64,000 nt of DNA, taken from the NCBI RefSeq assembly GCF_000473895.1, contig NZ_ASSJ01000030.1:1-64000 (forward strand), written 5' to 3'. The notes under the pieces were generated by a model. It made no database searches. It was given only the letters and a program-made list of their open reading frames with translations, and was not told the origin of the DNA. The position numbers and the translations under genes are program-made. This DNA is from Rubidibacter lacunae KORDI 51-2. GTDB taxonomy: Bacteria; Cyanobacteriota; Cyanobacteriia; Cyanobacteriales; Rubidibacteraceae. Each line of letters opens with the position of its first letter. Positions within the stretch are counted from its first letter, which is position 1. This document shows positions 1-64,000 of this stretch, in pieces.

Positions 1-3
1 GCC

Positions 4-1425
4 CTACATCTTCATCCACTCGCTGTGGAAGAACTCGCCACGCGGTTGGTCGGTACGTTCGTAGGTGTGAGCGCCGAAGTAATCGCGCTGGGCTTGGGTC
101 AAGTTTTGCGGTAGGCGGGCGCGCCGGTAGCTGTCGAAGTAGTCGAGCGATGCGCTGAAAGCCGGGACCGGCACGCCCATCTTGTTGGACGTTGCGAGCA
201 CTTCCCGCCAAGCACTCTGGCGATCGAGGATCGATTGCTTGAACTCCGGCGACAGCAATAAGTTTGCTAACTTCGGGTTGTCGATGAATGCCGACTGAAT
301 CTTGCCGAGGAAACCAGCCTGGATAATGCAGCCGCCCTTCCAGATGCGGGCGATTTCGTCCAGCTTGAGGTTATAGCCGAACTCGTCCGACGCCTTGCTC
401 AGTAATGCCATTCCCTGGGCGTAGGAGCACATTTTCGAGCAGTATAGGGCATCGCGAACTTTGTCTACAAATGCTTGGACGTTGCCCCCGAAGGGCTCGA
501 CCGCGCTGGGCAGTTTCTTGGCTGCAGCTACGCGCTCGTCTTTAAACGAGGAAATGACGCGCGCGTTCACGGCGGCATAAATCGTCGGGATCGGGACGCC
601 CAACTCTAACGAGGTCACGACCGTCCAGCGACCCGTCCCTTTCTGACCTGCCGAATCGAGGATGACATCCACAAGGCCCTTGCCGGTTTCGGGGTCGATT
701 TTGGTGAAGATATCGGCCGTGATTTCGATTAGGAAGGAGTTCAGCTCCTCAGTCGCGTTCCACTCCTTAAAAACATCCGCAATCTGGATGTTGCTCAGAC
801 CCAGGACGTTCTTAAGAAGGTCATAGGCTTCGGCGATAAGCTGCATGTCGCCGTACTCGATGCCGTTGTGGACCATCTTGACGTAATGACCCGCGCCGCC
901 GGGGCCGATGTAGGTAACGCAGGGACCGTCATCCACCTGAGCCGCGATCTTCGTAACGATCGACTCGAGATCGCGATAGGACTGTTTGGTTCCGCCAGGC
1001 ATCAAGCTCGGACCGTGGAGCGCTCCTTCTTCGCCGCCGCTGACGCCCATCCCAACGAACCCAAGCCCGGAGCCTTCGAGTTCCGTTGTGCGGCGCTCGG
1101 TATCTTCGTAGAGGGAGTTGCCGCCGTCGACGATCGTGTCGCCGGGTTCGAGTAGGGGTTTGAGTTGCTGGATCACCGCATCAACTGGCTTGCCCGCCTT
1201 CACCATCACCAGGATTTTGCGCGGCCGGGCAAGCGCACCGACGAATTCCTCGATCGAATAGGTTGCGGTTACGTTCTTACCCTGGGCGCGCTCTGCCATG
1301 AAGGTTTTAGTCTTCTCGCCTGTACGGTTATAGACGGCGATGGGGAAACCCCGGCTCTCCACATTGAGCGCCAGATTCTCGCCCATCACGGCTAAACCGA
1401 TTACGCCAAAGCTGGGTTGTGTCAT
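4..1425 (-). CDS. gnd: 6-phosphogluconate dehydrogenase (decarboxylating)
   Basis: Oxidises 6-phosphogluconate to ribulose 5-phosphate and CO2, making NADPH in the cytosolic oxidative pentose phosphate pathway. The 473-residue product has the normal family length. The N-terminal Rossmann motif GLAVMGENLALNV is at residues 10-22. Substrate-binding signatures follow: GGNSLYEDTERR, FVGMGVSGGEEGA and HYVKMVHNGIEYGD (about residue 182, with the catalytic Lys and His-Asn). The all-helical C-terminal domain contains DSAGQKGTGRWT. The gene is complete: ATG at 1425, TAG only 4 bases from the window edge. It stands alone here, divergent from the Ycf66-like gene. Identification is secure from motif conservation. 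Confidence 0.97.
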   Translation of the reverse strand: MTQPSFGVIGLAVMGENLALNVESRGFPIAVYNRTGEKTKTFMAERAQGKNVTATYSIEEFVGALARPRKILVMVKAGKPVDAVIQQLKPLLEPGDTIVDGGNSLYEDTERRTTELEGSGLGFVGMGVSGGEEGALHGPSLMPGGTKQSYRDLESIVTKIAAQVDDGPCVTYIGPGGAGHYVKMVHNGIEYGDMQLIAEAYDLLKNVLGLSNIQIADVFKEWNATEELNSFLIEITADIFTKIDPETGKGLVDVILDSAGQKGTGRWTVVTSLELGVPIPTIYAAVNARVISSFKDERVAAAKKLPSAVEPFGGNVQAFVDKVRDALYCSKMCSYAQGMALLSKASDEFGYNLKLDEIARIWKGGCIIQAGFLGKIQSAFIDNPKLANLLLSPEFKQSILDRQSAWREVLATSNKMGVPVPAFSASLDYFDSYRRARLPQNLTQAQRDYFGAHTYERTDQPRGEFFHSEWMKM

Positions 1426-1760
1426 GAGACGAATCGCCGATCTCGATAAGAACTGTTTACCTCAAGGGTATCGGCAAGTTCCGAGCACACTTGTGAAAAA
1501 GAGATTAAAACTTGCGTTTACTTGCTTTTCAGAATTCCGAGTGCTTGCGATCGCACCAAAGTCCTCAGCTTGGCGGGCCGACGAGTCAGGTTGCCAGGTC
1601 TGATTACCAGCAGCAGCAATCCGACGCGGTCCGCTTGCGATGCAGGTCGAGCCAGACTCGCGATCGCGCGTTGCCAACCGGCCGATCGCTGGCAACGGCA
1701 CGGTTATCGATCGCGGCTATTGGTAAAGTGGCTACGTGGCTCCCAAGAGGCTTCTGCTGT
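1426..1760. other. Divergent intergenic region gnd / ycf66-like
   Basis: These 335 bases lie between two divergent genes and should hold both promoters. Open frames here have no recognisable product. Reading upstream of the Ycf66-like ATG gives Arg/Ser-rich translation with no homology I recognise, so I treat it as non-coding. No hairpin or operator stands out. Confidence 0.5.
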
Positions 1761-2399
1761 ATGTTGGCCCAATTCCTCGCGCTGCTCGTTGCTCTCGGCA
1801 GTTTTGCTCTGTACATGGCGGCATTCTTCTTTCCCGAAGTTCACCGCAAGTACGATTTTGTTTTCAGCGGTTGCGGGTTGTTCTACGCGTTGGTGCTTTG
1901 GGTGTGCGCGCAACGTATCACGGGCGGCGTGTTGCTGGGACAAGTGGCAAGCGTGGCATTACTGGGCTGGTTCGGCTGGCAGACGCTGAGCTTGCGCCGA
2001 GAACTAGTGCCGGAGGCAGAGCAAACTCCCGTCCCCGAACAGGCAACCAGCAAGGCGCGCAGCTGGTTGACACCAAACCAGTGGCGATCGCGCCTGAGCG
2101 GTCTTTTCCAACGCCAGTCAGCTACTGGGTTGCAATCGCAGCAGCTTTCCGAGGCAATTGCAGTCGAGATCGAACCGGGTACTCTGACTGAAACCGAGCG
2201 TGCCGCTCCCGATTCCGAAGCAGCATCGACCGGGCCGATCGCGTCCGAATCCATTGTTGAAGCGCCTACATCCCCCGCTACCGCTAACGAGTCGGCGGTT
2301 ACGGCGAGCGAACGTGCTGACCCACCAGCGACAGCCGATGCACCCCCTACCAATCGCGAACCTAATAGCAGCTTCACGCCCGACCAAACCGACATCTAA
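1761..2399 (+). CDS. Ycf66 family membrane protein
   Basis: Cyanobacterial/plastid Ycf66-type protein of unknown biochemical role, 212 residues from the ATG at 1761. The reading frame is open further upstream to 1512, but only the part from MLAQFLALLVALGSFAL looks like protein. Three hydrophobic segments (about residues 3-22, 31-48, 52-70) form a small membrane domain with the motif KYDFVFSGCGLFYALVLW. A long Ala/Glu/Ser/Pro-rich acidic tail of about 130 residues follows and is probably disordered and cytoplasmic. The 3' end overlaps the stop of the convergent cupin gene by 4 bases. The family call rests on the membrane domain; the tail is not conserved in this family. Confidence 0.75.
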   Translation: MLAQFLALLVALGSFALYMAAFFFPEVHRKYDFVFSGCGLFYALVLWVCAQRITGGVLLGQVASVALLGWFGWQTLSLRRELVPEAEQTPVPEQATSKARSWLTPNQWRSRLSGLFQRQSATGLQSQQLSEAIAVEIEPGTLTETERAAPDSEAASTGPIASESIVEAPTSPATANESAVTASERADPPATADAPPTNREPNSSFTPDQTDI

Positions 2400-3010
2400 A
2401 GTGACCTGTCCTGCCCCTCGTCGTGCCAGGCCGCATATAGCGCTAGCAGCGGATCGCGATCGGTTTTCATTGCATGAATAACATCAGGGGGGTGAACGAT
2501 AAACTCACCTCCCACGCGCAGCCGCCATGCCCCGTTGCCGATCTGCCAAAGTGCTTGCCCGGACAGAATGTGATGGAGCTCGGCTTCTGGACGTGCGTAG
2601 GGCAGGTAACACGTGGCAGGACCGAGCAGAACGAGCCCGAGCGTGACACGCTCGCTGACGATCCAGCCGCGGGGTCCGCAGACTTCACTAGCGGCATAGT
2701 TCGTGTCGGATGGGGCAACAGCAGTATCCTCGGGGGCATAGTCCTGATGCCAATGCAAATAGGGCAACAGCGGCTTAAGGGCGAGTATGAAGCCCGTGTC
2801 GAGGCGGTTGGTAGCTGCTGCGATCGCGTCGGGTAAGTACCGGCACACCGGCTGTAGCTGGGGCGTTCGTTCGCTTTGCACGGCCGGCAATCCGTCGATG
2901 GCCGCCGCGATCGTGCGGAGTGCGGACGGACGCACCGAGTGTTCGGCACCGCGAACGAACAACCGGCGGGCGGCTTGTAAGAAGGCTGGCACGAGCTGGG
3001 GATCCATCAT
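2396..3010 (-). CDS. DddL-like cupin (DMSP-lyase family protein)
   Basis: A 204-residue protein whose C-terminal half is a cupin barrel resembling DddL/DddQ-type DMSP lyases: LGLVLLGPATCYLPYARPEAE, then LHHILSGQALWQIGNG, then HPPDVIHAMKT and LLALYAAW. In characterised members the first block carries two metal-binding His (pattern H-x-H-x3-E). Here these positions are Tyr and Arg (codons TAC and CGT), while the Glu and the later His (VIHAM) are kept. DMSP lyase activity is therefore doubtful. Its ATG overlaps the gdhA stop as ATGA, so the two genes are almost certainly co-transcribed and translationally coupled. That suggests a role in amino-acid or osmolyte metabolism, which is an inference. 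A second Met follows at once, so the start could be 3 bases later. Confidence 0.65.
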   Translation of the reverse strand: MMDPQLVPAFLQAARRLFVRGAEHSVRPSALRTIAAAIDGLPAVQSERTPQLQPVCRYLPDAIAAATNRLDTGFILALKPLLPYLHWHQDYAPEDTAVAPSDTNYAASEVCGPRGWIVSERVTLGLVLLGPATCYLPYARPEAELHHILSGQALWQIGNGAWRLRVGGEFIVHPPDVIHAMKTDRDPLLALYAAWHDEGQDRSL

Positions 3011-4311
3011 GGGCGATCGCCTCGATAGTAATCGCGGGTGCCTTTAGCGTCGAGGGCGGCTCCGAGGCGCTTCAGCGCGCGCACGTAGGCTGCCGTTCGC
3101 AGTGACACGCTGCGGTCGCGTGCAGCCGCCCAGACAGCAGCGGTTTCGGCTTGCATGCGCTCTCGAAGGCGCGTTTCCACTTCGGTCTGCGTCCAGTAGA
3201 GACCGCTGCGGTTTTGCACCCATTCAAAGTAGCTGACCGTAACGCCACCCGCATTGACCAGAATATCCGGTACGACCTGGATGCCGCGCGCGTCTAAGAT
3301 GCGATCGGCTTCCACGGTGGTCGGACCGTTAGCGACTTCGAATACGAGCGGCGCGCGAATGTTGCGGGCGTTGTCGGCAGTAATTTGGTTTTCCAGCGCG
3401 GCGGGAATCAGAACGTCTACCTTGAGCTGCAGCAGCTCGGCGTTGCTAATGACCTCGTGCTCGACGATATTGCAAACGCTGCTTTCGCAGTAGACTGCTT
3501 TCATACTGCGGTGTGCCGTTTTATATTCCTGAATGCTAGGGATATCCAAACCGCGCGGGGCGTAAATTCCACCTTGGGAGTCGCTGACAGCCACAACGCG
3601 ATAGCCCGAGCGCGCCAGCAACCCTGCTAGGGTCGCTCCAACTTTGCCAAATCCCTGGATGGCGACCGTCGTATCTTGAGGTTGACGCTCGAACTTTGGC
3701 AATAACGTGGCGATGACTTCATAGGCACCCAACGCCGTGGCACCATTGCGACCGCGCGAACCGCCCAAAGCCAGGGGTTTGCCAGTCACAACCGAGGGCG
3801 TCATTTTTCGGTGAATGATGCTGTATTGGTCCATCATCCATCCCATCACCGTTGCGTTGGTGTAAAGGTCCGGTGCGAGCACATCTATGTCCGGACCGAT
3901 AAAATCGGCGATCGCGTCGACATAGCTGCGACTCAGACGTTCGAGTTCTGCCCGTGAAAGCGAGCGCGGATCGAGGGCAATGCCACCTTTGGCACCGCCG
4001 AAGGGCAGATCGAGGAGCGCGCACTTGAAGGTCATCCAAAACGCCAGCGATTGCACTTCATCGAGGGTGACGGCAGGATGGTAGCGCACGCCGCCCTTGC
4101 CCGGACCGCGCGTGTCGTCATAGCGCACGCGATAACCCTGAAAAATTTTCAGCGAGCCGTCGTCGCGACGCATGGGTATAGCCACAGTCAAACTGGCTTT
4201 GGGATACTTCAAGCGGGCGATTGCATCTTCAGAGATTTCTACGTGCTGCAGAGCCCGATCCAAGCGACTGCTGGCATCGGTGAATAACAATTTCGATGGC
4301 GGTTCTGCCAT
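3007..4311 (-). CDS. gdhA: Glutamate dehydrogenase (Glu/Leu/Phe/Val dehydrogenase family)
   Basis: Interconverts 2-oxoglutarate plus ammonium and glutamate using NAD(P)H, in the cytosol. The 434-residue length fits hexameric bacterial GDH. Visible motifs are KIFQGYRVRYDDTRGPGKGG (substrate region, about 53-72), LLDLPFGGAKGGI with the catalytic Lys (about 98-110), APDLYTNATVMGWMMDQY and the nucleotide-binding GFGKVG (about 220). The residues after the second beta strand read VSDSQGG; I cannot assign NADP versus NAD preference from this. The gene is first in a two-gene unit with the DddL-like cupin (ATGA overlap). A GGAG-type ribosome-binding site (TAAGGAGAAA) lies just upstream of the ATG. Confidence 0.93.
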   Translation of the reverse strand: MAEPPSKLLFTDASSRLDRALQHVEISEDAIARLKYPKASLTVAIPMRRDDGSLKIFQGYRVRYDDTRGPGKGGVRYHPAVTLDEVQSLAFWMTFKCALLDLPFGGAKGGIALDPRSLSRAELERLSRSYVDAIADFIGPDIDVLAPDLYTNATVMGWMMDQYSIIHRKMTPSVVTGKPLALGGSRGRNGATALGAYEVIATLLPKFERQPQDTTVAIQGFGKVGATLAGLLARSGYRVVAVSDSQGGIYAPRGLDIPSIQEYKTAHRSMKAVYCESSVCNIVEHEVISNAELLQLKVDVLIPAALENQITADNARNIRAPLVFEVANGPTTVEADRILDARGIQVVPDILVNAGGVTVSYFEWVQNRSGLYWTQTEVETRLRERMQAETAAVWAAARDRSVSLRTAAYVRALKRLGAALDAKGTRDYYRGDRP

Positions 4312-4348
4312 AAGCCGGTTTCTCCTTACGGAAGCTTGCTCGACTTAG

Positions 4349-4385
4349 CTCTCGACGGAGTTCCCGAGGTTCGGGTCCCTGAGAG
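4349..4385 (-). promoter_or_regulatory. Possible structured 5' leader of gdhA
   Basis: Between gdhA and the decayed transposase, the transcript could fold into a stem CTCTC/GAGAG enclosing an inner hairpin CCCGA-ACC-TCGGG. The structure sits about 38-74 bases upstream of the gdhA ATG. It matches no riboswitch consensus I know; glycine and glutamine riboswitch cores were looked for and not found. Only the base-pairing potential is observed. Confidence 0.25.
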
Positions 4386-4576
4386 TTCCTCCAAATATTC
4401 CAAATATATAGCGTCTCGGAAAACTTGAATGAAACGAGAATGGCAGAGCTTATGGTATCGATTTATTCCACAACTGCTTAGCGGGGGTTGGTTCGGAGCG
4501 CAACAAACAGGCTTTATCGGGATCGCTCACGGGTCTGAGGAAACCAAGAGCGATTTCCAGCGGGGGGGGGGGTTAA

Positions 4577-5235
4577 GTAAGCCGAGCTACTGTTTTCAGG
4601 GCATTGCGAAGTTTAAGGCTTAGTAAAAAACTACTTTGCCCGAGGAAGAACGAGACAGAGCAAATTGTAAAAGATTAGCAGAGTATTGGGATGGGAGGAA
4701 AGGCCTAGACCCAAAGAACTTAAATCTTATTCACGAAGAAGGGGTGAATTTGGGATGCTCCGGACTCATGCTCGCTCCGAGATAGGGCAACGGGCAACAA
4801 GTGAGTCGCCAAGAAGAGGAAAAATATCCCGATTGTAGGTGCTGTCAGTCCGACAGGAGTTGTTGGCTTACATTCCTGTTTAGGAGCATACGAAGGCTTA
4901 AAGTATGAATGATTTGTTTTTATGAAACTCTTGACAAGTGCATGAAAAAGAGCATGTGTGGCGATCGATAATTGCTCCATGCACGAAGAGAAAAAATCAG
5001 AGATTTCAACCAATCAGCATGGGCGAGACTGTTTTATTTGCCCCGCCACTCCCCAAGCTTTTCTCTCATAAATAATCTTGGGCCAAAAGTGAAGCCTTAG
5101 CTCAAAAAGATTGGAGCACGGAATTATCCAGACTGGATGCAAACTATTAAACGTCCTTCGGCAGCATCGATGACAAATTAAGCAACTGGGTTACTCACTG
5201 CTGTAATAGTCTTGCACCTCAATTATTTGAGCTGA
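4577..5235 (+). pseudogene. Decayed IS630-family transposase
   Basis: Translating all three forward frames gives consecutive IS630-type blocks with stops and frameshifts between them. VSRATVFRALRSLRLSKK (from 4577) matches the helix-turn-helix region. LAEYWDGRKGLDPKNL then LIHEEGVNLG (about 4672-4755) matches the first catalytic block, with the usual Asp changed to His. KNIPIVGAVSPTGVVGL (about 4823-4873) follows in another frame. CVAIDNCSMHEEK (about 4956-4992) is the second catalytic Asp block, and LSNWVTHCCNSLAP (about 5180-5219) is the typical C-terminus. A TAG at about 4783 and several frame changes make it non-functional. The N-terminal part before 4577 is too eroded to place. A run of 11 G at 4562-4572 lies just upstream. 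Confidence 0.8.
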
Positions 5236-5352
5236 ACCATATTGACAGTACGCAGGGCTTTTACGTGTTCTGTTGGTCAGTCAAGGAGCAAAGCGGAGTT
5301 CAAATAATTGCGTCAACCGTTAACATTGAGGACGGCGATTCGAGGGTGCAAA

Positions 5353-7350
5353 ATGGTCATTCGCTTCGGACGCGCTGTTTGTGGAGACTTAGCAGTTGCC
5401 GAGTCGCGCGAATGGTTGGTGACGAATGGGATTGGCGGTTATGCCTGCGGCACCGTTGCCGGATTGACGTCTCGTTTTTATCACGGCTTACTCGTTGCAG
5501 CCCTAGACCCACCGCTCGGGCGCGTCTTGATGTTGGCCCATTGCGACCCTACGGTCGCTTACCGCCAGCATCGATACGAACTTGGTACCAATCGCTGGGC
5601 AGACGGCTCGATTGCACCCCGCGGCTATCGCTACCTCGAAAGCTTTCACCTTGACGGCTCGGTTCCGACTTGGTGCTACGCGCTCGCCGATGCTCTGCTC
5701 GTGCAGCGCATCTGGATGGAGCGGGAGGAGAACTCGACCTACCTTCAATATTGCCTCGAGCGCGGTAGCGCGCCGCTGGAGTTGAGCATCAAGGCGATCG
5801 CGAATTACCGCGACCATCATGGCGGAGTTACGTGGGGCAACTGGCAGTTAGACGCGATCGAGAGCCAAGCCAACCCATATAACGGCATCCGCATGCGCGC
5901 TTTTCCTGAAGCCACACCGCTGTTTTTGCTGAGCGATCGCGGCGAATTTACGCCTGGCGGCGAGTGGTATCGCGGCTACGACTTGGCAGTCGAACGCTAC
6001 CGCGAGACAGGCGATCGCGAAGATCGCTTGCATGCCGCTACGCTTCGGGCCCTTATGGAACCGGGCGCGACACTGACCTTGGTTGCCAGTACGCACGACG
6101 ATGTTGACCTCGACGGCAACGCAGCCCGCCACCGCCGCCACGACTACGATCGCATGTTGGTCCAGCGCTGGCAGACGGCTCACGGATTGAAGCCGCCGGA
6201 TTGGATCGAGCAATTAACGCTTGCGGCCGACCAGTTTGTGGTCCGTCGTGCCGTACCCGTCGATCCTGACGGTAAAACCATCATCGCCGGGTATCCCTGG
6301 TTTGGCGATTGGGGGCGCGATACGGCAATTAGTTTGCCGGGACTGAGCGTTGCAGCCGGTCGTCCTGAAATCGCGCGGCCGATTTTGCGCACGTTCGGGC
6401 ATTACCTCAGTCAGGGCATGTTGCCCAATCTCTTTCCCGACGGCAGCACTGAACCGGAGTACAACACCGTCGATGCCGTTCTCTGGTATTTCGAGGCGGT
6501 ACGCGCCTACTTCAACGCAACAGGCGATGAAGACCTGCTGCGCGAGCTCTATTCCCCTCTAGAAGAGGCGATCGCCTGGCACCAGCGCGGCACTCGTTAC
6601 AACATCCATCTCGACTCCGATGGATTGCTCTACGCCGGGGAACCGGGCACACAACTGACATGGATGGATGCGAAGGTGGAGGATTGGGTTGTGACACCAC
6701 GCATCGGCAAGCCCGTTGAAATCAACGCCTTGTGGTTCAACGCGCTCCAGATTGTTGTGGAGTTTGCGCAGGTGCTCGATCGCCCTTATGCCGATTTAGC
6801 AACTCTACGCGATCGCGCGCGGCAAAGTTTCGCGAGGTTTTGGAGCGAGGACCTCGGCTATTGTATTGACGTGCTAGACGGTCCCGAGGGTGACGATACG
6901 GCGTTGCGTCCGAATCAAATCTTTGCCGTTTCGGTGCCGTCCGAGCCGCTGTTGACTCCCGAACGCCAGCGCGCGGTAGTCGATACCGTTTCCCGCCATT
7001 TGCTTACCTCCCACGGACTGCGCTCTCTTGCCCCAGCAGACGCCCAATATTGTCCGCATTATGGCGGCGATCGGCTTCAGCGCGACGGATGCTACCACCA
7101 GGGAACGGTTTGGGGTTGGTTGCTGGGACCGTTTGTGCAAGCTCATTTGCGCGTTTATCGCGACCCGGCAACGGCGCGCGCGCTCCTGCAACCGATGGCA
7201 GACCACTTGGCTGCCGGCGGACTCGGGACGATTAGCGAGATCTTTGATGGTGCGCCGCCCCATACTCCGCGCGGTTGCTTCGCCCAAGCCTGGAGTGTTG
7301 CTGAAATCCTCCGCGTGTGGCTGGCACTAGAGGATGTAGCCGGTTCGTGA
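5353..7350 (+). CDS. Glycogen debranching enzyme (amylo-alpha-1,6-glucosidase type)
   Basis: Hydrolyses alpha-1,6 branch stubs in glycogen; GDE_N plus GDE_C architecture, 665 residues. The N-terminal domain opens with NGIGGYACGTVAGLTSRFYH then GLLVAA. The catalytic (alpha/alpha)6 domain has AGYPWFGDWGRDTAISLPG (about residue 313), PNLFPDGSTEPEYNTVDA and LTWMDAKVEDWVVTPR followed by GKPVEINALW, all diagnostic. I start at ATG 5353, preceded by GAGGG, rather than at an in-frame TTG at 5308. Glycogen is the main cyanobacterial carbon store, so this enzyme with glk and gnd in the window fits night-time glycogen use. It is monocistronic here. Confidence 0.92.
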   Translation: MVIRFGRAVCGDLAVAESREWLVTNGIGGYACGTVAGLTSRFYHGLLVAALDPPLGRVLMLAHCDPTVAYRQHRYELGTNRWADGSIAPRGYRYLESFHLDGSVPTWCYALADALLVQRIWMEREENSTYLQYCLERGSAPLELSIKAIANYRDHHGGVTWGNWQLDAIESQANPYNGIRMRAFPEATPLFLLSDRGEFTPGGEWYRGYDLAVERYRETGDREDRLHAATLRALMEPGATLTLVASTHDDVDLDGNAARHRRHDYDRMLVQRWQTAHGLKPPDWIEQLTLAADQFVVRRAVPVDPDGKTIIAGYPWFGDWGRDTAISLPGLSVAAGRPEIARPILRTFGHYLSQGMLPNLFPDGSTEPEYNTVDAVLWYFEAVRAYFNATGDEDLLRELYSPLEEAIAWHQRGTRYNIHLDSDGLLYAGEPGTQLTWMDAKVEDWVVTPRIGKPVEINALWFNALQIVVEFAQVLDRPYADLATLRDRARQSFARFWSEDLGYCIDVLDGPEGDDTALRPNQIFAVSVPSEPLLTPERQRAVVDTVSRHLLTSHGLRSLAPADAQYCPHYGGDRLQRDGCYHQGTVWGWLLGPFVQAHLRVYRDPATARALLQPMADHLAAGGLGTISEIFDGAPPHTPRGCFAQAWSVAEILRVWLALEDVAGS

Positions 7351-7457
7351 ATGCCGGCGGCGTTCGCCGGAGTGTCGGTAGCGATCGCGCTCGGCCGGGG
7401 ACTAATCACAACCGGATGCTGTTTGGTGGCGATGAGTCCCTATCGGCGATTTTTGCT

Positions 7458-7634
7458 TTATGGTTTTGCCAGCTCGACCTCGGCGGTACGGACGATGTCT
7501 TCGAGAATTGGCTTGCTTTTGCTCCACTTGCTAGCACTTGCAACCTTACGAACTATCTGGAACTGCTTGGATTTATCTGCAAATTCGACTGGTAATCCAG
7601 AAGCTACGATGCTCGTGCAGGGTTGTGACCATGC
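7458..7634 (-). pseudogene. Possible 3' relic of an unrecognised gene
   Basis: The gap 7351-7946 has no intact gene. On the minus strand, a 57-codon frame without any ATG, GTG or TTG start reads like ordinary protein: LPVEFADKSKQFQIVRKVAS then ASKWSKSKPILEDIVRTAEV and ELAKP-stop. An in-frame TAG lies immediately upstream. It may be the surviving C-terminus of a lost gene. I do not recognise the family, and the match to real protein is judged only by composition. Short forward frames here look random. Confidence 0.25.
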
Positions 7635-7796
7635 CTAGTTGCGGGTCATGAACCTGTGCCAACCCCACCGCGTAGGACTATCGGATAGATATTAATCAAA
7701 AGTATGGACACTGCATTCGTGCAGCCCATAGGTTCTCATTGCGATCGCCCGGTTGCCTGCAGGACAGCTAACATGCGGGTTAACACGCCTTGTTTG

Positions 7797-7841
7797 AATC
7801 CCAATTGCTCCGTAGGGGAGCCTTAAGTGACGATTGGGTTT
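7797..7841 (+). promoter_or_regulatory. Nested inverted repeat upstream of the CNNM/CorC gene
   Basis: Outer arms AATCCCAATTG and CGATTGGGTTT pair with one mismatch and one G-U. They enclose a hairpin GCTCC-GTAGG-GGAGC. The structure lies about 105-150 bases upstream of the start at 7947 and could be an mRNA leader element. It does not satisfy the yybP-ykoY or M-box consensus as far as I can see. Evidence is base pairing only. Confidence 0.25.
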
Positions 7842-7946
7842 CGAAGTGCCGCTTACGCAGGCATTACGAACGGCGCGGGACGGTGACAACAATCGGTCTC
7901 CATACTAGACTTCAGGCAAAGATAAGTACTTATCCCCAGTTGGGTC

Positions 7947-9242
7947 ATGCTCTCGCACACGGGTCATTTCCTCCTGCTCCTTCTGCTGATTTTTGCAAAT
8001 AGCTTGTTTGCCATGTCAGAGATCGCCGTGGTGTCCTCGCGGAAATCGCGCCTGGAGCAGCTCAGCCTGCACGGCGACCGGCGCGCGCGCGCCGCACTGG
8101 AGTTGGCCAACGACCCCAATCAGATTCTCTCCACCGTCCAAATCGGTATCACCCTCATCGGCATCTTTGCTGGTGCCTTCAGCGGGACCACGTTGGCACA
8201 GCCACTGGCCGCTTCAATCGGACGCGTCCCTTGGCTGCACGATCGCAGCGAGGCAATCGCCTTATTTCTGGTGGTCTTGATGGTGACCTACCTGTCGTTG
8301 GTGTTCGGGGAGTTGGTGCCGAAACGGTTGGGGCTAATTTATCCAGAACAGATCGCGCGCAACGTCGCACTGCCGCTACGCGGACTGTCGGTGCTGGTTG
8401 CACCGGTTGTTGGATTACTCGGCCGTTCGACCGAAATCGTTTTGCGGGCGATTTCCCAGACGCCCGAGGAAAACGACCCGCATGTAACTCGGACGGAAAT
8501 CCGGGTGCTGATCGAGCAGGGCACGGAAGCCGGCACCTTCGAAGCAGCCGAACAGGACATGGTGGAGCGAGTGTTGCAGTTGGGCGATCGCCCCGTCAGC
8601 GTACTGATGACGCCGCGTCCGGAGATTACCTGGCTCGATATCGACAGTCCGGAAGACAATAACCGCCGCAAGGTAACCGGCAGTTCGCACACTCGCTTTC
8701 CAATCTGCCAAAATACGCTCGACAACGTGCTCGGTATCGTGGCGGTCACGAGTTTGCTGGCCGATTGCATGCACGGTGCCCCTTTCGACCTCACCGCCAA
8801 TCTACAAAAGCCGCTGTTCGTTCCCGAAAGCATCGGCGGGCTGAAGGTGCTGGAGCTATTCAAACAAACCGGCACCCACGTCGCCTTGGTCGTCGACGAG
8901 TACGGCGTGATTCAAGGATTAGTGACGCTTAACGACATTATGGAAGCGATTGTCGGCGACATCGCGTCCGAAGACCCGAGCGAAGATGCTCCGGTAATCC
9001 AGCGGGCAGACGGGTCCTGGTTGCTCGACGGCACGTTACCGTTTGACGAATTCTGCGAGCTGTTCGCCGATCTCGACCTCGCGCGCGATCGACGAAGCAA
9101 TTTCCACACCCTGGGTGGATTCGTGATCGCACATCTGGGTCGTATCCCCGCGGCTGCCGATTGCTTCGTATGGCGGGGATTGAACTTCGAGGTGATGGAT
9201 ATGGATGGCAACCGCGTCGACAAGGTGCTGGTGACGCCGTGA
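7947..9242 (+). CDS. CNNM/CorC-type (hemolysin family) membrane protein with CBS domains
   Basis: Predicted inner-membrane protein of the CNNM (DUF21) - CBS pair - CorC_HlyC architecture, 431 residues, usually linked to Mg2+/divalent-cation efflux or homeostasis. The DUF21 domain (1-180) has hydrophobic segments at about 5-25, 65-90, 95-118 and 125-150, with ILSTVQIGITLIGIFAGAFS and GELVPKRLGL. The CBS region follows (MTPRPEITWLDID; HVALVVDEYGVIQGLVTLND). A C-terminal CorC domain ends with NRVDKVLVTP. A perfect hairpin terminator candidate follows the stop codon. The transported ion cannot be read from sequence. Confidence 0.9.
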   Translation: MLSHTGHFLLLLLLIFANSLFAMSEIAVVSSRKSRLEQLSLHGDRRARAALELANDPNQILSTVQIGITLIGIFAGAFSGTTLAQPLAASIGRVPWLHDRSEAIALFLVVLMVTYLSLVFGELVPKRLGLIYPEQIARNVALPLRGLSVLVAPVVGLLGRSTEIVLRAISQTPEENDPHVTRTEIRVLIEQGTEAGTFEAAEQDMVERVLQLGDRPVSVLMTPRPEITWLDIDSPEDNNRRKVTGSSHTRFPICQNTLDNVLGIVAVTSLLADCMHGAPFDLTANLQKPLFVPESIGGLKVLELFKQTGTHVALVVDEYGVIQGLVTLNDIMEAIVGDIASEDPSEDAPVIQRADGSWLLDGTLPFDEFCELFADLDLARDRRSNFHTLGGFVIAHLGRIPAAADCFVWRGLNFEVMDMDGNRVDKVLVTP

Positions 9243-9260
9243 GTCCTCGTGACGGGATCC

Positions 9261-9285
9261 ATGCCGAGCGATTGCCGCTCGGCAT
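9261..9285 (+). terminator. Hairpin terminator candidate after the CNNM/CorC gene
   Basis: Perfect 10-bp arms ATGCCGAGCG / CGCTCGGCAT with a 5-base loop, 19 bases after the stop codon. There is no T-run right behind it, so its strength as an intrinsic terminator is uncertain. Confidence 0.5.
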
Positions 9286-9391
9286 GGCGCAACATTTTGA
9301 ACCAAATAACCCTGCTGCGGCAGTCAATGCCGCATAATATCGGATTGGTCCGCCTTAGTTTCCGTCTGGAACGAATGGTTCCTGAAAAACG

Positions 9392-10897
9392 ATGCGTTGG
9401 CAATCTTGGTTTTCCTCCGGTCTGGCGCTCGGGATATCCGTTACGGCGCTGTTTGCCCTACAAGCCTGTAACTGGCTAGGAGCAAGAGAGGCGTTGGCTC
9501 CATTGGGCGTTAATGGAGCGTCGAATCGTGCCGGACAAATCGGTAGCTCGCAACCTCGACTGGAACCGCTGCCCCAAGCCGCTAACGTACGAGTTTATTT
9601 CAACCAAAATCTCCAAATAGACGCCGACTACGTCGAGCCCTACCGCCAGATCGAACGCCCCGGCGATAACCTCGAACAAATTGTCGTTGAGGCGATCGGC
9701 GGCGCCCAGTCCAGTCTCGAGGTCGCCGTTCAGGAACTGCGCCTGCCGGCAATTGCCCGGGCAATTGCCGAGCGCCACCGTGCCGGCGTGCGCGTGCGCG
9801 TCATCATTGAAAACACCTATAGTACGCCCTGGAGCAGCCTTACGGCTGGCGATCTAAGGGATGCCGACAATCGCGATCGCGATGCCTACGAAGAAGCGCG
9901 GGCGCTGATCGACGTCAATGGCGATGGCACGCTGGATGTGGGCGAAATTGCCAGTGGCGACGCTCTAGTTGTTCTAGGCGATGCTGGCGTACCGACGATC
10001 GACGACTCCGCCGACGGGTCGGCCGGCTCCGGGCTGATGCACCACAAATTCATCGTCATCGACGGTAGAACCGTCGTCACGGGCTCGGCCAACCTCACCA
10101 CGAGCGGCATTCACGGGGACTTCGGCGAACCCAGCAGTCGCGGCAACGTCAATCACCTGCTCGCAATCGACAGTCCCGACCTCGCACGCTTATTCGTCGA
10201 GGAATTTGAGTTAATGTGGGGCGACGGGCCTGGGGGGAGTACCGACAGTCGATTCGGACTCGGCAAACCCGATCGCCGGGCGGCAACGGTCTGGGCAGGC
10301 GACACCAAGATTGTCGTGCACTTCTCGCCAACGTCGAAGACACTTCCCTTTGAAGACAGCAGCAACGGCCTGATTGCCCATACCTTAGCAACGGCAACTC
10401 AATCGATCGACCTGATACTGTTTGTCTTCTCGGAGCAAGTTCTCGTTGATGTCATTCGCGATCGCCACGAACGGGGTGTTGCCGTTAATGCGCTCATCGA
10501 TCGCAGTTTTGCCTACCGCAGCTATAGCGAAGGACTGGACATGCTTGGCGTTGTCATTGCCAACCACAACTGCACTATCGAGGAGAACAACGCGCCCTGG
10601 GCAACTCCGATTGAAACCGTCGGCATCCCTAATTTGCCGGCTGGCGACAAGCTCCACCATAAGTTCGCACTCGTCGACGATCGCGTCGTTGTGACCGGCT
10701 CTCACAACTGGTCGCCAACCGCCAACCGTCGCAACGACGAAACGGTCTTGGTCATTACCGATCCGATTGTTGCCGCCCACTTCGCTCGCGAACGCGATCG
10801 CCTGCTGGCAGGCGCCCAATTCGGGATTCCGGAGCGAGTCAAACGCAAACAGCGAGAACAACGCGAGCGCTGCTCGGCTCTGAAGGTGGATAGATAA
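9392..10897 (+). CDS. Phospholipase D-like lipoprotein with an EF-hand loop
   Basis: Exported PLD-superfamily protein, 501 residues. The N-terminus MRWQSWF plus a hydrophobic stretch ending LFALQAC-NW is a signal peptide with a lipobox-like Cys at about residue 26. Two HKD half-sites are present: HHKFIVIDGRTVVTGSAN (about 215-232) and HHKFALVDDRVVVTGSHN (about 421-438), so the catalytic pair is complete. Between the start of the first PLD domain and its HKD motif lies DVNGDGTLDVGE (about 173-184), a textbook EF-hand calcium loop. The substrate could be phospholipid or nucleic acid; extracellular nucleases and phospholipases both occur in this superfamily. The gene is isolated, convergent with the ABC transporter genes. 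Confidence 0.85.
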   Translation: MRWQSWFSSGLALGISVTALFALQACNWLGAREALAPLGVNGASNRAGQIGSSQPRLEPLPQAANVRVYFNQNLQIDADYVEPYRQIERPGDNLEQIVVEAIGGAQSSLEVAVQELRLPAIARAIAERHRAGVRVRVIIENTYSTPWSSLTAGDLRDADNRDRDAYEEARALIDVNGDGTLDVGEIASGDALVVLGDAGVPTIDDSADGSAGSGLMHHKFIVIDGRTVVTGSANLTTSGIHGDFGEPSSRGNVNHLLAIDSPDLARLFVEEFELMWGDGPGGSTDSRFGLGKPDRRAATVWAGDTKIVVHFSPTSKTLPFEDSSNGLIAHTLATATQSIDLILFVFSEQVLVDVIRDRHERGVAVNALIDRSFAYRSYSEGLDMLGVVIANHNCTIEENNAPWATPIETVGIPNLPAGDKLHHKFALVDDRVVVTGSHNWSPTANRRNDETVLVITDPIVAAHFARERDRLLAGAQFGIPERVKRKQREQRERCSALKVDR

Positions 10898-10946
10898 AAA
10901 CAGTCTGCACCCCAAGTGGGGAGAGCGCTACTCGTGCCGCTCGTAC

Positions 10947-11696
10947 TCAATCCATAGAATAACTACTTTCCTGAGCGCAGAATGAACCGTCTTCGATGTA
11001 GAAAATGTTGTCGGCAATATCGGTGATGCGCGGGTCGTGAGTGACGATCGCCACCGTGCAACCTTGCTCCTTTGCGAGCTGTCGCAATAAGTGGATGATT
11101 CTTTGGCCGCTTTGGGCATCCAACGCGGCCGTTGGCTCGTCCGCGATCGCGATTTGCGGATTACCTGCCAGCGCGCGCGCGATTGCAACCCGCTGCTTTT
11201 GACCGCCCGATAAGTCACGCGGTCGCTGGTGCGCTTGAGCCGCCAGTCCGACGCGATCGAGGAGCTCGTAGGCTTCGCTGCGCGCCCGGCGGCGGGCAAT
11301 GCCTTTAATCTCCAAAACAACTTCGATATTTTCTGCCGCGGTTAGTGCCGGGAACAGGTTGAAGTGCTGGAATACAAAACCGATATGGCGCCGCCGGAAT
11401 CGCGTTCGCTGCGCTCGCGACATCCGGGTAATGTCCTGGTCGAGCAACCAGACGCGCCCATCATCCGGAACAAGCAGCCCCGCCAAGATCGAAATCAGGG
11501 TTGTCTTCCCCGAGCCCGACGGTCCCATCAATAGCTGCACGTCGCCGCGCGGGATATTCCAGTCAATCCCTTTCAATACCGGGACGCGCTGCCGTCCAGA
11601 TTTGTAGGACTTGTAGATGCCTTCGGCGCGTATGGCCAGTTCGGCACGTGCGGATGCCACCGGTAAAGACATGGATGTCTGGGTATCGATCGTCAT
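10947..11696 (-). CDS. ABC exporter ATP-binding protein, DevA/LolD type
   Basis: Cytoplasmic ATPase subunit, 249 residues, likely partner of the permease gene 123 bases upstream. Walker A MGPSGSGKTTLISILAG (about 57-73), Q-loop FVFQHFNLFPALT, signature LSGGQKQRVAIARALAG and Walker B IAIADEPTAALD are all intact. The pattern (MacB/LolD/DevA subfamily, linked to an FtsX-fold permease) points to a type VII ABC transporter. In Anabaena, DevBCA exports heterocyst glycolipids; the paralogues of other cyanobacteria have varied or unknown substrates. The membrane-fusion (DevB/HlyD) gene is not in this window. Confidence 0.88.
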   Translation of the reverse strand: MTIDTQTSMSLPVASARAELAIRAEGIYKSYKSGRQRVPVLKGIDWNIPRGDVQLLMGPSGSGKTTLISILAGLLVPDDGRVWLLDQDITRMSRAQRTRFRRRHIGFVFQHFNLFPALTAAENIEVVLEIKGIARRRARSEAYELLDRVGLAAQAHQRPRDLSGGQKQRVAIARALAGNPQIAIADEPTAALDAQSGQRIIHLLRQLAKEQGCTVAIVTHDPRITDIADNIFYIEDGSFCAQESSYSMD

Positions 11697-11739
11697 ACTT
11701 ATCTCCTCACGAAACCTCGGGTAGGGAAACGTCTTACCA

Positions 11740-11755
11740 CTCTGGAACTCCAGAG
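11740..11755. repeat. Short palindrome between the devC- and devA-like genes
   Basis: CTCTGGA-AC-TCCAGAG, 7-bp perfect arms with a 2-base centre, in the 123-base spacer of the permease/ATPase unit. It could attenuate transcription or be an operator. Function is not known. Confidence 0.3.
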
Positions 11756-11819
11756 AACTCGAGCGTTAACCGCGATACCGATCGAGCTTTGAAGCCGAGT
11801 CCCAGAAGCTAGTAATGCC

Positions 11820-13082
11820 TCATGCCTTAAAGACAAGGGCCGGATCGACGTGGTTTACCTTCTGAATAGCAAAAATTGCCGAGCCGATGCACATGGCGAT
11901 CGTCAGTCCGAATACACCAACTGCTGTCAGGGGCGCGATCGCGATTTCGATCCCCTGACTGGTACCGACCCACTGGGCGACGCCCAAACAAGCTGCCATG
12001 CTCGGCAGATAACCCAAGACTGCCATCCACAGTGCCTGCTCGATGATGATTCCGTAAATCTGGCGCGAGGAAGCACCGATCGCCTTGAGCGTCCCAAACT
12101 CCTTCAAGTGATCCGACACCGACGAATACAGGATTTGACTGACTACGACGACGCCAACAACGATACCGACGACCGCACCCATACCGAGCACAAAACCGAT
12201 ACTCGTGCGCTGCTTCCAATAGTCCACGGTTAGGTCGATAATTTCTTGCTGCGTATACGCAACCGTGCCCGGCAGGCTTTCCACTAGTCGTTGCTTGAGC
12301 GCGGCAATGTCCTGCCCCGGCTCAGCGCGAACCAAGATATATGAGATCAGGTCCGAAGCCACCAAACGCGACGGTGCAGGAGGGGCGTCGCGTCGTGCGT
12401 TGTCAAGAGGGTCGCGGGTGAACGTGTTCGTACACTCCAAATCCACGGCTCCTGAAGTCGGCAACTCGCACGAAATGCTTGACTGCTGTCCGGCGGTTGT
12501 ATATGCATTCGCACTAGCCAGGGACACAAATGTAAACGCATTGGACACCATTGCCGTGTTGCCACGCGTAAATCCCACCACCGTCGTCGCAAACGAATTT
12601 ACCTGTGCTTCGCCGCCAATGTCGGGAACGCCCAACGCGTCGCGATCGGCTTCGTCGACAATCGCCGTATAGGGCTCGCTGAGGTCGCGGACGCTACCGC
12701 GAACCAGTCCGTCCGGTGCAAACAGCTCGCCGTTTGGGTCGAAGCCAACCAAGCGCACGCGTGACATTTCGCCGTTATTGGGATACCACTGAGCGCCCGA
12801 AAAGATCAGTCCTTCTGCCTGCTCGACCCCTTCGACCTCGCGAGTGGCAATCAGCTCCGCAACGGGAATGGGTAGGGATAGCTCTAGCTGAACGAGCGTG
12901 TCTGACGCCACCCAAATATCTGCATTCGAGTTCGCCGTAAGTTGGATAGTCGAGTTAACGAATCCGTTGAAGATACCAGTTTGTAGAGTCACGAGCGCCA
13001 CAGCAAACATGATGCCGGCCTGCGCAACCAGGAAGCGGGGAACATCTTCCAACAGATTCTTGCGGGCGATTGACACCACCAC
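11820..13082 (-). CDS. ABC exporter permease, DevC/FtsX type
   Basis: Inner-membrane permease of 420 residues with FtsX/MacB topology. One N-terminal helix (IMFAVALVTLQTGIFNG, about 23-39) is followed by a large periplasmic domain (about 40-285) and three C-terminal helices (about 300-325, 345-370, 385-405) around SDHLKEFGTLKAIGASSRQI, the typical coupling region. The periplasmic part contains two Cys (SCELPTSGAVDLEC) that could form a disulfide. GTG is used as start (13082). DevC homologues work with a DevB adaptor and a TolC-like channel; neither is next to this gene. Confidence 0.85.
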   Translation of the reverse strand: MVVSIARKNLLEDVPRFLVAQAGIMFAVALVTLQTGIFNGFVNSTIQLTANSNADIWVASDTLVQLELSLPIPVAELIATREVEGVEQAEGLIFSGAQWYPNNGEMSRVRLVGFDPNGELFAPDGLVRGSVRDLSEPYTAIVDEADRDALGVPDIGGEAQVNSFATTVVGFTRGNTAMVSNAFTFVSLASANAYTTAGQQSSISCELPTSGAVDLECTNTFTRDPLDNARRDAPPAPSRLVASDLISYILVRAEPGQDIAALKQRLVESLPGTVAYTQQEIIDLTVDYWKQRTSIGFVLGMGAVVGIVVGVVVVSQILYSSVSDHLKEFGTLKAIGASSRQIYGIIIEQALWMAVLGYLPSMAACLGVAQWVGTSQGIEIAIAPLTAVGVFGLTIAMCIGSAIFAIQKVNHVDPALVFKA

Positions 13083-13437
13083 TAGACCTCGCTAAAGCGT
13101 ATTTGATGAATCTTAACAAGCGCACCTGCTTGCCGTCGCGGACGTTGCAATTTCATGCACTTGGCAACCACGGTGCGCCGCTCTAGTCAGGCCAGCAATG
13201 CGCGTAAACACCTCGCTATTAGCAGCTTATCTGGCGCAAGGGTTGGCCGTGTATTGAGTTAAATCGAGCAAATTTTACTGGCATAAAAGTGACTCCGCCC
13301 TTCGAGAAATCCAAGGTTAATGCTCTCGGATATGGTGTCCGAACAGATATTATTGTTTAACACCTTTTTTGGCTTCACGCCTGGTGCAGCACGATGCTCG
13401 ATTCCATATTCGCAATCGATTAGCGACCGGTAAAGCG
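13083..13437. other. Intergenic region upstream of the devC-like gene
   Basis: These 355 bases lie between the devC-like gene and the end of gcvT, both on the minus strand. It must contain the exporter promoter. I see AT-rich stretches around 13340-13365 but no convincing promoter pair, gene or repeat. Confidence 0.4.
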
Positions 13438-14559
13438 TCAGCGAGGAGCAGGTGCGGGCGAGCGATAAAACGGTTTCTTCACGATCTCTGCAGGATGTAG
13501 TTTGCCGCGAATCTCTACCTCGATTGCCTGCCCGGTTCGAGCGCGATCGCTCGGGACATAAGCGAGGGCAATTGCCTTACTGAGGGTGGGAGACAGGGTG
13601 CCGCTCGTAATCGTTCCGACGGACTGACCGTCGATATAAATGGCATAGCCGTGGCGCGCGATGTGGCGACCGTGCATTTGCAATCCAACCAGCCGCTGCG
13701 GGACGCCGTCGACCACCTGGCGCTCCAGTACCTCGCGCCCGATGAAATCTTGTTTGCGGTCGAAGTGGACGATCCAGCGCAGCCCAGCTTCCAGCGGTGT
13801 TCTAGTTTCGTCGATGTCCTGACCGTAGAGCGCCATAGCAGCTTCGAGGCGCAGAGTATCGCGCGCGCCTAAGCCGCAGGGCTCGACACTGACCGTCTGA
13901 AGGCGATGCCACAATTGCCGGCCGGCATCGGGCGGGAGCATTAGCTCGACCCCATCTTCTCCGGTGTATCCCGTGCGGGCAATAAAGGCTGGCTGACCGC
14001 AAACCTCCGTCTCTAAATGCTCGAAGGCGCGCAGCGGACTGAGGTCGGCGGCAACAGATGGCTGCAAGCGAGCGATCGCCTCGGGACCCTGGACGGCAAG
14101 CAGAACCCGACTGGCGGAGAGATCGCAGAGTTCGATGTCCGTATCGGCAAGGTGTTGGCCGATCCACATGCGGTCCTTGGCACAGGTTCCGGCATTCACG
14201 ATCGCCACGGCCCGCTGTTCGCCGTTTGCAGCTTTGCCTTGGTAATAGAAAATGATGTCGTCGATGATGCCGCCGTTGGCATTGAGCAAAACGGTGTACT
14301 GAGCCTGACCCGGCTGGAGTCGCTCGAGGTCCGAGGGCACCAGAGTTTGGAAGCATTCCACGAGGCGATCGCCGCGCAAGGCAAATTTGCCCATGTGAGA
14401 GATGTCGAACATGCCGGCACGAGTGCGAACTGCTGCATGCTCTTGTTGAAGACCGGCAAATTGCACGGGCATATCCCACCCGGAGAAGGCGGTCATGCGC
14501 GCACCTTGAGCTTGGATGAGGTCGTGAAGCGGCGTGCGCTGGAGCCTTTCAGAGGTCAC
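13438..14559 (-). CDS. gcvT: Aminomethyltransferase (glycine cleavage T protein)
   Basis: Transfers the aminomethyl carbon of glycine from the H protein to tetrahydrofolate, releasing ammonia; needed for photorespiratory glycine use. 373 residues, normal length. Motifs: FSGWDMPVQFAGLQQEHAAV near the N-terminus, FDISHMGKFALRG, FIARTGYTGEDGVELMLP (about 190-207), ARDTLRLEAAMALYGQDID and the C-terminal TSGTLSPTLSKAIALAYVP. gcvH and gcvP are not adjacent, as is common in cyanobacteria. The reading frame is complete from the ATG at 14559. Confidence 0.95.
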   Translation of the reverse strand: MTSERLQRTPLHDLIQAQGARMTAFSGWDMPVQFAGLQQEHAAVRTRAGMFDISHMGKFALRGDRLVECFQTLVPSDLERLQPGQAQYTVLLNANGGIIDDIIFYYQGKAANGEQRAVAIVNAGTCAKDRMWIGQHLADTDIELCDLSASRVLLAVQGPEAIARLQPSVAADLSPLRAFEHLETEVCGQPAFIARTGYTGEDGVELMLPPDAGRQLWHRLQTVSVEPCGLGARDTLRLEAAMALYGQDIDETRTPLEAGLRWIVHFDRKQDFIGREVLERQVVDGVPQRLVGLQMHGRHIARHGYAIYIDGQSVGTITSGTLSPTLSKAIALAYVPSDRARTGQAIEVEIRGKLHPAEIVKKPFYRSPAPAPR

Positions 14560-14846
14560 GGCAGGTCTCAGGTCAGTACGATCTGAACTTTATCCTACAC
14601 GGCAGTTCGCCCGGCACCGAGAGCGTAATCGTCCGCCCGCACTGCGGGTTATTCCGAGGTGATTGGTTGGAGAGGAGACCGAGAAAGGGGAGTCAGTGAA
14701 AGGAGCTTCCGGATCGACCGGTATCGGGTGCATTGAATGCAGAGCAATTGACGCGGCTCGTTGTAGAATTCGAACGGCTGGCACGCGATAGTTGCATCAC
14801 GAGCCGATATCTAACGCTGGCAAGGAGACAACCGCCTTTGTGCCGA

Positions 14847-14874
14847 TTGTTGCAATGCCACAATCGCGGATAAT
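14847..14874 (+). promoter_or_regulatory. Candidate promoter of gpx
   Basis: TTGTTG (14847-14852) and GATAAT (14869-14874) are separated by 16 bases and lie 28 bases before the gpx ATG at 14903. The rest of the gcvT-gpx gap (14560-14846) shows no gene or repeat. Assigned by consensus likeness only. Confidence 0.4.
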
Positions 14875-14902
14875 GAGAGGCGTCGAGAGTAGCGTTAGGA
14901 CT

Positions 14903-15367
14903 ATGCCTTTACCCAAGAACCTCACCACTCTTCAGGGCGGGCCGCTTTCGCCCGACGTCATCGAGAATAAAGTCGTTTTGTTCGTCAACGTTGCCAGCCA
15001 GTGCGGATTGACGCCGCAGTACAATGGGCTCGTCAAGCTCGACAAGGAATTTGGCGATCGCGGATTCTCGATCGTGGGCGTACCCTGCAACCAGTTCGGC
15101 AAGCAAGAACCGGGGACTCCTGCCGAGATCGAGGAGTTTGCCAAGTCTAAGTACGACGTCAACTTTGCGTTACTCGAAAAGCAAAACGTTAACGGTCCGA
15201 GCCGCAGCCCGCTTTATCAATTCTTGGTCGGCGACGGTCCGGACATCGAGTGGAACTTCGGTAAGTTCTTGGTCGGGCGCGACGGTCAACTCATCGCTCG
15301 CTTCGATCCGAAAACGCCTCCAGACGATGCCGACTTGCGCGCGAAGATCGAACAAGCACTCGGTTAA
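14903..15367 (+). CDS. gpx: Glutathione peroxidase family protein
   Basis: Thiol peroxidase of the GPx fold, 154 residues, reducing hydroperoxides with thioredoxin- or NADPH-linked electrons in cyanobacteria. The peroxidatic site VNVASQCGLTPQYNGL carries Cys rather than selenocysteine. GVPCNQFGKQEPG supplies the second signature with its Gln, and WNFGKFLVGRDG gives the conserved Trp-Asn. I start at MPLPKNL (14903), where homology begins; the frame upstream to 14792 looks non-coding. The gene is followed by a hairpin and converges with a glutathione transferase gene, a plausible detoxification pair. Confidence 0.93.
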   Translation: MPLPKNLTTLQGGPLSPDVIENKVVLFVNVASQCGLTPQYNGLVKLDKEFGDRGFSIVGVPCNQFGKQEPGTPAEIEEFAKSKYDVNFALLEKQNVNGPSRSPLYQFLVGDGPDIEWNFGKFLVGRDGQLIARFDPKTPPDDADLRAKIEQALG

Positions 15368-15409
15368 TATCGGGCTCGTCGAGTGAGAGTCCGGTTCCGG
15401 GAACGAATT

Positions 15410-15435
15410 GAGGCTGGCATATTGATGCCGGCCTC
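15410..15435. terminator. Hairpin between gpx and the GST gene
   Basis: Arms GAGGCTGGCAT and ATGCCGGCCTC pair over 11 positions with one G-U and a 4-base loop, followed by ATTGCTTT. It sits between convergent genes and could end both transcripts. Confidence 0.55.
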
Positions 15436-15487
15436 ATTGCTTTAAGCGCGTGCAGAAGCATCAATCGCGGGAAGTAAGCAACAATTG

Positions 15488-16207
15488 CTAGCCTTGACGA
15501 CCCATCGCCTGCACGGAATTAGCCGTTTGTCCGAAGAGGAACCTTCCGCTGTCTGCATTCACCGTTGCTGCTTGCGAGACTGCCTTGCCCTTAGCGTAAG
15601 CACGCTCGACTGCCGGGCGCGCCTGGATGCGCTCGAACCAATCTTTGAGGTGAGGGAAGTCATCGAGGTTTTGATGCTGTTTGGCGTGCGGCACGATCCA
15701 TGGATAACAGGCTATATCGGCGATCGAATACGCGCCGGCGATGAAGTCGCGATCGCTCAGCTGTTTATTGAGGACGCCATACAAGCGGTTGGTTTCGCCC
15801 ACATAGCGATCGATTGCGTAGGGCAATTTCTCTGGTGCGTACTGAGCGAAGTGGTGGTTTTGTCCCGCCATCGGTCCGAGTCCGCCCACTTGCCAAAACA
15901 ACCAATTCAAGGCAACCTGGCGATCGCGACGGTCGCCAGGTAAAAACTGCCCGGTTTTCTCCCCGAGGTATAGCAAGATCGCGCCCGACTCGAAGATGGC
16001 AATGGGGTCGCCGCCATCGACGGGGGCGTTATCCACGATTGCAGGCATGCGATTGTTTGGCGACAGTTTCAAGAATTCCGGCTTGAATTGGTCGCCGGCA
16101 CCGATATTGACCGGCACGATCTCGTAGTCGAGACCGGCTTCTTCGAGGAAGATCCCGATCTTATGGCCGTTCGGGGTCGGCCAGTAATGTAATTCGATTG
16201 AGGGCAT
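15488..16207 (-). CDS. Glutathione S-transferase family protein (YfcG/Ure2p-like)
   Basis: 239 residues from ATG 16207; upstream frame is not conserved. The N-terminal thioredoxin-like domain reads IELHYWPTPNGHKIGIFLEE with Asn in the active-site segment (TPNGHK), typical of Nu-class YfcG/Ure2p-like enzymes with disulfide-bond reductase activity. NNRMPAIVDN and IFESGAILLYLGEKTG supply the glutathione gamma-glutamyl site. The C-terminal helical domain has FIAGAYSIADIACYPWI, the capping-box signature. It probably reduces glutathione disulfides or conjugates electrophiles in the cytosol. Confidence 0.88.
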   Translation of the reverse strand: MPSIELHYWPTPNGHKIGIFLEEAGLDYEIVPVNIGAGDQFKPEFLKLSPNNRMPAIVDNAPVDGGDPIAIFESGAILLYLGEKTGQFLPGDRRDRQVALNWLFWQVGGLGPMAGQNHHFAQYAPEKLPYAIDRYVGETNRLYGVLNKQLSDRDFIAGAYSIADIACYPWIVPHAKQHQNLDDFPHLKDWFERIQARPAVERAYAKGKAVSQAATVNADSGRFLFGQTANSVQAMGRQG

Positions 16208-16414
16208 GACAGTGCTTCGGTGAGGTGAATCGAACAACGCGATCCCGGCAACTGCTCCAGACGGCTGCGGGCGCATCGAGCTGTAGTTGCCCTCAGGCTA
16301 TCAAACGCTATTCCCGCCGTTCGCGATCCGGACTTAGCGGTTTAGATCGATCGCCGCCAATAAGGCGCGCGGGCGCTTTCCTCCTACTCGATCCGCATGC
16401 CACAAACCTAAGTG

Positions 16415-16954
16415 CTATAAACCGGGCTGCTGCAATTCGACCGCAATAGCACGGGCTTGCGCAGCCGTATTGGGATCTCCTTGTTGTTCGGCCAGCGCCG
16501 CACCGTGCTCGAAATCGGCGATCGCCCCGGGAACATCACCGCTGTCGCGCCGCACGTATCCGCGATTGAAATAAACGACTGCGAAGTCGGGGTCGAGGGC
16601 GATCGCACGATTGAAATCAGCAAGTGCTGCCATCAGGTTGCCCAACCTATAGTGCATCGCACCCCTATAGTTGTAAGCGTCAACGTGATTGGGTTCTATG
16701 CGAATGACTTTGTTGAAGTCAGCGAGAGCGTGCTCGTACTGTTCTAGGTGGTTAAAAGCTAAGCCGCGTTGCAAGTAAGCCGCCACGTCGCCTGGTCTCT
16801 CTTCAATCGCGCGATTGAGTTCTGCCATCAGTTCCGGATCGAAATGGGCCAACAAGACGCCCGGCGAGCGGTCGGCAGCACGTGCCGACACCCCCCACAC
16901 TCCCGATGCGGCGATGGTACCGACGACTAATAAAAAAATGTACGATCCTCGCAT
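16415..16954 (-). CDS. Secreted TPR-repeat protein
   Basis: 179 residues with an N-terminal hydrophobic signal (FLLVVGTIAASGVWGVSARA, likely cleaved after ARA near residue 26). At least three tandem tetratricopeptide repeats follow: DVAAYLQRGLAFNHLEQYEH, HVDAYNYRGAMHYRLGNLMA and FAVVYFNRGYVRRDSGDVPG, each closing with an ALADFN- or AIADFE-type helix. TPR arrays bind partner proteins, so this is probably a periplasmic or membrane-facing scaffold. No neighbour identifies its partner. Confidence 0.8.
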   Translation of the reverse strand: MRGSYIFLLVVGTIAASGVWGVSARAADRSPGVLLAHFDPELMAELNRAIEERPGDVAAYLQRGLAFNHLEQYEHALADFNKVIRIEPNHVDAYNYRGAMHYRLGNLMAALADFNRAIALDPDFAVVYFNRGYVRRDSGDVPGAIADFEHGAALAEQQGDPNTAAQARAIAVELQQPGL

Positions 16955-17056
16955 CGCAAGTTACCCCGTTGCGCTTGTTCCCTCAGTCCTCCAGACGGCA
17001 CCTACGTGTCAGTGTTTCGAGCGATCCCCGGCATTTGCTTCATACTGCGGTCTGGC

Positions 17057-17527
17057 CTACTTCTGTAATAAGTAAATCTCCTCGGCTACGCGCTTCAGCC
17101 GCCGCAACTGTGCTTCCATGTCCGCGCGCGTCCAGCTCGCAGCGAATGTTTTGAATCCCCAGCGCACGAGCGCATTCGGGATCTCGAACTCAAAACGATT
17201 GAGCAAGCGCGTACCGGCCGTATTGGGCTGGCACTCCCAGCGATCGCAACCGCGAAAGAATCCCTCGAACTCCCACACAATCGTACCCGGCGCGCGTTCG
17301 ACCACAGTCGCGATCAAGCTCGGCTCCCACAGCGGCACTCGCAGCAAAAAACGACAGCGGCTGCCTAGGTCAGTACTCCACGCGCCGATCGGATCGCAGC
17401 GCAGCGCCGGATTGAGCCAGCGATGCATTAAGGCGCGATCGCTCAGACATTGCTCGACAGCCGTCGCGCTCGCGCGAATTTGAATCGATTGTTCGTAACG
17501 TTGACGAGGTGATGGAAGAACGATCAT
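17057..17527 (-). CDS. SRPBCC (START-like) domain protein
   Basis: 156 residues with polyketide-cyclase/coenzyme-Q-binding-like pattern: RYEQSIQIRASATAVEQCLS (first strand and helix), LMHRWLNPALRC, WEFEGFFRGCDRWEC and LLNRFEFEIPNALVRWGF, followed by a long C-terminal helix. Such domains form a hydrophobic pocket for lipids, quinones or other small molecules. The ligand is unknown. It is a single-gene unit; the next feature upstream is a MITE-like repeat. Confidence 0.7.
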   Translation of the reverse strand: MIVLPSPRQRYEQSIQIRASATAVEQCLSDRALMHRWLNPALRCDPIGAWSTDLGSRCRFLLRVPLWEPSLIATVVERAPGTIVWEFEGFFRGCDRWECQPNTAGTRLLNRFEFEIPNALVRWGFKTFAASWTRADMEAQLRRLKRVAEEIYLLQK

Positions 17528-17619
17528 TTACGCTAAGAAGAAAATAGAATATTCGCGTGAAATCGAGCGAAATTAGGCAAAAAGTGGATGTAAAAGCTCC
17601 ATAAGGCAACCTTAGTGTA

Positions 17620-17767
17620 TGCCAAAGGCAGAATCAGAATCTCAACTAGCCTTTTGCAATAATCGAGGCGCGATCCGGACTTGTTGAGAGCGGAGAGCTA
17701 AGTTCAAGCACTCCAGATTGCTGAAAGACAATTCGGTCGTGGCACAGAACTCTGAATGCGTTTGCCC
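17620..17767 (+). repeat. MITE-like element, copy 1
   Basis: 148-base intergenic element with clear similarity along its length to 42952-43101: shared blocks GAATCTC, TTTGCAA/TTCGCAA, TTGTTGAGAGCGGAGAG (TTGTTAAGTACGGAGAG in copy 2), CCAGATTGCTGAAA (CCAGATCGCTGAAA) and the terminal GCGTTTGCCC. The right end, read on the minus strand, is GGGCAAACGCATTCAGAG. The left terminus is more eroded. No ORF inside. The remainder of 17528-17940 holds the promoter region of the MscS-like gene. Confidence 0.75.
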
Positions 17768-17940
17768 CAACTGTAGTGGCGAAACGTTACCGGAATCGGA
17801 GTTTCGTACTATGATGAACGCGATTTCCAACGAGCAGCTACCGTGAAAACCAACTTCGAGGTAGTAAAACCGCTATGTCCTGTCCGCCTCAGTGCGATCC
17901 GGCAAATGCAAACGCAACCCCAATTAGGTTCTGCTAGAAG

Positions 17941-19590
17941 ATGGTACGCGCAACTCACATGATGCTATCCTTCTCGACGCCGCACTTGGCCCAGGGGGCA
18001 CCGCAAGCCTTGAATTCGATCGCGGATACTTTCGCCGGATTCGTCGGCGACGCGATCGTCGCGGTTATTTACCTGCTAGCGGGCTTTGTCATAGCGTTTG
18101 TAGCTGCACGTCTAGTCCGGACTGCCTTGCACCAAACCGACCTCGACAACCGTTTGGCCTCCTGGTTGGCCGGGCGGGAAAGTGGCGAGACGGTCCCCAT
18201 GGAGAAATGGGCAGGCGACATCGTTTTTTGGGTGATCGTACTTTTTGCACTGGTAGCCTCGCTACAAGCGCTGAAACTCGATGCCGTGACGGAGCCGCTG
18301 AATACTCTCCTCGATCGCATCACGAGCTTCGTACCGCAGGTAGGTGGAGCGCTGTTGCTGTTGGCACTGGCATGGTTGCTCGCGACGCTGGCGCGCTTGC
18401 TAACGACACGGATGCTGCGCGCGATGGAAATGGACCGTCGCTTTGGCCAGCAAATCGTCGGCCAGGACGAGAATGCAGAGCCGCTCTCGGCTAGCGAAAC
18501 CATCGGGAATACGCTGTACTGGTTTGTTTTCCTACTGTTCTTGCCGTCAATCCTGAGCACGCTTCAGCTGGAAGGTACGCTGGTGCCGGTACAGGGCATG
18601 CTCGACAGCATCCTGGCGGTGCTGCCGAATATCTTTGGGGCCGTTCTGATCGGTTCGATCGGTTGGGCGGTCGCACAAGTGGTGCGGCGAGCCGTTACAA
18701 ATTTGCTGCTCTCGTCGGGAGCAGAACGTTTGGGCGCGCGCCTGGGGATGAACGGTAGCGAGGAAGGTCAGTCGCTCTCAGGGATCGTCGGTACGCTGGT
18801 GTACGTGCTGGTGCTGATTCCAGTTGCGATCGCGGCCCTGCAGACATTGGAGATCGAGGCGATCTCCGAGCCGGCGATCGCGATGCTCGATCGGGTCTTG
18901 AGCGCGCTACCGAAGATCTTCACGGCGGGGTTGATTCTGTTCTTAGCGTTTTTGGGCGGACAGTTCGTCCGGGAACTCGTGGCAAGCGTGTTGAAGAGCG
19001 TCGGCTTCGACAACTTGTTCGAGTGGTTGGGTATCACGCTCAATGCGGACGATGTGGCGGGCGAACCGCCGACAGATGTTGTCGCACCGCAAGAAACGGC
19101 TGGAGAGACAACATCAGAACCGTCATCCCGTCTGCACGTCCAGACGCCCTCAGAATTCGCGGGCACGGTGACGCTCGTCGGTCTCTTACTGTTTGCCACG
19201 CTGGCAGCTGTCAACGTTCTGGAGATCGATGCGCTGACGATTTTGATCGCTGGCATCGTCGAGATATCAGGTCGGGTACTTTCGGGTATGGTGGTGCTGG
19301 CGATCGGTCTGTTCTTCGCCAATTTGTCGTTCAAGCTGGTGCAAAGCTCTGGCGTGCGGCAATCGCGATTTCTCGCCCAGTCCGCGCGGGTGGCAATTAC
19401 CATCTTCTCGATCGCTTTATCTCTGGATCAAATCGGTATCGCTTCCGATATCGTCAACCTAGCGTTCGGTCTTCTCTTCGGAGCGATTGCGGTAGCGATC
19501 GCACTTGCATTCGGGTTGGGCGGGCGCGACATCGCCGCCGAGCAAGCTCGCGAGTGGCTAGAGTCGTTTAAGTCTGACGACAACGAGTAG
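17941..19590 (+). CDS. Multi-helix mechanosensitive-channel-related protein (conserved TM-helix repeats)
   Basis: 549-residue integral membrane protein built from repeats of the conserved TM-helix unit found in MscS relatives. Each unit has the pattern (P)hh-LLDRI-hhPxhhGhhhLhh: LNTLLDRITSFVPQVGGALL, VQGMLDSILAVLPNIFGAVL and IAMLDRVLSALPKIFTAGLI, plus an N-terminal GDAIVAVIYLLAGFVIAFVA and C-terminal helices ending in LALAFGLGGRDIAAEQA. Residues about 360-395 form a polar Thr/Glu-rich linker. I see no canonical MscS beta domain, so gating activity is uncertain. Many cyanobacteria carry such proteins, often annotated as small-conductance channels. Confidence 0.75.
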   Translation: MVRATHMMLSFSTPHLAQGAPQALNSIADTFAGFVGDAIVAVIYLLAGFVIAFVAARLVRTALHQTDLDNRLASWLAGRESGETVPMEKWAGDIVFWVIVLFALVASLQALKLDAVTEPLNTLLDRITSFVPQVGGALLLLALAWLLATLARLLTTRMLRAMEMDRRFGQQIVGQDENAEPLSASETIGNTLYWFVFLLFLPSILSTLQLEGTLVPVQGMLDSILAVLPNIFGAVLIGSIGWAVAQVVRRAVTNLLLSSGAERLGARLGMNGSEEGQSLSGIVGTLVYVLVLIPVAIAALQTLEIEAISEPAIAMLDRVLSALPKIFTAGLILFLAFLGGQFVRELVASVLKSVGFDNLFEWLGITLNADDVAGEPPTDVVAPQETAGETTSEPSSRLHVQTPSEFAGTVTLVGLLLFATLAAVNVLEIDALTILIAGIVEISGRVLSGMVVLAIGLFFANLSFKLVQSSGVRQSRFLAQSARVAITIFSIALSLDQIGIASDIVNLAFGLLFGAIAVAIALAFGLGGRDIAAEQAREWLESFKSDDNE

Positions 19591-19650
19591 CGAACGCGTC
19601 CCGATTGCGAGCGAGTTGGTCTGCTTGGTGAATGGCACTAACTAAAGCGC

Positions 19651-19743
19651 GCCTTTAAAAAATGGCGGGTTATGTCGGTTCGACGGCGGATATGCTCTTG
19701 CCGTTCTGCCGAACTTCGGTCTTGAGCGAATTAATCGAGGTGC
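19651..19743 (+). repeat. Duplicated block, left part (R1)
   Basis: Ungapped match to 45944-46036 on the opposite strand: 66 of 93 positions identical by hand count, rising to about 29 of the last 33 (core TGAGCGAATTAATCGA). Read in one frame both copies give CRTSVLSELI(E/D)V, so it may once have been coding. It lies upstream of the acidic secreted protein gene. A run of 9 G follows at 19770-19778. Confidence 0.7.
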
Positions 19744-19937
19744 ACTATATCTATGATGAGGACACTCCCGGGGGGGGGCGAACGCCGATGCTTGTAACGA
19801 TCGGCTGGGGACTACGCGTCGGTCGCGGTTCGCTCGAGCACGATGAAAGCACAAAAATGCAAGCACAATAGAAGTGTCCTCGAATCACATGCGTGCAAAT
19901 GTTAGACGGGTGTGCTAGTGCTTACCGAGCAAGTCTT

Positions 19938-20252
19938 ATGAACCTTCTTTGCTATTCGTCCGCTCTAACGATCGCTTTGGCAAGCAGCCTGCTTTGGGCT
20001 CCCCTTGCGCTCTCGCAATCCCAACCAGCTTCGGAGTTGAGCGCCCCGGGAGACTCGTCGGACTTAAACGATATTGAGGCTGGCTCTAGTGGCGGCGAAA
20101 GGGACTTGCTGCGAATGCCGCCAGCGCTCGATCTCGACGAAGAGGATGCTATCGATCCGGCTAATAACGGAGTCGATCCGCAGGCTGATGATGATTTAGT
20201 TGGCGATGATGACAGCGCGGCCGGGGGTACGGTGCCGGTGTTGAGTTTCTAG
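19938..20252 (+). CDS. Small acidic secreted protein, unknown function
   Basis: 104 residues from ATG 19938 (a further upstream ATG at 19893 would add 15 residues). A signal peptide is evident (LLCYSSALTIALASSLLW then APLALSQSQ, likely cleaved after LALS or SQS). The mature part is short, very rich in Asp/Glu/Ser/Ala (DLDEEDAID, ADDDLVGDDDSAAGG) and probably unstructured; it could bind cations. The last 45 bases lie inside repeat R2. The second copy of the block preserves an equivalent C-terminus (NDDSATVGTISVRCF-stop) but has lost the rest. No family recognised. Confidence 0.5.
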   Translation: MNLLCYSSALTIALASSLLWAPLALSQSQPASELSAPGDSSDLNDIEAGSSGGERDLLRMPPALDLDEEDAIDPANNGVDPQADDDLVGDDDSAAGGTVPVLSF

Positions 20253-20372
20253 GAATGCGGTGTTGTCGGGCAGCGGCAGCCGATCGTTCGGAGTCAGCGA
20301 GTGCGCTTCTCCTAAAGACGATCGCGAAACTGCCCATAGGCGGTGTGACGCGCGCCCGAGTCTCAACTAAAG
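20207..20372 (+). repeat. Duplicated block, right part (R2)
   Basis: 166 bases matching 45764-45928 on the opposite strand at roughly 70 percent, nearly ungapped. Best blocks are TGATGACAGCGC, TTTCTAG, CCGATCG and GGCGGTGTGACGCGCGCCCG. It begins within the 3' end of the acidic protein gene and continues through the non-coding gap before the bacteriohemerythrin gene (20253-20572), which has no other feature. Confidence 0.75.
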
Positions 20373-20572
20373 GGAACCTTTTGCCAGCTTGGCTTGGGGT
20401 TGCTCCCAATCCCAAAAGCCCATTTGTCCATCCGACCGCCCACTCTCTGCGCTCCTTCCTCGAAGACGCTCCCTATTTACGAAGTGCCCTACACATTGTG
20501 TAGATAAATAGGTTAGCGGTTTGAATCATGTTAGACTCCTATCTCCTTACAAATACAAGAGAACCGAACGGG

Positions 20573-21004
20573 ATGTCTATCGCGCCTTGGAGTGATGAAT
20601 ACTGCACCGATCATCACGTCATTGATACTCAACACCAAACCCTCTTCGAACTCGTCAACCGCATTCATGATGCCATCATTGCGGGCGAGAGCCACTGTTC
20701 GGCCGTGCGGGCAATGCTCGCCGATTTTGAGGTTCTAGCCCAAGAACACTTCGAGCTTGAAGAAGAGTTGATGCGCACCTACCAGTACCCGAATTATGAG
20801 GTCCACTTCGGCATGCATCGCAGGCTGTGCCGAAAAGTCCGCAGCGCTCTTGAGAAGTACGATCGAGATACCGATGCTTTCTCGCACGATGTGCCTCAAG
20901 TTCTTGCAGATTGGATGATTCACCATATCCGCGGTGAAGATCGACAGACGATCGCGTTCCTCCAATCCCGGATTAAGGCTCCAGCCACAACCCTCAAAGC
21001 CTGA
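20573..21004 (+). CDS. Bacteriohemerythrin
   Basis: 143-residue four-helix O2-binding di-iron protein. Iron ligands are visible: His in TDHHVIDTQHQTLFELVN, His and Glu in AQEHFELEEELM, His-x3-His in VHFGMHRRL and His with Asp in WMIHHIRGED. I choose ATG 20573 because MSIAPWSDEY matches the usual family N-terminus; an in-frame ATG at 20528 would add 15 residues. Likely roles are O2 storage, delivery or sensing in the cytosol. No signalling domain is fused, so it is a stand-alone carrier type. Confidence 0.9.
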   Translation: MSIAPWSDEYCTDHHVIDTQHQTLFELVNRIHDAIIAGESHCSAVRAMLADFEVLAQEHFELEEELMRTYQYPNYEVHFGMHRRLCRKVRSALEKYDRDTDAFSHDVPQVLADWMIHHIRGEDRQTIAFLQSRIKAPATTLKA

Positions 21005-21125
21005 CATCTGGCTGTAACTTTTGTGCCGATCGGTCCCAAACTCCACCCTCAGTAAAGTCAACGCTTTAGCACAACTTAGCGGCTAAGCAGCAGGCGATTT
21101 GACGGCAGCAGCAACTGCAGAGGAA

Positions 21126-21166
21126 CCAATCGTTCGGGACGATGCGGCACTGTGCCGAACGATTGG
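21126..21166. repeat. Perfect inverted repeat, 12-bp arms
   Basis: CCAATCGTTCGG (21126-21137) and CCGAACGATTGG (21155-21166) with a 17-base loop, about 120 bases after the bacteriohemerythrin stop. It could form a strong RNA hairpin, but no T-run follows. It may be a terminator, a protein-binding site or a recombination relic. Confidence 0.55.
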
Positions 21167-21277
21167 CAATGCCGAGAACCGGTTGCCCACTTGCGGCGAT
21201 CGCGTCACCTACACTTGCTTAACTTTATCTGCTTTAGAATTGCGATCGATCTCAAACGTCCTAATCGAATTTAATCC

Positions 21278-21303
21278 AAAATAAGTTTCTAAAATAAGTT
21301 TCT
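21278..21303 (+). repeat. Two exact tandem 13-bp repeats upstream of the SulP gene
   Basis: AAAATAAGTTTCT occurs twice back to back, about 150 bases before the SulP start. Tandem half-sites like this can be operator sites; no regulator is identifiable. The remaining gap sequence has no gene. Confidence 0.4.
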
Positions 21304-21453
21304 GTGGTAGCAATCAATAAATCTCTTCAATAAAGCGTTCCTGAATAGGTGCAGTTGCTACATGATATCTTAAGATTTGCTAACAGGCTTTGACATCAAT
21401 TTCCGAGTCAGGTCGAGTTGCAAGCTCTCGATTTGGCACATCCGACGAACGCG

Positions 21454-23016
21454 ATGGGTGCTTACAAACCGCGCAGTTTGCCTGAAGCTCGAGTCGGAAC
21501 TGGGTTGGACGAAGTGCTATTCGGAGACAGCAACTTGACTATTCAGCAACTCAAACAAGAGTGGTTTTCCAACGTACGGGCCGATTTGCTGGCCGGAATG
21601 GTGGTCGCATTGGCCTTAATTCCGGAAGCGATCGCTTTTTCCATTGTTGCTGGAGTCGATCCTAAAGTCGGGTTGTATGCCTCCTTCATCATTGCCGTCA
21701 CGACAGCGATTTTTGGCGGACGTCCTGGTTTGATATCTGCTGCCACGGGCGCGATGGCGCTGTTGATGGTGGATTTAGTGAAAGAGCACGGGTTGCCGTA
21801 TCTCTTTGCTGCCGGCATTTTGACTGGGATTATCCAGATTTGCTTCGGCTGGCTCAAGTTGGGACGCAAACTCAAGTACGTTCCGCGCGCGGTGATGGTA
21901 GGGTTCGTCAACGCCCTGGCGATTTTGATTTTTCAATCGCAGCTGCCCCAACTGACCGATGTATCGATATCGGTTTACGTCATGGTTGCTGCATCTTTAG
22001 GAATCATCTATGTCTTGCCGCGTTTCACTAAGGCAGTTCCTTCGCCGCTGGTAGCGATCGTTGTGATGACGGCGATCGCTCTGGGTTTAGGACTAGACGT
22101 ACCGACCGTTGGCGACATGGGCGAACTCCCCTCAAGCTTGCCGCCGTTTGCAATTCCCCAGGTTCCGCTCAGCCTAGAAACGCTAGAAATTATCTTTCCC
22201 TACGCGGCCGCTCTGGCGACCGTTGGGTTGTTGGAATCCCTATTAACAGCATCTTTGATAGATGAGGTGACCGATACCCCAAGCGACAAAAACCAAGAAG
22301 CGACTGGTCAGGGAATTGCCAATATCATCGCGAGCTTTTTCGGCGGCATGGCAGGATGCGCGATGATCGGGCAGTCGGTCATCAACATTCGGTCTGGCGG
22401 ACGGGGGCGACTTTCGACGTTCGGGGCCGGCATTTTGCTGCTGTTCTTTATCTTGGTCCTATCAGATTGGGTGCAGCAGATTCCCATGGCAGCTCTGGTT
22501 GCAGTGATGATCGTGGTGTCCGTCGGGACATTTAACTGGTTGTCCATCACTCAGGCACGCCTCATCCCCCGCAGCGAAACAGCGGCGATGCTCACAACGG
22601 TGCTGATCACACTCCTAACCCACAACTTGGCAATCGGGGTGGCGGTCGGAATTGCCTTGAGCACGGTTTTCTTCTCCCGCAAGATCGCCAAACTCGTGTT
22701 TGTGGATTCGGTCCTCAGTGCGGATGGTAAGGAGCGAACTTACAACATCGGGGGACAGATTTTCTTTATCGCGATCGACGATCTCCTTGAGAAATTCAAC
22801 TTCCGCGAGGGACTCGAACGAGTAACCCTCAACTTCAGCCACGCTCACATCTGGGACCAAGCTGCTGTCGCTGCACTCGACCACATCGCGATCAAGTTCC
22901 GCCGCTACGGAACAGAGGTAAAAACAATCGGCTTAAACGAAGCTAGTGCCGAGTTGGTCGAGAAGTTGGGCATCCACCACAACCCCGATGCCGAACAAGA
23001 TCTTGCCGTTCACTGA
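21454..23016 (+). CDS. SulP-family inorganic anion transporter
   Basis: 520 residues from ATG 21454 (an in-frame TTG at 21418 is less likely). N-terminal membrane domain with the SulP hallmarks [20 protein letters not shown] (about 45-64), [12 protein letters not shown] and [16 protein letters not shown], then multiple helices. A C-terminal STAS domain begins near residue 430 ([20 protein letters not shown]). The cytoplasmic segment [19 protein letters not shown] is the YbaR/YvdB-type variant, unlike the corresponding segment I recall for the bicarbonate transporter BicA. Sulfate, bicarbonate or another anion could be the substrate. Tandem 13-bp repeats lie upstream. Confidence 0.85.
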
Positions 23017-23794
23017 ACCTCTTCCAAAATAGTGAAGCGACCCGCCAAGGAGTCTCAATAACTCCAAGGGGCCTGTGCATAAGCTTTATCGACGAGAACG
23101 ATGGAGGCACCATCTCAAAAGCGGCTCAGCCCAAGACACTGCCACCCAGTCGAAAGGTCAAGATATTGGCATAGTCGAGATATTGGCTTAGCAGATGACA
23201 AGAAAAAATCCACGTCAATGCCACTAGGACTCTGCCGACCCGAAATCTTCTACAAAGCAGTCTGAGTGTTCGTCTTGTATGTGCCTCGAATATCGCGTAG
23301 GACCCTACTGATGTGGTGGTTTTGAATAAGTCGAAGGTCCTCATACCGAAGCCAGCAACTGAGCCAAGCTAAACTCAACTCTCCACTCCTTCATCATAGT
23401 ATTGGTATGAAGGTGGTTAGTAGCCACTCTGAATGCAAATCCAACGAGGGATCTTGACATAGTGGATAGGTGTTAAGAGTCCCAAACAAGATCGGCTTAA
23501 ACTGCTCTCAAACTACTGTAAAGCTTCCCCCTCACGATTTGAACAAACCGCTACTGAGAAAGAGAGAACCAAGCAAAGCAAGATTTTATCAATTTCTATC
23601 TGTGAAGCGATCGCTGAAGTGAAACATCCTGCAACTGCCTTGCAGCCGATCGCGAGTGTGTCTGCCTTCGGACAGCCGTGTTTGCAAATCCACCAAAATA
23701 GTCGATGCGGGAGGCGAGTGCAACGCGATCGCTATCGGGTAACTGCGATAATGCCTAAGCTGTTTGGCAGGCCGACCGTAATCCATGACCGAAA
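23017..23794. other. Long gene-free region after the SulP gene
   Basis: These 778 bases contain no convincing gene. The composition is more AT-rich than the surroundings. Two imperfect 17-bp tandem repeats (AGATATTGGCATAGTCG, 23161-23177, and AGATATTGGCTTAGCAG, 23178-23194) and a short inverted repeat CCTTCAT/ATGAAGG (23388-23413) are present. A minus-strand frame (23126-23344) looks like translated non-coding sequence. A decayed mobile element is possible but I could not identify one. Confidence 0.4.
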
Positions 23795-24400
23795 TTGCAA
23801 GAAGCTTCGACAACGAACCTGGCAATGCTCGCGAGCTGGTTGGCAGGTGAGTTCGAAAACCAGGTACAGGCGCGAGAGCAACCGGCGTGGTTCGTGCATT
23901 TGCGGTGGTGGAATCGACCGCTGCCGATCGCGATCGACGGCTACGTGGCCCTGTTTGCCGAACAGTCACCGGTCGCGAACCCCGAGCGCGTGTATCGACA
24001 GCGCGTGCTAGTACTCCAGCCCGGAGCATCGAAGCGGGAAGACTGCGCGGTGCAATACTATGCCTGCAAGCAACCCGATCGCTGGCGCGGCGGCGGACGC
24101 GAGCGGGCTCTCCTCGCCGCCCTCAGTCCGGACGATTTGGAGTTTCTGCCCGGCTGTCGGCTCGCCGTGACCTACAGCGCAGGCACCTTTCAAGCGCGAC
24201 TGCCCGAGGGAACGCGCTGCCAGTTCTATGTCGGTGGGACGTTGTGTGAGATCGCGCTGGGCTTCGACGTAACGGCAAGCGAATACCGCAGCCGCGACAA
24301 GGGAATCGACCCCGAAACGGGCAAGACGATTTGGGGCGGGCTCATGGGTCCTTACTTGTTAATAAGGCAACAGAGCTTTGCTAACGAGTTGTTGCTATGA
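23795..24400 (+). CDS. cpcT: Chromophore lyase CpcT/CpeT family
   Basis: Attaches phycocyanobilin (or phycoerythrobilin) to a Cys of a phycobiliprotein beta subunit; stromal/cytosolic assembly factor for phycobilisomes. The N-terminal block LAMLASWLAGEFENQVQARE then PAWFVHLRWWNRPL, followed by YVALFAEQ and YRQRVLVL, is characteristic of the family, as is the C-terminal RSRDKGIDPETGKTIWGG. With TTG at 23795 the product is 201 residues and keeps the expected residues before LAMLASW; the first ATG (23825) would trim ten residues. CpcT and CpeT cannot be separated by eye. Confidence 0.88.
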   Translation: MQEASTTNLAMLASWLAGEFENQVQAREQPAWFVHLRWWNRPLPIAIDGYVALFAEQSPVANPERVYRQRVLVLQPGASKREDCAVQYYACKQPDRWRGGGRERALLAALSPDDLEFLPGCRLAVTYSAGTFQARLPEGTRCQFYVGGTLCEIALGFDVTASEYRSRDKGIDPETGKTIWGGLMGPYLLIRQQSFANELLL

Positions 24401-24571
24401 CGCTCTGGCAAAGGTTCCCGAGCAGGCGGCATGGCAAGCCGATGGTTGGCAAGCCACTGTGATGAATTGTGATGGCTGCAACCCTACCGTTGGGACGCGA
24501 TCGCCACTCAAGCGATTCCCGCACCTTAACAGCTCGTAACCGCCGCCGGTCAGATGGCTGTGGCAAAATGA

Positions 24572-26284
<1,713 letters not shown>

Positions 26285-26410
26285 ACTCGGTCCGAGGAGT
26301 CCGGGTTGGGCACGAGTCGCCAAATACGCAGCACGGAAGCATTGTTTCTCGGCATCAAAAGCGAGGTTTGACGAAATCCTGGCGTAATGCTCAGAATCCA
26401 TGTGTGATGC

Positions 26411-26719
26411 TCAGAGCTGCTCCTGATATTCTTCGAGCAGATCGAGCAGCGCAACTTGCCCTTGCATCGGCAACAGATCGGCAAGGGGTAGTTGTTTGCG
26501 CCCGCCACCGAGCTTCACGGGGATATCCCGCAAGATATCCAGAACAGCATCTTCGCTCAGCGTGCGGCTTTCTAGGAGCGGGTAAATGCGTGCGGCAACG
26601 ACTGAGTGCAAGTGAGCATCGCGCAGGTAGAGGTGCCATTTGGCGACGTCGATGTAAACCTTGTCGCCAATTTCAGCAGCGAGTGCTTCGAGTTCGCGCG
26701 TGACATTTTGGTCAGACAT
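26411..26719 (-). CDS. DUF3181 family protein
   Basis: 102-residue cyanobacterial conserved protein of unknown function. The recognisable core is ALAAEIGDKVYIDVAKWHLY then LRDAHLHSVVAARIYPLL (about 10-47). I start at MSDQNVTRE (26719), which overlaps the 3' end of the preceding 2TM gene by 8 bases; the open frame extends further but without similarity. The overlap implies co-transcription with the 2TM protein. It has no membrane segment and is probably soluble. Confidence 0.75.
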   Translation of the reverse strand: MSDQNVTRELEALAAEIGDKVYIDVAKWHLYLRDAHLHSVVAARIYPLLESRTLSEDAVLDILRDIPVKLGGGRKQLPLADLLPMQGQVALLDLLEEYQEQL

Positions 26720-26993
26720 CTTCTGTACCTGTAGATGGACTCGCGGCTGCATTCGGTGCGGAATAGTCAGCGATCGCGGAAATGTAAAACAGGTGTAGCA
26801 GCAGCAGCAGCAGCCAGCTGCCAGTCACCCACTTCGCCCACGACCAGTCTGCTTGGAGCACTTGGTAGAAAAACCACATCCCGGAATTAACTGCCAAGCA
26901 CAATGCCACGTGCACGGCAAAGGTCATGCGATCGTCCAAGCGTCGGAAAGCCGGGTCTTCGCGGGTGGGTTGGCGCGGCCAGCGTGGAGGCAT
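26712..26993 (-). CDS. 2TM-domain membrane protein
   Basis: 93 residues with two hydrophobic helices (FAVHVALCLAVNSGMWFFYQ, about 25-44, and WVTGSWLLLLLLHLFYISAI, about 55-74), matching the small 2TM domain that often sits beside sensor or regulatory proteins. Its 3' end overlaps the DUF3181 gene, so the pair likely forms one operon. Function unknown. Confidence 0.7.
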   Translation of the reverse strand: MPPRWPRQPTREDPAFRRLDDRMTFAVHVALCLAVNSGMWFFYQVLQADWSWAKWVTGSWLLLLLLHLFYISAIADYSAPNAAASPSTGTEDV

Positions 26994-27191
26994 ACCAGCA
27001 GACTCCCAAACAGTAGGTTCGTCTTAATTCTGGCATCATCTCGGACGCGATCGCCCGACGCGCCGAAGCAAGACGCATTGCCAGTTACCTGTCGCGAGAA
27101 GCCGCCGAGTCCGAGCTGTCGCGATCCGAAGTATAGACCGCCGACCGCTCGCTCCTGCTTCGGGCACTTTCTTGTACCCCGACGCTTGCGG

Positions 27192-27593
27192 CTAGCCCAT
27201 CAGAATGACGCCATCGATGACGTGAATGACGCCGTTATCTGCCTCAATGTCGGGTATAACAACCGTGGCATTCTTAACCTCGAAGCCGTCAGACAGATCG
27301 AGACCGATCTCAGAACCTTCAACGGAAACGAGCCGATCGCGTCCGACCAGATCGGCTTGCTTGAGCTTGCCGGAAACGACGTGATACTTGAGGATCCGGG
27401 CAAGCTGCGGCGGATTCTGCACCAGGGTTTGTACCGTGCCCGGCGGCAGTTTGGAGAAGGCCTCATCGGTGGGAGCAAACACCGTAAATGGTCCACTTCC
27501 CTTCAAGACCTCAACGAGTCCGGCGGCCTTGACTGCCGCGACGAGGGTCGAGAATCCTTCCGTGTTGGCAGCAATATCGACAATATCTGGCAT
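27192..27593 (-). CDS. Fasciclin (FAS1) domain protein
   Basis: A single FAS1 domain of 133 residues without a visible signal peptide: [20 protein letters not shown] at the N-terminus, [20 protein letters not shown] (H1 motif, about 34-53), [11 protein letters not shown] and the final [16 protein letters not shown] (H2). FAS1 proteins mediate adhesion or protein interactions. In Synechocystis the CO2-uptake NDH-1 complex contains the FAS1-like subunit CupS; this gene lies about 4.2 kb from the cup gene here, but its sequence looks like a generic fasciclin, so identity with CupS is only a possibility. Confidence 0.88.
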
Positions 27594-27942
27594 GTTGAAT
27601 TCCTGATTAACCTCTATCTCCGTCCGGATCGGATCGTCCTAGGACTCTGGGCATCCTCTCCCAAGAAGGGGCAGCCGGAGCGCTTGGCGAGCGACCTTAA
27701 GCCTACAGAGCCTCGCCTAGCAAGGATTTGCTTGTAAACCCCTGGGAGATAAGAGTTCCAGCCACCCTAAATCCGCGACTCCCGACCCCCTCTGTTTTCC
27801 CACTTCCCAAACGCCGCTGCAAGCTGCTCATCGGCGACAGACAGGCACTGGCAGCGGTTCGAGATCGGTACGGACATCTGCTAGCCTAGAGCAACCCGCA
27901 TATCGGCAGGAACGCGATCCGCAGGGGTTTAGTTTTGAGAGT
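27594..27942. other. Divergent promoter region, fasciclin / GT39
   Basis: 349 bases between divergent genes. It should contain both promoters. I see no ORF with protein-like composition, no repeat and no strong hairpin. Confidence 0.4.
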
Positions 27943-29187
27943 ATGAAGCGCTACGCTCAGAGTTGGGTTCTTGCCCTCGGATTGATGATTCGAATTGCCT
28001 GGGCAATAGCTGTTCCCGTCCAGCCCGTTTCCGACAGTATTGCTTACGATACGCTTGCCCGTTCGCTAGTGAGTGGGAGCGGTTATGGCTTTCAACCTGG
28101 AGACCCTAGTGCATACTGGCCGCCCGGTACATCGTTTGTATACGCTGTTCTCTACGCTATTTTCGGCACGAATTACCTCCCAGTTGTTCTTCTGAACTTA
28201 GGGCTGTTTTTAATCCTATCTGCTGTAACGATGTCCCTAACGGCGCAATGGTTTGGTCGCCGTACAGCTATTATTACCGGAATCCTGCTTGCTTGCTGGC
28301 CACTGCACGTGCAGATGACCACGATCTTGGCGAGCGAGCTGTTGTTTACAACTCTGGTAGTTGTTGCTTGGAGGATTTGGCTGAACGAGCAAATCACACT
28401 CCGGCTCAGGACAATCGCAGTTGGGATTTTGATGGGGGGCGCAGTCTACGTTCGAACGACAGCCTTACTCCTTCCCGGCTTGTTTGTATGGGTTCGCAGC
28501 ATTAAAATCCGCAAATTGTTCGAGTCAGCGATCGCCGGACTGCTCGTGTTGATTATTGCACTAGGTCTTGTCGCTCCTTGGTCCTACCGCAACTATCGCG
28601 TTCTCGGAGAGTTGGTGTTGGTATCGACCAACGGCGGTCCCGTGTTTTGGATGGGGAATAATTCCGAGAGCACGGGTGATTACATGCCATTGCCTCCCGA
28701 AGTCAAGGGGATGAGCGAAGTCGAGCGAGCGAGCTATTTGAAAAAGCTTGCTGTTCAACACGTTCGCGAGCAACCGCTGCAATTTGTCCGGCGTAGCGTC
28801 GTGAGACTATTCAAAACCCACAATCGCGAAACTATTGGCATTGCCTGGAATGCGATCGCGCTGCGAGAACGCTATGGAGACAAGTCACTGACTCTACTCA
28901 AGGCTTGGAGCCAGTTCTACTGGATTGCCGTGCTCGGGCTAGCCATTATTGGTACGATTCGCCTCAGCCGGCAAGCGGGATGGCTGGCGGTCATTGCACA
29001 CCCCGCAGTTTCGACATGGAGCTATTTTGCCGGTGTCCATGCCGTCGTAATAGCCAACGATCGATACCATTTCCCCAGCACGCCGTTCATTGCCATGCTG
29101 GCTGCTTACTCAATTGTGGGTATGCTGAGTCACAGCAAGACGGGAGCACGCAATAGTGAAGTCAAGGTGCTGGAAGCGCGCAGCTAA
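27943..29187 (+). CDS. GT39/ArnT-like membrane glycosyltransferase
   Basis: 414-residue GT-C-fold transferase that would move a sugar from a polyprenyl-phosphate carrier to an acceptor on the outer side of the inner membrane. The first periplasmic loop has the key acidic region PVSDSIAYDTLARSLVSGSG (about 28-47) and YWPPGTSFVYAVLYAIFG, as in PMT/ArnT proteins. About eight to nine further hydrophobic segments follow, and a soluble loop (VFWMGNNSESTGDYMPLPPE). The gene overlaps the downstream methyltransferase by one base (TAATG). First gene of a four-gene set; donor and acceptor are unknown. Confidence 0.8.
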   Translation: MKRYAQSWVLALGLMIRIAWAIAVPVQPVSDSIAYDTLARSLVSGSGYGFQPGDPSAYWPPGTSFVYAVLYAIFGTNYLPVVLLNLGLFLILSAVTMSLTAQWFGRRTAIITGILLACWPLHVQMTTILASELLFTTLVVVAWRIWLNEQITLRLRTIAVGILMGGAVYVRTTALLLPGLFVWVRSIKIRKLFESAIAGLLVLIIALGLVAPWSYRNYRVLGELVLVSTNGGPVFWMGNNSESTGDYMPLPPEVKGMSEVERASYLKKLAVQHVREQPLQFVRRSVVRLFKTHNRETIGIAWNAIALRERYGDKSLTLLKAWSQFYWIAVLGLAIIGTIRLSRQAGWLAVIAHPAVSTWSYFAGVHAVVIANDRYHFPSTPFIAMLAAYSIVGMLSHSKTGARNSEVKVLEARS

Positions 29188-29870
29188 TGAAAATGAACCG
29201 GGACCTTGCAACCGCGCTCGCCAGCTACCCACTCCTCATTCCACGCCTATATAACTATTTGCGCCTGGGAATTTTGCCGCTCCTCGACATCGCGGAAGCA
29301 GTGCCTCAGTTTGGAAAAGTTCTCGATGTTGGTTGTGGTTATGGACTCCTCGACATTTATCTCGCTAAGACGTCTAGCCAACGCTATGTAATTGGCAGCG
29401 AACTCAACAGCAAGCGCGTGCGCGTAGCAAAGCAAGCTGCTTGCGGCATCGAGAACGTTGAGTTCGTTCAAGAAGATTTGCTACGGGGGCAGCATGTCGG
29501 CGACATCAATTGCGCGATCCTCGTCGACCTCCTTCACCACATTAGTTACGAGCGCCAGCAAGCCTTGATTGCAGCCATCTGGGAAGCCCTTGCAGTCGGC
29601 GGAACCCTGATCGTCAAGGATATGGACGATCGGCCGGCTTTCAAATATTACATAAACCTTGTTCACGATAAACTCATGACTGGGTTTGACAAACTCTCGT
29701 TTATCAGTGCCGGAAAGTTGAGAGCAAACTTGGCAGCAAGAGGGTTTGTCGTGCATTCGTGTCGGACACTTCCGCATCCCTTCTACGCCCACTATCTCCT
29801 AACGTGCAAGAAGGCAGACTCGAATCTCTCCTCGCGAGACGTCGTCCACTTGCAGGAAGTCGAAGGGTGA
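29187..29870 (+). CDS. Class I SAM-dependent methyltransferase
   Basis: 227 residues with a Rossmann-type methyltransferase core: motif I KVLDVGCGYGLLDIYLA (about 45-61), the acidic SELNSKRV loop, EFVQEDLL, CAILVDLLHHI (motif IV, about 110-120) and GGTLIVKDMDD (about 140-150). The N-terminal and AFKYYINLVHDKLMTGF segments are amphipathic and may touch the membrane. It overlaps the glycosyltransferase and abuts the UbiA gene (TGA directly followed by ATG), so all three are co-translated. It could methylate the sugar or the lipid carrier; that is inference. Confidence 0.8.
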   Translation: MKMNRDLATALASYPLLIPRLYNYLRLGILPLLDIAEAVPQFGKVLDVGCGYGLLDIYLAKTSSQRYVIGSELNSKRVRVAKQAACGIENVEFVQEDLLRGQHVGDINCAILVDLLHHISYERQQALIAAIWEALAVGGTLIVKDMDDRPAFKYYINLVHDKLMTGFDKLSFISAGKLRANLAARGFVVHSCRTLPHPFYAHYLLTCKKADSNLSSRDVVHLQEVEG

Positions 29871-30806
29871 ATGGCCAGTAAACAGGTTGGCTGGCAACCC
29901 TACATTGCCGTACTCCGCCCCCATCAGTGGACGAAGAACCTCATCGTCTTTGCAGCCCCCCTCTTCTCATTTTCAATTAGTTGGGGAATTTTTTTAAAAG
30001 GAACTGTAGCATTCTGCCTTTTCTGCGTGACGGCAAGTAGCTTCTATATATTCAATGACACCCTCGATGTCAAAGCCGACCGCCGTCACCCCGTTAAGTG
30101 CAAGCGCCCTATTGCCTCAGGTGCCGTGCATCTCAAGATCGTGGTTGGGATGGCGGCTGTCTTGCTGGCAGGGTCGATTCTGACAGCGTGGTGGCAATCC
30201 CCAGTCCTAGGTGCGACGCTCTCAGGGTACGCTGTTCTGCAAGTCGCTTACAATTTAAAGCTCAAGCGGACGGCGATTTTAGATGTTGGGGCGATCGCGG
30301 CGGGGTTTGTGCTGCGTGCTTATGCCGGAGCAGCGGCAACTGAGATCGCACTCTCACCTTGGTTTGTACTCTGTACTGCCATGTTGGCGTTATTTCTGGG
30401 TATTGAAAAACGCAAAGCCGAGCTGTTATTAGTTGAGAGGACGGGACAGAAGGGGCGAAGTGTTCTATCGCGTTACTCCAAAGAACTCCTCGCCCGCATG
30501 GAAAACACAGTGACGACGAGTACATTGCTGACTTACTCACTATGGAGCGCCGGGCCGGTTGTGAATGGAGCACCGACGGCCTGGATGATGCTGACCGTTC
30601 CATTCGTGCTATATGGTATCTTTCGTTATCAACTATTGAGCGAGACCCACGCTGAATATCTCCGCGAGCAACCCGAGTCTGCCAGCAGACAGACGGAGCA
30701 CCCAGAGGAAGTTTTGCTTAAGGACATGCCAGTATTTCTGACTGTCACCGGTTGGGTCGTTGCCTGCGCGACAATCCTCTGGCTCGATCACCGCGGCATA
30801 GTTTAA
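29871..30806 (+). CDS. UbiA-superfamily prenyltransferase, decaprenyl-phosphate phosphoribosyltransferase-like
   Basis: 311-residue membrane protein with about nine helices. The first Asp-rich motif is NDTLDVKADRRHPVKCKRPI (about 61-80), the arrangement (NDxxDxxxDxxHPxKxxRP) seen in DPPR synthases such as mycobacterial Rv3806c, which transfer phosphoribose from PRPP to polyprenyl phosphate. The N-terminus LRPHQWTKNLIVFAAPLFS and LFLGIEKRKAELL (about 180-192) also fit this subgroup better than UbiA or ChlG. It starts on the base after the methyltransferase stop. The likely product is a polyprenyl-phosphate-linked pentose; the sugar is not provable by eye. Confidence 0.82.
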   Translation: MASKQVGWQPYIAVLRPHQWTKNLIVFAAPLFSFSISWGIFLKGTVAFCLFCVTASSFYIFNDTLDVKADRRHPVKCKRPIASGAVHLKIVVGMAAVLLAGSILTAWWQSPVLGATLSGYAVLQVAYNLKLKRTAILDVGAIAAGFVLRAYAGAAATEIALSPWFVLCTAMLALFLGIEKRKAELLLVERTGQKGRSVLSRYSKELLARMENTVTTSTLLTYSLWSAGPVVNGAPTAWMMLTVPFVLYGIFRYQLLSETHAEYLREQPESASRQTEHPEEVLLKDMPVFLTVTGWVVACATILWLDHRGIV

Positions 30807-31345
30807 TCGGATTCGCAATCAAGTCTAGAGAGTCCCTCAATACAGTATCGATTGAAGCATCAAGTTTTCGATTGCTTGCTGAAATCAACCTCTCGGTTTT
30901 ACAGGTGACCGGCATTCAGGTATTATCCTCGACCTTTATAACACTATTGCCCTCGCTGAAGATCTGGTATATTCGCCTCGCGCCTGCGAATGGTTAAAGT
31001 TGCAAAGGTATAGGGATTGAAGCTCTTTCTGCTCTCGAAAAGCAGTCATTGCGATCGCGTAGCTGCAAGGTCGCAGCGATTTGGAGTAAACGGTTTGAGT
31101 CGCGCAGCGCGCAAGCCGCGTCCCTTTGCCTTCCATAGGGCGATTGCCAAACGCGGGCGCTCTCCCAACCAAATCATCGCCTTGAAGATAGTTTCCATAC
31201 AGACGTGTTGTTAGCATGGTGGATCGGCCGGACCAGCATTCTGGTCGCTGGCTTTCTCCATCGCTTACTGTGGCTGGAGAAGCTCCTCGGAGATGGCTTC
31301 ACATTCCCTATGCCGAAGTGCGCGTCCCCATTCAACTCAAACCCG
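30807..31345. other. Gap between the UbiA-like and SMR genes
   Basis: 539 bases with no convincing gene. Small open frames (for example 31017-31214 forward) translate to Arg/Ser-rich sequence without family resemblance. The gap means the SMR gene may have its own promoter. Confidence 0.4.
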
Positions 31346-31705
31346 ATGAAAGACGATCCAACTACAGTCAGCTTGCTCCTTTATTTCTTGCTGCTCTTAG
31401 CTGCCGTTGGCTGTAACAGCATCGGACAAACCTTGCTCAAGCTCGGGTCCGGTCAATCAGTGCTCAATCCTTACATCGCAAGCGGCTTACTGGCTTATAG
31501 CATTGGGACGATATCTTACATTGCCTTGCTCAGCAAGCTGAATCTTTCAGTTGCCTACCCGGTCGTGATTGGCTTGACCATCATCATGACGACGTTGTCG
31601 GGGACAATGTTCTTACATGAGAAGGTCGCTCCCGGGCATTGGTTGGGGATCGGTTTAATGCTAAGCGGTATCTTGGCAATCACTTCTGCGGGTTGGCGAC
31701 AGTGA
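31346..31705 (+). CDS. SMR/EamA-like four-helix transporter (putative lipid-linked sugar flippase)
   Basis: 119 residues from ATG 31346, with four hydrophobic helices (about 8-27, 40-59, 65-85, 97-115). It aligns with EmrE-type proteins through NSIGQTLLKL and the closing HWLGIGLMLSGILAI. The membrane-embedded Glu essential for drug/proton antiport in EmrE (AEVIGTTLMK) is Asn here (CNSIGQTLLK), which argues against drug export and favours an ArnE/ArnF-like flippase role. The position downstream of GT39 and DPPR-synthase-like genes supports flipping of a lipid-linked sugar. The open frame extends to 31205 but that part is not SMR-like. Confidence 0.75.
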   Translation: MKDDPTTVSLLLYFLLLLAAVGCNSIGQTLLKLGSGQSVLNPYIASGLLAYSIGTISYIALLSKLNLSVAYPVVIGLTIIMTTLSGTMFLHEKVAPGHWLGIGLMLSGILAITSAGWRQ

Positions 31706-31799
31706 GCAGCTCGGGCGAAGCATTAAAAGTCGCATTTCTCAGTGCTGTAAGTGGAGCGTTCGGGACCTCAGGCACCCCCTACGACATCGAACCGCATGG

Positions 31800-33116
31800 T
31801 TAGCGATAGTCTTGACTTTGGATGTCCCGCAAACGAGCTTCCGGCCGCAAGAAGCGGTCCATCTGCGCCTCGAAAAACTGGCGATTGGCCAGCAAGTGCT
31901 TGGGATTGGGATCGTCCAGCGGATACAGCAATGCTAGGCGCAGCGCTTGAATGACCGCCGAGGTGACGTTGTACATCGATCGCTGGAAGGTAATTCCGAG
32001 CTGGATGAGGATATCGTCCTGTCCGCGGGCGTGCTCTTGGTAATAATCCCGCAAGTACGGCGGCAGAAAATGCATCATGTCCTGCATCAGCAGCGTCGGC
32101 GGAATCCCAGCCGAGCCGACGGGAAACACGTCAGCGTACAGAATGCCGAAATGGAAATCTTCTTGTTGCTCTGGAACTTGACCGGCTTGGGCGTTGTAGG
32201 ATTTGGTGCCTCGGAACGGAGACGTGCGGTAGAACACGGACTCTACGTAGGGCAGTGCTGCTTCGTACAACCAGGTGAACCCCTTCGACTTGGGCACGAT
32301 CTCGTAGCATTCCCCATCGACGTAGAGGTGGTGATAGATGGGTCGTCCGGCAATGGCAAAGATACCGTTCACCAGAAAGTTCATCGCATCGGGCACCCCT
32401 TTAAATCCGCCCTCATCGTAGATATCCGACATCTCGAAGAAGACCGGAGCCATGACTTCCCAAAACAACCCCAAGTTGGAGTAGTAAGACAGTTCCCGTA
32501 CCTTCTCGACGAACATCTCGGGAAAAACTCGATAAAGCGCCAGCATCGACGGATTTTTCTTGAAAAAGGCGCGAATGGCGCGATCGCAATTGGCCTTGTA
32601 TTCCGCCGAATCCAGATAGGCATCGAACTGGTTGACTGGAGCGTACATATGTCGGTGCCAGAACATGGCGCGCATGCAGGCTTCGGCAAACTCCATGTTG
32701 ATGCGATCGTGCCAGAGGTGGTGGAAAAGTTTGGGCAGTTTGCGCTTGACTTCGCCAGTTGCCATGAACTCTAGCAACTCGGGATGAGCAGCAGCGGTTC
32801 CGCGCCAAATCCGCAAATCTGCCGTATCTCCGGCGTAGTGATTGGGGCGTTCCAAGTACTCCTTAGAAATAAAGTACTTGAAGAATGGAAGCGGATCGAG
32901 GAATACATACTCGGCGATGTAGAGCAAGTCCCGCCAGTAAAAGTCCATCGGCACCGCGTAGGCTTTATAGATGCCGATAATTTGCATCAGATTCTCAGGC
33001 GTATCGGGCAGCATCGAGCCGCCTGCCTCCAGGCGATGGATTACCTCCGAGAAGGGATGCTGCGAAGGAGGAATGCGTGCGGGGTCAACTCCTCGTGAAG
33101 GCATCGTTGCAGTCAT
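31800..33116 (-). CDS. CO2 hydration protein (ChpX/ChpY, CupB/CupA family)
   Basis: 438-residue peripheral subunit that gives the specialised NDH-1 complex its CO2-to-bicarbonate hydration activity on the cytoplasmic side of the thylakoid. The sequence is strongly conserved over its whole length, for example GGSMLPDTPENLMQIIGIYK, HHLWHDRINMEFAEAC, YYSNLGLFWEVMAPVFFEMS and RPIYHHLYVDGECYEIVPKS. I start at MTATMPSRG (33116), not the in-frame TTG at 33137. It is third in ndhF-ndhD-cup. No cupS follows, which favours the constitutive low-affinity form (ChpX/CupB); this is inference, not read from residues. Confidence 0.92.
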   Translation of the reverse strand: MTATMPSRGVDPARIPPSQHPFSEVIHRLEAGGSMLPDTPENLMQIIGIYKAYAVPMDFYWRDLLYIAEYVFLDPLPFFKYFISKEYLERPNHYAGDTADLRIWRGTAAAHPELLEFMATGEVKRKLPKLFHHLWHDRINMEFAEACMRAMFWHRHMYAPVNQFDAYLDSAEYKANCDRAIRAFFKKNPSMLALYRVFPEMFVEKVRELSYYSNLGLFWEVMAPVFFEMSDIYDEGGFKGVPDAMNFLVNGIFAIAGRPIYHHLYVDGECYEIVPKSKGFTWLYEAALPYVESVFYRTSPFRGTKSYNAQAGQVPEQQEDFHFGILYADVFPVGSAGIPPTLLMQDMMHFLPPYLRDYYQEHARGQDDILIQLGITFQRSMYNVTSAVIQALRLALLYPLDDPNPKHLLANRQFFEAQMDRFLRPEARLRDIQSQDYR

Positions 33117-33180
33117 GGCTGGCTCGAAAGGAAACAACTAAACGCAATAATCGGGCAAATCATGTTCCAGGATTGCCGTT

Positions 33181-34740
33181 CTAGGACTGGCGCTCCGGCG
33201 ATTCTAGATTCGGTGCGATCGCAGACGCAAGGCTTTCCAGTTGCGGTGATTCGGGCGCGATCGCCGACGCAACCGTCACGGATGAAAGCGAAGCAACGAG
33301 TTGGGTTGCCGTGGCTTCGCTCCATCGCACCAGCCAGGTTGGCTGCACGCCTAGCAAAAAGATCGTCCAAGCCAACACAAGGGCTGGCGTGCGTTCGCCC
33401 CATTCGACTTGGGGGAAATAAGCGATCGCGTTATCGAGCTTGCCGAAGCAAGTGCGATTGAGCAGGATGACGAAATACACGGCCGTCAAGCCCGTCCCCA
33501 CCACGCAGATGAGGGTTGGAACGGGGAAGACCGCGTAGCTGCCTTGAAAGATCAAGAACTCTGCAACGAATCCAGCCAATCCGGGAATACCAGCGCTGGC
33601 CATCCCGCCGAGGATTAGCAAGGCACTGATAGTCGGCAAGCCCCGGACGGGATTGAGCAGACCGTTGAGCACGTTCAGGTCGCGGGTACCAACTTTTGCT
33701 TCCACGACGCCGACGAGGTGGAATAAAATCGCCAAAATTAGTCCGTGGGCGGCAATTTGCGAGACGGCACCAACGAAGCTGAGGGGTGTCATCGCCGCTC
33801 CGGCCAGCAGCAGATAGCCCATGTGCCCTACCGAGCTGTAGGCTACCATGCGCTTGATGTCCTTCTGCGCGATCGCCGCCATAGTTCCGTATAGGGCGAT
33901 CGCCGCCGCCCAGATAGCCAGCCAGGGAGCCAGGATCGCCCACGCATCTGGAAACAGGCCGATGCAGAAGCGGAACATGCCGTAGGCACCCAGTTTCGAC
34001 AGCACGCCTCCGAGCAAGATCGCCACCGGTGCGGATGCCGCTACGTAGGTATCGGGGAGCCAGGTGTGGAACGGCACGAGGGGAAACTTGATACCAAAGC
34101 CAATCAAAAGCGTTCCCAATAGGAGGAACTGCGCTTCAAGTGGGAGCGATCGCCCGATCGCGGCTTCGTAGTTGAACGAAGAGGCTCCGGTCAGCCAAAC
34201 CGATCCGAGGAATCCCGCCAGAATCAGCGCCCCCGATATCGCTGTATAAATCAGGAACTTCGTGGCAGCATAACCCCGCTTCTCGCCACCCCAAATCGAG
34301 ATCAGCAAATAGAAAGGCAACAACTCCAACTCGTATAGCAAGAAGAAGAACAGCAGGTTCTGAGCCAAAAATGCCGCGCTCAGTCCGCCGCTAGCGAGCA
34401 AAATCAGAGCATAAAACAGGCGGGGGCGGCTGGTATCTTCGCGGCTGCTAAAAACTGCAATCCAGGTCAGGAAAGAATTAAGCAGAAGCAATACCAAAGC
34501 CAGTCCATCGACGCCAAGGCGGTAGTCCAACCCCAGCACGTCGATCCAAGGAAGATACTCCTGCATCTGCAATCCGGGCTCGGCAATGTCGAAACGGCTT
34601 GCCAACCACAGCGCCCAGAATAGCGTTGCCGCCGACGCCCACAACGCAACCCAGCGCACCTGCTTGGTTGAAAAAGACTGCGGTAAGAGTCCGACGATCG
34701 TAGCACCGACAACCGGCAGCCAAATCAGTACGCTCAGCAT
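33181..34740 (-). CDS. ndhD: NADH dehydrogenase subunit D3/D4-type (NuoM family)
   Basis: 519-residue antiporter-like membrane subunit of the NDH-1 complex variant used for CO2 uptake. About 14 hydrophobic helices. Proton-channel signatures are present: the conserved Glu in LLYELELLPFYLLISIWGG (about 133-151) and the Lys-rich VPFHTWLPDTYVAASAPVA then KLGAYGMFRF. The gene lies between ndhF and cup with short spacers (36 and 64 bases), so the three form one operon. D3 versus D4 is inferred only from the missing cupS. Confidence 0.93.
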   Translation of the reverse strand: MLSVLIWLPVVGATIVGLLPQSFSTKQVRWVALWASAATLFWALWLASRFDIAEPGLQMQEYLPWIDVLGLDYRLGVDGLALVLLLLNSFLTWIAVFSSREDTSRPRLFYALILLASGGLSAAFLAQNLLFFFLLYELELLPFYLLISIWGGEKRGYAATKFLIYTAISGALILAGFLGSVWLTGASSFNYEAAIGRSLPLEAQFLLLGTLLIGFGIKFPLVPFHTWLPDTYVAASAPVAILLGGVLSKLGAYGMFRFCIGLFPDAWAILAPWLAIWAAAIALYGTMAAIAQKDIKRMVAYSSVGHMGYLLLAGAAMTPLSFVGAVSQIAAHGLILAILFHLVGVVEAKVGTRDLNVLNGLLNPVRGLPTISALLILGGMASAGIPGLAGFVAEFLIFQGSYAVFPVPTLICVVGTGLTAVYFVILLNRTCFGKLDNAIAYFPQVEWGERTPALVLAWTIFLLGVQPTWLVRWSEATATQLVASLSSVTVASAIAPESPQLESLASAIAPNLESPERQS

Positions 34741-34776
34741 AGCTTTCGAGGGTGAAATAGACGATAGAGAGGACCA

Positions 34777-36636
34777 TCAACTGCCGGCAAGCGCAGCGAA
34801 ATCCAACCAAAACGATCGTGTGATGAAAAGCGTAATCACTAACAAGCCCAGCGCGATTGTCAGAACGTAGAACTGGGTTTTACCCGTGTTGCCATATTTC
34901 AGCGCTTCCCCGCCAAACAGGGACGTCAGCCCGATCAGGTTAACCAGTCCGTCGACCACGTGGCGATCGCACCAGTCCACCACGCGCGAGATGATATCGA
35001 CGCCGCCGACGATACTGGCGCGATAAATCCGAGGCGTATAGAAATCGCTTGCCAACAAGTTCTGCACGAACGTCCAAGGCAAGCGGATCGGCTTGGCTGC
35101 CGGACCGAGGTAGAGCGCGCTACCGAGACCGCAGCCCCAAACGCTAGAGATGACGAGTAACAGAGCTACGCCTTTGTCGATCGCGGTAAAAGACGGCAGC
35201 AGTCCCAAGCTTTGTAAGACGAGGGGGAGATGCAGCGTCAAGGCAGCTGCAAACACCATCGGCAAGGTAACCGGCCAGAGATTTTCAGGCGATCGCTCCG
35301 ACATTTGCTGCGGGCGGTTGCCGAAAATGAGGCAAAAAACCCGCGTTACCCCAAACGCTGCCAGCGCGTTGACGACCAGCAAAATGCCCGCCAAGACAGG
35401 ATAAGCCTCCCATACACCATTGATGAGTGCGAGTGCGGCCCAGAACCCTCCTAGCGGCGGCATGGCAATCAATCCGGCTGCACCGGCTACAAAGGACAGT
35501 CCCGAGATCGGGCGGCGGCTCCAGAGCCCTCCGAGTTTGGTTAAATCCTGGCTGATACTGTTGAGGACGATCGAACCCGTACTCATGAGTAGGGCAACAA
35601 CCGCTAGCGCGTGTGTCAGCAGCAGCAGAAAAGCCACGTGACTTTGCTGCGTTCCCACTGCAACGAAGACCAGCCCCATATAGGCGCTCGTGAGATAAGA
35701 CAGCGATCGCTTGACATCGACTTGGGCGATCGCGATGGCCGTGCCGCCGAGCGCGGTGACAATGCCAATCGCAGTTACGGTTGCCATTACGACCGGGGAT
35801 AGAGCTAACACCGGCTCGAGCTTGGTCAATACCCAAGCACCGGTTGCCACCACGACCGAGTTCCGCAAGACGGTACTGGGATAAGGTCCTTCCATGGCTT
35901 CATCAAGCCAAAGGTGCAGGGGAAACTGAGCGCATTTGCCCATCGGTCCTGCCAGCAAAGCCAGCCCTACTAAGCTCATCAACGTCGGATCGACCTCGGC
36001 TGTCTGCGCCCATTCGGCAAGTTCGCTGAAGTTCCAGGTTCCCGCGATCGGATACAGCGCCAACACTCCCATCAACAACAGCAAGTCGCCCACCCGTTTG
36101 GTCAGGAAGGCATCGCGCGCCCCCGTCACCACCAACGATTGGTTGAACCAGAATCCAACCAGCAAGTAGGTGCCTAGGGTCAGGATTTCCAGAATGATGT
36201 AACTGAAGAAGAGAGAGTCGCACAATGCCAGCAAGCACATACCCGCTTCAAAGAGTGCTAGCAGCGCGAAGAACCGCGCCCAACCCCAATCCATCTCCAG
36301 ATACCCGATCGCGTAAAGCTGTGCCAGCAGGTTGATGCTCGTAACCAGCACGATCGCGCCGAGGTTAACCGCTGACACCTCCAGCGGCAGTGTCAGTGTC
36401 AAATCGGCAACCTGCAGCCACGGAAGCTCAAGGGTTAGTGGCGCTCGAGTTCCGAATTCAATAAAGCCAAGCGCGGCATGAACCAACGCCAAGCCCGTCA
36501 TCGCGAGATTGATGTATCCGGCCGGACGCGGTCCGGTACGTCGCGCCAGGGACGGAAACCAAAACATCGACAAGACCATGCCCACCAGTGGATAGCACGG
36601 AATTAGCCAGGCAATGCGAGCAAATACATCAGTCAT
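34777..36636 (-). CDS. ndhF: NADH dehydrogenase subunit F3/F4-type (NuoL family)
   Basis: 619-residue proton-pumping membrane subunit, first gene of the CO2-uptake NDH-1 operon. Conserved blocks include YAIGYLEMDWGWARFFALLA, LEILTLGTYLLVGFWFNQ, TKRVGDLLLLMGVLALYP and AQFPLHLWLDEAMEGPYPS then the antiporter-type LTKLEPVLALSP. The C-terminal part contains the long amphipathic segment expected for NuoL-like subunits. Shorter than respiratory NdhF1 as is usual for F3/F4. Confidence 0.93.
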   Translation of the reverse strand: MTDVFARIAWLIPCYPLVGMVLSMFWFPSLARRTGPRPAGYINLAMTGLALVHAALGFIEFGTRAPLTLELPWLQVADLTLTLPLEVSAVNLGAIVLVTSINLLAQLYAIGYLEMDWGWARFFALLALFEAGMCLLALCDSLFFSYIILEILTLGTYLLVGFWFNQSLVVTGARDAFLTKRVGDLLLLMGVLALYPIAGTWNFSELAEWAQTAEVDPTLMSLVGLALLAGPMGKCAQFPLHLWLDEAMEGPYPSTVLRNSVVVATGAWVLTKLEPVLALSPVVMATVTAIGIVTALGGTAIAIAQVDVKRSLSYLTSAYMGLVFVAVGTQQSHVAFLLLLTHALAVVALLMSTGSIVLNSISQDLTKLGGLWSRRPISGLSFVAGAAGLIAMPPLGGFWAALALINGVWEAYPVLAGILLVVNALAAFGVTRVFCLIFGNRPQQMSERSPENLWPVTLPMVFAAALTLHLPLVLQSLGLLPSFTAIDKGVALLLVISSVWGCGLGSALYLGPAAKPIRLPWTFVQNLLASDFYTPRIYRASIVGGVDIISRVVDWCDRHVVDGLVNLIGLTSLFGGEALKYGNTGKTQFYVLTIALGLLVITLFITRSFWLDFAALAGS

Positions 36637-37061
36637 CCATCATGCATCCTACGAGTCGGCGATCGGCGGGCAATGGGCGGCGATCGCGAAAAAGACTTAG
36701 CTAAAACCTATGGTTTACAAAGGAGGTATCGACAATTAACTATCGACAAGTACAGCATATCCCGAAGCTTAAGAAAAGTGGAAGGGTTGCAATGGGTTTT
36801 CCCCATCCCCGAGCTCGGTCCATACCGATCGGCACAGTTTGGGCAGTCGTGCAGGCAGATTTTAACGTTAGCGATTCAGCCAGGGGGGTGGTGGGGATCG
36901 TGCGCCTGACGCCGGTCGCCCAGCGGGGTAGCGCGTAAGCTAAAATACCATTTAGTTTGTTTGTGCGGGTTGGGAATCTGTATTTCGACAGAGTTCGACC
37001 GCAATCGACCAAACCTTATTAGCGGCCTTTCAATACTTGCAATTGCTTCTGGAGGAACCTT
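36637..37061. other. Divergent region ndhF / petM
   Basis: 425 bases between divergent genes, holding the promoters of the ndhF-ndhD-cup operon and of petM. A TAAAAT hexamer near 36940 could be a -10 box for petM. A GGAGGA ribosome-binding site at 37051-37056 serves petM. No LysR-type (CcmR/CmpR-like) operator is obvious. Confidence 0.4.
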
Positions 37062-37172
37062 ATGGGCGCGACCGAACTGATCGTAAAAGCAACCGTACTG
37101 TCGATTGTTATGACCCTGTTTGCCGTTGCATGGGGTTTCTTGATGCTCAAGTTGCAAGGCAGCGAGGAATAA
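37062..37172 (+). CDS. petM: Cytochrome b6f complex subunit PetM (subunit VII)
   Basis: 36-residue single-helix subunit of the thylakoid cytochrome b6f complex. The start MGATELIVKATVLSIVMTLF leads into AVAWGFLMLKLQGSEE; the ending (AWGFLLLKIQGGE in relatives) is diagnostic. A strong GGAGGA ribosome-binding site lies 5 bases upstream of the ATG. Length matches the family (about 35). Confidence 0.92.
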   Translation: MGATELIVKATVLSIVMTLFAVAWGFLMLKLQGSEE

Positions 37173-37429
37173 GCCGCTTATCACAACGCAATCGGCCTTG
37201 CTTTCCCCTCATCTCCGAGCTGGCGCGATCGTTAGTTATTGCAGGCATCTCTCCCCAAGAGTTCGAACCAGTTCGGCTTGACTGGGGCGAGATGCTTCTG
37301 TTTTTCTGAAGAACGTCTTTTTAGTCGCGCGGCCGACCCGAAAGTTGGATGACCGTACTTGGAGCTCGTTCGGACGCGGTCTTGCCTTATCTGAAAAGCA
37401 TCAAAAACCAGTAGTGAATTGCCGCATAA

Positions 37430-37810
37430 ATGACAGCTTCAACGCCTGAAATCGCTCCAACCATTGAGTTTTTTCGCGGAATTCCAGAAGAACTAAGCAA
37501 TGTCAGCTTGAGACGCGAGAAGCGAACGGGATTGCGCAACGTATTGATGACCTTCGAACGCCTAAACGCGCTCGAACGCTTTAATAGCTTTACGAAGGAA
37601 TTCTCGCAGAGCCTGAGTCTAATCGATTCTGAAGGCGAGATCGCTGTCGAACCGGACTCAGTGCGGTTCTTTTTTGCCGGCGATGAAGGTGATGAGTTGC
37701 GTCGCGTGGAGTGCAAGTTCGCGATCGAGCGCGACGACCATTGGGACCGGTTCATGCGCTTCATGCAGCGCTACGCAGAAGCCAATGGCATGGCTTACGG
37801 CGATCGCTAA
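37430..37810 (+). CDS. psb28: Photosystem II assembly protein Psb28 family
   Basis: 126-residue peripheral, cytoplasmic-side factor that binds PSII assembly intermediates. Family features: IEFFRGIPEE at the start, LIDSEGEIAVEPDSVRF (about 65-81) and the highly conserved end DDHWDRFMRFMQRYAEANGM. The N-terminal half diverges from typical Psb28-1, so it could be the Psb28-2 paralogue; I leave that open. A single gene downstream of petM on the same strand. Confidence 0.88.
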   Translation: MTASTPEIAPTIEFFRGIPEELSNVSLRREKRTGLRNVLMTFERLNALERFNSFTKEFSQSLSLIDSEGEIAVEPDSVRFFFAGDEGDELRRVECKFAIERDDHWDRFMRFMQRYAEANGMAYGDR

Positions 37811-37893
37811 GCTTCTCGGCTAGGTAGGTCGACAGGATTCGTATGGGGTTGTTTTGGGTCTGAACATCGTTCTGAGCATCGTCAGGGAGCATT

Positions 37894-38820
37894 ATGAAAG
37901 TCGCGATCGCAGGTGCAACGGGTTTTATCGGGTCGCGTTTGGTGCAGATGTTGCACGAGCAGGGGGACGCGATTGTCGTGCTAACGCGCGATGCCAAACA
38001 CGCTTGGCGCGTTTTCCCCGAACGTGCCTTTCCCAACGTCCAAGTTGTCGAGTACGTTCCGACGGATAGTGGGAACTGGCAGCAGTCGCTGTCCGGCTGC
38101 AATGCTGTCGTGAATCTGGCCGGCACCGCAATTGCCGCCGAGCGTTGGACTCCGGAGCGCAAGCAACTGATTTACGACAGTCGGGTGCATACCACCGAGC
38201 GCATCGTGGAAGGGATTGCCAACGCCGAACTCAAGCCGAGCGTTCTAATCAATGCCTCGGCGATCGGTTACTACGGCACGAGCGAAACGGCAACATTCGA
38301 GGAAGCCAGCGCGCCCGGCAACGACTTCCTCGCATCGGTTTGCCAAGACTGGGAAGCGGCTGCCCGCAAAGTTGAGGCGGCGTGCGTGCGTTTGGCGATC
38401 GTGCGCTTCGGCATCGTACTTGGCAATGGCGGCGCGATCGCTAAGCTACTGACCCCATTTCGCCTGTTTGCCGGCGGGCCGCTGGGGTCAGGACATCAGT
38501 GGTTTTCGTGGATTCACCGCGATGACTTGGTGCGGTTCTTGATCGAGGCGATCGCGCGTCCGGACCTGAGCGGAGTCTTCAACGGAACGGCTCCCAACCC
38601 CGTCCGCATGAGCGAACTCTGCGATACGCTTGGGACCGTGCTTAAGCGTCCGTCGTGGTTGCCGGTACCGGGATTCGCGTTGGAAATGTTGCTGGGCGAT
38701 GCGGCTAAGGTTGTCTTGGAAGGCCAGGAAGTGTTGCCGAGAAACATCGAAGCCAGCGGTTTCGAATATCGCTATCCCCAGCTCGAGCCGGCTTTGCAAG
38801 AGATCGTCGCGCAGAGCTAG
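37894..38820 (+). CDS. TIGR01777 family SDR-type epimerase-like protein (YfcH-like)
   Basis: 308 residues, extended short-chain dehydrogenase fold. The dinucleotide motif VAIAGATGFIGSRLVQML is at residues 3-20. NLAGTAIAAERWTPERKQLI (about 76-95), NASAIGYYGTSE (about 122-133, catalytic Tyr) and SGHQWFSWIHRDDLVRFLIE (about 205-224) are the YfcH/SULA-type signatures, and the C-terminal DUF1731 segment (GDAAKVVLEGQEVLPRNIEA) closes the protein. Physiological substrate unknown; plastid/cyanobacterial relatives have been tied to cell-division or epimerase roles. Confidence 0.88.
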   Translation: MKVAIAGATGFIGSRLVQMLHEQGDAIVVLTRDAKHAWRVFPERAFPNVQVVEYVPTDSGNWQQSLSGCNAVVNLAGTAIAAERWTPERKQLIYDSRVHTTERIVEGIANAELKPSVLINASAIGYYGTSETATFEEASAPGNDFLASVCQDWEAAARKVEAACVRLAIVRFGIVLGNGGAIAKLLTPFRLFAGGPLGSGHQWFSWIHRDDLVRFLIEAIARPDLSGVFNGTAPNPVRMSELCDTLGTVLKRPSWLPVPGFALEMLLGDAAKVVLEGQEVLPRNIEASGFEYRYPQLEPALQEIVAQS

Positions 38821-38840
38821 TCGACATCGCAGCGAATGCC

Positions 38841-38948
38841 TCAGCGATCGCGCGTGCTAAAGAACACTGCGGCAAGGACGATCGTACCGAGTAGTGCCAG
38901 CGGCACCCACAGGTCGATCGCGCGAATGGTCTCGGGGGCGGTCAACAT
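38841..38948 (-). CDS. Putative 35-residue single-helix membrane protein
   Basis: A complete small frame (ATG at 38948, TGA ending at 38841) gives MLTAPETIRAIDLWVPLALL then GTIVLAAVFFSTRDR. It has a short polar N-terminus, one transmembrane helix and a positive C-terminus, the layout of small photosynthetic subunits. I do not match it to a named Pet, Psb, Psa or Ndh subunit. No strong ribosome-binding site is seen, so it may be spurious. Confidence 0.45.
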   Translation of the reverse strand: MLTAPETIRAIDLWVPLALLGTIVLAAVFFSTRDR

Positions 38949-39065
38949 GAGCAGTGACGGCTAAGCGAGCGCGGAGGGGCACCCGGCCCGCTAGATAGTA
39001 ACTGCGAGCGGTTGCAACCTAGCAGTGTTTGCAGGGGTTTCGTGATGTCTGGATCGCTCGCAGAG

Positions 39066-40217
39066 TCATTTCATTCCCCCACGCAACATTCTGCCAATCA
39101 CGCTTGCGACTTGTGCGCGCGATTGCCTTTGCCCGCGAGATTGCGGTTGTTGGATGCGCCGTTGGGCGGCGAGGTGTTCCTGCAGCGTGCGGCTGAAAAC
39201 GTGCGTCCCGTCGTACCGCGCGACGAAGAACAAATACTCCGTCTCGGCCGGCGACAGGGTTGCTGCCAAACTTGCCACGCCGGGTGCGGCGATCGGTGTC
39301 GGTGGCAGCCCCGGCATTAGATAAGTGTTGTAGGGCGTCGGCGTGCGGACCTGCGCTAGCGTCAGCGGGCGATCGACAGTTTGCCGAATTTGCAATCCGT
39401 ACTCCACTGTAGGGTCGGCTTCCAGGCGCATGCCTCGTGCCAGACGGTTGGCAAATACCCCAGCAATGAGGGTACGCTCCTCCGCCACGACGGCTTCTTT
39501 TTCAACGATGCTCGCCAGCGTCACCCACCCCAGCAAGCTAGCATCCGTATCCGATCGTTCGTACAGCGGCAGCGCAACGTCCTCAAACCGCATCAACATC
39601 AGCGCGATCGCTGCCTCTGGCGTCACTAGATCCCGCGCCAGGGTGTAGGTATCGGGAAACAAGAAGCCTTCTAAATGCGGCAATTCCGGCGGCAGCCAAG
39701 GGAACTGGTCGTAGGGAATCCGCTCGGTCGCCGCGAGGAACTCTTCGGCATTGAAGAAGCCCAACGCAGCCAACTCCGCGGCCATCTGCCGCCGCGATCT
39801 CCCCTCCGGCACGGCAAACCTCACCGCCGCCACGTCCCCGCGCCAGATGCGATCGGCAATTGTATCTAGGGACTGCTCCCGCGTTAGGGCATAGGTTCCT
39901 GCCTGAAACCCACCCGACCGCTTGTCCCACCGCGTCGCGCGCAGCGTCCACAACCGCCAGGCCAGCGGCGAACGAATCAGACCCCGCGTTGCTAGCTGCT
40001 CCCCAATCGCCTGCGCGGCCGTTCCCGAGGGGATTTCCGCGTACACTACCTCCGGCGCGTCCGTCGCAATCGGTCTTACGGCCGCCAACCACCAGCGCCA
40101 ACCCAGCACCGCTCCGGTTGCAGCAACTGCCAGCATCAGCATCAGTCCGCGGGCGATCGCCACAACGTAGCCCCATTTGCGATCGCCCGCGATGGCAGCC
40201 TGTTGTTGCTCGGTCAC
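39066..40217 (-). CDS. mltG: Endolytic murein transglycosylase MltG (YceG-like)
   Basis: 383-residue inner-membrane protein that cuts nascent glycan strands and ends their elongation. One N-terminal helix (IARGLMLMLAVAATGAVLGW, about 22-41), then a LysM-like segment (IPSGTAAQAIGEQLATRGLI) and the YceG catalytic domain with LASIVEKEAVVAEERTLIAG (catalytic Glu, about 230) and FANRLARGMRLEADPTVEYG. It begins on the base after the DUF3727 stop codon, a tight two-gene operon typical of cyanobacteria. Confidence 0.93.
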   Translation of the reverse strand: MTEQQQAAIAGDRKWGYVVAIARGLMLMLAVAATGAVLGWRWWLAAVRPIATDAPEVVYAEIPSGTAAQAIGEQLATRGLIRSPLAWRLWTLRATRWDKRSGGFQAGTYALTREQSLDTIADRIWRGDVAAVRFAVPEGRSRRQMAAELAALGFFNAEEFLAATERIPYDQFPWLPPELPHLEGFLFPDTYTLARDLVTPEAAIALMLMRFEDVALPLYERSDTDASLLGWVTLASIVEKEAVVAEERTLIAGVFANRLARGMRLEADPTVEYGLQIRQTVDRPLTLAQVRTPTPYNTYLMPGLPPTPIAAPGVASLAATLSPAETEYLFFVARYDGTHVFSRTLQEHLAAQRRIQQPQSRGQRQSRAQVASVIGRMLRGGMK

Positions 40218-40793
40218 TTAGTCGAGATCCTCGAACATCCACTCTTCAAGCACGGGCTGGACCTCGCGGAACTCCTCTGGAGACAGCACTTCTAGTTTTC
40301 CGAAACTCGTTTCTTTGGCAAAAAACAGCAACGGAGCCAGCGGCGTATACACGCCATACTCATCTTTGTTGAAATAAAAACTAGCCAGAAACTGATATTC
40401 TTCCGGGTCGATTGCCGTACCAGCCTCTTCTTCTAACTCGAGCGTTAGGATTTGGCTCTCTTGTACTTCGGGCAACTCGCCCTCAACGGTGGGGGTGAAG
40501 GCCGTGCGCTTAAGCATTAAATTCTGCTCGGCCAGAACTGCACGTGCGTCTGGAAAGACGCGATCTAGGTCGCGATCGTCTTCCAGCAAAATCGCTTCTT
40601 CGGGATCGATCGCTTCATCCCAGGCCACAATCGCGATCGGAGCATCTACAGGCCGCAACAACAAATAGCTAGCACCATTGAGCGCAAACCTCTGCTCGAC
40701 GAAGCATTCCAAAAGACGCCCGTCTTCATCCGTTAGCATGACGCTTTCGGTTTCGGGGTGCTCGTTTTCCTGGGGATATTGCGATGAAGACAT
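40218..40793 (-). CDS. DUF3727 domain protein
   Basis: 191-residue acidic protein conserved in cyanobacteria and plastids. Features: VMLTDEDGRLLECFVEQRFA then YLLLRPVDAPIAIVAWDE, a run of acidic residues in the middle, and LTLELEEEAGTAIDPEEYQF followed by FYFNKDEYGVYTPLAPLLFF. No signal or membrane helix. It is translated immediately ahead of mltG; the gene pair is often conserved, though no mechanism is known to me. Confidence 0.85.
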   Translation of the reverse strand: MSSSQYPQENEHPETESVMLTDEDGRLLECFVEQRFALNGASYLLLRPVDAPIAIVAWDEAIDPEEAILLEDDRDLDRVFPDARAVLAEQNLMLKRTAFTPTVEGELPEVQESQILTLELEEEAGTAIDPEEYQFLASFYFNKDEYGVYTPLAPLLFFAKETSFGKLEVLSPEEFREVQPVLEEWMFEDLD

Positions 40794-40910
40794 AAATTCG
40801 GCGAAGTGCGGCTGTCAGGACGCTACGAGCGTCTCGCTAGCGGGCAAATTGATAACCCTCACTGTAACAGCTCGCTGTCCCTTACTGAAGAAACCTGTTG
40901 TATTGGCGAT

Positions 40911-41738
40911 TCAAATCGGGGATTCCGCCGCTGCGGTGGGGCCGGATAATCCCCCCAGCGCGCGCAGGTATATGAGGCTGCTAGCAGCGGTTAGGTCGAA
41001 TTGCAGCGGGACCACGGTGATATAGCGATCCCGAATCGCGCAGACATCGGTGGGCACCTCATCCGGCAGGTGGAGGTGGTCGGGCTGTTCGATGTCCTCG
41101 ATGGCCTCGCCCGCCAGCCAGTAATAATGCTTGCCACGCGGATCGACGCGCTGCTCGAATTGCTCGATGTAGCGTCGCAGTCCCTGCCGCGCGATCGTCA
41201 CGCCAGCAATTTGTGCGGCTGGCAAGGCCGGAATATTGATGTTGAGCAGTGTCGGCTCGGGAAACTCGGGCAGCCCGCCCGGCGCGACCAGCGACTGCGC
41301 GAAGGCTGCTGCCGCGCTAAAGTCGAAGCTGCCAAAGCTCGCGAGGCTAAACGCGATGCCGGTAATCCCTTCAATCGCGCCTTCCATCGCTGCCGATACT
41401 GTTCCCGAGTACAGTACGTCCGTCCCGAGGTTGGGACCGTGGTTAATGCCCGACAAGACGTAGTCCGGTCGATCGTCCAGTAACGCATGCAGTGCTAACT
41501 TGATACAGTCCGACGGCGTTCCCGAACAAGACCAAGCGCGGACTGCCGGGCTAAATAATCCTTCGATTGCCTGGGCGCGAATGGGCTGGTGTAGCGTCAA
41601 CCCGTGACCGGTGGCGGAGCGCTCGCGATCGGGGCAAACCACGGTCACGGTGTGCCCGGCCGCCGCCAAGCTGTCGGCTAGGGCGCGGACGCCAAGCGCG
41701 AAAATACCGTCGTCGTTCCCGATCAAGAGGTGTGCCAT
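40911..41738 (-). CDS. surE: 5'/3'-nucleotidase SurE
   Basis: 275-residue metal-dependent nucleoside-monophosphate phosphatase. The N-terminal [20 protein letters not shown] holds the metal-binding Asp-Asp pair (residues 9-10). [20 protein letters not shown] (about 36-55), [18 protein letters not shown] and [20 protein letters not shown] then AAMEGAIEG are diagnostic. Divergent from pheS. Confidence 0.95.
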
Positions 41739-41896
41739 GGTGGAAGTCGCGGAGAGAGTTACGGTCTAGACGCAGTCGGCACACATGCCAGCTGTCGGCA
41801 AGAAGAGCAGCGTGCGGTTCGATCGCGTCGCGGACGATCTCGCAGGGCAATTGTCCAGGGTAGATGCGTCGGTACACTAGGAAGCGTCAATAGTTT

Positions 41897-42913
41897 ATGC
41901 TACGCCCCGCGCCCATGTCCGCCTCCGACCTCGAACGCGAACTCGCAGATCTCAAGCAAACCGCGATCGCCGCGATCGCCACCGCTGCCGACCTCGACCG
42001 ACTCGAGCAACTGCGCGTGCAGTTCCTCGGCAAAAAAGGACAGCTTTCGCAAGTGTTGCGCGGCATGGGTAAGCTTTCCACCGACGAGCGTCCGCGCGTC
42101 GGCGCCCGCGCCAACGACGTCAAGCAAGCCCTGCAAACCAGCCTCGAAGGCGCTCGCAATAACCTCGAGGCTGCCGCGATCGCCGCGCAGCTAGCTTCTG
42201 AGACCCTCGACGTTACGCTGCCCGGTGTCGGCCGGCCCCTCGGACGCAAACACCCGCTCAACAGCACGATCGACCGGATGATCGAAATCTTCATCGGTCT
42301 CGGTTACACCGTGGCAGAAGGCTCGGAAATCGAAACCGACTACTACAACTTCGAAGCGCTCAACACGCCCCCAGATCACCCGGCACGGGACATGCAAGAT
42401 ACGTTTTATCTGCCAGGCGGTAAGTTGCTGCGCACGCACACATCTTCCGTACAGATCCGCTACATGGAACGGCACGCCCCCCCGATCCGCATTGCCGCGC
42501 CGGGCCGCGTTTACCGTCGCGACACCGTCGATGCCACACATTCTGCCGTATTCCACCAACTCGAAATTCTGTCGGTCGAAGAGGGACTGAGCTTCACCGA
42601 CCTGCGCGGCACGATCGTAGAGTTTTTGCGCCAGATGTTCGGAACGGAGCTGGAGGTGCGATTCCGTGCCAGCTACTTCCCGTTCACCGAACCCTCGGCT
42701 GAGGTGGACGTCCGCTGGCAGGGCAAGTGGCTAGAAGTACTCGGCTGCGGTATGGTCGATCCGAATGTCCTAAAAGCCGTCGGTTACGACCCCGAGCGCT
42801 ATACCGGCTTTGCTGCTGGTTTTGGCGTCGAGCGTTTTGCTATGGTGTTGCACCGCATGGACGATATCCGCCGCCTCTACGCCAGTGACCTGCGTTTCCT
42901 GCGACAGTTTTAG
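41897..42913 (+). CDS. pheS: Phenylalanyl-tRNA synthetase alpha subunit
   Basis: 338-residue catalytic subunit of the (alpha-beta)2 enzyme. N-terminal coiled coil (about 10-90), then [40 protein letters not shown], the motif-2 region [20 protein letters not shown] and motif 3 [23 protein letters not shown] 41897 is used; MSASDLERE (41915) is an alternative. pheT is not adjacent. Confidence 0.96.
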
Positions 42914-42951
42914 GGCGCTGCCCCGGCTATCCGGTTTGGTGACTGCGCTCG

Positions 42952-43101
42952 GGGCACACACATACTCGGAATCTCGGCTCAATTTTCGCAACATGCGCGG
43001 CTTAATCTAAATTTGTTAAGTACGGAGAGCGGAGTTCCGGTGCTTCCAGATCGCTGAAACCCCTATCCTGTCGTGAAGTCGAAATGAGTAAGCGTTTGCC
43101 C
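42952..43101 (+). repeat. MITE-like element, copy 2 (complete)
   Basis: 150 bases bounded by imperfect terminal inverted repeats: GGGCACACACATACTC on the left and, read on the minus strand from the right, GGGCAAACGCTTACTC (13 of 16 identical). Similar over its length to 17620-17767 and, for the first 80 bases, to 63921-64000. No ORF and no obvious target-site duplication. It lies between pheS and the rpsD promoter. Confidence 0.8.
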
Positions 43102-43122
43102 TGATAACCGCGTTACGGTTTC

Positions 43123-43152
43123 TTCTCTTGCCGCAGGCTCAGGCGTTATACT
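43123..43152 (+). promoter_or_regulatory. Candidate promoter region of rpsD
   Basis: A TATACT -10-like hexamer at 43147-43152 lies 57 bases before the rpsD ATG, in the context GCGTTATACTGG. Upstream hexamers (TTCTCT, TTGCCG) give poor spacing, so the -35 is unclear. Confidence 0.35.
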
Positions 43153-43208
43153 GGATCGTCTGGGTGCCCGACCTAAAGTATTCGAGGGAAAGCAAAGAGA
43201 GAAGCCGT

Positions 43209-43817
43209 ATGTCGAGATATCGAGGTCCGCGCCTGCGCATCGTGCGTCGTTTGGGTGACTTGCCGGGGTTGTCGCGCAAGACGCCTCGCCGTCAGTATCC
43301 CCCCGGCCAACACGGACAGGCTCGCCGGAAGCGTTCGGAATACGCTATCCGCTTAGAAGAAAAACAGAAGTTGCGCTTCAACTACGGCGTTTCCGAGAAG
43401 CAGCTCATCGGTTATGTGAAGCGGGCACGTCGTTCTACGGGTTCGACGGGGCAGTCGCTTCTGGAACTATTAGAGATGCGCTTGGACAATACGGTATTCC
43501 GGATGGGCATGGCCGGAACGATTCCCGGCGCCCGCCAGTTGGTCAACCACGGTCACGTGACGGTCAACGGTCGTAAGATGAACATCCCCAGCTACCAATG
43601 CGTGCCAGGCGACGTGATTGCAATTCGAGATACAGACCGCTCGAAGGATTTGGTCCGCCGCAACATGGAATATCCGGGTTTGGCAAACTTGCCCAGCCAC
43701 CTGACCTTCGATAAAGACAAGCTGGTCGGACAAGTAAATGGCGTGGTCGAGCGCGAGTGGGTTGCGTTACCGATCAACGAACTACTCGTGGTCGAGTATT
43801 ACTCGCGGAAGGTCTAG
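43209..43817 (+). CDS. rpsD: 30S ribosomal protein S4
   Basis: 202-residue primary 16S rRNA-binding protein. Start at [20 protein letters not shown]; the frame upstream is not part of S4. The S4 RNA-binding domain is [20 protein letters not shown], then [20 protein letters not shown]. Ends with [14 protein letters not shown]. Stand-alone gene with its own terminator, as in other cyanobacteria. Confidence 0.98.
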
Positions 43818-43882
43818 ACCCAGATATCGAGTGACGGGCCTTCCACCCGCCTCGAGACTGGTTGGAATCTCGATACGGTATT

Positions 43883-43911
43883 GGGAGCAGGTGTCTTTAG
43901 CACCTGCTCCC
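43883..43911 (+). terminator. Strong hairpin terminator after rpsD
   Basis: Arms GGGAGCAGGTG and CACCTGCTCCC, 11 perfect base pairs with a 7-base loop, followed by TTCATCAT. It lies between convergent rpsD and glk and may serve both. Confidence 0.75.
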
Positions 43912-43990
43912 TTCATCATAGGTCGTTCTCGGGCGAGTAGAGTCGGTTGCGAACTTGCTAGCAGATGCAGTCGGAGCCAGCGCCAAGACC

Positions 43991-45004
43991 CTACTTCAGG
44001 GCATACTGTACCGAGCCGAGCAATCCAACTTGCGGATTGAGGATGACATGCACTGGGACGGCATTGAGGATCGGGCTGACGCGACCCTTGCTTTTGAATA
44101 CGCGTTCGAAGCGATCGCTTTGCAGCAGCGGCAAAATCTTAGCGGCAATGCCCCCGGCAATATAAAGTCCGCCGTAAGGCAAAAACTTCAGCGCGAGGTT
44201 GCCGGCTTCTGCTGCATAAGCCTCCACAAACATCTCCATGGTTTTAGCGCAAAGGCGATCGGCTTCGCCCGCAGCCGCCTGAGAGATTGTGGCTGCCGGA
44301 TCCTCTGTCGGTTCTTGACGTTCCCAAGCTTTAATGATTTCGCAAACATGCGGCGATTCGGGGGCGAACTGCACGTCGCGGAGAAAGCGGTAGATCGACA
44401 CGATGCCCTGCCCGGAGACAACCCGCTCGACAGAAACGCGTTCGATGTGGTTGGTTTTGCGGATGTGCTCGCTCAAGGCGAACTCTAGTTCATTGCGCGG
44501 CGCGAAGTCAGCGTGACCGCCTTCTGTTGCAAATACTTCAAAACCGCCGTTTGCTTCCGGAACCAAGAATCCTTCGCCCAACCCGGTACCCGCTCCCAAC
44601 ACCCCGATCGGGGCGCGCTGCACCGGGGCATCTAGTAACGTTACTCGATCTTCGTCGGCCAGGTTCAGGATACCGTAGCTAACTGCTGCGAAATCGTTCA
44701 ACAACCGCACCCGCGCGATACCTAACTCCCGTGCGAGGCGATCGCTTTGTAGGCGCCAGTCGATGTTGGTGAGTTGCGAGGTTTGATTGACGACCGGACC
44801 GGCAATCGCAAAGCAGGCCGTCTCCGGTAGCGGTTGCTCGGCGTCCGCTTGGAATTCGCGCACCATCGGCACCAAGTCCGGATATTGCTGCGAGGGAAAC
44901 GTCGCTTCGGCGATCGTCGTATAGGTGCTACTCCCCGCTGTTGCCTTGATCGTCCGCAAAATCGTCTTAGTTCCGCCGATATCGCCCGCAATCAATCGTG
45001 TCAT
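43991..45004 (-). CDS. glk: Glucokinase
   Basis: 337-residue ATP-dependent glucose kinase of the bacterial Glk (ROK-distinct) group. The phosphate-1 motif LIAGDIGGTKTILRTI is at residues 4-19; NIDWRLQSDRLARELGIARV, LLNDFAAVSYGI (catalytic Asp) and VLGAGTGLGEGFLVP follow; EGGHADFAPRNELEFAL and LYIAGGIAAKILPL are typical. Converges with rpsD. Confidence 0.94.
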   Translation of the reverse strand: MTRLIAGDIGGTKTILRTIKATAGSSTYTTIAEATFPSQQYPDLVPMVREFQADAEQPLPETACFAIAGPVVNQTSQLTNIDWRLQSDRLARELGIARVRLLNDFAAVSYGILNLADEDRVTLLDAPVQRAPIGVLGAGTGLGEGFLVPEANGGFEVFATEGGHADFAPRNELEFALSEHIRKTNHIERVSVERVVSGQGIVSIYRFLRDVQFAPESPHVCEIIKAWERQEPTEDPAATISQAAAGEADRLCAKTMEMFVEAYAAEAGNLALKFLPYGGLYIAGGIAAKILPLLQSDRFERVFKSKGRVSPILNAVPVHVILNPQVGLLGSVQYALK

Positions 45005-45082
45005 GTGACCGCTCCTCGTGGGTTCGCCGCAAACGCGTTCCGCCTGCGCCTCGTATCCAGCGCATACTGCCTAGCGCCATCT

Positions 45083-45730
45083 CTAATTGAACCGGACAAC
45101 CGACTCCGTTTCACTCAGGTGCGATGTATCGCCCGCTAACTCGAGCTCCCATCCCTGGGATTGGCGTACGACCTTAACCAGGCAACATAGAGCAGCGTTA
45201 ATGTCCGGCGTGCCGCCCACCAAACCGCGAGCCGTCCCGATGACCGACGCACCGTGGCCCACGAGGAGTAAGTCTTCGCAGAACTCCTCAGCGAGCAGCC
45301 GGGCGGTCTCACCGGTGCGCACTGCGACCTCGGTATCGCTTTCGGGGTAACTAGCGATCGCCCGCGAGGTATAGCCGGTATCCACGCGCGGGAAGCGCTC
45401 CTTGAGAGCTGCCAGCGACAAACGCTCGGGCTCCTCGTGCATCCAGCAGGGATTCAACCACTCGCTCAATCCTGCTTCCAAGGCGATCGGCAGGTCCAAC
45501 GCTTCGGCAACGAGATGGGCTGTTTGTACCGTACGTAAAAATGGCGACGCAAAAATCCGACCGATGCCCTCGTTGCGGAGGCGATCGCCGAGCTGTCGTG
45601 CCTGGACGATCCCGTCTTCAGAAAGATGAGGGTCGTAGGGTCGCGGGGCGGTTTTAAACCAGGCTGGGTTGACGAAATCGTAGCGGTTGCCATGGCGGGC
45701 AATCCAAACGGTCTGCGATGGAGAAACCAT
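45083..45730 (-). CDS. Histidine phosphatase (phosphoglycerate-mutase-like) family protein
   Basis: 215 residues with the RHG phosphatase motif IARHGNR (about 12-18), the AxPxxR-type block IFASPFLRTVQTAHLVAEAL (about 58-77), GLSEWLNPCWMHEE and the second-His motif DLLLVGHGASVIGTARGLVG. Substrate unknown; members dephosphorylate sugars, phosphoproteins or small molecules. Confidence 0.88.
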   Translation of the reverse strand: MVSPSQTVWIARHGNRYDFVNPAWFKTAPRPYDPHLSEDGIVQARQLGDRLRNEGIGRIFASPFLRTVQTAHLVAEALDLPIALEAGLSEWLNPCWMHEEPERLSLAALKERFPRVDTGYTSRAIASYPESDTEVAVRTGETARLLAEEFCEDLLLVGHGASVIGTARGLVGGTPDINAALCCLVKVVRQSQGWELELAGDTSHLSETESVVRFN

Positions 45731-45763
45731 GACGCGTGAGTCCGGCAGAGAACATCGCGACTA

Positions 45764-45928
45764 CTATAGTCGAGAGTCGGGCGCGCGTCACACCGCCTAG
45801 CGGCAGGTACGCGATCGCCTCCAGGGGAAGCGAACCCCTGACTCTGGCCGATCGGTCGCCACCGAACGTCAGAATCGCACTGCTAGAAACACCGCACCGA
45901 TATCGTACCGACGGTTGCGCTGTCATCA
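45764..45928 (-). repeat. Second copy of repeat R2
   Basis: 165 bases on the minus strand matching 20207-20372 at about 70 percent with at most one or two small gaps. Read in the frame of the acidic secreted protein it preserves NDDSATVGTISVRCF-stop, equivalent to the DDDSAAGGTVPVLSF-stop of the intact gene, so it is a relic of that gene's 3' end plus its downstream flank. Confidence 0.7.
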
Positions 45929-45943
45929 TTACTACCTAACCGG

Positions 45944-46036
45944 GCACGTCGATTAATTCGCTCAGGACCGAGGTGCGGCACGGCAGCATGGGTATTTCAG
46001 ACACCAACACGCCACAATCCGGCAATTTTTCGAGGT
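45944..46036 (-). repeat. Second copy of repeat R1
   Basis: 93 bases on the minus strand matching 19651-19743 (66 of 93 identical). Only 15 bases separate it from the R2 copy, against 463 in the other locus. Together with 45764-45928 and the tandem repeat at 46088-46133 it fills most of the gap before the PBP2 gene. Confidence 0.7.
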
Positions 46037-46087
46037 GCCCTGTAGCCACATAATAAATCAATAAAATTTTTTTCCTCGGCGTGCCTC

Positions 46088-46133
46088 ATTTCACCGAGCA
46101 GGACTAATTTATTTCATCGAGCAGGACTATATT
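46088..46133 (+). repeat. Tandem 23-bp repeat upstream of the PBP2 gene
   Basis: Two adjacent 23-base units sharing ATTTCA-(C/T)-CGAGCAGGACTA, 20 of 23 identical, ending 71 bases before the PBP2 ATG. Could be a double operator or a simple local duplication. Confidence 0.5.
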
Positions 46134-46204
46134 GCCCAACCGCACTATTTACTGCACTAATCTTAATCTGGAACCCCTGCGGACCGTTCCGCCACCGATC
46201 GCCT

Positions 46205-48010
46205 ATGACTGCTCTTCAACAACCATCTCCTGTCAAACCAGCCAACACGCGCCGGAAACAAAAACAGTCGCAGCGCACGGTCGGGCGTCAGTTGCGACCT
46301 GTGCTACTGCTCTTCGCCGTAACCGGATTGTTATTGGGCGGGCTCGGCTCGCGTTTGGCTTATCTGCAGCTGGCAAAAGGCGATCGCAACCGACAACTTG
46401 CCGAAAACAACCGTATTCGCATCCTGCCTAAACTGCCGGTGCGCGGACTCTTGCTGGATCGCAAGGGCCGCATTATTGCCGACAGCCGCCTGTCTCACTC
46501 GCTATTTATCTGGCCGCTGGCGCAGACGAGCGAGCGCTGGCCGGAGACGGTGCAACTCCTTGCCGAAATTCTGGAAATTCCCACTGAAGAAATCCAAACG
46601 AAGGTAGAGCAAGCCGAGCCTAACTCGCCGACCCTCGTGCGAATTGCGCGTAACCTTACACCTGCCCAGATCACTGCGATCGAAGAGTACAGCATCGATC
46701 TCGACGGGGTCGAGATCGATGCTGAACCGATTCGGTCATATCCCCATGGGACCCTAGCCGCGCATGTGGTCGGCTACACGGGTGAAATCACCTCCGAGGA
46801 ATTAGATGCGTTGCGAGAACGTGGCTATCGTCTGGGCGACGTGATTGGGCGTATGGGCGTGGAGCGCGGTTTCGAGTCGCAGTTGCGCGGCGAGTGGGGC
46901 GGCCAGCAGGTGGAAGTAGATGGCTCGGGGCGTATTGTCCGGATCCTTGGCGAAAAACAAGCTCGTGCCGGTTTGAACATTTCCTTGACCCTCGACCTCG
47001 ACGTACAGCGGGCGGCAGAAGCAGCTCTCGACGATCGCCGAGGCGCGATCGTCGCCATTGACCCGCATTCGGGCGGCATCTTAGCGATGGTCAGCCATCC
47101 GACGTTCGATCCGAACATCTTCTCTACGCGCATCACCCACGAAACCTGGGAGGCCCTGCAATCACAAGGCAATCCTTTCATCAATCGTGCCGTGCGCGGT
47201 TATCCGCCAGGGTCTACTTTCAAGGTCGTCACGGCGATCGCGGGTATGGAGTCGGGGAAGTACCCTCCGGGAACGATCCTCAACACCTATGGCGTTATCA
47301 ATCTCGGCGGCATGCTGATGCCGGCGTGGAATGGTGCTGGTTTCGGACCGCTGGGTTATGAGGGTGCGCTGCAGTGGAGCAGCAACACGTTCTTCGGGCA
47401 AGTCGCTGTCGGTGTTGGGGGTGTTACTCTGATCGACTGGTCGCGGCGTCTGGGTTTCGGGGTGTCAACAGGGGTCGAGCTTGCTGAGGAGTCATCTGGC
47501 TTGATCGCTGATGACGAATGGAAGCGCGAGCGTTTTAACGATTGGGGATGGACAATTGGCGACACGGCCAACATGTCCATCGGTCAGGGCTTCACGCTTA
47601 CCACGCCATTACAGGTTGCAGTACTGTTTGCAATTCCGGCAAACGGCGGCTATCTCGTCCGGGCGCATTTCCTCAAAGACGAGCGACCAGCCGATGCCTG
47701 GCGCAAGTCCCTCGACCTCAACTCGGCTAACGTCGCCACGGTACAGCGAGGATTGCGGCAGGTCGTGACAGCGGGGACGGGTCAGGCGCTCGCCGTTCCG
47801 CACCTGCCACCTACGGCAGGTAAAAGCGGAACTGCTGAAGCACCCCCAGGAGAAACTCACGCTTGGTTCGGTGCCTACGCGCCCTACGACAAACCGGAAA
47901 TCGTTGTCGTTGCTTTTGCCGAACACTCCGGGGGCGGGGGCGGTTCGGTAGCCGCGCCGATGGTGCGCGAGGTACTAGAAACCTATTTCGACGTCAAGCC
48001 ACCGCAGTGA
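46205..48010 (+). CDS. mrdA: Penicillin-binding protein 2 (elongasome transpeptidase)
   Basis: 601-residue class B PBP for lateral wall peptidoglycan cross-linking. One N-terminal helix (LRPVLLLFAVTGLLLGGLGS, about 36-55), a PBP dimerisation/pedestal domain (RGLLLDRKGRIIADSRLSHS onward) and the transpeptidase domain: SxxK motif PPGSTFKVVTAIAG (Ser near 337), SSN motif QWSSNTFFGQV and the KSGT motif AGKSGTAEAPPG (about 538). All three active-site motifs are intact. Faces the periplasm. Confidence 0.93.
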   Translation: MTALQQPSPVKPANTRRKQKQSQRTVGRQLRPVLLLFAVTGLLLGGLGSRLAYLQLAKGDRNRQLAENNRIRILPKLPVRGLLLDRKGRIIADSRLSHSLFIWPLAQTSERWPETVQLLAEILEIPTEEIQTKVEQAEPNSPTLVRIARNLTPAQITAIEEYSIDLDGVEIDAEPIRSYPHGTLAAHVVGYTGEITSEELDALRERGYRLGDVIGRMGVERGFESQLRGEWGGQQVEVDGSGRIVRILGEKQARAGLNISLTLDLDVQRAAEAALDDRRGAIVAIDPHSGGILAMVSHPTFDPNIFSTRITHETWEALQSQGNPFINRAVRGYPPGSTFKVVTAIAGMESGKYPPGTILNTYGVINLGGMLMPAWNGAGFGPLGYEGALQWSSNTFFGQVAVGVGGVTLIDWSRRLGFGVSTGVELAEESSGLIADDEWKRERFNDWGWTIGDTANMSIGQGFTLTTPLQVAVLFAIPANGGYLVRAHFLKDERPADAWRKSLDLNSANVATVQRGLRQVVTAGTGQALAVPHLPPTAGKSGTAEAPPGETHAWFGAYAPYDKPEIVVVAFAEHSGGGGGSVAAPMVREVLETYFDVKPPQ

Positions 48011-48136
48011 TGGTGGATGCAGTCGTAGAGTCCATTCCCTCCGGTTATGGTTGCGATCGCGCGCTTGGCGAGGCATCTGCTGCTTGCGAGCGCGGCGAGT
48101 CGTTATACTCGATGCGGCGCGCTCCGCTCGGATTCC

Positions 48137-49237
48137 ATGAGCCTGCACTTCCGTTTCGCGATCGCTAGCGACCTGCACGTTGCCCTACCTGAAACTATTC
48201 CCGAGAGCACCCAACGCTTTCATCTTGTTGAAGTTAGTATTCCCGTCCTAGACAAGGTGCTAGAGCACCTTTCCACAGTCGATCTCGATTTCCTGCTAGT
48301 CCCCGGCGATTTGACCCAAGACGGCGAGCCGGAGAATCACACTTGGTTGCAGCAACGCCTCGAACAACTGCCTTACACGGTTTACGTCATCCCCGGCAAC
48401 CACGACATCCCCAGTGCCTCGGGGTCCGACCGAGCGATCGCGCCACGGGATTTCCCTAACTATTACCGTCGTTGCGGCTACGACAGGGCAGGTACGCCCG
48501 ACGCTCTCTATTACACCTGCGAGCTTTTGCCCGGCGTCCAGCTCGTCGCGCTGAATTCCAACCTCTTCGATGCCGACGGTAAGCAATACGGTCGCCTCGA
48601 TCGCGAGCAACTCAACTGGCTGCGCCAGCTGTTGCCCGCGTTGAGGGATCGCTTGGCGATCGTAGCGATCCACCACAACGTCATCGAGCACGTTCCAGGA
48701 CAAGGACAGCACCCGCTGTCGCGGCGCTACATGCTTGAAAATGCCGACGAACTCAAGCAGATCCTGAGAGAAAACGGTGTCAAGCTGGTCTGTACCGGCC
48801 ACCTGCACGTTCAAGACATCGCCCTCGAAGGCGAGCTGTGCGATATCGTCACCGGCTCCCTCGTCAGCTACCCGCACCCGTATCGCATCATCGATGTCTG
48901 CCACGACGATCGCGGTATGGTTCTCGAAGTGGATTCCCATCGCGTTGCGGCCGTACCGGGGTGGGAAGATCTCCAGGAGCGATCGCGCGAATGCCTGGGC
49001 GATCGCTCCTTCCCATTCATGCAGCGCCTGCTGGCCGGCGTGTCGCTCGACCTCGATGCGGATGCAACCGACGCGATCGCCCGCCACCTGCGCTATTTCT
49101 GGGCGGACATTGCGGCAGGGGACGCGCGCTTCGAATTCCCGGACTTTCCGCCCGCCGCCCGCCGCTATTTCGAGCGTTTCAGTGCCGACGCCTGCCCGGC
49201 TTACGTCGGCGACAACCGGGCGACGCTGGTGCTGTAA
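48137..49237 (+). CDS. CpdA-like metallophosphoesterase
   Basis: 366 residues from MSLHFRFAI. Binuclear-metal phosphoesterase motifs in order: IASDLHV (D-x-H), LLVPGDLTQDGEP (GD), VIPGNHDIPS (GNHD), AIHHNV (H) and CTGHLHVQD (GHxH), the class III cyclic-nucleotide phosphodiesterase/DNA-repair exonuclease-like layout. A C-terminal extension of about 90 residues follows the core. Candidate substrates are cAMP or other phosphodiesters; not provable from sequence. A TATACT box sits about 30 bases upstream of the start. Confidence 0.85.
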   Translation: MSLHFRFAIASDLHVALPETIPESTQRFHLVEVSIPVLDKVLEHLSTVDLDFLLVPGDLTQDGEPENHTWLQQRLEQLPYTVYVIPGNHDIPSASGSDRAIAPRDFPNYYRRCGYDRAGTPDALYYTCELLPGVQLVALNSNLFDADGKQYGRLDREQLNWLRQLLPALRDRLAIVAIHHNVIEHVPGQGQHPLSRRYMLENADELKQILRENGVKLVCTGHLHVQDIALEGELCDIVTGSLVSYPHPYRIIDVCHDDRGMVLEVDSHRVAAVPGWEDLQERSRECLGDRSFPFMQRLLAGVSLDLDADATDAIARHLRYFWADIAAGDARFEFPDFPPAARRYFERFSADACPAYVGDNRATLVL

Positions 49238-49518
49238 GCCAGTTTCTGATGTTGCGAGCATCTTGCTACGCCCCCTCACATCGACACATCAACATGGCAG
49301 GCTGGGTTAATTCTGTCTCGATCCGAAATCACGTATACTCAAACGCGCTTTCAACCGCAACCGCAACTGTTCTGTCTCGAGCCAAGGATAGCGGGTTGGC
49401 GATCGCACAGCGACTGGGGTGACGCCATTCCCACCGCGAGCTCGTGCTGTCCGCCGGCCGCTATGATTTGGAGTGAAAATCGCTCCCACGGGAGTTCGGT
49501 GAGGAGAATGCAAGCACG

Positions 49519-51093
49519 ATGAGCGCAGAAATGTTGGGTGAGGGCCCGGGAATTCAGCAGAGCCTCGAACAGTTTTTGGTCGTACTGTCGATTTCGTTGG
49601 GCGTTGCGACCCTCTCGCAAATCGTGAGTTGGTTCCGGCGCGTCCCTTACACGCTCCTGTTGGTTGTCGTCGGTTTGGGATTGGCGTTTGTTGACGTCCG
49701 TCTGGTCAACCTGTCGCCAGAGCTGATTTTAGAGATCTTTCTGCCGCCATTGTTATTCGAGGCTGCATGGAACATCCAATGGCGCAACCTCAAGGAAAAT
49801 CTCTTGCCCGTGGGCTTGTTTGCCACCTTGGGCGTTGCGATATCGATCGCGACGGTGGCGCTGGGTCTCAGCACGCTGGCAGGAGTGCCACTTGAAATCG
49901 CGCTGTTGGTCGGCGCGGCCTTATCGGCAACCGATCCGGTTTCGGTGGTGGCGCTATTCCGCGAATTGGGGGCGGGCGAGCGACTGACGGTTTTGATGGA
50001 GGGCGAGAGTCTGTTCAATGATGGCGTAGCGGTCGTCGCCTTCGTCTTGCTCGTGGGGATCCCGCTGGGAACGGAAACCTTCGAGCTGACCTCATCGCTC
50101 GCGCGCTTTGTCACCTTTGTCGGCGTCGGCGTCGGCGTTGGTGCGGCGCTAGGATTTGGTATTTCCTATTTGACCCAGCGTTTCGACCTGCCGTTGGTCG
50201 AGCAGTCCCTGACGCTGGTGTCAGCTTACGGCACTTACCTAATCGCCGAGAAACTGGGCGGCTCGGGTGTCATCGGGGTGGTGACGGTGGGCTTGATCTT
50301 GGGTAACTTCGGCTCGCGCATCGGCATGAACCCGCGCACGCGCTTGATCGTGTCGAAGTTCTGGGAATTCATTGCCTTCTTTGTGAACTCGATTGTCTTC
50401 CTGCTCATCGGCGACCAAATCGATATTGTCGAGTTGGGCGACGCAGTTCCCGGGATCGCCACAGTGGTGGGGTTGATTTTGGCGGCACGCGCGGTCGGCG
50501 TGTTCGGTCTCAGTACCTTCCACAATCTGCTGAGCGAGGAGGCAATTGGGTGGCGAGAGCAGATCGTTCTGTGGTGGGGCGGCTTGCGTGGCGGCGTCTC
50601 GATCGCCTTGGCTTTGAGCGTGCCGGTTGCCCTCGCCGAACGCCAAGACATCATCGAAGCCGTCTTTGGAGCTGTATTATTCACGTTGCTAGTGGAAGGT
50701 CTAACGACGCGGACCGTGCTGGAAAAATTGGGACTCGTTGGCGGCGATCGCGCCTTGAGCGAGGAGTATTCAGAGCTGTTGGCGCAGGGTGAAGCGCTAC
50801 GGCGCGTGCAAACCTACCTCAAAGAACTCGATAACAATCCCGAAATCGACGCGGAATATTACAGCTACCAGAAAGATCTGGTGGACGGTGAGGTTGCCAG
50901 CATCAACGATCGCATCGTTAAGTTCAAGAACGAATATCCGCAACTGCGCATGCTGGAACAGGAGCAACTTCGCAAACGATTGCTCGACATCGAAGCCGAT
51001 ACCTACGCCGAGTACATTCGCACCGGTCAACTGAGCAAGGAACTCTCGCCTTGGGTGCTCAAAATCATCGTTGAAGCGGATGCTGCTGAATAA
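49519..51093 (+). CDS. Na+/H+ antiporter, CPA1 (NhaP/NhaS) type
   Basis: 524-residue membrane antiporter. About 12 helices; the transport site blocks LLVGAALSATDPVSVVALFR (about 131-150) and LMEGESLFNDGVAVVAFVLL (about 158-177) contain the ND and acidic residues of CPA1 exchangers, and WWGGLRGGVSIALALSVP is the conserved helix-11 segment. Residues about 420-524 are a charged, helical cytoplasmic tail probably used in regulation. Important for salt and pH tolerance. Confidence 0.92.
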   Translation: MSAEMLGEGPGIQQSLEQFLVVLSISLGVATLSQIVSWFRRVPYTLLLVVVGLGLAFVDVRLVNLSPELILEIFLPPLLFEAAWNIQWRNLKENLLPVGLFATLGVAISIATVALGLSTLAGVPLEIALLVGAALSATDPVSVVALFRELGAGERLTVLMEGESLFNDGVAVVAFVLLVGIPLGTETFELTSSLARFVTFVGVGVGVGAALGFGISYLTQRFDLPLVEQSLTLVSAYGTYLIAEKLGGSGVIGVVTVGLILGNFGSRIGMNPRTRLIVSKFWEFIAFFVNSIVFLLIGDQIDIVELGDAVPGIATVVGLILAARAVGVFGLSTFHNLLSEEAIGWREQIVLWWGGLRGGVSIALALSVPVALAERQDIIEAVFGAVLFTLLVEGLTTRTVLEKLGLVGGDRALSEEYSELLAQGEALRRVQTYLKELDNNPEIDAEYYSYQKDLVDGEVASINDRIVKFKNEYPQLRMLEQEQLRKRLLDIEADTYAEYIRTGQLSKELSPWVLKIIVEADAAE

Positions 51094-51136
51094 AAAATGA
51101 AGGGTCATCTGCAGCCGGTGCGCGGTTACCGCGACG

Positions 51137-52063
51137 CTACAGGGCCCACTGCTGGAGCAGGTATTGGTAGAACCCGGGCTTGTTCACTTTTGCCATCACC
51201 TGCACCGGGCGGCCGCCGCTAGGGGTGACGCGCGTGCGTCCCTGGCTCGAGCCCGTCGCGACGATCTCGGTCGTAACGGTTGTGGTTTCGTACAAGTCCG
51301 GGCGATCGAGATATGCCGTAGCGAGAATGTCCCAGCAGTAGTAGTCTTGCGGCAATGCTAGGGCGTAGCATGTTCCCACGAAATCCGAGAGTGGGTAGCT
51401 GCGCTGCTTGGCAACCTGCCGGATCGTCTCCGCGGTCAGCGGCACTTCATTGGTGAGATCGAGGGAGCAAAGGATAATTGGGATTTCCGTCGCCCACACC
51501 CGCGCGACGCTTGGCGGATCCCAAAACGCATTCCACTCGGCCGACCCGTCGTGCTCGGGGGCGTAAAGCCGCTCTACGTTGCCTGGAACGTTGAGAGCGC
51601 CGCCCATCCACACCACGCGATCGATGTGCGCGAAGAGGCTCGGGTCGCGTTCTAATACCTCTGCCAGGGTCGAGAGCGGTCCGGTCACCATCAACGTCAC
51701 CGGACGCGGCGCGGCGCTCAGGGCGTTGGCCATAAAGTCCACTCCCGATTCCGGGACAAGCGGCGTGCGGATCTCGTCGCGCTCGTTCAGAACCGGGAGA
51801 TTGTCGATGACGACGCTGTCGCGCCGATATGCAGGTGGAAACGGATTGATCCCGCGCACCGTACTTTCGGCAACCGGCACGTCCGAACGCCCCAACCAAT
51901 CTAGAAGCTTGCGTGTCACGCTCAGAGCGGCACCGATGTAACAGTCGGCCGGCGTCACGACGACGCCAAGCAACTCGACCGATGGCATCCGCAACAACAG
52001 CGTCAGGGCGAGGAAGTCATCCACCGCACCATCGTGGTCCATCAGCACGAGCTGCTTTGTCAT
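51137..52063 (-). CDS. Inosine/uridine-preferring nucleoside hydrolase
   Basis: 308 residues; hydrolyses the N-glycosidic bond of nucleosides for purine/pyrimidine salvage. The calcium-binding N-terminal motif reads LMDHDGAVDDFLALTLL (family DxDxxxDD). Other blocks: VAESTVRGINPFPPAYR, TLMVTGPLSTLAEVLERDPS, DRVVWMGGALNVPGNV and the fourth Ca ligand region AEWNAFWDPPSVARV. C-terminus QGRTRVTPSGGRPVQVM is ordinary for the family. Confidence 0.88.
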   Translation of the reverse strand: MTKQLVLMDHDGAVDDFLALTLLLRMPSVELLGVVVTPADCYIGAALSVTRKLLDWLGRSDVPVAESTVRGINPFPPAYRRDSVVIDNLPVLNERDEIRTPLVPESGVDFMANALSAAPRPVTLMVTGPLSTLAEVLERDPSLFAHIDRVVWMGGALNVPGNVERLYAPEHDGSAEWNAFWDPPSVARVWATEIPIILCSLDLTNEVPLTAETIRQVAKQRSYPLSDFVGTCYALALPQDYYCWDILATAYLDRPDLYETTTVTTEIVATGSSQGRTRVTPSGGRPVQVMAKVNKPGFYQYLLQQWAL

Positions 52064-52152
52064 GATTCCGCCGTTACCGTTTTGCTGCTACCGAGTTGCC
52101 GCTGCCTCGTTGCCAGACGGGCGCGATCGCCCTATGCACTGCACTACCGAGC

Positions 52153-52815
52153 TTACTTGCTCTCGGAGACCAACCCGACCGGGCAGGCGACGTTCGTGCC
52201 GCCGAGCCCGCAGTAGCCGTTGGGATTCTTCGCCAGGTACTGCTGGTGGTAGTCCTCGGCGTAGTAGAACTCCGCGGCGTCGGCAATTTCGGTGGTGATG
52301 TCGCCGTAGCCTGCTTCTTTCAGCGCAGCTTGGAAGCGATCGCGCGACTGCTCCACCAAGCGGCGTTGCTCGTCGGTGTAGGTGTAGATTGCCGACCGAT
52401 ATTGCGTGCCTACGTCATTGCCCTGACGCATGCCTTGCGTGGGATCGTGCCCTTCCCAGAAGATTTTGAGCAACTGCTCGAAGCTGACTTTCGACGGATC
52501 GTAGGCAACCAGGACGGCTTCCGTATGCCCGGTCATCCCCGAGCAAACTTCCTGATAGGTCGGGTTGGGGGTGTGACCGCCGGAGTAACCGACTGCCGTA
52601 CTGAAGACGCCCGGCTGCTGCCAGAACTTGCGCTCGGCACCCCAGAAGCATCCCATCCCGAACTGGACGAGTTCGATGCCGTCGGGGAAAGGCAACTGCA
52701 GCGGATTGCCGTTGACGGAGTGGCGCACGGGTACCGGCATTTGAGCCGCGCGACCGCGCAGCGCGTTTTCGGGCGAGGGGAGCGTTTGCTTTTTGCCAAA
52801 TCCGAAGAAAACCAT
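52153..52815 (-). CDS. msrA: Peptide methionine sulfoxide reductase A
   Basis: 220-residue repair enzyme reducing methionine-S-sulfoxide. The catalytic motif is [20 protein letters not shown] (Cys near residue 55), then [20 protein letters not shown] with the partner region and [20 protein letters not shown]. Longer than the minimal enzyme by an N-terminal lead of about 45 residues ([19 protein letters not shown]), common in cyanobacteria. Another oxidative-stress gene in this window alongside gpx. Confidence 0.95.
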
Positions 52816-53003
52816 TGCGCGTTCCTAGACCTTCTAATGACTAAACACCGATCAGAATCGCAACCAATCGCAAATCGTCGCTACTTAATATTATGTAACG
52901 AGACATGGAATGCTCGGTGCGGACAAGCGTACCGCAGGCGTTCGGGTGGAGCGTTGCGAGACGGTGGTGGCGCGATGGCTCCGGTTCCAGTTCTGGTTGC
53001 GTT

Positions 53004-53378
53004 TCACTCGCTCACCGGATCGAAGACGAGTTCGTCTTCCACGCGCCACGCCGGGTCGACCATGCACACGAATAGGAGCGGTTCGGAACCGGTGTTGCGG
53101 ACGTACTGCTTGGCATTGGGTGGAATGTAGACAGCATCGCCGGGACCGATGAGCTGCGCTTCGTCGTCGATGTGCATCTCGCCCGTGCCGCTAATGATGT
53201 AGTAGACCTCGGAGGTTTTGAGTGCGTGCGGGACCGAGACCTGTCCAGGCGGCACGATCGCGTGGGCGAGGCTGTAGCGTAGGGCGATCGGTTGCTTGTC
53301 GGGGTGCAGCAGTTCGCGCAGGATGGTGCCGTCGCCGGCGATGAATTCTTCGCAGTCTTGCAGTTTGCGGACGAGCAT
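53004..53378 (-). CDS. Single-domain cupin
   Basis: 124 residues forming one cupin barrel: VSVPHALKTSEVYYIISGTG (about 48-67), GPGDAVYIPPNAKQYVRNTG (about 77-96). Only the first His and the Glu of the usual metal set (H-x-H-x3-E ... H) are visible; the second and third His are Leu and Gln. Cyanobacterial relatives commonly show the same HxLKTSEVYY pattern as far as I recall, so this may be normal for the subgroup. Function unknown. Confidence 0.8.
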   Translation of the reverse strand: MLVRKLQDCEEFIAGDGTILRELLHPDKQPIALRYSLAHAIVPPGQVSVPHALKTSEVYYIISGTGEMHIDDEAQLIGPGDAVYIPPNAKQYVRNTGSEPLLFVCMVDPAWRVEDELVFDPVSE

Positions 53379-53457
53379 CTAGGTAGCCATTGAATGGCGG
53401 CTGATGAATGGTGGCTGGATGGGGGCGATTGATTGCGTCGGCCGGCACGTCGAGGTT

Positions 53458-53751
53458 CTAGCGAGTGCCTCCGTAGGTTCCCGATTGCGGAGAATAGTCG
53501 GAACAAGCGATCGCGGCTTCGGTGGTGGCGATCGCGGGTTTAACGGTGCACTTGAGGACGCTCGAATGGGTGAAGTAGAGGCAATTCGTGCAGGGAATCC
53601 GGTGCATCGTGCGGCTGCGGGCGATCGCGTCGCGGATGGCACTCAACAAAGACCAGCCCAACAACAGTGCGAAGCCCCAAGCAAACGCCATGCCGAGCAG
53701 GCTCCAGAGCGGCTTGAGGGCTTCGAAGATTGCGTAAAGATAGGTAAACAA
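53458..53751 (-). CDS. Conserved membrane protein with Cys-rich tail
   Basis: 97 residues. An N-terminal hydrophobic part (LWSLLGMAFAWGFALLLGWS, about 15-34) anchors it in the membrane. The tail contains IPCTNCLYFTHSSVLKCTV and AIACSDYSP, four Cys including CxxC, which could bind a metal or Fe-S cluster or form disulfides. The pattern resembles small cyanobacterial proteins with this CxNCxYF segment; no function is assigned. Confidence 0.65.
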   Translation of the reverse strand: MFTYLYAIFEALKPLWSLLGMAFAWGFALLLGWSLLSAIRDAIARSRTMHRIPCTNCLYFTHSSVLKCTVKPAIATTEAAIACSDYSPQSGTYGGTR

Positions 53752-53801
53752 GATTTGTCTCCAACCCGTACCCCGATTTTAAGCACGGCCCGTTGCTGGT
53801 G

Positions 53802-54016
53802 TTACGCCACCAGCGTCAGGATGTTGCCGGCGCGATCGCGGAGGTGGGCGAGGGTGCCGCCCCAAGCTTGGGCGCGCGGCGGTTCGCAGAATTCCACGCC
53901 GCGATCGCTCAGGTGGCGGTAGGTGGCATCGAGGTCTGGGACGCTTAGTATGCCATGGCGTTCTTGAGGTCGGCGACGGGCAATTCGGGCATCAGCCCGG
54001 AGAATGTCGGGCTCAT
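53802..54016 (-). pseudogene. Internally deleted VOC/glyoxalase-family gene
   Basis: From an ATG at 54016 the frame reads MSPTFSGLMPELPVADLKNA then MAY-stop, a typical VOC-domain N-terminus. From about 53945 another frame carries SVPDLDATYRHLSDRGVEF, then PPRAQAWGGTLAHLRDRAGN and ILTLVA-stop, a typical VOC C-terminus. The roughly 50-60 residues expected between them are missing and the frame shifts at the junction, so the gene is dead. Confidence 0.7.
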
Positions 54017-54235
54017 CGTTCGCTCCACCTCGGCAGTGCCGGTTACCAATGACTGAGTAGTACAAAAGAACTGTTATTGCGTCAAGCGATCGCCGCTCGG
54101 CTGACGGCAGTTGCGGTTCGATACGAGGGGTCGCAGCAGTTTGTCGGAACGGGATGCTCGCGAGCGATCGCGCGGTTTGCAGCATTACTCCGGAGCGGAC
54201 TCGCGGTTCGCTATCCTGACTCGTACAATGCCGAT

Positions 54236-55162
54236 ATGGCAATTTCCGATATATCCGATATATCAATTAACCCGCAGGCGATCGCCGTGACTGCTACTTC
54301 CGATGCCAATCTGCACGATGACGCTTGGTTCGGCAGCTTGGACCTCAACTACGTTTGGCGCGACGGTGCGACGCAGGTGGCGCGATCGCGTCACCAGTCC
54401 CCGCTAAAGGTACAGCGCCCGTTTTACCCGGAGGGGCGGCAGATTTGCCACAGCTTAATCCTGCATACGGCTGGCGGGATTGTCGGCGGCGATCGCCTCA
54501 CTCAAGCCCTGCACTTGCAGCCGGACGCGCGCGCGCTCGTAACGACGCCAGCGGCGACCAAGATTTATCGCAGCAACGGCCGACAGGCAACTCAGGCGAT
54601 CGCGATCCACCTCGGTGCCGAAGCATGGCTGGATTGGTTGCCCCAAGAGGCGATCGCGTTCGATGGCGCTCGTTACCGCCAGGAGCTGCGCGTCGATCTC
54701 GCCCCCAGTGCGACCTGGCTCGGGTGGGACGTGACGCGCTTCGGGCGTAGCGCTCGGGGGGAACGGTTCCTCAGCGGCGAATGGCGATCGCGCGTGGAGG
54801 TGTGGCGGCAGGGCAAACCGCTGTGGATCGACCGCCAATATCTGCGCGGAGGGCGGGACATCGATCGCCTCAACGCGCTAGCCGGTCGCTCGGTCGTCGG
54901 GACGCTGGCGTGGTTTGGCGGGGCAACCGTCCAGGATTCGGTGGTGCGGGAGCTTGTTGCCGAGGCGCGATCGCTATGGCAGCCGCAGGGCGAGCTTGCC
55001 GAGGCGGGCGTGACGCGGGCGCGCGGTGACGGATTGTTGTGTCGCTATCGAGGTACGTCAACGACGGAGGCGAAGCGCTGGTTCGTCGGCGTGTGGGAGT
55101 TGTTGCGCCGGGAATTTGCAGGGCGATCGCCGGTTATGCCACGGGCGTGGCAGTGGTTTTAG
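54236..55162 (+). CDS. ureD: Urease accessory protein UreD
   Basis: 308 residues from ATG 54236. Scaffold protein in the UreDFG complex that loads nickel into urease. Conserved blocks: RSRHQSPLKVQRPFYPEGRQ, ILHTAGGIVGGDRLTQALHL, VTTPAATKIYRSNGRQATQA and WDVTRFGRSARGERFLSGEW. No urease structural or other accessory gene is adjacent. Two tandem 9-bp units near the start encode DISDIS. Confidence 0.92.
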   Translation: MAISDISDISINPQAIAVTATSDANLHDDAWFGSLDLNYVWRDGATQVARSRHQSPLKVQRPFYPEGRQICHSLILHTAGGIVGGDRLTQALHLQPDARALVTTPAATKIYRSNGRQATQAIAIHLGAEAWLDWLPQEAIAFDGARYRQELRVDLAPSATWLGWDVTRFGRSARGERFLSGEWRSRVEVWRQGKPLWIDRQYLRGGRDIDRLNALAGRSVVGTLAWFGGATVQDSVVRELVAEARSLWQPQGELAEAGVTRARGDGLLCRYRGTSTTEAKRWFVGVWELLRREFAGRSPVMPRAWQWF

Positions 55163-55438
55163 TTTTAAGGGTTGGGCCTGCTGCCAGTTGCTCTTTCTGA
55201 ACCAGCACTCGTCCTTACAGAACCACCCCCGCTCCACTGGAACAACGTGCTCGAGTTTTGCACTGCCACCTCGTCCGATGCGCTCCTCAATCCCTCGGTC
55301 GCCATGTTCGAGCTGCTTTGACAGTCAGCGCGCGAGCAGCAACTTATCCCAACCGTATAAACTTGCCAGAGCGCGGGACAATAGTCTCGTGTCAGAACCT
55401 AGAATATTTAGCTGCAGTCGCTCGGGCAGACGCCAACC

Positions 55439-56152
55439 GTGAAAGTTTTTGTATTCCATACTCCCGAACTTACTCCCGCCGACACCTTGCCCGATTGCGC
55501 AGTTGTCATTGACGTCCTGCGAGCAACCACGACGATCGCGGCTGCTCTGCATGCCGGGGCCGTCGACGTACGCGCCTTCAGTGACATCGACCGCTTGATG
55601 GCTGCCGGCGCCGAACTCGCCCCATCGCAACGCCTGCGACTAGGCGAGCGCGGTGGCAAACCCGTTGAAGGCTGCGACATGGGCAACTCGCCCCTCGACT
55701 GCACGCCGGACGCCGTCAGCGGCAAACACCTGTTTCTCAGTACCACCAATGGCACTCGCGCCCTAAAGCGTGTCGAACGCTCGCGTGCCGTCCTCACCGC
55801 CGCTCAGATTAACTACCAGGCAGCAGTCAATTACCTCCGCGATCGCCAGCCGGAGACCGTGTGGCTGGTAGGGTCCGGCTGGCAAGGTACCTATTCCCTA
55901 GAAGACACGGTATGCGCGGGGGCAATCGCCCGCGCGCTTGAGGCTAGTGCCGTCGGCAACGATGAGGTGCTCGGCGCGATCGCCCTGTACGACAGCTGGC
56001 GCGATCGCCTATCGGAGTTATTCCGCCACTCCAGTCACGGTCAGCGCCTGCTGCGCTTGGGTAACGCAGCTGATATCGATTACTGCGCCCAAAGTAACTG
56101 CTGCGACGTCTTGCCCATTCAGAAAGAACCGGGCGTGCTCGTTGCCCTGTAA
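55439..56152 (+). CDS. comB: 2-phosphosulfolactate phosphatase family protein
   Basis: 237 residues with a GTG start. ComB hydrolyses phosphosulfolactate in archaeal coenzyme M synthesis; cyanobacteria carry the gene without a known coenzyme M pathway, so the role here is open. Motifs: [20 protein letters not shown] then [40 protein letters not shown] and [21 protein letters not shown] normal family length. Confidence 0.88.
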
Positions 56153-56174
56153 TTGCAAAACGATCGACTTCAAG

Positions 56175-57599
56175 CTAACGGCACTGACGTCGGTACTGCG
56201 CGATCGCGAATTCTCGAACGCGCGCGCAGTCGGTCTTGCCGCGATCGTTGCGCGGAAATGAGTTACACGCAATCCAGACCTTCGGTTGCTTAAACGAGCT
56301 GAGGCGATCGCGCAGCTCGGCTTTTACCAGCGCGACCCAATCGGTCGGCAGTGTATCGGCTGCGGGCGCCGATAGCACCACCACTGCTGCAACGACCTCC
56401 CCCCACTCGCGATCGGGAATCCCAACCACGCAAACATCGCGAATCTGCGGCACCGAGCGAATAACGGCTTCGATTTCTTCGGGGGTAACGTTCTCGCCAC
56501 CCGTAACGATCTTGCGACTGCGGCGACCGACAATCACAAGTTGGCCATCATCGTCGACATACCCCACGTCGTCGGTCAAAAACTCGCGAGCAATCGCGTT
56601 GCCGGGCAGATATCCCCAACACAGCGACTCTGCCGCGATCGCGATCGTGCCTACTTGCAGAGGCGGCAGCAACTCCCCATCTGCTCCGCGAATCGTCACC
56701 CGCGCGTGGGGCAGCACGCATCCGCTGCTCGTACGACCGGCCAGGAAGTCCTCGGGTTTGAGCGTTGCAACTTGAGAAGCCGTTTCGGTCATTCCATAGG
56801 TTGGCGCGAGGCGAATTGATTCCGATCGCGCTGCTGCAAGTAACTCATTCCAGGCTGGAGCACCTCCGAGTAAGACCGTTCCGAACCCGGCCAACCACCG
56901 CGAGCCACCTGCCGCCATCAGCCGCTGTAGTTGCGTTGGCACCAGGGAGATGAAAAAGAGATCGCGCGCGATGTTGACTAGCTCCGGTTCGGCAATCAAT
57001 GCACCTGTGTGCATATCAAAATGCAGCGATTTGTAAGATGCGATCGCTAGTTGCCCGCCAGCGTTCAGCACGCGCACAAACTGCATCAAACCACTGACGT
57101 GATAGAGGGGTAGCGTACAGAATGCACGGACCGGCCCGCCACCGAAGTACGTTTGAAAACCCTGCGCCGCTGCTGTTAGGGTCTGCCAATCGTGCAGTGC
57201 AAACCGCAGTTGTCCCGAAGAACCGCCCGTAGGAATGCCGATTGCGGGGAACGTTGCCAAAGGCGTTGGGACATTTGTCGCCAAAGACGGGCTGGGGACG
57301 CGATCGCCCTTGCGATAAATCCAGTTGGGGACAACCAACGCGATCGCTTGTTGCCACTCGGACTCGCGCCACTGGGGCGACCCCAGAAACACATTGCACC
57401 CGCGCTCGACCGACGCGATAAAAATGGCCAGCAACTGTACCGGATCGCTCTCGACGAGCAAAATGCGCTCCGACGCTCGCAGGCGATCGCGTTCCCGCTG
57501 TGCCACATCTAGCAGCCGCTCGGCACTGCCGCCAATCAACCAAGCGCGATCGCCCGCGCGCCATCGCGCTTGCAAGCTCGCCAAAGGCAACACCGTCAC
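56175..57599 (-). CDS. menE: 2-succinylbenzoate--CoA ligase
   Basis: 474-residue ANL-superfamily enzyme activating o-succinylbenzoate for phylloquinone synthesis. AMP-binding motif IGIPTGGSSGQLRFALHDW (about 122-140), LYHVSGLMQFVRVLNAGGQL, APTYGMTETASQVATLKPED (A5) and VIVGRRSRKIVTGGENVTPE (A8). GTG start overlaps the menC stop by 4 bases (GTGA), so the two are translationally coupled. Confidence 0.92.
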   Translation of the reverse strand: MTVLPLASLQARWRAGDRAWLIGGSAERLLDVAQRERDRLRASERILLVESDPVQLLAIFIASVERGCNVFLGSPQWRESEWQQAIALVVPNWIYRKGDRVPSPSLATNVPTPLATFPAIGIPTGGSSGQLRFALHDWQTLTAAAQGFQTYFGGGPVRAFCTLPLYHVSGLMQFVRVLNAGGQLAIASYKSLHFDMHTGALIAEPELVNIARDLFFISLVPTQLQRLMAAGGSRWLAGFGTVLLGGAPAWNELLAAARSESIRLAPTYGMTETASQVATLKPEDFLAGRTSSGCVLPHARVTIRGADGELLPPLQVGTIAIAAESLCWGYLPGNAIAREFLTDDVGYVDDDGQLVIVGRRSRKIVTGGENVTPEEIEAVIRSVPQIRDVCVVGIPDREWGEVVAAVVVLSAPAADTLPTDWVALVKAELRDRLSSFKQPKVWIACNSFPRNDRGKTDCARVREFAIAQYRRQCR

Positions 57600-58576
57600 C
57601 TGCCGCTTCCCAACCCACTAGCCGCTCGATCGAACCACTCGGCAACCGGGGGATCGTCTGCGAACCAATGCCGCACTCCAAACCCGACTGCTCTCTGCGT
57701 TCCGGACACCGCACTCGCCAACCGCAACGCTGCCCGTCGCCCGACCTCGGTTTCGAATACAGACGAAAACACGGGCGCGATCGCGTTCTCTTGACAGAAT
57801 CGCTCCACCTGAGTCGGCGACCCGGCGATCGCGGCCTTGACGACAAATTCCCCGCGCCACCCTGCATCCCAGCACGCTCGAAGCCGACCCAGCGTTGCAA
57901 CCGACTCGTCCAACGCGATTGCCGTTAAGAACTGCTCGTCTAGTTGTTGCATTTCCTCCAGGCAATTGGGCGGTAGTGGCTGCTCGAAAAACTCTACATT
58001 CCCAGCGCGATCCGCGGCCGCCAACCACGCTCGGGCTGCTGCCACATCTAACCCGCCGTTGGCATCGAGTCGCAGGCATACTCCAGCTGGCAGTTCTTTA
58101 CTGAGTTGCTCGAACAACACCAATTCATCTGAAATATCGCCTGCTCCCACCTTCCACTTAAACGTTCGCATGCCCATTCCCCAGCCGGTCTGCCAGGCTC
58201 TTAGAGCTGCTGCGCCCGCCGGCAGCAGGTAACTGTAGGTCGAGTTTGGCATGGCTACATCCAGAGTGCCCGACGCTGCTGTAAGTTCCGCGAGCGCAGA
58301 GTCGCATGCAAACTGACAGGACGGCAGCGCTGGGGGAATCAACGCGATTGCCGCCACATCCAACCTGTCGCCAACGCTGCGGCAAAACGCGATCGCCTCC
58401 GCCAGCGTTTCCGAACCGAACCGAGGCAGCGGTGCAATGTCGCCCCACCCGACGCGATCGCCATCGCTCAAGCGCACGATAATGCCCTCGCGGTGGAGCC
58501 AACGACCCTGGCTCGTCGCTAGCGGTTGTCGAAAGCGACGGCGGTACGGTCGGAATGCAAAGCGGAACATAGTCAT
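57596..58576 (-). CDS. menC: o-Succinylbenzoate synthase
   Basis: 326-residue enolase-superfamily dehydratase. Visible active-site elements: KWKVG (catalytic Lys, about 140), LRLDANGGLDVAAARAWL (metal Asp), NVEFFEQPLPPNC (metal Glu), TAIALDESVATLGRLRAC (metal Asp) and GEFVVKAAIAGSPTQVERF (second Lys). Upstream partner of menE in the vitamin K1 branch. Confidence 0.92.
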   Translation of the reverse strand: MTMFRFAFRPYRRRFRQPLATSQGRWLHREGIIVRLSDGDRVGWGDIAPLPRFGSETLAEAIAFCRSVGDRLDVAAIALIPPALPSCQFACDSALAELTAASGTLDVAMPNSTYSYLLPAGAAALRAWQTGWGMGMRTFKWKVGAGDISDELVLFEQLSKELPAGVCLRLDANGGLDVAAARAWLAAADRAGNVEFFEQPLPPNCLEEMQQLDEQFLTAIALDESVATLGRLRACWDAGWRGEFVVKAAIAGSPTQVERFCQENAIAPVFSSVFETEVGRRAALRLASAVSGTQRAVGFGVRHWFADDPPVAEWFDRAASGLGSGR

Positions 58577-58619
58577 CTAGTGCGGGCGACATTGGGCAAC
58601 GTCCGCTTTTAACCCAAGT

Positions 58620-59801
58620 CTACTTACCCATTCCGAGCTGCTGTGCCTTCTGATAAACCTTACCCTCTGTCAATAACGACGGCGCGATCGCCACGTCGAC
58701 TTGCTGCATATCCTTGAGGTTTTTAGCGCCCAGCGTACCCATGCTGGTTTTGAGCGAGCCGAGTAAATTGTGCGTGCCGTCGTCCAAACGCGCCGGACCT
58801 CGCAGAATCTCTTCCAGCGTGCCCGTGCTGCCTACCTGGATCCGCGTCCCGCGCGGCAAGATCGGGCTCGGCGTAGCCATACCCCAATGAAATCCGCGCC
58901 CCGGTGCTTCAGCCGCCCGTGCAAAGGGCGATCCGATCATCACCGCATCAGCACCGCAAGCAATGCATTTGCATATATCACCACCCGTTACCAAACCCCC
59001 ATCGGCAATGACGGGGATGTAAACGCCCGTTGTATGAAAATGGTCGTCCCGCGCAGCCGCGCAATCGGCCACTGCCGTCGCCTGCGGTACGCCAACGCCA
59101 AGTACGCCGCGGGACGTACAAGCTGCTCCCGGTCCAATGCCGACCATCACGGCAGCGGCCCCTGCCTTCATCAAATCCATCGTCACTTCATAGGTCACGC
59201 AGTTACCTAATGCCACGGGCATGGGCATCTCTTGGCAGAACTCCGCTAGATCGAGAGGTGTCAGGCTGTCCGGAGCCAAGTGTGCCGTCGAAACTACCGT
59301 TGCCTGCACGAAGACCAAATCTGCCCCTGCAGCGGCGATCGCCTCGCCAAACCGCAATGCACCAGCCGGCGTAACGCTCACTGCTGCAATCCCGCACCGT
59401 TCTTTAATCTGCACGATGCGCTGCCGGATCAGCTCCGGGCGGACGGGCGCGGCATACAGTTCCTGCATCAGCGCAACGAACTTGGTCTTGCCGACAGACG
59501 CTATGCGCTCCAACACCCCACTTGGGTCTTCGTAACGAGTTTGAATACCTTCAAGATTGAGTACGCCCAACGCGCCCAAATCAGTCAGCCGCGCTGCCAC
59601 GTCTGCATCAACAACGCTATCCATCGCGCTGGCAATAATCGGGATCTCGCGCTCGATCGCGCCAACCCGCCAGCGCGTATCGGCCAGACTCGGGTCGAGC
59701 GTCCGCCGTCCCGGAACGAGCGCGATCTCGTCAATTCCATAGGCCCGACGCGCTGCTTTTCCGCGCCCGATCTGAATGTTCGCTTGCTCGTTTGCGCTCA
59801 T
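58620..59801 (-). CDS. guaB3: GuaB3-type IMP dehydrogenase-related protein
   Basis: 393 residues from [23 protein letters not shown]-barrel purine oxidoreductase of the GuaB3 group, lacking CBS domains. [40 protein letters not shown] (catalytic Cys loop), [20 protein letters not shown] and [20 protein letters not shown] are conserved. A cyanobacterial GuaB3 has been reported to act as a GMP reductase rather than an IMP dehydrogenase; I rely on memory for that. The TTG at 59816 is a less likely start. Confidence 0.9.
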
Positions 59802-60035
59802 CCGTCCCGTCCCCAAAGCTATTTCTGCTAGACTATCAGATTATTCTAGTCGGCGGTCGGCGGCGACTGGCTAACGAGCGCGATCCTCGGAAACAACCCG
59901 CTCTCGTCGGGTCTAGGGCACCCAAATTGCCAGCCTGTTGAGTTGCAAACGCGCACTGACTTTAGCCGCAAGGGCAGGGAGCCACAGGGGGGCACAGTAA
60001 GAGAACCGGCCCCCGTATCTGCGGACCTAGCTGTT

Positions 60036-61868
60036 CTAGGCTGGATAAATTCGCAGGCGACGATTGGGTTCTTCGCCAAAGCTATCGGACTTCAGGCGAT
60101 AGTGTTCGGCAAGTTCGTGCTGAAGCTTGCGTACCTTCGGCGATCGCGGCAGCAACTCCACCGGCTGTCCCTCGGGAATCACGATTTGCTCGACGGCCAG
60201 CCGTGCTTCCTCCAATGCTTCGAGCTCGTCATCGTCACCAGAGGATGCAAACAGCTGCATGTCCGGGACCACATCCACCGCATCATCGAGGTTCAACAAC
60301 CGCTGCAACGCCCGTGTAATCTGCGGAATCGTGTTGGACTTTACTACGTGAATTGGTAATTGATGCGTTTTTGCCACCTGGCGCAATTTGGAATGGTTCT
60401 TGACCTGCGAACGCAGTGCCAATACTGCGTCAGCACCTTCCAAATCTTTCGTTAAGGCGATCGGCAGCTTCATGACCTCAAGAACTTGTTCGAGCTGACT
60501 GCGACCGATGCCGTAGGGATAAACGTACACCGGCCAGTCCTCGCCATTTGGACCTGGCGTCCGCACCTTCTCGCCGCTGGTGTTTGGCTCAACCTGCTGC
60601 CAAGACTGGTCTAAGAGGCGGTCGAAGTCTCCGCGCTCGCCCCGTGTCGAGGACATCGGAATCGGGCTCATGCGTCCCGACGCCCGCCACCCTTTCTGAC
60701 GCGTTAATGACTCTACCTTGGTGCTCGCTCCTGCCGCTGCCATCATTGAAGGCTCTGGCTTTTCGTAAGTCACGCTGAAGCGCCCGTCAGCATCGGTCGA
60801 GCGAATCTGCTGTTCGGGGTTGGTGCCGCGTAACAGCCGGTCGATCGTATCGGCAACATCCTCGTGAACTACCCAGCGTTGGCGCTCGAACATCTCCACT
60901 GCGATCGCGAAGGTGGGTGGAGCCTTGCGCTCCAGCACGGTCTTTTGGGAGCCGCGCCGCCGCGCCTCGTCGTCTCCAAGCGTTACGGCTTGAATGCCGC
61001 CTACGAGATCCGACAGCGTCGGATTCTTGATCAGGTTTTCCAGGCGGTTGCCGTGCGCCGTGCCCACGAGTTGTACGCCGCGCTCCGCGATCGTACGGGC
61101 AGCAAGAGCCTCCAGCTCCGTGCCGATCTCGTCGATCACCACAACCTCTGGCATGTGGTTCTCCACGGCTTCGATCATGACTTTATGCTGCAGTTCCGGG
61201 CGCGCCACCTGCATTCGTCGCGCCCGACCGATCGCGGGGTGCGGAATGTCGCCGTCGCCGGCGATTTCATTGGACGTATCGACGACGACCACGCGCTTGC
61301 CACAATCGTCGGCCAACACGCGGGCAATTTCTCGCAGGGCTGTGGTCTTTCCCACGCCCGGACGGCCGAGGAGCAGAATCGACTGCCCGCGCTGCACGAG
61401 GTCGTCGATCATGTTAATCGTGCCAAAAACTGCCCGTCCGATACGACAGGTCAACCCAATCGCATCGCCGTCGCGGTTGCGAATGGCACTGATGCGGTGC
61501 AACGTCCGCTCGATGCCCGCGCGATTATCGCTACTAAACGTCCCGACGCGATCGCAGCAATATTGAAGCTCCTCACGCGTGACGCAGTCCTCGCTAATAT
61601 ATTCCGAGCGATCGCGATAGCGTGCCTCCGGTCGGCGGCCCAAGTCGAGTACTACCTCGACCAAATTGTCGCGCCGCTCGGGACAGTCGAGCGCTGCTCG
61701 CAGTGCTGGTGGAAAAACTGCGAGCAGGGTATCGAGATCGTCAGTCGTCTGTCGGCGCTGGGAGGCAGACGCCGTTGATGGGGGCACCGAACGCGCTGGA
61801 GCGAACTGAACGGGATCGGATGTGACCATTTGCTGAGTAAACCTAGCGGCAGATCGACGAAACAGCAT
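60036..61868 (-). CDS. Ycf45-like AAA ATPase with R3H domain
   Basis: 610 residues. The AAA/SpoIIIAA-like ATPase domain has Walker A SILLLGRPGVGKTTALREIA (about 163-182), VVVVDTSNEIAGDGDIPHPA and Walker B EVVVIDEIGTELEALAARTI. A long linker follows, then a C-terminal region VYVYPYGIGRSQLEQVLEVM and an R3H-type end LQHELAEHYRLKSDSFGEEP with NRRLRIYP, suited to single-stranded nucleic acid binding. Its 5' end overlaps ldpA by 26 bases. Plastid Ycf45 is the organelle relative. Confidence 0.9.
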   Translation of the reverse strand: MLFRRSAARFTQQMVTSDPVQFAPARSVPPSTASASQRRQTTDDLDTLLAVFPPALRAALDCPERRDNLVEVVLDLGRRPEARYRDRSEYISEDCVTREELQYCCDRVGTFSSDNRAGIERTLHRISAIRNRDGDAIGLTCRIGRAVFGTINMIDDLVQRGQSILLLGRPGVGKTTALREIARVLADDCGKRVVVVDTSNEIAGDGDIPHPAIGRARRMQVARPELQHKVMIEAVENHMPEVVVIDEIGTELEALAARTIAERGVQLVGTAHGNRLENLIKNPTLSDLVGGIQAVTLGDDEARRRGSQKTVLERKAPPTFAIAVEMFERQRWVVHEDVADTIDRLLRGTNPEQQIRSTDADGRFSVTYEKPEPSMMAAAGASTKVESLTRQKGWRASGRMSPIPMSSTRGERGDFDRLLDQSWQQVEPNTSGEKVRTPGPNGEDWPVYVYPYGIGRSQLEQVLEVMKLPIALTKDLEGADAVLALRSQVKNHSKLRQVAKTHQLPIHVVKSNTIPQITRALQRLLNLDDAVDVVPDMQLFASSGDDDELEALEEARLAVEQIVIPEGQPVELLPRSPKVRKLQHELAEHYRLKSDSFGEEPNRRLRIYPA

Positions 61869-63012
61869 CGGAACCTACTGTAATGGGAACAGCTACAGAC
61901 AGTTGTGCAGTAAGCGCGCGCGCGCGCGCGACTGCTTGCCACAACAGCAACGGCTTGTCTTCAAGCTGCGCTGGCGGCATCCCTGGGTATATTGCTAAAA
62001 GGCGGTGGTTGCTAGCTTCTAACGCGTCGAGTACCGGCACCATCACCGAGCGCGCGTAGCTTCCATACGCTACTCCTGCTATAAAATTCCCCGACTGCGT
62101 CGGGCCCAGCAACCCAGCTGCATCCAGTTTCGGTACCGTATGCTGATTAGTGCCGCCAGCTGGCTGGACATAACCTGGCAACTGTGCTGCCAACACCTCC
62201 TGAGCCAGCCGCACGGCTGCCCGCGTCGCACCCGCTCCCAAATCGCCACTCATCGGTCGCCCATCTGTCTGCCAAAGTAGCGGGCAGGGAAGTGGCTCGA
62301 TCGCCTCGGCAAGTCCCCGCAAGTAATCAGTCAAACTGGGTCCGTCCTGGCAGCTAATTGCCAGCAGCTTGAGGCGCGCCACCAGCGGTGCAAGTGAGTC
62401 CCACAACCTGAGGAACTCGAGTTTGCGACCAACCTGGGTATGAATTTCGATGGCGTCTATGTCAAGACGCTCGAGCTGTTGTGCGGCTTCAGCGGGAGAA
62501 AGTTGCTTTGACTGAGTTGCAATCGATTGCTGCGGGCATACCGGCAGACAGCGTCCGCAACCATAACAGCGATCGGCAATCACCCCCGCCATCTCATCCC
62601 AGCGTATGGCCCCTGCCGGACATACGGTTTCGCACGGACGCGAACAATCTTGCGGACATTGCGCCGAATCGAATTCAGCCTTACGAAAATGCGGATCGTC
62701 ACCGTCATTGATGCTCACCATCAACCAGGGCACCCCTGGATTGAAGCCGCGCTGCTCGGCTTGTCGCCTCAAACACCGTGCAGCCGACAAACCACCGCGG
62801 GCAGCTGCCACCACAGCTGGATCGGCAGCAACATCAATGCAGTCAGCCCCTGCTAGCGCGTAAGCCAAACTCATGCTGCGAACAGCAGGTAAATACTGAT
62901 AGCTTGCTCCGCAAATCAGTTTGAACCAGCGACCAGTCTGCAGTGACTGTAACGGATAGCGCAGATGACTCACTCCGGCATCTCGAAACATAGCAACGGA
63001 TGGTGGTGCCAT
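61843..63012 (-). CDS. ldpA: Light-dependent period protein LdpA (Fe-S)
   Basis: 389-residue iron-sulfur protein that, in Synechococcus, passes redox state to the circadian clock. Two ferredoxin-like clusters are evident: CPQDCSRPCETVCPAGAI (about 119-136) and DRCYGCGRCLPVCPQQSI (about 147-164). The N-terminus RYPLQSLQTGRWFKLICGAS then YQYLPAVRSMSLAYALAGAD and the C-terminal half match LdpA. A 17-base GC dinucleotide run (61914-61930) encodes ARARA near the end. It lies between ndhN and the Ycf45-like gene, a recurrent cyanobacterial neighbourhood. Confidence 0.92.
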   Translation of the reverse strand: MAPPSVAMFRDAGVSHLRYPLQSLQTGRWFKLICGASYQYLPAVRSMSLAYALAGADCIDVAADPAVVAAARGGLSAARCLRRQAEQRGFNPGVPWLMVSINDGDDPHFRKAEFDSAQCPQDCSRPCETVCPAGAIRWDEMAGVIADRCYGCGRCLPVCPQQSIATQSKQLSPAEAAQQLERLDIDAIEIHTQVGRKLEFLRLWDSLAPLVARLKLLAISCQDGPSLTDYLRGLAEAIEPLPCPLLWQTDGRPMSGDLGAGATRAAVRLAQEVLAAQLPGYVQPAGGTNQHTVPKLDAAGLLGPTQSGNFIAGVAYGSYARSVMVPVLDALEASNHRLLAIYPGMPPAQLEDKPLLLWQAVARARALTAQLSVAVPITVGSDAVSSICR

Positions 63013-63058
63013 TGCTCCAGATCGACCTGCTCAATTCTCGTGCGAGCAGATGCCGCGG

Positions 63059-63095
63059 AGCAAGCACTCATGAAACACTAAATATAGTGCTTGCT
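63059..63095. repeat. Perfect inverted repeat upstream of ldpA
   Basis: AGCAAGCACT (63059-63068) and AGTGCTTGCT (63086-63095) with a 17-base AT-rich loop, about 50-80 bases upstream of the ldpA start. Could be an operator or an mRNA hairpin. The rest of 63013-63357 shows no gene. Confidence 0.5.
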
Positions 63096-63357
63096 ATCCT
63101 GATAGTACCTAGATATGCACCGCCTGAGAGCTACGATCGTGAAACTTTACGCCTTAACAGGTTTCCTTTTGGAGAGTACTCCCTCTCATCTACCCTATCA
63201 GCTCGCACCGAGGCAAGCTGTGCCTGTTGTTTTTTCGCCATAGAGATCGAACTCTGCGGAATTGCTCGCTGCTTCGGTCTAGTCCTAGAGATTTATGCGG
63301 ATGACACTCTGCACAGCGGTAATTTCCGCAACTGCCCCTGCTAGTGTAAGAGGAATG

Positions 63358-63831
63358 TTATGAGGCGGCAGTATCTGCCAGCGGCTGCCAGCGAAAGTAG
63401 CGCGAACCGCCCATTTCCAAGACGACCTTGATAAGCGGCTCGGACTCAGTCAGTCTAACTATATATTCGCGCTCTTGCTGCGAGAGAACATAGCCTTCAA
63501 TTACCCACAAAACCAAACCCTTTGCCCAGGAAGGCAGCGCTTCAATCTGGTAGCCAGCAATCGGCGGGACGAAGTAAATATCGCCAACTGCTGCTTCCCG
63601 GGCAATGTTTTTCTTCCCCAAATGTGGCGGGCGAACTCCGTGAGTTCCGGTCAGGTACGAAGCGAGATCCCCCAACCCTCGAGCGCTCAGCGACAGGCTG
63701 ACATAACCCTGGGCGCGCAAACGACGTTGATAGCGTCCTTCGAACCCCCCTTCCAAGGGAGCATAAATCGCAAGAGCATTGGCGCGCTCCAAGTCGCGGA
63801 TGAAGCCTTTTCCACTTGTCAACAATGGCAT
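63358..63831 (-). CDS. ndhN: NAD(P)H-quinone oxidoreductase subunit N
   Basis: 157-residue hydrophilic oxygenic-photosynthesis-specific subunit of NDH-1. Highly conserved start MPLLTSGKGFIRDLERANAL, then YAPLEGGFEGRYQRRLRAQG (about 23-42), LSARGLGDLASYLTGTHGVR with PPHLGKKN, and LPSWAKGLVLWVIEGYVLSQ. Followed 345 bases later by ldpA on the same strand. Confidence 0.95.
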   Translation of the reverse strand: MPLLTSGKGFIRDLERANALAIYAPLEGGFEGRYQRRLRAQGYVSLSLSARGLGDLASYLTGTHGVRPPHLGKKNIAREAAVGDIYFVPPIAGYQIEALPSWAKGLVLWVIEGYVLSQQEREYIVRLTESEPLIKVVLEMGGSRYFRWQPLADTAAS

Positions 63832-63920
63832 GCTAATCCTCGACCACTAGGCTTTTTGAACGATTCGGTTATTATATGTTGGTCCTGAGCACACAAGCAA
63901 TGTGCCTGCAGTCGGTCGCA

Positions 63921-64000
63921 GGGCAAACGCATACTCAGAATTTCGGCTCAATATTTGCAATAAGCACGGTTAAAACTGGGTTTGTTGAGAAGGGGAGTGC
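63921..64000 (+). repeat. MITE-like element, copy 3 (cut by window end)
   Basis: Begins GGGCAAACGCATACTC, the same terminus as the other copies, and matches the first 80 bases of 42952-43101 at roughly 78 percent without gaps (CGGCTCAAT, TTTGTT, GGGGAG/GGAGAG). The rest lies beyond the window. Confidence 0.75.

Follow-up and report, generated by a model that had tools for sequence, protein, structure and literature searches.

Mycobacteria make lipid-linked arabinose (the DPA pathway) with Rv3806c, Rv3807c, DprE1/DprE2, Rv3789 and Emb/Aft, and in the ArnE/ArnF/ArnT system for lipid A aminoarabinose the sugar donor is made by ArnC. The known system closest to the locus described here is the three-component pentofuranose pathway, presented in the available text of PMC11127046 as a synthase, an EmrE/ArnE-like flippase and a GT-C glycosyltransferase. 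In Citrobacter youngae O1/O2, these components are ORF15 (PPPRS-PRP), ORF14 (flippase) and ORF12 (GT136), respectively (Kelly et al. 2024, PMC11127046). According to the same text, the PRP domain of ORF15 has a helical cap, Rv3807c is unrelated to the HAD-family PRPs, and the ORF15 phosphatase mutant D18A still gave some ribosylation. Cyanobacteria are nowhere mentioned by that word in the paper's main text, and in the open-licence literature we found neither ribosylation of a cyanobacterial surface glycan nor a cyanobacterial lipid-linked ribose pathway.

The window analysed here, a stretch of 64,000 nt from Rubidibacter lacunae KORDI 51-2, contains a module (Table 1) that we consider fairly likely to be a compact cyanobacterial version of this three-component pathway, in which another phosphatase would take over the HAD step. 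The four open reading frames described in an earlier note on this DNA are all present on the + strand, the first three as tabulated and the fourth spanning 31205-31705 (166 aa), and their head-to-tail packing was confirmed: the first two genes overlap by 1 base, and the UbiA start adjoins the methyltransferase stop. The families proposed for the methyltransferase (PF13649, 47.1 bits), the UbiA protein (PF01040, 74 bits) and the SMR protein (PF00893, 34.3 bits) were recovered as well. Since the same genes adjoin each other in other genomes, their grouping exceeds chance. The module is enclosed by a CO2-uptake gene set. On its right, the ChpXY/CupA gene adjoins an NdhD-type gene and NdhF3 (TIGR01960, 905.6 bits); on its left lies a fasciclin-domain gene, which is probably cupS and a relative of which lies ~58 bp from a ChpXY match in another genome of the same family (G159). 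No repeats longer than 9 bases were found at the module edges searched.

Table 1 Features of the module and its neighbours in the window.
Feature	Position	Strand	Details
Fasciclin-domain protein, left neighbour	27192..27593	-	PF02469
GT-C-type glycosyltransferase candidate (PMT_2)	27943..29187	+	414 aa; proposed lipid-linked pentose transferase
Class I SAM methyltransferase	29187..29870	+	227 aa; PF13649
UbiA-fold putative polyprenyl-phosphate phosphoribosyltransferase (PPPRS/DPPR-synthase type)	29871..30806	+	311 aa
YqeG-type HAD phosphatase pseudogene	about 30830..31327	+	relatives' HAD matches; lesions
SMR-family four-helix protein, proposed flippase	31346..31705	+	119 aa
ChpXY/CupA CO2 hydration protein, right neighbour	31800..33137	-	TIGR01964, 748.5 bits

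The UbiA protein appears to be a PRPP-dependent polyprenyl-phosphate phosphoribosyltransferase, in line with the DPPR-synthase-like character first suggested by its NDxxDxxxDxxHPxKxxRP signature, which is present in the translated ORF. It scores 225.5 bits against NCBIfam NF008978 (cut-off 207) and falls below the cut-offs of two sibling models (223.7 versus 234 and 185.9 versus 474). Its best PDB match by sequence is the Rv3806c structure 8j8j (E 2.2e-39). Of the 13 residues of Rv3806c that contact PRPP, Mg and lipid phosphate, as named in the available text of PMC10994848, 11 are identical; the exceptions are Tyr157 to Phe, a change that this source also reports for some mycobacteria, and Lys208 to Ser. 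An AF2 model (pLDDT 82.9) again placed 8j8j on top in Foldseek (E 1.2e-13, TM 0.79/0.84); the next among UbiA homologues was 4tq4 (E 1.7e-6, TM 0.64/0.69). The five other UbiA genes of the genome score as heme O synthase, homogentisate phytyltransferase, chlorophyll synthase, MenA and 4-hydroxybenzoate type (the last below cut-off), and all five proteins lack the equivalents of Lys191 and Gln135 that the module protein keeps. Residues, family models and fold thus set it apart from the ChlG, HPT and heme O synthase of the same genome. A tree separates the module group plus 8j8j from the five others with 63% support and very long branches, and it is the former three lines rather than the tree that appear to carry the identity. 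A UbiA-phosphatase fusion as in ORF15 was rejected, as the protein comprises the UbiA domain alone. Among the order's 388 genomes, 58 encode a UbiA protein of this type, R. lacunae included; none of eight other genomes of the same family does at E<=1e-60.

At 39 of 65 related loci, a gene for a YqeG-type HAD comes directly after UbiA, a class assignment based on one member scanned. In the window this gene is a pseudogene; it lies in the 540 bases that separate UbiA from SMR, where the earlier note overlooked it. We compared 38 open copies from 39 HAD loci, the copy of L115 being cut by a contig end. For all 38, the best match in the 64-kb window falls on the remnant, 31 of them with E<1e-5 (best 4.8e-17), while the best of 120 shuffled queries reached 0.009. 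The remnant consists of ordered pieces in different frames with an internal TAG, and its DLDNT motif reads DLYNT, with loss of the catalytic Asp. Mean identity to the 38 relatives is 42.5% (37-46%), scored over the recognisable core pieces alone, against 60.7% (sd 4.0, n=60) for intact HAD pairs at comparable UbiA divergence; the module UbiA is 60.8% identical to the UbiA proteins of the same 38 loci and keeps its key residues. Sequencing error as the sole cause was rejected in view of the several lesions and the general loss of identity. Because identity of the remnant is low and UbiA and the other ORFs are kept, the loss is, judged from these sequences, not very recent, and the rest of the module seems to be held by selection. 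A YqeG-family paralogue is encoded on contig C3 of the genome, and genes of this family were present in 19 of 20 genomes searched, R. lacunae included.

The pseudogene also revises the SMR gene, whose start had been placed at 31205. Homologues favour the ATG at 31346 instead; the interval 31205-31345 is mostly HAD remnant, and the HAD tail accounts for the greater part of codons 1-47 in the longer ORF. The shorter protein shares 47-57% identity with the SMR proteins encoded at related loci. Of the proposed ArnE/ArnF-type flippase, an ArnE/EmrE-like four-helix candidate stands, and the scores for ArnE (its best NCBIfam match, 44.5 bits, cut-off 92) and ArnF (17.4 bits, cut-off 99) both fall short. 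The sequence speaks against a drug exporter of the EmrE/Qac kind: the position of the EmrE membrane glutamate Glu14 is Asn in the window protein and in 27 of 28 relatives, and Gly in the remaining one.

The GT-C candidate matches PF13231 PMT_2 weakly (27.1 bits, cut-off 26.1). Its earlier description as GT39 and ArnT/PMT-like holds insofar as all 10 family members scanned match PMT_2, and the GT39 label itself goes back to that weak match. Two sets of residues are invariant in the family: D31/Y35/D36, which follow the first helix, and D373-R374-Y375-H376, late in the chain. Measured against GT136, Asp31, Tyr35 and the Arg-Tyr pair are present and Glu34 is absent, PMT_2 being the sole, weak family match. 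A sequence search of the PDB gave no match for the GT-C, either alone or as a 10-sequence profile, and a single-sequence AF2 model (pLDDT 47.7) was useless for fold claims. Relatives occur in seven other of 388 genomes of the class. UbiA adjoins the GT-C gene in four of eight places examined and is absent from the examined stretch around two of six full-length relatives (L160, L161); conversely, 3 of 65 UbiA loci have a GT-C (E<1e-100) no more than 4 kb from UbiA. The methyltransferase is UbiG-like in a PDB search and has relatives near UbiA in only 6 of the 65 loci (three of them from one genus). Its target may be the sugar or else the acceptor; the methylated pentose tentatively suggested in the earlier note gained no support.

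These 65 loci come from 62 genomes, three of which gave two loci each, and combine 11 loci from the phylum with at least 47% identity (L053-L063) with 54 from the order (L104-L157); L064, more distant phylum matches, L037-L052 (possible duplicates) and L158-L165 (found through the GT-C) were left out. Within 3 kb and on the same strand as UbiA, a YqeG-type HAD occurs at 39 loci, an SMR gene at 29 and both at 28, SMR being absent at 36; the profiles for HAD, SMR and DprE were built partly from members of the counted loci, and several loci end <1.5 kb from UbiA (e.g. L115, L153), so that the counts are, if anything, too low. In L156, a stop lies inside UbiA. The gene set thus recurs elsewhere, up to the exact order GT-C, methyltransferase, UbiA, HAD, SMR in a genome of another family (L128). 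L049 has SMR directly after UbiA and no HAD. The neighbourhood of UbiA yields three HAD groups, none of which is matched by the profile of another: exactly one lies within 6 kb in 50/65 loci and two in 0/65, the pattern that a need for a 5'-phosphatase would produce, and none of the three within that distance at 15/65. The profiles miss L034, a 469-aa protein of a distant UbiA group taken for a HAD fusion, and so do not capture every UbiA-associated HAD.

Gene content also bears on the sugar. A DprE1 query of the whole genome (assembly 99.63% complete) returned at best a partial, unconvincing match (24% identity, E 5.5e-5), which agrees with the absence, and hence the possible ribose, noted before. 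Because no convincing DprE1 is encoded, ribose appears likelier than arabinose as the lipid-linked sugar, and the DPA pathway was set aside on the same ground. DprE1 is found in ten of the 65 loci (L058, L059, L060, L062, L063, L106, L116, L122, L126, L130), which have a homologous UbiA (47-62% identical), a DprE2-like gene in nine cases, and neither a YqeG-type HAD nor SMR. A plain Fisher test of HAD against DprE1 gives p 3e-5 with kinship ignored; kinship-corrected independent pairs offered too few supported pairs for significance. Five of the ten encode a 513-536-aa protein matching a PF12710-type profile; in L058, the one scanned, a PF12710 HAD is fused to LPG_synthase_TM. L054 combines HAD and SMR with a DprE2-like SDR 2.3 kb away on the opposite strand.

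From these data we infer every enzymatic step of the following pathway. At the cytoplasmic face UbiA, by its residues and fold, would load polyprenyl phosphate with 5-phosphoribose taken from PRPP. The 5'-phosphate would then be removed, in 39/65 relatives likely by the YqeG-type HAD beside UbiA and in R. lacunae, because the HAD gene of the locus is dead, presumably by another phosphatase, with the paralogue on contig C3 as first candidate; the residual ribosylation by ORF15 D18A offers a precedent. The SMR protein, in which the drug-pump glutamate is missing, would flip polyprenyl-P-ribose, and the GT-C would move ribofuranose onto a cell-surface acceptor. The scheme of making, flipping and transferring a polyprenyl-pentose put forward earlier keeps its synthase, flippase and GT-C candidates; it had missed the 5'-phosphatase step, whose gene many relatives have and which is dead in R. 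lacunae. It is conceivable, though doubtful, that the 5'-phosphatase of cyanobacteria was recruited from HADs resembling phosphatidylglycerophosphate phosphatase (YqeG/GEP4 type) and that the dedicated copy of R. lacunae died because another YqeG-family enzyme does both jobs; in either substrate, a polyol bearing a phosphate monoester would be joined to lipid through a phosphodiester.

To our knowledge, YqeG-type HADs have no helical cap. As far as the available text of PMC11127046 describes the Citrobacter systems, the module shares with them a UbiA-fold PPPRS, a four-helix EmrE/ArnE-like flippase candidate and a GT-C candidate, which in the module lie side by side, as well as, in the ancestral cyanobacterial set, a HAD phosphatase. 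In contrast to ORF15, this HAD is a separate gene, here a pseudogene, and would differ from the PRP domain in lacking a cap. The two GT-Cs have the Asp after the first helix and the late Arg-Tyr pair in common, whereas the module protein has Ala in place of the essential Glu34 of ORF12, and the methyltransferase is extra. What distinguishes this cyanobacterial variant is therefore the added methyltransferase and a HAD that is encoded separately and apparently belongs to another class. With the mycobacterial DPA pathway the module would share the opening reaction, in which PRPP donates phosphoribose to polyprenyl phosphate, to judge from the 11 identical residues (PMC10994848), but it differs in the lack of a convincing DprE1, the phosphatase class and the transferases. 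An SMR-type flippase candidate and a GT-C that would use polyprenyl-P-pentose recall ArnE/ArnF and ArnT; here, however, SMR scores below the ArnE cut-off and the donor would be made by a UbiA protein, not ArnC.

The dead phosphatase gene speaks against our preferred reading, since it may mean a pathway breaking down in R. lacunae, and so does the GT-C, weak by family score and without a solved-structure match by sequence. Also on that side are the GT-C relatives L160 and L161 without UbiA nearby, the UbiA loci at which none of the three HAD groups (15/65) or no SMR (36/65) turned up, the ArnE score below cut-off, and L054 with its DprE2-like SDR. The cassette could have arrived, lost its phosphatase gene and be decaying, with the other ORFs open merely for lack of time and no lipid-linked ribose transferred; the several lesions, the absence of this UbiA from the eight other genomes of the family at E<=1e-60 and the module's location, flanked by cupA and the fasciclin gene, would fit. 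We regard this as unlikely, given that the remnant, in its core pieces, has fallen to 42.5% identity (60.7% in intact pairs) while UbiA stands at 60.8% with its key residues, and that the GT-C, methyltransferase and SMR ORFs are still open. Those same open synthase, flippase and transferase ORFs beside a dead phosphatase gene, and L049, likewise without HAD, could also mean that the sugar is transferred with its 5-phosphate, so that phosphatase loss created a new charged decoration by phosphoribosylation of a surface acceptor. We know of no precedent for this, noticed nothing that distinguishes this GT-C or SMR from their counterparts in HAD-bearing relatives, and note that the genome does encode a YqeG-family paralogue; we hold it to be quite improbable.

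About as improbable is another pentofuranose (arabinose or xylose), produced through epimerases that other parts of the genome would encode: an SDR epimerase alone converts Ribf to Xylf in the available text of Kelly et al. (PMC11127046), but the genome has no convincing DprE1, and DprE1 never accompanies the HAD/SMR arrangement in the 65-locus survey. That UbiA, a PF01040 member, is after all an ordinary aromatic or chlorophyll prenyltransferase we consider next to negligible, with sequence and fold both leading to 8j8j and the Lys191 and Gln135 equivalents kept, unlike in the five other UbiA proteins.

The compact cyanobacterial pathway that we favour would extend the pentofuranose glycosylation logic of mycobacteria and Citrobacter to a cyanobacterial gene set that is widespread and sporadically distributed, and gene content suggests that ribose-type and arabinose-type arrangements are separable. 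It would also bring in the YqeG-type HADs, a phosphatase family that the available text of the cited papers does not link to a pentofuranose pathway. R. lacunae is a natural knockout, in which the need for a dedicated phosphatase becomes directly testable.

The four open reading frames of the earlier note were recovered as described, with a one-base overlap at 29187 and adjacent stop and start codons at 29868–29873, and family scans identified them as PMT_2, class I methyltransferase, UbiA and SMR. The SMR frame itself stands but not its start: homologues begin near 31346, and the 47 codons ahead of this point are mostly the remnant of another gene.

Features of the module and its surroundings in the window
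Feature	Coordinates	Strand	Remarks
Interval between ChpXY/CupA gene and fasciclin-domain gene	27594–31799	module +, neighbours −	
GT-C transferase	27943–29187	+	
Methyltransferase	29187–29870	+	
UbiA	29871–30806	+	
YqeG-type HAD pseudogene	~30830–31327	+	relatives' best window matches, frame changes, internal TAG, DLYNT
SMR	31346–31705	+	
SulP-family transporter	21418–23016		below sulP and BicA cut-offs

The assignment of the UbiA protein as a DPPR-synthase type is borne out by family score, structural homologues and active-site residues. It scores 225.5 bits against the NCBIfam decaprenyl-phosphate phosphoribosyltransferase model (cut-off 207; two sibling models stay under cut-off), and a PDB sequence search gave convincing matches only to 8j8j, the structure of mycobacterial Rv3806c (E 2.2e-39), and 8j8k (4.1e-30). 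An AF2 model built from 17 sequences (pLDDT 82.9) likewise resembles 8j8j most closely (TM 0.79/0.84, E 1.2e-13); UbiA homologues that transfer prenyl groups rank lower (4tq4, TM 0.64, E 1.7e-6). Of 13 Rv3806c residues that PMC10994848 links to PRPP, Mg or lipid phosphate, 11 are identical, with Tyr157 replaced by Phe and Lys208 by Ser, and these 11 are invariant across a 66-row alignment including the window protein, save one Gly at Arg90. Clustering with ChlG, HPT or COX10 clades, which the earlier note had named as evidence against this assignment, was not found: the protein groups with 8j8j and a cyanobacterial set apart from the genome's five other UbiA proteins, with a tree support of only 63%. 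The top family matches of those five are heme O synthase, 4-hydroxybenzoate type (below cut-off), homogentisate phytyltransferase, chlorophyll synthase and MenA, and neither Lys191 nor Gln135 has an equivalent in any of them.

A HAD hydrolase of ~190 aa and then the SMR gene come after UbiA in many related loci. The member scanned, from locus L037, matches the YqeG family model (173.9 bits, cut-off 89.1) and Pfam 'Mitochondrial PGP phosphatase', the family to which yeast Gep4 belongs. In yeast lacking phosphatidylglycerophosphate phosphatase, complementation by a Gep4 homologue from an alga is described in PMC5897459. The window holds the wreck of such a gene, absent from the earlier note. All 38 open HAD relatives have their best window match at this wreck; E is below 1e-5 for 31 of them and as low as 4.8e-17, whereas 120 shuffled queries gave nothing better than 0.009. 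The pieces lie in order but in different frames around a TAG stop, and the DLDNT motif of all 38 reads DLYNT here. Over the core pieces scored, mean identity to these relatives is 42.5% (range 37–46%), compared with 60.7% (sd 4.0, n = 60) for intact HAD pairs at like UbiA divergence and 60.8% between the window UbiA and those of the same 38 loci, which indicates that constraint on the phosphatase gene has gone while that on UbiA was kept.

We surveyed 65 loci (62 genomes) around homologous UbiA genes and found two further HAD groups within 6 kb, PF12710-type (9 loci) and HAD_2-type (2 loci), typed by the members scanned. They lie directly beside UbiA in L062, L063, L133, L136 and L139 and 0.7–4.1 kb away elsewhere. 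Exactly one HAD group occurs in 50 of the 65 loci and two in none, and the profiles compared fail to pick up another group's members at E ≤ 1. Mainly because different phosphatases accompany the same UbiA enzyme, we propose a 5'-phosphatase step. Locus L143 (7975–9341) carries UbiA, a methyltransferase and a PF12710 HAD in that order, the methyltransferase thus accompanying another HAD group; in L123, L129 and L132 a ~529-aa protein follows UbiA and HAD, the one scanned (L123) being apolipoprotein N-acyltransferase-like (CN_hydrolase and LNT_N).

As to how the pathway might run without the gene, PMC11127046 describes some ribosylation persisting in a Citrobacter D18A phosphatase-domain mutant. 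Of 20 genomes queried, 19 carry a YqeG-family gene, and the present genome is among them; since its product may, by family, be a lipid-phosphate phosphatase, it would be the first candidate replacement. Locus L049, from a metagenome-assembled Leptolyngbya, is a second genome without a dedicated phosphatase, SMR directly following UbiA (4327–5645) with no HAD trace on its 15 kb.

The distribution of this UbiA type is sporadic: 39 of 292 phylum genomes at E ≤ 1e-20 (distant members and this genome included), 58 of 388 order genomes at E ≤ 1e-60 (this genome included) and, at the latter threshold, none of eight other genomes of the family. The gene set does recur elsewhere, a point on which the earlier note had made its reading depend. 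L128, from another family, has GT-C, methyltransferase, UbiA, HAD and SMR in identical order, and within 3 kb of UbiA the 65 loci hold a YqeG-type HAD in 39, SMR in 29 and both in 28. Window-like methyltransferases lie near UbiA in six of these loci, three from one genus. GT-C relatives occur in seven other genomes among 388 of the class; UbiA adjoins four of eight places fetched, L160 and L161 being full-length without UbiA and two partial, and searches from UbiA loci found GT-C in L112, L125 and L128.

Glu14 of EmrE serves proton-driven drug pumping; this position is Asn in the window SMR protein and in 27 of 28 relatives, which makes such a pump unlikely. Its best family match is ArnE, below cut-off. 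All ten GT-C members match PMT_2, with D31, Y35, D36 and D373-R374-Y375-H376 invariant. This resembles GT136 ORF12, where D31, E34, H106 and R349 are required and Y35 and Y350 matter (PMC11127046), a likeness rather than membership.

Ribose would be the likelier lipid-linked sugar, as the earlier note had leaned, since no epimerase adjoins UbiA, and one might be encoded elsewhere; a DprE1 query against the genome returned only a 24% identical stretch (E 5.5e-5). DprE1-like genes occur in 10 of the 65 loci (L058, L059, L060, L062, L063, L106, L116, L122, L126, L130; DprE2-like genes too in nine), none with a YqeG-type HAD or SMR, and these are candidate lipid-linked arabinose pathways. In L054, which carries HAD and SMR, a DprE2-like SDR lies 2.3 kb away on the opposite strand, so a DprE2-like gene is by itself no marker of DprE1-type loci. 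One protein of L058 joins a PF12710 HAD to an LPG_synthase_TM domain and may thereby unite phosphatase and flippase.

The flanking ChpXY/CupA gene adjoins an NdhD-type gene and NdhF3, and the fasciclin protein on the other side we take to be CupS. Matches to the two flanking genes lie ~58 bp apart in G159, a genome of the same family; four further genomes of the family that were retrieved do not show this adjacency. In Synechocystis, ndhF3-ndhD3-cupA-cupS forms an operon (PMC11456788). The fasciclin gene is probably cupS of such a CO2-uptake set, and on the evidence of one relative and one model organism the simplest account would be that the cassette as a whole inserted between cupA and this gene. 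The SulP-family transporter, ~4.2 kb from the fasciclin gene, is possibly another inorganic-carbon gene. The module is probably a variant form of the three-component pentofuranose pathway in which the recurring phosphatase apparently belongs to another class; the gene for that phosphatase is dead in this genome.
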